A DNA stretch of 25,209 nucleotides from Pigoraptor vietnamica (Eukaryota; Opisthokonta; Filasterea), in contig CALSCQ010001586.1 in the NCBI GenBank assembly GCA_943704525.1, forward strand, positions 1 through 25,209. The letters run 5' to 3'. How positions within the stretch are numbered: position 1 is the first letter of the stretch; each line of letters begins with the position of its first letter. This document shows positions 1-25,209 of this stretch, piece by piece. The translations under genes were made by a program, and so were the position numbers. A model generated the notes under the pieces. It saw only the letters and a program-made list of their open reading frames with translations, ran no database searches and was not told where the DNA came from.

Positions 1-1
1 A

Positions 2-86
<85 letters not shown>

Positions 87-154
87 ACACACATACATAC
101 ATACATACACACATGCACACACACACACAAAAACACACACACACACACACACAC
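1..154. repeat. (CA)n microsatellite with CATA interruptions
   Basis: An almost pure run of CA dinucleotides covers roughly the first 80 bases. It continues with CATA-type interruptions and a short A run to about position 154. It lies upstream of the acid phosphatase gene and contains no plausible gene. The following stretch (155-282) holds no clear promoter element. Confidence 0.97.
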
Positions 155-282
155 GCTTACGCTTGAAAATTACGCACATCAACGACGAATGCGCATACAC
201 AAACGAACACGCACGCCACTGTCGACCTATTGACCATATCTTCACACTAGGCTGCATATGCCATTTGCAGTTTCTTTGAAAA

Positions 283-1788
283 ATGGCGCGGCCGAGTTTC
301 GCATCCGCGTGGGCGTTTGCGGCGCTCCTCGTCACTGCGGTGGCTGCACTCGACGACGACTACAACTACTGCCAGGCACGCTCGCCCCCGGTCGGCGCCT
401 ACGACCCCATTGCCGGCGCGCGCCTGCTGTCCCTGCAGATTGTGACGCGGCACGGCGACCGCGCGCCCAACAGCATCCTCCCCTTTGAGAATGTGACGTG
501 GGTGTGCGCCCCGGACGAGGCGCGCACGCAGGCGTCCGACACGGGCCTGTGGACGCTCAAGCACGCGTGGATTCCCGAAGACCACCCCTTCCGCGCAACC
601 ATATGGGGCGGCGACTGCGAGCCCGGGCAACTCACGCACGCTGGTGCGAAAATGGAGCGCATGCTCGGCGCCGTCGTGAGGGGCATCTATGTCGACACGG
701 TCCATTTTCTGCCGCCCGTTCTAGAAGACACGCGCGTGGTCGCCGTTCGCAGCACGGCCGTATGGTTGGTCGTGTGCGCCGCTCCGCACCTTCCCCCCCC
801 CCTCTCCCGCCGCCCCTCTCTCCCCGCTTCCCTAGGGCAGTCGATGGACACACGTCGATGAATGAGCTGATTTGGCTCCTCCCGCTTTCTTGCTCTGCCT
901 CTTCACACCACATGCACTCACGTTGCGCCGATGCCGTGTCGCAGGCGCACGCAGCAGAGTGCGTCCAACTTCCTCGCGGGCCTCTACCCGCCCGAATTCC
1001 GCGGGCGCGGTGCGAGCCCCATTACCATCCGCAACTTCCCCGATGCGATCGAGACGATGACGGGCAACGCGAATCTCTGCCCGCGACTCGCGCGCCTCTT
1101 TGCGGCGCAGGCGGCGAGCGACGAGTACCGTGCGATGATGGACGCGCACAAGGATCTCCTCGCCAGCCTGGCGAACATCACGCGCACGTCGTCGCTGCCC
1201 GAGTGGGCGTCTTCCTTTGACCACTATGTCGACCAATTCCACGCGCGCCTTTGCCACGGCATGCCCCTCCCGTGCGCGAAGGACGACCCCACCGCATGTG
1301 TCACGCGCGACATGGCCGAGAGCGCCATCGCCGTGCGCGACTGGGAGTACGTCTTCAACAACTACAAATTCCGGCGGACAGACGTGGCGCGCGCGGGCGT
1401 CGGGTCGTTCTTTGGCGAAATTGTGCGCAACATGCGAAAGGCGGCCGAGAGCGACGCGAACGTTCCCGCCGAGGGTGGCCCGCTGTTGCATCTCTATTCG
1501 GGCCACGACGGGACGCTGGCGGCGCTGCTCGGCGCCCTCAACGTCGGTGGGTGGCGGCATCCCCCCTACGCATCGAACATGGTCTTTGAGGTGTGGCGGC
1601 GCGCGGGTGTCCCCGCTGGCGACGTACGAGGTCACGTGGTGCGCGTCATGTACAACGGGGCGTGGTTGTCGCCGTTTGACGGGGCGTCCCAGGGCGCCGA
1701 GGGAATGTCCCTTGAGCGCTTTGCGTCGGAGGCAGCCGCGGTGGTGCCCGAGGACTACCGCGCAGAGTGCATGAACACGGACATATGA
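283..1788 (+). CDS. Secreted/lysosomal histidine acid phosphatase (2 exons)
   Basis: Exons 283-764 and 945-1788 give a 441-residue protein. The intron is GTTGGT...CGCAG in phase 2, and joining restores VRSTAVWRTQQSASNF, a conserved core of the family. Residues 1-22 form a signal peptide. The phosphohistidine motif RHGDRAP is at 56-62 and the proton-donor HD pair (YSGHDGTL) is at about 348-349, so both halves of the catalytic site of clade-2 histidine phosphatases are intact. N-glycosylation sequons (NVT, NIT) are present, and no C-terminal membrane anchor is visible, so secretion or lysosomal/vacuolar lumen is likely. The enzyme should hydrolyse phosphomonoesters through a phosphohistidine intermediate. 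Relatives include lysosomal acid phosphatase, PXYLP1 and the Dictyostelium CF60-type secreted protein; the sequence does not decide the substrate. An ATG at 258 lies in another frame; 283 is chosen for the signal peptide. Confidence 0.92.
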
Positions 1789-1795
1789 AGATGGC

Positions 1796-1858
1796 GTGTG
1801 CATGTGTGCGTGCTTGCGTGCGTGTGTGTGTGTCTGTGTGTGTGCGTATGCGTGTGTG
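1796..1858. repeat. TG-rich microsatellite
   Basis: An imperfect (TG)n run with GC interruptions begins within about ten bases of the acid phosphatase stop codon and probably lies in its 3' UTR. Confidence 0.85.
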
Positions 1859-2095
1859 ATTTTACCGCGCTGGTCGCGGTCAAGAAGTTGACATACATCT
1901 GGATTTCATGCAACTGTGCCAAGTGTCGCAGCCATCTGGCGCAGAATCGCTGCGTTGAAAATATTTACAGTGGCGGATTCACTCGCTCTTGGGACCACTT
2001 GTTCGCTGCTTCTCGAGTCGCTTGCGCGCCCGGGCGAAAGCCTCTGCAATCGCAAAGGGGCAACAGGGTTAGGGAGAAACACGCCGTGTGTGCGT

Positions 2096-2108
2096 GGGGG
2101 GGGGGGGG
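2096..2108. repeat. G13 homopolymer
   Basis: Thirteen consecutive G residues lie in the convergent spacer. A second 13-G run occurs at 9392-9404 and a 16-G run ends the window. Confidence 0.95.
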
Positions 2109-2396
2109 TCCTTACCAAGCACGGCTGCGGTGGATCGGTACTCTGCGGACGTGGTATCGAGCGACAGGCGCCTGTTGCGAGACAGCGCCACGTAAGGTAC
2201 TAGCCTGCACACGGAACAATAGCACGTGCAAATCAAGCCCACACTCACCCGAAAGCCCTTGCAAACTGCGCCTGCACCGCGTGGTTCGAATGCGCGAGAC
2301 GTCTGCACGGTGCCGGTGTGAGCGAGCGATTCAACGGCACCATCAACAGTGCACGCAAAGCCACTCCAAACAACAACACCGGCAGTCCACGACTCC

Positions 2397-4452
2397 CTAA
2401 AATTTGCACGCCAAGCCGCCCTTGCCCCGATCACAACAAACATCGCAGGCAGACACCCACGACGACTGGTGCACCGTGTTGATTCGCACTGTCACGCTGC
2501 CCGTGGTCACTGTCCGGAATCCAAGCTTGCTCAGCCGCGGCTCCTGCGCGCACGCATGGTGAGCGAGGCGGGGCATCCAGGCTGCAATGCAAATCCCACA
2601 GCTGGACAGGCTGACGCACCGTGAAATCCGAAGGGACGGCCGTGTATGTCAGGTCCTCCAGTTCGGGTGCACCGCCGACAAAAAAGCGGCGCGTCGCCTG
2701 CTCCACGGACCCCAGCGGCCGCCACATGGTCACCTCCAAAGTGGTCGAACCTGCGCAACACAGACGTGCGAGAGTGCGCATGCAAGTGAGCGGAAGTAGC
2801 ATCGTTGGTAGCAGGGCAACGCACACACACCTGGCCTGTCGGGCAGTGCAAAGTAGCCGTAGCCCTCCACGCGGTACCGCTCCCAACTGTCGAGCGAAAC
2901 GACTTGCAGATAGACGCGCGGAAAGGGAACAGGCCCCTCTGCAGCGCACTCCCATTAGCACCACGATGGACACGGCACATCACACGCACGCAGCGCACTC
3001 ACCCGACGCGGCACACAGCAGCTCCCACTCAAAGGGAAATGCGAGCGCGGCGGCGCCAGACGACCCCCCGCGATCGCCAATGGCTGACACGGCGGCGAGG
3101 GGCTGGTCGGGGTCCGGGGCAGACCACGGTCGCGGCAGCTCGAGCGCGTAGTGCACGTAGACGCTGTTCGACTCGAATCCCTTGGCGCACACAATCTCGC
3201 CCATCGCCCACACGCGCGTGGCCTCCAGGTCGGGCTCGCGCACAAACTCCGTCCCCACGCGGTTCGCGAGCAGGTCCGCGTGGCGGTGGTACAGCTCCCG
3301 GTACACCTCCCGTTCGCGCTCCTGCGCCGCCCGGTCCTGCGCCCGCGACGCGTTTTCCACGCGAAACTCAAAGACGTCGTGCAGCACCGACTCGATGCGG
3401 TACGGCGGCACGCTGCGGTTGAAGTCGGGGCGTATCGTCACGACGCCCTTCGCGTCCGCCACGAGCGAGCACAGCACGCGCACGTCCGACAGGGACCCTT
3501 CCTCTTCGCTCGGCGCCTCCCCCCCAATGTAAGCGGCGGCCGCGACAAGGTCTGCCATGATGTGCATCGTCTGACACGCCGTGTCCGGCACGTGGTGCGT
3601 GCGAACGCCGCGAGGCACTACGCGCACGGGCTGGCCGTCGCTTAGCCTCAGGTGTGCGTCCCCGTGGCGCCGTCGTGCCTATCGACAATGATGACGATTA
3701 AGCGCGACCATCCTGCACAGTACACTCCCCCCACTCAGGTCGTCCATTTAACCCCTCCACCCTACATCTTCATACTCAATTAGCCCCTAGACACATTGCA
3801 ACAGAGACACATTACAGCAGACACACACACACACCTCGACCACATTATCGATGAGTGTCTGTGGCGTCGTGTCTTGCGAGTCCGAGACCTCCCGCGTGTA
3901 GTCATTCGCGCTCACAAAGTCGTCCGCATCCACATACGTGAACATGATCCCGCCTCCGCCGCGCGCCGCCGCCTTGTGCGGGGACCCCGCAGCCTCGAGT
4001 TCTGCAACCTGTGCGCTGTACCGCGCCGCAAGGGGGTCGTCCGCACACGCCGCGGGGTCCGCGTAGCGCTCCAATTCGCGGCGCCCAAACACCTTCTCCT
4101 GCCACCCCACCGTCAGCGACAGGTCCGGCGCAGCGTCGGCACGGTCTCCGGTGTGCGCATCCCTCCCGCCATCCCCGTCGTCTTCGTCACTGTCAACATC
4201 CACAGAGCGCGACTCCTTCCGTCGCTTCCCTCCACCTTCCTGCAGCGTGATCGGTGCCTGCGCAGCTGTCGCTCTCCGCAGAACCACACGAACGCGAAAG
4301 TGCTCAAGCGAGTCGTGCGTGCGGTATGATGCGGCATCGCGCGGATCCTCGCGCGGCGCCTCGTCCTTCAGCGGCGTCCATTCGCGGTCCTTGTCCTCCC
4401 CTTTCTTCCATGGCACGCGCAGCAGGCGCCGCAGCCGCGAGGGCTCGCCCAT
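2397..4452 (-). CDS. MKS1: Meckel syndrome type 1 homologue, B9-domain transition-zone protein (5 exons)
   Basis: Exons on the minus strand are 4452-3835, 3678-3003, 2938-2831, 2750-2620 and 2543-2397. Phases agree throughout and give about 559 residues, close to the usual MKS1 length. Diagnostic blocks are VGWQEKVFGR and FTYVDADDF in exon 1; QTMHIMADL, the RELYHRHADLLANRVGTEF helix and GEIVCAKGFESNSVYVHY in exon 2; SLDSWERYRVEGYGYF in exon 3; TMWRPLG and RRFFVGGAPELEDLTY in exon 4; and EPRLSKLGFRT with TTGSVTVRI in exon 5. The B9 (C2-like) domain spans exons 2-4. MKS1 works with B9D1/B9D2 in the ciliary transition-zone gate, so the organism should build a cilium. Exon 1 also carries a basic/acidic insert not expected in the family. 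The exon 2 acceptor (3679) and the extreme C-terminus are the least certain points. The start at 4452 has no obvious upstream rival. Confidence 0.93.
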
Positions 4453-4823
4453 TCACGGCATCCAGCGAACAAACTCGGCAAACGAGCGCCTCGCTCTCAA
4501 ACTAAGCCCTCTCTGTGCATGCAACGCACGAGGCGCAAGCTCCCCACACGCGCCAAAGGCCGACAACACAGCCGCAGTTGAGAGCGTTCTCAAAAACCCA
4601 TTCTCTCTCGCCGTTACCTGCAAATTCCTGTGCTTTCCACAAATGGCATAACTTCACCATGCCATATATAGCCATGTCTATTTGTGGCATCAGTCTGGAC
4701 TCGATGCCTAAATGCGGACACACACACCGCCAAACACGACAGCGCTGTAGAGAACAAGGGCGGTTCGCCGCTGTGCGTGAGGCACGGGCACGTCAGCGGG
4801 CGCCTGGGGCCACTGCGGGGAGA
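4453..4823. promoter_or_regulatory. Divergent upstream region of MKS1 and secreted orphan gene
   Basis: These 371 bases separate two divergently transcribed starts. A TATATA element lies at about 4664-4670 within a short AT-richer stretch, roughly 155 bases before the plus-strand ATG. Nothing gene-like is supported here. A shared bidirectional promoter is an inference from the layout. Confidence 0.5.
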
Positions 4824-5774
4824 ATGGCGTCGACGTGGCTCGTCGTGGCGGTGGCCGTGTGCGCTGTGCTTGCGCCGCGCGCGGACGCGGTGGTCGTCGC
4901 GGGCGTGACGCTGCCCACCATCGCCGCCGACTCGCTCTATGCGCAGCAGGAGTCCAAGAATCTCGTCGTTTCGGTGCCGTCTGTGGCGACCAATTCATAC
5001 TGGCAGGGGACCGGTGAGCATTTCCCTTTGCACGTTGCTTCTTTGGCCTATTGCTGTCGTTTCGCATGATGTGGACTTGATGCGTACTGCATGTTTCTGT
5101 TTAATAGTGCTTCGTGTTCGTTGCATTGTGTGTCTGTGTGTGGCGTGTGTGTGTGCGTGCGGTATGCATGTTCATATATGTTGTTATATAGTGTACGTGC
5201 CAAACTGATTAAAAAGGTTGCCGGCAGACTGTGCTTGCTTCATCCTGTTTGCGAGGCTTCCCTGCGATCGCCGTCCTTTCGCCTTCCATGCCTTGTAATA
5301 AGCTTTCACCACTCAAAGCCATCTATTTTTTAATGCTCATCCGACATTGCTCCCGCTGCAGTGGAAATCACGAGCAGTCCGAACGGCACCATCTTCTTTG
5401 CGCCGGGGCCGAACCAGCCGTTCACGCCCTCGCTCACACTCGAGTTCAAGGGCATCCGCGACTCGCTCATCTTTCGCGTCAAGCCCCTGAAAGAGACGAC
5501 GGCCAGCGTGGTCTACACGGTCAAGGACAGCAACGGGGCCACCAAAGGGACGGATGGCTCGACCAAGCTCACGGCGAAATCGCAGAAGGGCCTGTGCGAC
5601 TACTTCAACGGCGTGAACAGCGACCCGCTGTACAAGAGCACAGTCCTCGACCCGACCGTGGCCACGGCGGCTTCGGGCGAACTCAAGGGACCCTACGACG
5701 CCGTCATCTTCTCTGGCGGCACAACCTACTGCTCGCACCGCCCCAAGGAGTTCAAGATTGCCGGCAACAATTGA
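4824..5774 (+). CDS. Secreted protein of unknown function (2 exons)
   Basis: Exons 4824-5013 and 5362-5774 are joined by a phase 1 intron (GTGAGC...CTGCAG, 348 bases) and give a 200-residue protein. The first 23 residues are a clear signal peptide (short start, hydrophobic core, ADA cleavage region). The mature part is rich in alternating polar/hydrophobic stretches (for example SLIFRVKPL, ASVVYTVKDSNG), suggesting a beta-sandwich. It has only two cysteines, GLCDYF and TTYCSH, which could pair. No membrane segment or GPI signal is visible. I do not recognise the family. High GC at third codon positions and a clean splice junction support a real gene. An extracellular or lumenal role is the only inference that can be made. 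The ATG at 4824 is chosen because it begins the signal peptide. Confidence 0.8.
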
Positions 5775-6428
5775 GGTGTCGTTTGCCCATCTCAGTAATG
5801 GTCTGACTTATGCGTCGCAATCGCCTTTCTGCGCTTGTATAAATATCGCGTGCTTTCGGAATCAACTGGGGCGGAGATTCAGCGCTATTTGCCTGCATTG
5901 CTCGGCGAACATAACGCTATTTGGCGGCCACTACACACGCAGGCTGTTCTCAAATAGCACTCTGCTCGACGTCTGGGATACGAGTGCTTGAGGCCCTCGA
6001 CACGCAACTTATTATCCGGACGGTAAGCCGGTTGCCGCTGACCGGGCGCTCAGCGGAATTGATACATACCAACGTCGACCCCCAACAGCCATGTGGCAAT
6101 CGGGATAGCACATTTGTACACACGGCCTTGCGTGCGTAGCCGCTGGCATGTGAAGTGCAAACCCCTCGAACACTCAGTGGCTCTGTCTTATCCAGTATTA
6201 TCTACTGCTTCACGTGCTGGGTCAGTACTGACCCTCGTCGAAATGCCACCGCGCAATGAGAGCTTGTGTGGCAAAGGCCCATTCATGGCTCAACGGTGCG
6301 CTGCACACAACCGCTGCTGCTGAGAAATGCATAAAAGCCGCAGTGTCAGTTTGTACTGGCCGCATCACTCGGGTGCCGCCGTTGCACCGCGACGTCATTT
6401 GCCTCGCTTCCCGCACACAACACAGAGA
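5775..6428. other. Intergenic spacer with TATA-like elements
   Basis: There is no supportable gene in this 654-base stretch. A TATAAATAT element lies at 5838-5846 and CATAAAAGC at 6330-6338. The latter is about 90 bases upstream of the small ORF at 6429 and could be its core promoter. The composition is more AT-rich than the exons. Confidence 0.5.
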
Positions 6429-6701
6429 ATGGAAATCCTCGTCCTCTTCAAGGCGTTCCTGCAGGACGTGGTAACCGGCAAGCTCTTCGGCAGCAACAAG
6501 CCGCGTCAGTCCGCAGCCAGTGACACACCAAAGGCCCTCGCAACAGCGACGGGGGAGTCAAAGGAACAGACGAGCGAAGCGCGGGCGAAGAAGGACATCA
6601 ATTTCAATGCAGGAGACGACTACTACGGGGCGGGCCACTCGCGCATTCCCTGGCTCCGCTTATATGAGACTGTTGGTCCGGTTGGGCCGTACTGGCCGTG
6701 A
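6429..6701 (+). CDS. Small orphan protein (90 aa), function unknown
   Basis: A 90-codon ORF runs from ATG 6429 to TGA 6701. It starts with a hydrophobic segment (MEILVLFKAFL), continues with a polar Ala/Ser/Thr/Lys/Glu-rich middle, and ends with an aromatic, Gly/Pro-rich tail (DDYYGAGHSRIPW and a final VGPYWP). Third codon positions are strongly GC-biased like the confirmed exons, except near the end, where a further intron could be hidden. In-frame codons extend upstream to an ATG at 6327, but that lies at the TATA-like element, so 6429 is preferred. I recognise no family. It could be a small membrane-associated or mitochondrial protein, or a chance ORF. Confidence 0.5.
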   Translation: MEILVLFKAFLQDVVTGKLFGSNKPRQSAASDTPKALATATGESKEQTSEARAKKDINFNAGDDYYGAGHSRIPWLRLYETVGPVGPYWP

Positions 6702-7556
6702 CAACGCATGGCGCAAACAAAGTAGCTTCACCCAAATTCAGTGCCTGCCGAAACGCCGCGCATCGGGTGGACCCTATTCGCATTATGTGTGCCCTCCCAT
6801 TGCGCACTACGACAGCGTCGAATGACCGACGGGACGGGAATAGGGCAAGCATGTGGACAGCCAATGCTCTTCGCGACACGTACTGATTCAATGTCAGCAC
6901 GAAACGCCAATTTTCGCATTATGCGCGCTCTCGTATCTACTTGCTGCAGCAGCCAATCACCTTCGGAGTAAGAGTGACAGCCATTCCTTCGCAAGTCGTT
7001 GTTGTGTTATCCACCGAAACAAACCCAATGTCAGCTCAAAACGCCTTGCGTGTTATCGCACGAAGCAATGTAACCAAAACGTCAGCCCAAAACTTCAAGG
7101 GATTTTCCGTACCAGACATTTCATTACACAACTTTTCCGATTCCGATCGCTTTCCCGAGAACGTTCCAGCGACAACCCGTCATCCAAACACGACATCCCC
7201 CTCCCATCCGCAGCCTCCCTTCGCCCATCCACGCGCCATCGGTGCACGCGCGCGCATCCCTCATAGTGCGGCACCCTCCCTGCATCCCGCCGTGTCCTTA
7301 TTTGCCCTTTGGCACGCACGGGGATTCAAAAAAGGTGCCCTGCGGATTGCGGTATTTTGGCGGGCTTTGTATTGGGATCGCCACTTCGAACGCCGTTTGA
7401 ATTCCCCGCAGCCGTTTTGGGCGGTCTGTGCACAGCTAGACTACTCTCGCGCCTACTCTCGCGCCTCTCTGAGCAAGCGTTGCTCTTTCCGCGTGCTGCG
7501 CCCGTTCGCATCGGTTGATCTCGCGCACTGCGAGCATCCCCCTGCCCTTGCCGAGA
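6702..7556. other. Upstream region of Akirin with degenerate repeats
   Basis: This 855-base stretch has no supportable gene. A 260-codon open frame exists but has no coding bias and overlaps Akirin exon 1 in another frame. The stretch holds CCAAT boxes (about 6860 and 6948) and three related copies of an 18-base motif at 6891-6908, 7028-7045 and 7079-7096. Confidence 0.55.
6891..7096. repeat. Three degenerate copies of ATGTCAGCNCRAAACGCC
   Basis: Copies at 6891-6908 and 7028-7045 differ at two positions. The third, at 7079-7096, is more diverged at its end (ACGTCAGCCCAAAACTTC). Spacings are 137 and 51 bases. They may be upstream regulatory elements of Akirin or remnants of a duplication. Confidence 0.55.
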
Positions 7557-8452
7557 ATGTCGGTCTCCATGGTCCCGGCCAAGCGGCCCTACGACCTCGT
7601 CGAGGGCGCAAACGCTCCGTCGTCGCCCATGCACGTGATGAAGCGGTGTCGCGTGCAGGCGTACAGCGCGTCGTCGCCGCCCTCGAGCCCGCCGCACGGT
7701 TACCGCCGGCCGTACTTTGATTCGCCGTTTGTGTCATCCATTCCCCCCGGTGAGTGCATTCAGCAGCGCCGTGCAGTGTGCGTGTGTTGTGCGCGCTGCT
7801 TGCGCCGGGTGACGCGGTGTGCATCTTCTTACCTTGTGTGGCAATGCAGAACCCGTGGAGAAGTATCTTCCGACACCAAAGCGACGCCGCGTTATCAACC
7901 ACGTCGACGTGCACGAGCTGTCGGCCATGTACGGCGGCCACATTCTCGGGCCGGAGCTGAGCGTGGATCATGCTAGTATGATGCACGGCGATGTCCATGC
8001 GCAGAGCGGCGTCGCGCATACACAACCTGCGGAAGCCTCGCACGCGGCGCACGAGGCACAGCAGCACGAGGCACAGCAACACCATCAGGCCGCTGCGGCC
8101 GCCGTGCCGGAGGGCTATGTGACGATTGATCAGCTGCGCGTGGTTGTGACGAAGGCGCTGGAGGAGCGCGAATTGCAGTTGCGAGAGGAGTTTGACCTCA
8201 TCCTCCAACGAAAACTCAATGGTGCGTTCCATGTGTTGCGCCTGTGTCTCCGTGGTGCGCTCTTCTCTCAGTTCAGCCATGAATATGTGCCCCGTCGCCC
8301 GGTGCTTATTGGTTCTCCCGTTGTGTTTCCGTCGCAGAGCAATTCCAAAACTTTACAAAGTTTAACGAGGATTATATCAACCGCCAATTGCGTGACTCGC
8401 CGTGGAGCTGTGGGTGGACGTGTGGTCGCGACTGCTCTCAATTTGTTGCGAG

Positions 8453-8513
<61 letters not shown>

Positions 8514-8609
8514 CGTGTGTGTGTGTGTTTTGCGGGCGTGTGTGTGGACGTCCTTGTTGTTACATCCGTGCTGACCAGAATGTCTCGTCCCGTCGCAGAC
8601 ATGTCTTGA
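7557..8609 (+). CDS. AKIRIN: Akirin homologue (4 exons)
   Basis: Exons 7557-7749, 7850-8221, 8338-8409 and 8599-8609 give 215 residues with all phases consistent (phase 1 at each junction). The protein shows the Akirin plan. The N-terminus is Ser/Pro-rich with basic clusters (AKRPYD, MKRCR). It is followed by the nuclear-localisation-like PTPKRRRV at 72-79 and a low-complexity His/Gln/Ala middle. The conserved C-terminal helix has the form LRVVVTKALEEREL, REEFDLILQRKL, EQFQNFTKFNEDYI. The last exon adds only the final residues, so the protein ends SYMS, matching the SYxS end of animal Akirins. Akirins are small nuclear cofactors that bridge transcription factors and chromatin remodelling and assist nuclear import of proteasomes. 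The role here is inferred by homology. An unusually short last coding exon (11 nt) follows a TG-microsatellite intron. Confidence 0.9.
8455..8528. repeat. (GT)n microsatellite inside Akirin intron 3
   Basis: The run is pure GT from 8455 to about 8509 and is then interrupted by GC until 8528. It begins about 45 bases after the 5' splice site at 8410 and makes up much of the 189-base intron. Confidence 0.97.
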
Positions 8610-9110
8610 ACGCCCCGGGACGCTTGGGTGGCCCGTGTGCATGGACAACAGTCGTACGCGCGCGTGCTTTTGTGCGTGCGTTTGTGTGCGCGTTTGTGTG
8701 CGTGCGTGCGTGCGCGCGTTGCGTGTTTCTATTGCGCGTTTCAATCTCATGTATAGGCGTGCGTGTGAAATGGGGGGCGCAGCTAGTGAACTGCGCCCGA
8801 AGGCTCGGCGTCGGCGAGCAAGGCCCTGACAAATGCAGATAACTCTATTGCCAATCGGCGACTGCGGTGTCCGTCGACTCGTGGCACGCGTGGGCTGAAT
8901 GGGTTGGATTGGGCGCTTTATAAACATACAAGCGACCCTCACTCGGCCCCTTCTGTTTGTCGGAAGACAGTCTACAAGAACCGCACGTTCAAAATTGGGG
9001 CTTTCGTTTTTGTTCGAGTGGCAAAAGCAAGCAGCAAGCACGCAACGCCAAAATACGCAAGCGACACGCGGCGGCACAAACAAGACGACAGATAAATACG
9101 GCGCATGTCC
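8610..9110. other. Tail-to-tail spacer between Akirin and POC1
   Basis: These 501 bases separate the Akirin stop from the POC1 stop. They hold another TG/GC-rich tract (about 8665-8725), a TTTATAAAC element near 8918 and a CCAAT near 8851. No gene is supported. Open frames over the TG tract encode only Cys-Val repeats. Confidence 0.6.
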
Positions 9111-11243
9111 TCAGCGGTCGCTGAAGCCGCTCGCAGCCTTCGCGGCGGATCCTATGCTGTGGAAGCCCGTGTCGCGTGGGGGTGCCTCGCCATCGTCGGC
9201 GTCCTCGTTGCGGCGCACCTGCACGCGCACGCGGCGCGGATCAAAGAGCATCTCTGCGACCTTGTCCTCGGTGAGGCTCACGCGGCGCTCGAGGATGCTG
9301 ACCGTGTTCGTGAGCACGTCGAGCTGCCCGAGAATCGCCGAGAGCTTCTCGGAAATGTCTTCGGGAAACTGCGAGACAGTAAAAAGGACGCGGGGGGGGG
9401 GGGGAGGTGAGGGTGAGCCGCGAGGGAAACACGGGTGGAAAGTGACAAGTCGCATGCACCATCACAATTGACGCACCTGCCGCGGCGCCAACCGGCGCGT
9501 GACGGGACCGTCGTCGCCCTCGTCGCCATACAGAGCCCCCTGATGCGCCAGAGACACGGATTAACACACAAATTCAATTTCAAATTCAGTGACAGTTATT
9601 TCTATGTCCTTGGCCGCCACTCACCTCGGGCGCCCGAATGGGGTCCTGGAATATCGCGGGGCCCACGTTGACCACCGGCGGCTGCTTGTTGACCGTGTCC
9701 TTCACGTGCGCGGCGCCACTGGGAGGCTGCGCGAGTGCGGTGTCAATGGCCGTTCACATGTGGCTGAATAATCCCGTAGCCCATTGCGAAGCGTACCTTT
9801 ACACCGGCCGACGACGAAATGTGCGACGTTGCTGAGCGCGCACCGCCCTCGAACTGTGACGAAGCAGGGTGTGAGACACGACGGGACATTATTTCCACCA
9901 CTCACAGCGCCTCTGTCTCTCTCTCACGCACCCTGAGGCCGTCCTGTCGCACGTCCTCCTGATCACGACCGCCAAGCACTGCGACGGCGATGATGCAGGG
10001 GGTCACCTCACCGACAGACACAATTTCTCGAATGACTGTCAGCGGGAATCTCTCACACACCTTCGTCGGCGTCGTTCGCATCAAAGTTCGTCTTCCACAC
10101 GAGCACGCCGTGGTCTGCGCCACCAGACGCAAAGTAGTCGCCGCGTGGGGAGAATCGCGCGCACGTCGCGGCGTTCTGGTGCCCGTGCAGCGTGTAGAGC
10201 AGGTGGCCCTCCAGCAGGTCCCAGATCTGCAGCGGAAGAGCAAGCGTCAGACAGTGAAGCTAGTGTTCAGACCAATGTTGAAATGCAATGAATTGCCGCC
10301 GCGGTATAAGTGCAACGCAACGATCGCACATGCAGTCGAATGAAACGAAGATGAGCCCAAGCAGAGAGCCGTGCGAGACGCGCCTTCAGTGTCGAGTCGT
10401 TGGACGAGGAGACGAGGAAGTTCCCCGAGGGGTGGAACGCGATCGAGTTGACTGTATCGCCGTGCGCCTGGTAGTGCTGCAGCAGGCGCATCGTGCGCAC
10501 GTCCCACAGCTTGATGGTGTGGTCCGTGCTGCACGACGCCACGCACGTGCCGTCGGGGTGGAAGGCCGCGGCATTCACCATGCTGCATAGGTGAACATGC
10601 GCGTGAGCGACCTCTCCATGCCCACACGCAGAAACAGCACGCTCGCACGTTCCCGCAGAGACACTCGCAGTCAAACAAACACACACCCGCTGTGGTCCGT
10701 GAATGTGTGCACGCCTGTTCGCGATTCGGCATCCCACAAACGCACTGTTTTGTCGTCACCGCACGAGACTATGAGACGTCCGTCCGGCGAAAACTCGGCG
10801 CAGCGCACCCAATTGGAGTGCCCCTGCAGAGTGTACTGGAACCGCTGGCGATCGACCGACCACACTTTCACCGTCTTATCATCCGACGCCGTTACCAGTT
10901 GTCGGCCGCTGCGCGAGAACGCCACGCTGCGCACCGTTGCAGAGTGGGCCTTGAACACCGTCGACTCGCCGCGCACGCTCGGAATCCAGAGTCGCACCGT
11001 GCTGTCGCGCGAACCGCTGGCGATGATCTGCCCCGTGGGGGAGAAGCGCACAGACTGCACCGCACCCTTGTGGCCAACAAATCGGAACGCGCGCATCTGC
11101 GGCTTGAAATTCCACACCATGACGGACCCGTCCATCGACGACGTGGCGAGCTGCTTCATGTTTGGGTTGAAGTCGACGGCGGTGACGGCATCCTTGTGCC
11201 CACGGAACGTGCGCTCAAGCGCGGGGTCGCGCCCGGACGCCAT
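9111..11243 (-). CDS. POC1: POC1 centriolar WD40 protein (8 exons)
   Basis: Exons (minus) are 11243-10687, 10582-10384, 10226-10061, 9978-9932, 9853-9797, 9726-9625, 9539-9477 and 9368-9111. Together they give 482 residues. Exons 1-3 encode a seven-blade WD40 propeller with close POC1 signatures such as [36 protein letters not shown] and [12 protein letters not shown]. Exons 4-7 form a linker of low conservation. Exon 8 carries the diagnostic POC1 C-terminal coiled coil [20 protein letters not shown], which localises the protein to centrioles. POC1 is a core component of centrioles and basal bodies, needed for their stability and length. The start is the first in-frame ATG, just before the conserved DPALER block. 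Intron 2 uses a GC donor (AAG|GCGCGT). Intron 7 has the 13-base C run (sense strand) before its acceptor. Confidence 0.95.
9392..9404. repeat. G13 homopolymer in POC1 intron 7
   Basis: Thirteen G residues on the plus strand read as C13 in the POC1 transcript. They lie about two dozen bases upstream of the exon 8 acceptor, where they form part of the polypyrimidine tract. Confidence 0.95.
10227..10383 (-). other. Probable GC-AG intron 2 of POC1
   Basis: The POC1 reading frame requires exon 2 to end after ...DSTLK and exon 3 to begin IWDLLEG, as in other POC1 proteins. The only junction that does this in frame is AAG|GCGCGT...CTGCAG|ATC, a GC-AG intron. No GT donor nearby preserves both the frame and the conserved residues. 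Confidence 0.75.
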
Positions 11244-12143
11244 TTTTTTGCGCGCGAGTTGCCAGGCCAACGCGCCCCCCCTGTAGTACTATTAGGCGTC
11301 TGTTCTCTTTGAAATGCACAAGCCAAACCGCACGGATTGCTGTGAGAACGCGTAGCATGAAGCACTATCTGGATAGAGTTGCCACTTTTTCAAATTGTGC
11401 GCCAAAAGACTCACGTGACAAAGCGCGCAATTTTTCAAATTTTCACACGCACCGATGACGCCACACACTGTCTGCAAGGCCCCTTTGAGCGTTGATAATC
11501 GCGTTCCATACAATTTTCATACAAAATAATTATTATTTAAATCAGTACACTTTCCCACCCTTGTTTTATTTCCATACAATTTCCCATACAAATCGGCGCC
11601 GCACATTCACTATTTATTTTCATACAATTTTCCATACATACTCCTTTAATTTGGGCGCCCACCCACAAAAGCGCGTGCAAAATGCGCCACAGCGTAAATT
11701 AATGCGCAAATTTCAAATCATGCGAGCGCAAAATAACCCACTTTTCGGTACAATTTCAATACAAACCCCTCCACTAATAACAGCCGTGCGTTTATATTCC
11801 CGTCCCCTCTTTTTTTCCCCCCTTTTTCGCCCCCGTCCCTGTCTCCTTCCCCCTCTGCGCGCACACGCACACACGGGGCACACACACACAGGCGCGCCGC
11901 GCTTTTCGCACTCGCCCCAGTTCAACGAGTCCCTTGCCGTTTGAGCGCCAACTTCAAATTGCAGCGCTCCACTCGCCGCACCCCGCACGCACTTCCCGCC
12001 ACTCGGAACGCTCTCCGCCGACCAGCGAACGGCCCCGCACGCACTTGGACCCATTCGGCTCTCCTTTTGCGTTAATCAACGATCGCGCATCTCGACTGCT
12101 TTGTAAGGCGCTGCGGCCGCTGTGCGTGGCGCTGGAGGGGAGG
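11244..12143. promoter_or_regulatory. Divergent, AT-rich promoter region of POC1 and UBF-like gene
   Basis: These 900 bases separate two divergent starts. The centre is markedly AT-rich compared with flanking exons. It holds four copies of a CATACAATTT-containing element (11505-11766), several TTCAAATT motifs (near 11389, 11431, 11711 and 11949) and a long T/C tract (about 11806-11855) followed by a short CA tract. No gene is supported. TTCAAA resembles the CHR cell-cycle element known from animals, but function here is inference. Confidence 0.6.
11505..11766. repeat. Four dispersed copies of a CATACAATTT...CATACAAA element
   Basis: Copies lie at about 11505-11525, 11570-11591, 11618-11638 and 11746-11765. 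Each is a double motif, a CATACAATTT half followed within a few bases by (C)CATACAAA. The last copy is the most diverged. Spacings are irregular (about 65, 48 and 128 bases), so this is not a simple tandem repeat. Confidence 0.75.
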
Positions 12144-14841
12144 ATGCTGCAGGCCGTGCAAAAGGCCGGTAAGCCGGCGAGCGGCAAGCCCGCGGAAAAG
12201 GCTGCGCGCGCGCCCAAGTCGCCCACGAAGGAGGATGGGCGCAAGCGCAAGGGGGATGGGGAGAAGAAGCGCGGCGACAAGGGCAAGAAGAAGGATGGCG
12301 AGACGGACGAGGAGCACGACGACACGACCGAGGACGAGCAGCAGGGCATGGCCGCCCCGGAGCACACGGGCCGCAAGCTCAAGGATCCGAGTGGGTAATC
12401 GGGGTGAATCGCGGTTGTTCGCGGGTGAACCGTACTTGGGATTCCGTCCGATCGGGGCTGTGGATAGAATTGTCAAAAGTGTAACAGAATTTTGGGGAGC
12501 TTTGGAGAAGACGGTTGTTCACATGGTGTGCGTCTCTGCGCGCAGACTCGATTGTGTGGACGCAGGACGACGGCATCATTCTCGAGCGCCTGCGCTACAT
12601 CACCCGCTTCACGGAGCACGAGCCGTCGCTCAAGTGGGAGGGCTTTGTGTGGAGCAACGAGTGGACGGCGGAGAAGATCAAGGAGCGCTGGAACAAGATT
12701 GCGCGCACGGTGCGTGTGCGTGCGTGCGTGCGGCGTGTGTGCATGCGTGTTAACATGGGATGCATTCCGTCGAGACTAGTGCGGGTCTGCGTGGGCGTTG
12801 CCACTCACCCGCGTCACACTCTGCAGGTGCGCACGCAGCGCGGCCAGTTCACCTTTGGCGATGCGGTGGCGCGCGTGTGGCAGCACTACCAGGAGGCCCT
12901 CAGCCAGGGCCGCGTGCTGATGGGCGAGGAGTACGACGAGTACAAGGCCAATGGCGGCCGCCGCCTCAAGAAGAAGAAGAAGAAGGTGCGCACTCAAATC
13001 CCTCCTCCCCTCATGCTGTGTCCCTTCCTCACTCCCGCTGTGCTTCCTCGTTCGTGGTGTGCGTGTTGCTGTCTCCGCGGCCCGGCGTTTCTTGTCGCGC
13101 TTTGTTCGAGTGCGTGGGTGATAGCGCCATGAATGACCCGACCGGGTTTCCCGCGCAGGATCCCGAGGCACCGAAGCGTCCCGACACGGCGTACATGGTG
13201 TTTACGCGGCAGAAGCGCGAGGAGCTCAAGGAGACGATGAAGGGCGCGCCGATGACGGAGGTCATGAAGAAGCTCGCCGAGCTGTGGCGCGCACTCCCCG
13301 CCGCCAACAAGGTGCGTGTCGTGGTGGCAGGGAGGATGTGGAATGTGCCCTATGCGCGCGTTGCGAGCTGTCGATTGCGTCTGCGCACTCCCATAAATGT
13401 CGTGTGATGGAGGCTGCCCGCTCACCCGCCGTGCCACCGCAGGCCAAGTATGAGAAGAAGGCGGAGAAGCTCAAGGCGGCGTACATGCAGCACAAGCAGG
13501 AGTACCTCCTCACACACCCTAAGCCCAAGAAAGGCGAGGGTTACGACGGGTCGGGCCGCAAGCGCAAGCGCGATGATGCCAAGCGCCGCGCTCGGTGGGT
13601 GTCTGGTCGTTGTGAGCAAAGGGAGGGGAAGGGGAGGGGAGTGCGCGTGACCGGCACTTGCCTTTATTGCGTGTTGTTTGAACTGTCTTCCCTAATCTGG
13701 CACAATCGCCTCGCGCGCGCAGCACGGGCAACCAGATTTGGAAGGACGAGTACACGCCCGTCCTGCGCCAGAGCCGCCCCGACCTCTCCTTTGGCGATCT
13801 TCAGATTGAGCTGGGCAAGATTTGGAAGGAGCTCCCCGAGGAGCGCAAGAAGCCCTACATGGACCGCGCCGCGATGGAGCGCGACCAGATCCGCCGCGAG
13901 GAGGAGGCCGCCGCCGCCGTCGCCTTTGACCCCGCGGGCATGGACCTGTTCGGCGCTGGGTTCCCGCCGGGCACCGCGAACCCTCAGTACATTTTCCACC
14001 CGTCGTCGGTGCTCATGACGCAGTACGCGCACCCGCAGGCCGCGTACGCCGGGGGTGCGGGGCCGTCGGAGAAGCCTGCAAAGAAGCGCGCGAAGAAGGA
14101 CCCCAACGCGCCCAAGCCGCCGCTCAAGACGGCGTATCTGCTGTGGGCGTCGCAGTTTCGCCAGACGATCGCCGACCGGGATCCGCTCATGTCGTTTGAG
14201 GACATTTCGCGGCAGCTGGGCGTTGCGTGGAAGTCTCTGTCTGAGCACGAGCGCAACCAGTGGGAGGAGCGGCTGAAGCAGGAGCGCGAGAAGTACAACA
14301 GGGACCTCGCCGACTACATCCGCACGCTCCCCGAGAGCGAGCGGGCGCGCGCGCTGCGGGAGGCGCAGGAGGGCGAGAAGGACGCGAAGAAGTCGGCCAA
14401 AAAGGCGGCGGCTGCGGCGGCCGCGGCGGCTGTTTCGTTTGCGCAGGTGCGGTGCGGTCCGTGCTGAGCTAGGAATCATCTTTTGTGGTCTCGCTACTTT
14501 TTGTCTGGTCCATCCGCTGCCTCCCTAACTCTCCGTGCTCTACTTCGCAGCCTTCGCCGAGCGCGAACGTGCTCGCGACGATCCCCCTCCAGGCGGCGCA
14601 GCAGCAGCAGGTGGCCATGCAGGCGATGCTCGTCCCCGGCGGCGTCCCAGCGCCCAAGAAGAAGACGCAGGCGTCGGTTGGCCCCAACCCGATGATGCCG
14701 CAAATGCCCGTGCCCCTCGTCGACATGCAGCAGGCCATGCAGGGCCTCGCGCCGGCGGTCGTTGCGGGCGGCGCGCTCCCGAAGCAGAAGCAGCCCAAGA
14801 ACAAGGGCCAGCAGGCGCCCATGCAGGTCGACTTCCCGTGA
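12144..14841 (+). CDS. UBF-like multi-HMG-box nuclear protein (7 exons)
   Basis: Exons 12144-12390, 12546-12709, 12827-12985, 13159-13311, 13443-13594, 13723-14446 and 14551-14841 give 629 residues. Residues 1-82 are Lys-rich with a short acidic patch. Residues 83-190 resemble the N-terminal dimerisation region of UBF: WTQDD, LKWEGFVWS and AEKIKERWNKIARTVRTQ, then a GRRLKKKKKK linker. HMG box 1 (about 191-265) starts DPEAPKRPDTAYMVF. A degenerate second box (about 293-350) contains LSFGDLQIELGKIWKELPEE. A strong third box (about 418-490) starts DPNAPKPPLKTAYLLW. A poly-Ala run and a Gln/Met/Pro-rich tail follow. HMG-box identity is firm. Assignment as a UBF-type RNA polymerase I factor is inference from the N-terminal region directly before box 1. 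An HMGB/Hmo1-like architectural protein is the alternative. The acidic C-terminal tail of animal UBF is absent. Confidence 0.85.
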
Positions 14842-15042
14842 GCCCACCGCACACTGCGCCTGCCCCGATCGTCTCTGTCGTTTTGTGTCTGCGTCATCGC
14901 GTTGCGTGCTGCGTTTGCGTGTCGTTCCGATTTGCGGCGCTTGGTTTTCACACGAAGCATAAATCGAATGCCGCCCTCAAGCGAATGGCAATGTGCAGGG
15001 GTATTGTCCCCTGTGCAATGGCGTGTGAGTTGGCTGTATGGG

Positions 15043-16389
15043 TCATCGCCCGCAAAACTGCTCAAAGCGGCGCAGCAGGCGGAGGCGCTCCTGGTTCGTC
15101 ACGTGCCACACGTCCGTCACGGGCAGTCCGCTGTGCGGGAGGGTCGGCGTGTAGGGCGCTGGACCGTACTGCGAGAGGGAGGAGGGACAACATTGGTTCA
15201 GAGAAGTGCTTGGTAACCACGTGGAGGGCTCCAATATCAGTCAGAATGAGGCTGAGACGAACCTCCGGCGTCGCCGTCGACCACTCGGCGCCCCTCTTGC
15301 GCTGCGCCTCCCACACGTGCGCCCACCAGCCGTAGTGCGCCTCCACACACGCCGCGTTGTACTTGAGCTGCGAGACACGGTATTCACCAGCTCAGTAACA
15401 AAAGTTACCTCCATCTTCGCGCAACGACGCAGCATACAGCAAACATAGCACACACGCACACACACACACCACACATAGCGCATACCTCAGGGTCGTCGAC
15501 TTGCGCGTGTTGCGGCTGTCCCACGCGCGCATGCACGTGCACAACGCGAGGCGCGAGTTCCTCAAACATTTTGGCGTCGCGCGGGTGCGTGAGAAGGCGC
15601 TCGGCGACAACCACCCAGTGGCTGTAGTCGGCCGTCAGCTTGAGCGTGGGGAATCTGAGTAGGGGGACGGTATGAGAACGACATGCACGCATGCATACAT
15701 GCATCGCATCTTCTCGTACGCTCGCAATGCACCGCGCGCACAACCGATCGCACACGCGATCCGCGAAGCGCACTCTGAAAACGCGCACGCACCGTCGCAC
15801 AAGATGAAGGGCGATCCATGGGTTGAACAGCGCGCGCGAGCGGTGCGTTTCGTGCCCAACAGAGACGCCAAACTCCGCCTCGATCTTCAACACGGCCTCA
15901 AAGTACTGCTCGCACTCCTCGCGCGACCACGAGTCCGTCCCGCTGTGCGCGTTGATGCCAAAGGGGCGCATCGCCACCGCCTGCGCCAGTTGCTCGCGGA
16001 ACCGCCGCACGTGCTCGTCGACGGGCAAGTCCTCCCAGTCGCCCTCGTAGTCCTGGAAGGACGAGTAGATGCCGCATATGTGGCGCAGGCTGTGTTGCTG
16101 CACCGCGCACGTGGGGCCCATTCAGCGTCTCGTCCATGTCGACTCCAGCTGCGACGTTCCATTAAAAAGACACACACACGCACACGCACGCCAGAGACAA
16201 GCATGCAATGCACTGTCCCACGCGTACTTTCAGCAGCCGTTGGAAGCGGTCGGTGCCGACGCGCGCGACATCTCCGAGGGACGCCTCGATGCCGTCGTAC
16301 CCAAGGCGCGCAATGTCCGCAAACACGTCCTCCCACGGCGCATTGCGGACCTCTGTGCCCCACAGGGACCGAAAGACAAGCAGGCGCAT
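15043..16389 (-). CDS. TIM-barrel sugar-phosphate isomerase/epimerase-like protein (5 exons)
   Basis: Exons (minus) are 16389-16228, 16097-15793, 15654-15486, 15367-15263 and 15168-15043, giving 288 residues. The order of motifs fits the xylose-isomerase-like/AP-endonuclease-2 barrel fold: LGYDGIEASLGDV near the start, GINAHSGTDSW, VSVGHETHRSR, LKLTADYSHW, RVVHVHARVGQPQ, then EAHYGWWAHVWEAQ and the end YGPAPYTPTLPHSGLPVTDV. His, Glu and Asp at the strand ends are the usual metal ligands of the family, and all appear present. There is no signal peptide, so the protein is likely cytosolic. The substrate is unknown. The exon 2 donor is placed at ACG|GTGCGT (phase 2), which keeps HLVRRFPTLKLTADYSHW continuous. 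The family is commonest in bacteria, but five spliced introns show it is an established eukaryotic gene. Confidence 0.88.
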
Positions 16390-16788
16390 GACTGCTGCGA
16401 GAAGGAGGATGCGAGGTACGTTTGTGAAGGAGGCGTAACGGCGACCAGAGAAGTTAACACGTCTTAACCCCCACCATACGCGCTAGAGGTCCTCCTGCGG
16501 CGCTCTCAAAAAAGTTATTGGCCTCTCGCACAATAGCTATAGCCGAGGGAAGGTGCGGACTCGAGTTGATCGTCAGAGAGTTAAAGGCTCGACCTGGTCG
16601 GCGCGCGCCACCGCTACAGCACCACAGCCTACAGACTCTTCGCCACACGCGACGTAAGCAACAGCACCCAAACAAACATCAAGTCCCATACACTCTGTAT
16701 TCTCTTCAAGGGCTCAGTCCCTCCGCCTCGGTCAAGATACACACGGCAAAGCAACACACGCGCCACGCACACGCCGCCCGCGCAGCCC
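16390..16788. other. Spacer between NDUFA5 stop and isomerase start
   Basis: This 399-base stretch holds the 3' region of NDUFA5 and the upstream region of the isomerase gene, both on the minus strand. I see no TATA element, gene or repeat worth naming here. Confidence 0.6.
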
Positions 16789-17865
16789 CTACGGCCACTG
16801 CCACTGGTTCGAAGGGGCCGGCGCAACCAGCCGCTCCCAGGGCTTCCACTGTGTCATTTTCTCCGCCAGCTGCAGCTCGTCCTTTGCCTGCACGATGAGC
16901 TCCTCCACCTGCCCGCAGCCAATCTTGCTCTCGATCGCAGCGTGGTCCGTCTCCTGTACGACGGAGTTGGGGTCAGTTGGCCATGACGAGAATAGCGTGA
17001 GTTGACACGGCGCATGTATGAGGTGGGGCGTCAAAGTATGCGAGAGGAGTAAGAGTGAGAACGAGCACAGATTCGTCTCAGCGTTGTGAAAGAGTGCTGA
17101 TGTCAATTGTTGTGCAATCTGACGAAACTTTTGCAAATACAAACGAGGTGGCACACCAACACTCGGACGCGCAGTACAATAGGACACACATGGAACAATG
17201 ACAATAGACGGTACGGAGTGCGCAGCCTGGGAATGCCGAAACAGAAAAGAAGCAACACAAACACACGCGCACCGTACGCTCACACAAGGCGCACACGGAC
17301 GCCCGCACATACACGACTCCGATCAAACCTCATGCGACGCAGAACAGCCCAGTGCGAAGAATAGGCACGGGGAAGGAAGGTGGGGCTCTCAACAAAAGAG
17401 ACAGGGCAAGGACACAGAGTCGTTCACAGCTCGCATTGACACGGAAAGAGTTCCACCGCAAAGGCAAGTCCGACAGCGAAGCCCACACTTGCACACATGG
17501 GATGGACTGCTACTCACGGCCTGTACTACGCCAAGGCGGTAATTTGTGATCTTCTCGACGTTTTTCCGATATGCGGCGTCTGCGGGCATTGTCTGAAGTG
17601 CCGCCAGCGTGCTCTTGTATAGCATCGTCAACGACTACGGAAGAGACAGAGTGTTGGACACTGTTACCCAATTCACAAGCAGAGGCGAAAATTGCATACA
17701 GTCTTACATGCGCTCTTCCCCACCTCCCGCGCATTCGGGATGACGGCCATGCCGACAATGTTGGTGCTCTGCGTGCACGCGCAAGTGTGAGATTGCACCG
17801 TTGTGCCTCGCAAAACAAGTGTAAAAGCACACACGAAATCACACCTTCTTCACTGCTCCCGACAT
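16789..17865 (-). CDS. NDUFA5: NADH dehydrogenase (complex I) subunit NDUFA5/B13 (4 exons)
   Basis: Exons (minus) are 17865-17845, 17768-17724, 17634-17518 and 16953-16789, all phase 0. They give 115 residues against about 116 in animals. The protein begins MSGAVKKSTNIVGMAV, contains LYKSTLAALQTMPADAAYRK, NVEKITNYRLGVV and GCGQVEELIVQAKDELQLAE, and ends WKPWERLVAPAPSNQWQWP. These are the conserved blocks of the NDUFA5 (B13) family. It is an accessory subunit of the matrix arm of mitochondrial complex I and, as in animals, has no obvious cleavable presequence. Its presence implies NADH-linked respiration. Exon 1 is only 21 coding bases. Exon 2 is taken to end at GAG|GTGGGG rather than the nearby better-looking GTAAGA because only that choice keeps the family alignment ungapped. 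Confidence 0.95.
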
Positions 17866-18251
17866 CTCCAACAGAGTGTCCTCCGCACAACCACACTCAG
17901 AGGGAAGAGGGCGCACAACGACAATGGAACAAAAGCGCCTATGGAAGGGGAAAAAAAGAAGAGGAGGGCAACTGCACACAGTTGCGAGCATTCGGCAAAA
18001 ACACAACTCCGTTTGACGTGACGTCAGTGGTGACGTCGATCCAATGATTGATAAACAAGGCCGTTTTTACGTTGAAACGCAGTTCAGTCCCTTCACACAA
18101 ACACCACGCACGCTGGCAAAGACACACAAAGAACACGCACGCGCATGCAGCAGACTATAGTCTAATCCCATCTCATTTTTTCTTCGGGTTGCGCGCGTGC
18201 ATTAAGAGCACACAACACACATGATGGGCGAGTGATCCTGCATGACGAGCC
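17866..18251. promoter_or_regulatory. Divergent NDUFA5/RhoGAP upstream region with CRE-like sites
   Basis: These 386 bases separate head-to-head starts. A perfect CRE/ATF palindrome TGACGTCA lies at 18019-18026, with a second TGACGTC at 18031-18037 and an overlapping TGACGTGA at 18015-18022. A short palindrome GACTATAGTC lies near 18153. No gene is supported. A shared promoter bound by bZIP factors is inferred from motif and position only. Confidence 0.55.
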
Positions 18252-20419
18252 ATGTCCTCTCCCCAGGGCACCACGGCGCCCATGGCCGTGCCCAAGCGAA
18301 AGGTCAGCGCGGGTGACGTCGTCAAGCGGCTCATAGGCGCGGCCATCGGATCCCCACCCGCGGACGGAGGCGCACCGGTGGCCGTCGCCGTGTTCACGAC
18401 GTCCGATGCCGAGGGTTCGGCCACGGTGCGCCATCCGTCCCCCGCGCGGCCTCGCCGACGCCACACTGACATGCAGCTGAGCATCTCCGTGTCGCCGCCG
18501 GTCGTGCCACCGGTTGTGCGGAGATCGTCAGAGAGCTCGCTGGAGCGCGTACGCTCCGCGTCAACGCCCGCGGCGTACTTGCCTTCAGACGCATCCCCGT
18601 CGCTGCAGTCGCTGCAGGAGCGCGACACGGAGGACGACGACACACCGGCGGAGGAGTCTGACGCGGATGCCCTCGACGACGACGAAGGCGACGAATTGGA
18701 GGGAGACGAGGAGGAGGATTTTGATGTGTTTGCCGGCACTTCGGCGCCGGACGGCCAACAGAGCCCTCGCATGGTCAAGGCGGGCGTGCGAAATCACCTT
18801 GCGTCCGTCATTCCTGGCAAGGGAAAGAAGGGTGGGCGGCCGTGTGCTGTGCGGCACGCAAACTGTGTGCAAAGGTACCTGCACTTCCACGTTCCTCCTC
18901 ACCCCGCCAATTGCCCAACGCAGTGCTGTACACCTGCACCGTGTGCAAAAGCACAGCACGCGAGTTTTGTGAGAGTGACGCTTTATCGAGTCTTTCTCAC
19001 CCCGCCAATTGCCCAACGCAGTGCTGTACACTTGCACCGAGTGCAAAAGCACAGCACGCGAGTTTTGTGAGAGTGACGCTTTATCGAGTCTTTCTCACCC
19101 CGCCAATTGCCCAACGCAGTGCTGTACACTTGCACCGAGTGCAACAAGACGATGAAGGCGTACGTGTCGCAGCTGTCGTCAGGCTCGGTGCCCTTTCACC
19201 AGTGCTCTCCATACCAGTCCACGATGCCGGTCGAGATGCGCGCAGCCGCAAAGGTTCGAATGGATGTAGACACAGTTGTCGCGCCACAATAGCCTCTCAA
19301 CTGGAGGCCCTTCCTTCGCAGGTGTCGCAGCAGAACCCCCTGTACACGCCCAGCGCCACTGTGAGCGAGAATCCCCTCTACGACGGCACCATGTCGTTCA
19401 AGATAGCGCAGACGCCCGCGCGCCCAACGTTGGCAGGTGGGTGGGACAGTGCGTCGTAGAGAATTCGCGGCTGTGGGTTGCACGCACGTGCCGTTTACTG
19501 AGTATTACTTGTCGACGACAGAACTCGCTGAAATGCACCGCGTTTTCGGCGTTCCCATTGAGCGCACGTGCCAGTTTACCGGTGGGGACATTCCTCACAT
19601 TGTGAAAGAGCTTATTACCGCCATTACGGCGAGCGGTGGGTCCTCCTCGTTTGCCTGCACTCTGTGTGCGTTGTGTGCTTGAGAGTGTGTGCGGGGTCGT
19701 GAATGTATGCGGTGTTTCGTGTGTTCCGAGACTGTTGCTTATGGGGTGATGTCACTTCAGGGTTGCGCGCCGAAGGTCTTTATCGACTCAGCGGCTCCCA
19801 GGACGACGTCTTGAAAATCAAGACGTGCTATGATCGAGGTGCGAGCGCGTGCGAGCGCAGTGCAGCAGCTCTTTCGTGTGCGGTTGCACTGACACCGTAA
19901 ACTCGCAGGCGACGTCGACGTTGATCTCAGCGAGTCGAGGTGGCCTGACATTCACACGCTGACGGGCGCACTGAAACTCTACTTTCGCGAACTCCCGGAG
20001 CCTCTTGTCACTCGCGCGCTCTACGACGACTGGATACGCGCCGCAGGTACGCAACATTGTCGCTGGCACGTACCGTCAATATCATACTGAATTGAATTTT
20101 CATTACCTCCCGCCCGGCAGACACCACGGACACGGACAAACGGAAAGTGCTTGTGTGCAATCTCATCCAGCGGCTGCCCGCGCCAAACCGCGCCACCCTG
20201 CGCTTCCTCATGTCCCATCTCGTTCGCGTGGCGGCGCTTGCTTCCGAGAACCGAATGGGCACGACCAATCTCGGGATCGTCTTCGGACCGACGCTGTTCT
20301 TGGGCGGCGCGACGGGCAGCGAGACGCCAGAGCAGCTGACGAGGGGCGCGTTCCACACCAAGGCGCTGTCGGCGCTCGTGACCTGGATGCTGGATTCGGG
20401 CGACGCACTCTTTGTGTGA
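18252..20419 (+). CDS. RhoGAP-domain protein with duplicated mini-exons (about 9 exons)
   Basis: Exons are 18252-18831, 18924-18968, 19022-19066, 19120-19253, 19322-19436, 19522-19635, 19761-19838, 19909-20046 and 20121-20419, giving 515 residues if all are used. Residues 1-193 are low-complexity Ser/Pro/Ala-rich with a long Asp/Glu block. A short segment with three LYTCTxCK units follows, then the RhoGAP domain from FGVPIER to the end. The arginine finger is in EGLYRLSG (Arg about 353). KLYFRELPEPL and the NRMGTTNLGIVFGPTLF block are intact, so it should stimulate GTP hydrolysis by a Rho/Rac/Cdc42-type GTPase. No PH, BAR, SH3 or full C1 domain is visible. The CxxC units alone do not make a recognisable zinc finger. 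Skipping one or both 45-base mini-exons keeps the frame. ATG 18252 is the first in frame with exon 1; ATG 18282 is possible. Confidence 0.9.
18899..19144 (+). repeat. 98-bp tandem repeat carrying a 45-nt exon and 53-nt intron
   Basis: Units occupy 18899-18996 and 18997-19094, and a partial third unit covers 19095-19144. Each full unit holds an acceptor (AACGCAG), a 45-base exon and a donor (GTGAGAG). Units 1 and 2 differ at only a few sites. Unit 3 is identical to unit 2 until it diverges into the long downstream exon after CCGAGTGCAA. It lies wholly inside the RhoGAP gene. Confidence 0.95.
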
Positions 20420-20663
20420 AACAGTTGTGCGTTCGGTCCAAATGGTCTGTTTTTGTCCTTCGTTTTGCGTTTGTTTCATAAACCGTGGTTTCTGCATCGG
20501 GCACAGGAACACCCATCGCACCGTGGCACACAAGCGGGGTCGCATAGGGAAGCCCAACCAGGGGTTGTAAGGGCGACGGGCGGTTACCAGTGACGGTTCG
20601 CTTTCACTTTTCAAGCGAATCGGGCCGAATTGGGCGTTATGACGCAGGCAACGGGCGATGTCC

Positions 20664-20696
20664 GGATAATGCAATTGACCAATAGGAGCATTATCC
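20664..20696. repeat. Perfect 9-bp inverted repeat GGATAATGC/GCATTATCC
   Basis: The arms are 20664-20672 and 20688-20696, with a 15-base loop that contains ACCAAT. It could be a dimeric protein-binding site or a transcript hairpin. Confidence 0.7.
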
Positions 20697-21168
20697 TCGC
20701 TTATTCGCTACCGGGCGTGGTTTAAACAGCCAATGGGATTGTCTCCTTTGTCACAATAACCCGAACTGGGGCACCGCACTCACGTGGGGGTTTCGCATTG
20801 AAACAAAACGGCGTGCGACGACGCACTCACTCACTTCCACACTGAGACACGCGTGTGTCGTCAGCGCACGAGGGACGACACCCTCCGATGCACAAGAACG
20901 CGCGCTCGCAGGAAGTCATCGAGGGAGCATCATTCGTTTGTGCAGGCTTTGTCCGCTTTTGTTTGTGATTTCTAAATCGAAATCGGCGGCGTTGTTTTGC
21001 CGTGGAGGAGCCATCGACACGCCTACGTTCCCACACGGAGCAACCAGCTCGTTTCGGATCGCGTATGGAACACGCCCAGAAGCTTTTTCGGCGCAGGAGG
21101 TGTCTGCATTTCAGCGGCGGTCGCGCGAGGGGCGAGTTACGCCTTGGTCGCTCTTGCGATGTATAACG

Positions 21169-21238
21169 GTACGCACGCCCTTCTTGCATAGTTTGCGCAC
21201 CTCGCCATTTCCCCAGTAACTCTCCCTTCCGTCCGCAG
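21169..21238 (+). other. Possible 5' UTR intron of AT-hook gene, with uORF
   Basis: A GTACGC donor at 21169 and a strong acceptor (CTCTCCCTTCCGTCCGCAG) ending at 21238 would define a 70-base intron just upstream of the AT-hook ATG. After splicing, the ATG at 21159 would open an 18-codon uORF whose TGA (21283-21285) overlaps the main ATG (21282-21284). This is inferred from splice signals only. Confidence 0.45.
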
Positions 21239-21281
21239 GCAGCACGTATCGGAGCCTCCTGCTTGCGTGTGACAGCGCACA

Positions 21282-24200
21282 ATGATGCAACATGGCTGGC
21301 CCGCGTACGGTCGGCAACCACCCCCTCCGCCTCCGCACGTGGTGCAGGTTGGCGGTAGACGAGAGCGGGTGCTCGTGAGCGGCGAATATGGCGCACCCGT
21401 TGCGCACCCGTTCGCACGGGCGAGTTCCGTGCTGTTGGATGCGCCGCGGTATGCCTACGAGGGGGCGCCTCGAGCAATCGCATCTGCGAACGTCGGCGGT
21501 CCCGTGGTGCAGCACGGCGACAAAGTCCGCGTGCTGTGCCTTCCTGCCGGCACGGTGCCTCTCCCTGCGGAAGTGGCCGTTCCGTCCAACCGATGGAGCG
21601 GGGCACTCACTACCGTGGCGTATGATGCGCCGTACGGTCCCTCGCGCGAGCCGCATGTCATGTGGTCCGGTGCGCCGCCCGTGCCCTTAAGACTGCCCCT
21701 TCCTCACACGCAAGAAGTGTGGACGGACGAGTACCCGGGCTCCTTGCCGCGCCCCGCCGTGTACGTGCGCTCTCCGCCATCACACACGGCCACATCGCTT
21801 GCGCTCGCGGCCCTGTCGGTCGCACCGGAGACGGCCAGGCGCGCCATCCGTCCTCGAGAACTGCCCCCATCCGCTGTCCTCTTGTCTTCCAGCATTCCCC
21901 GCATGCGCTTTCATCCGTATGCGGACAGGCGGCCCTCGCGTCGCGCGGAAGAGTGGAGGGCGCCGCCGTCCGTCGCATACGTTGCCGAGGAATGGCCGCG
22001 TCGCGCTGTCCAACACACGACGCGTGCGCCGCACACTGTTCTCATCGATGCGCCGTATGCTGCGGAATCGCAAGGGCCGGCTTCCATCCCGCTTGTCGTT
22101 CCCCGTGACATCATGCCGCCCGTGCCCGCACCTGTCGTTTTCCCGAGCGCGGTCCTGTGGCCCGGCAATGGGAACGGTCGCTCGCACAGCCACGGACCGC
22201 CTGTGGCGCAGGGGTATCTGCCCGCGGGACGCACCTCGGGCGCATACGACGGCCCCTCCACGATCGCGTACGCTCCTCTGCGAACGGCGCTCGGTGCAGA
22301 CGCATTTGCACACGGCGCGCCGCCTCGGTCCGTTGGGACGCCTGTGCTAGATCGGCATGTTGCGCGCGGGCGTGGCGGTAGCACAGCGCCGGAACCGCCC
22401 ACCCCCATGTCACCGCCCGCGGAACGGGCCTTGGGGCTTGAGGGCGCGAGTGGCAGCGGTGCGTCGGCCGGCACGACGACGGTGCAGACAACAGTTTCTC
22501 TACCGAAGAAGAAGCGCGGGCGCCCGCCGAAGTCCAAGGTGAACGAGCGGCCGTTGGAGGACGTGACGGCGTCCGCACAACGCACGCCGGTCTCCGCGCG
22601 CGCGGTCGACGTGGACATGGAAGGGGGAGTGCACGGATTCGCCACGCCGCCCCCCTCGCGTCGTGTCGCGGACTCGCGAACAGCCTCGAGAAATGACGCG
22701 AGAACACAGGGAAAACGCAAGCGCGCCGTGAGCGACTTGGACGACGCCGGCGCTCTGCGCAGTGTTGCTGTGCGGCTCGACTTCGCCGACGCAACACGCG
22801 TTTCCTCGCCCGAACAGGAGAACCCCCGTGCGCACGCAAGCGAGCCACCCCCACCGTCGGCGCAGCGGGGTGGCGCGGACGGCGCAAGCACGTCGGGCAA
22901 TCCAGACGACGAAACGTCCCCAAGTCCGGCCGCTGCAGTCACGGAGGAGCCGAAGGCTGCGCCGGTCAAGCGAGGGCGCGGGCGGCCGCGGAAGGACAGC
23001 CTCGGGGCGACCGCAACACCCGCGGCTCAGAAGCGAGAGAGCGTCAAAGAGAGGGACAAGAGTGTGCGTGGCGAGGGGCGCCGGCGTGGCCGCCCACGCA
23101 AGCAGGACGGTCCGTCCAAGGCTGCGGTGCTGAGAGCGCGGCTGCGGCGCGTGGAGTCGTCGACTGACGAGGAGTCGGCGACGTCGAGCGAGAGTGACAG
23201 CGACGGGGACTGCGAGCACTTTGACAGCGCGAAGAGGGCGTCGGCGCTGGATGCGGACGGAGAGGCCGCGGTGGCGATGGCGCGGATTGCGCTGGACCCG
23301 CGCGGGAACGGGTCTCACGTGACGAAGGAGAAGGCGATTGAGGCGTGCTGTCCCGTGCAGAGTGCGTGACTTCGCGTGCGCGTCGCTCGTCGGTGTTATG
23401 TCGTCCGCGCTCGATGTCGTTATGCATTGTGTGCGGCGTCGTGCGCAGTGGAAGCACGCCTGTGTGCGTGTGTGTGCATGTATGCATTGTCTTTGTGTGT
23501 GCATGTGTGTACATGTGTGCGCGAGCGCTAGTGCGGTTAATGCGTTGTGCCGTTGCGTTGCAGGCGTAGTCTGCCTCTGCGTGTGTGTTCTGCGCGTCCT
23601 TTCCCGCTAATCACAATCTCTCGAGAGAGTTACACACGTTCCAGTTTCTTTAGCGAGGGCAGTGTGTCACGGCCTTCGTGTGTTCCGTCAGGTGCTTAGA
23701 ACTCACGCATCATCGAACTCGCAGCGTGGGACGTCGACGGCGAGGACTACCGCATGAACTACGAGTGCGAGGGGTGTTCCGGCGCGCTGTACCATTCGCG
23801 TTACTACTGCCGCGACTGCGAAGGCGGGGAGGCCGGTTACGATCTCTGCCTCAAGTGCCTGCAGGTGCCGTTCCGTGCACGTCACCGTTGGCGCACGCAC
23901 GCTTCCCACACATACTCCCACGCACACCCTGCTTCGCGAGAGAGACGCTTGGCGTTGGCGTGTTGTGGTGCATCGCGATTCCGTCTCACTCTGTGTCCGA
24001 CAGGCGTACTTTGACGCCGACGACCACAAGCACCCGCGCGAGTCGTTTTCGCGCGCAGCAGTGAACGGCGATCTCTTCGTCAAGACGATGGACGCCGGCC
24101 TGCGCGTGGACCAAATTGCGATGGACCGTTTCGACAGAAAGGTGGGTGTGCCCGCAACGACGCCTGCCCCGTCGGTGGTCTGCGTGCACGCACGATGGTA

Positions 24201-25173
24201 TGGCCGTCTTCTTCACTGTTGTGCGTGAGTGTGTTATGGGTCGTCATGAGCGCGTGCCATCACTTTCTCGTGCAACGACAAGTGATGCCCAGTGCTTCCG
24301 TAGCGTGCGTCAAAATTGCTTGTGTTATTCAATTCGCGACACTCGCACTGTTATGGTTTCTTACACTGCTCTCGCGGGCGTGTGCAGTGGACCATTGAGG
24401 ACGAGGACGACTGCTTTGTGCGCGAGTGCGCGCTGTGCCGGTTGGACGAGTCGGAGCGTCCAGATGGCTTTGGCGACATGCCGTTCATTGAGCCGCACCC
24501 CCTGATCATTGTGACACCGCGGAAGGTGTGCACTAAGTGCGCTTGGTGTGCGATTGTGTGTGTGCGTGCGTGTGTGTGCGCACGTGTGTGCGTGTGTGTG
24601 CGTATATGTGTGTGTGTGCTTGTGTGTTGTGTGTGCGTATGTGTGTGTGTGTGAGCGTGTGCGTGTGAGCGTGCATACATGACATGCATCGCGATGCGTG
24701 TATATCTCTCCAGCCGAATCTGCCCTCTCACTTTCATCCTTGTTCGACTCGCAGACAAAGAAGGTGTGGGTGCATGACGCGTGCCTGCGTTACTCGCCGG
24801 AGGTCGCCGTGACGGCGAAGGCGCACTGGTTCAACGGAAGTCGCGCAGTGACCCGCGGAAGCAAAATAAGGTGCATTGTGCGTTCTATTGTTACGACACA
24901 CTGATAATCGGTTCACGCGCCTTGTTTTCCATGTAAAAAATGGGCAATGGCGTGCGCGCATAGAGACTGTCGCTCACGTTGAATCCGCCCACACGCGTGC
25001 GCGCTGTTGCGACTGCGCAGGTGTCATACGTGCGAGGAGACTGGCGCAACGATCGGCTGTTTGAACCTGTCGTGCCACGCGAGCTTCCACATCCCGTGCA
25101 CCGGCAAGACGCTCGAGTTCTTCGAAAAGGGTTGCCTCTTCTGGTGCGCCCGATGCGAGCGCGAGAACTACAG
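21282..25173 (+). CDS. AT-hook / ZZ / extended-PHD chromatin protein, 3' end outside window
   Basis: Visible coding exons are 21282-23361, 23725-23864, 24004-24141, 24388-24525, 24755-24870 and 25021-25173 (about 921 residues so far). The gene continues past the window. Exon 1 (about 693 codons) is disordered, Pro/Ala/Ser-rich, with three AT-hooks (KKRGRPPK, KRGRGRPRK, RRRGRPRK) and an acidic Ser tract (STDEESATSSESDSDGD). Exons 2-3 encode a ZZ zinc finger (CEGC, CRDC, DLCLKC, DDHKH). Exons 4-6 encode an extended PHD: CALCRLDE, VWVHDACLRYSPE, CHTCEETGATIGC, CHASFHIPC, WCARC. AT-hooks bind AT-rich minor grooves, ZZ and ePHD read proteins, histones or nucleosomal DNA, so a nuclear chromatin role is likely. 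An in-frame TGA 12 bases before ATG 21282 supports the start. The exon 1 donor and exon 2 acceptor were chosen for phase; a CCC|GTGCAG donor with an acceptor at 23703 is an alternative. Confidence 0.88.
23461..23520. repeat. TG-rich tract in intron 1 of AT-hook gene
   Basis: This is an imperfect TG/CATG repeat in the 363-base intron between the AT-hook exon and the ZZ exon. Confidence 0.85.
24553..24672. repeat. TG/GC-rich tract in intron 4 of AT-hook gene
   Basis: This is an imperfect (TG)n run of about 120 bases with GC and TA interruptions. It begins within 30 bases of the 5' splice site at 24526. Confidence 0.88.
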
Positions 25174-25193
25174 GTGCGTTGGCGGGGGAACGA

Positions 25194-25209
25194 GGGGGGG
25201 GGGGGGGGG
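25194..25209. repeat. G16 homopolymer at window end
   Basis: Sixteen G residues run to the last base, inside the intron that starts at 25174. The true length is unknown because the window stops here. It may mark an assembly break. Confidence 0.9.

Follow-up and report, generated by a model that had tools for sequence, protein, structure and literature searches.

A gene of Pigoraptor vietnamica encodes a protein in which a Myb/SANT-like N-terminal domain and a run of lysines precede three HMG boxes, and this protein is best explained as a UBF-like DNA-looping factor in reduced or ancestral form, with a dimerisation-like domain followed by boxes 1-3. UBF is an animal factor that folds the ribosomal RNA genes for transcription. 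We consider it reasonably probable that this non-metazoan holozoan has, in the three-box protein, an architectural DNA-binding protein related to UBF, which would loop rDNA as a dimer. Observed directly were the gene, its domain order and a sequence likeness to UBF that shows in the N-domain, in how the boxes are ordered and in the extension of box 3. The interpretation as UBF, which an earlier sequence-only reading of this DNA had offered, is partly supported by these comparisons.

Structure of the three-box gene

The window analysed is the whole stretch of 25,209 nucleotides of contig CALSCQ010001586.1. The gene at 12144-14841 is a real gene, as the sequence-only reading had observed, with its ATG at 12144 and its last stop base at 14841 on the plus strand. 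Seven exons encode 629 amino acids with no stop in the spliced translation, and 6 of 6 introns are of the GT...AG type and 104-173 nt long. The end of exon 1 is settled by a phase-1 donor at 12391 (GTGGGT), which fits the phase of the acceptor before 12546. Third-position GC in exons 1-6 is 0.84-0.94. Intron 2 (12710-12826, 117 nt) has no stop in the frame shared by the exons on either side (ORF 12485-13132), and its retention would insert 39 residues behind the SANT-like helices and not stop the protein.

The protein is Lys-rich over residues 1-50 and acidic over residues 51-82 (38% D+E), followed by a Trp-rich domain (83 to about 182), six lysines (185-190), three HMG boxes and a C-terminus rich in Ala, Gln and Pro. 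The motifs WTQDD, LKWEGFVWS and GRRLKKKKKK, which had been named and placed earlier, were all found in that order and at those coordinates. The C-terminal acidic tail is absent, again as had been claimed, since residues 516-629 contain 2% D+E. The features of the gene and its neighbours are as follows.

12144..14841, plus strand: whole coding region (exons 12144-12390, 12546-12709, 12827-12985, 13159-13311, 13443-13594, 13723-14446 and 14551-14841)
12144..12390, plus strand: exon 1, Lys-rich and then acidic, by composition
12546..12709, plus strand: exon 2, Myb/SANT-like N-domain with W-T-Q-D-D, K-W-E-G-F and R-W-N-K-I, resembling the human UBF N-domain and giving weak Myb fold matches
12827..12985, plus strand: exon 3, remainder of the N-domain, then the Lys run K185-K190 ahead of box 1, by sequence
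13171..13505, plus strand: HMG box 1, residues 195-262, in exons 4 and 5 with intron 13312-13442 inside; best Pfam stretch, genome match 13171-13311
13736..13903, plus strand: HMG box 2 (core), top score against UBF box 2
14126..14317, plus strand: HMG box 3 (core)
14261..14383, plus strand: last helix of box 3 and its UBF-box-3-like C-terminal extension, with LPESERARAL at 14327-14356
14390..14841, plus strand: Ala/Gln/Pro-rich C-terminus without acidic tail, by composition, containing intron 14447-14550
871-1788, plus strand: histidine phosphatase gene
2980-3678, minus strand: weak B9 (ciliary) match, E 5e-5, below the cut-off
10671-11288, minus strand: WD40-repeat gene
20096-20419, plus strand: RhoGAP gene
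23700-24014, plus strand: ZZ finger gene

A weak TAF4 match at 14100-14530, covering box 3 and the Ala-rich stretch (E 6e-4, below the cut-off), is probably compositional.

Comparison of the N-terminal domain with UBF

No solved structure of the UBF N-domain was found, all 39 matches of a UBF 14-193 query at E <= 0.001 starting at residue 88 or later, and a provisional human UBF sequence was therefore used as reference and then checked. Its box 1 agrees with 1k99 at all of 90 residues; boxes 3, 4, 5 and 6 match 1v64, 1wgf, 1l8y and 1v63 across nearly all aligned residues; and for box 2, K232, K254 and their peptides agree with an excerpt of PMC3919562. In the Pfam, PDB, blastp-UBF, genome-copy, genome-Myb and viral searches described below, the N-domain query began with D where the true residue is N.

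Among 3,794 fragments, the best match of the N-domain was the N-domain of human UBF (in the provisional reference, whose letter check covered the boxes and not residues 1-90). The domain is also nearer to this UBF sequence than to 30 Myb domains of the same genome. The earlier reading of residues 83-190 as UBF-like was to be refuted by a better match to a SANT/Myb or unrelated domain. The comparison with the 30 Myb domains leans to UBF; the weak Foldseek matches of exon 2 (residues 83-137) are Myb domains. The N-domain of human UBF is weakly Myb/SANT-like too. The predicted model of exon 2 (m977f48648e75) is of low confidence (mean pLDDT 66.5, pTM 0.36), and none of its 9 Foldseek matches reached E <= 0.001. 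Pfam gave a single, unrelated row for the N-domain alone (E 0.063), and the PDB sequence search gave nothing better than E 0.65. No second copy of the domain was found in the P. vietnamica genome search; in the viral contigs one stretch fitted a pattern and no relative was found.

The HMG boxes and their order

Pfam detected HMG_box in three stretches of the spliced protein (E 2.7e-41), in agreement with the three boxes noticed earlier. In the genome search with PF00505, boxes 1, 2 and 3 scored E 1.0e-9, 1.8e-9 and 5.0e-15. Because each passes the cut-off singly, the sequence-only reading overstated the degeneracy of box 2. HMG_box_5 was absent from the five Pfam families listed for the protein, and in place of the five or six boxes, HMG box 5 included, of canonical UBF there are three HMG stretches.

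In a tree of 27 rows the three boxes, UBF and HMGB form one group with no order within it, and these HMGB/UBF-type boxes are split from SOX/MATA-like boxes with support 95/96; all three boxes are thus of the HMGB/UBF type. Box 1, for which a phylogeny with UBF, HMGB and Hmo1 had been suggested, falls in the HMGB/UBF group, in a tree that was built with UBF, HMGB and SOX/MATA-like boxes and did not separate UBF from HMGB. As a separate observation, the SOX/MATA-like boxes L010, L011, L013, L014, L017 and L019 (near base 1501) form a group of their own (95/95) and share the pattern N-S-F-I-V-F-S-N-R-F-R. MATA_HMG is described as exclusively fungal in an excerpt of PMC3730723, and given that description MATA-like boxes would be a noteworthy find in a holozoan.

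In blastp against human UBF as the single subject, one alignment spans the N-domain to box 3 against UBF 22-392 with 21% identity (E 7e-16). When the three boxes were assigned to the six of UBF, the assignment 1-2-3 ranked first by summed Z among the 20 that keep the order, so that tandem HMG boxes 1-3 stand in the UBF order. It ranked only eighth of 120 when any order was allowed, because UBF box 4 is the better-scoring partner for box 1, and UBF boxes 1 and 2 are slightly better ones for box 3. With the 41-residue extension of box 3 as query against 177,635 PDB sequences, 1v64 (UBF box 3) was second of five matches and the sole HMG protein among them, so that no HMGB protein appeared; a C-terminal extension of box 3 is a trait of UBF. 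A single-sequence model of box 3 (m43ae120fe052, mean pLDDT 75.4) was set aside, as 0 of 36 Foldseek matches reached E <= 0.001 and the VIA rows were mostly unrelated; 1v64 was absent from these rows, to which no weight is given. The earlier claim that N-domain, Lys linker and box 1 are ordered as in UBF holds for the order itself and in part for the identity as UBF.

Searched singly in the PDB, the boxes scored best against HMGB1 or HMGB1-containing proteins. When human UBF was searched against the P. vietnamica genome, HMGB-like boxes came out on top, the three-box gene held rows 7, 14 and 15 in a list of 15, none of whose rows fell on the N-domain. The HMGB1 scores would suit a lineage-specific chromatin protein that bends DNA generally or belongs to a chromatin complex. 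Its HMGB-type boxes would have multiplied within a single gene that also acquired a Myb/SANT domain, and its likeness to UBF would be convergent. The weak Myb folds of exon 2 point the same way, and the raw material is present in the genome, with 58 Myb and 22 HMG box matches (six-frame searches without introns, hence lower bounds). Against convergence stand the agreement of box order and box 3 extension with UBF and an N-domain nearer to that of UBF than to the genomic Myb domains, and we regard it as rather unlikely.

Relation to known proteins

The three-box protein shares with UBF/UBTF (nucleolar transcription factor 1) a like N-terminal domain, the Lys-rich linker, boxes 1-2-3 and the box 3 extension. 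It differs in having three boxes, without HMG box 5, where UBF/UBTF has six, an Ala/Gln/Pro-rich C-terminus where UBF/UBTF has the acidic tail, and a longer stretch linking boxes 2 and 3. Canonical UBF was dropped as an assignment: a search for boxes 4-6 and for the acidic tail found neither, and the protein is classed as a UBF-like variant. HMGB proteins resemble it in the single boxes, whereas its three boxes and Myb/SANT-like N-domain set it apart from them.

A relative of Hmo1 or of the plant 3xHMG-box proteins, acting on rDNA or mitotic chromatin without special kinship to UBF, was also considered. Compared by description, the plant proteins likewise carry three HMG boxes, whereas yeast Hmo1 has fewer and is not known to have a third box or such an N-domain. 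The pairwise box scores lean to HMGB types, and an excerpt of PMC12235521 gives Hmo1, an HMG protein, a UBF-like role on rDNA and regards Hmo1, together with UAF, as what probably corresponds to UBF in yeast, in line with the earlier description of Hmo1 as the fungal analogue. The box order points to UBF instead, as does the extension of box 3, and such a relationship appears very improbable.

Proposed DNA looping

According to PMC10435976, UBTF has an N-terminal dimerisation domain, its three N-terminal boxes produce adjacent in-phase bends, and the dimer turns about 140 bp into one 360-degree loop. By analogy we infer for the three-box protein dimerisation, looping, rDNA binding and an effect on Pol I. 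The Myb/SANT-like N-domain would most likely serve as the dimerisation module, and the three HMG boxes of each subunit would bend DNA in phase. Since a dimerisation-like domain and three boxes are present, the simplest proposal is a loop of the same kind as that of UBTF, replacing nucleosomes on active rDNA. In the manner of the N-terminal half of UBF, such a dimer would make an rDNA loop and keep it clear of ordinary nucleosomes for RNA polymerase I. The acidic tail of UBF contacts SL1 (excerpt of PMC8863233); as this tail is absent, recruitment of promoter factors, if any, would go through other parts of the protein.

Genome context

The genome searched comprised 32,526,649 bases in 1,395 contigs. 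A kinase search gave at least 177 matches, and 8 of 8 inspected loci carry HRDLAARN and WMAP, which we take to be a tyrosine-kinase signature. Seven near-alike tyrosine-kinase domains (L063-L069), a lineage-specific expansion, have the same insert in their catalytic loop (HRDLAARNCMV...). The p53-family domain was found in two adjacent stretches (L061 and L062), one of the two over the cut-off, followed by a presumably SAM-like region. Cadherin repeats (at least 47 matches) lie on two contigs (C1328 and C874), apparently in very long cadherin-type genes, and homeodomain matches numbered only 8, a lower bound. A fragment of EF1A, apparently cut at a contig end, is 97% identical to human over 77 residues. 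Taken together, these families fit a holozoan that is no animal and is probably single-celled; a very reduced animal is improbable. For RRN3 (PF05327) the genome gave 0 matches, but so did the controls, and no weight is given to this zero. A multi-Myb gene family of near-repeated sequence occurs on C407, C1211, C717, C616, C1182 and C516, with SPWSEDERRRLLEG and FTPEEDARLCAAVEK common to several members.

Evolutionary implications

UBF is usually treated as an animal factor, as the sequence-only reading had said, and excerpts of two papers restrict it to metazoans. With HMG box 5 as criterion, PMC9438803 places UBF clusters in Metazoa and remarks on Cryptophyceae. No report of UBF in unicellular holozoans was found among the matches listed, subscription papers and unannotated database entries lying outside the scope of the search, and UBF-like genes of these organisms may be sitting unnamed in databases.

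The present gene suggests that the core of UBF is older than animals. A fuller scenario is possible but tentative: UBF would predate animals, and its ancestral form in unicellular holozoans would have combined a dimer-forming SANT-like domain with boxes 1-3, making a loop of about 140 bp as an alternative to the nucleosome on rDNA, while boxes 4-6, together with the acidic tail that binds SL1, would have been gained later toward animals, or lost here. If the reading as a UBF-like factor is true, this three-box gene of a non-metazoan holozoan would show that the core of Pol I chromatin architecture predates animals. It would also offer a natural minimal version in which to ask if dimerisation and boxes 1-3 are enough to organise rDNA without an acidic tail.
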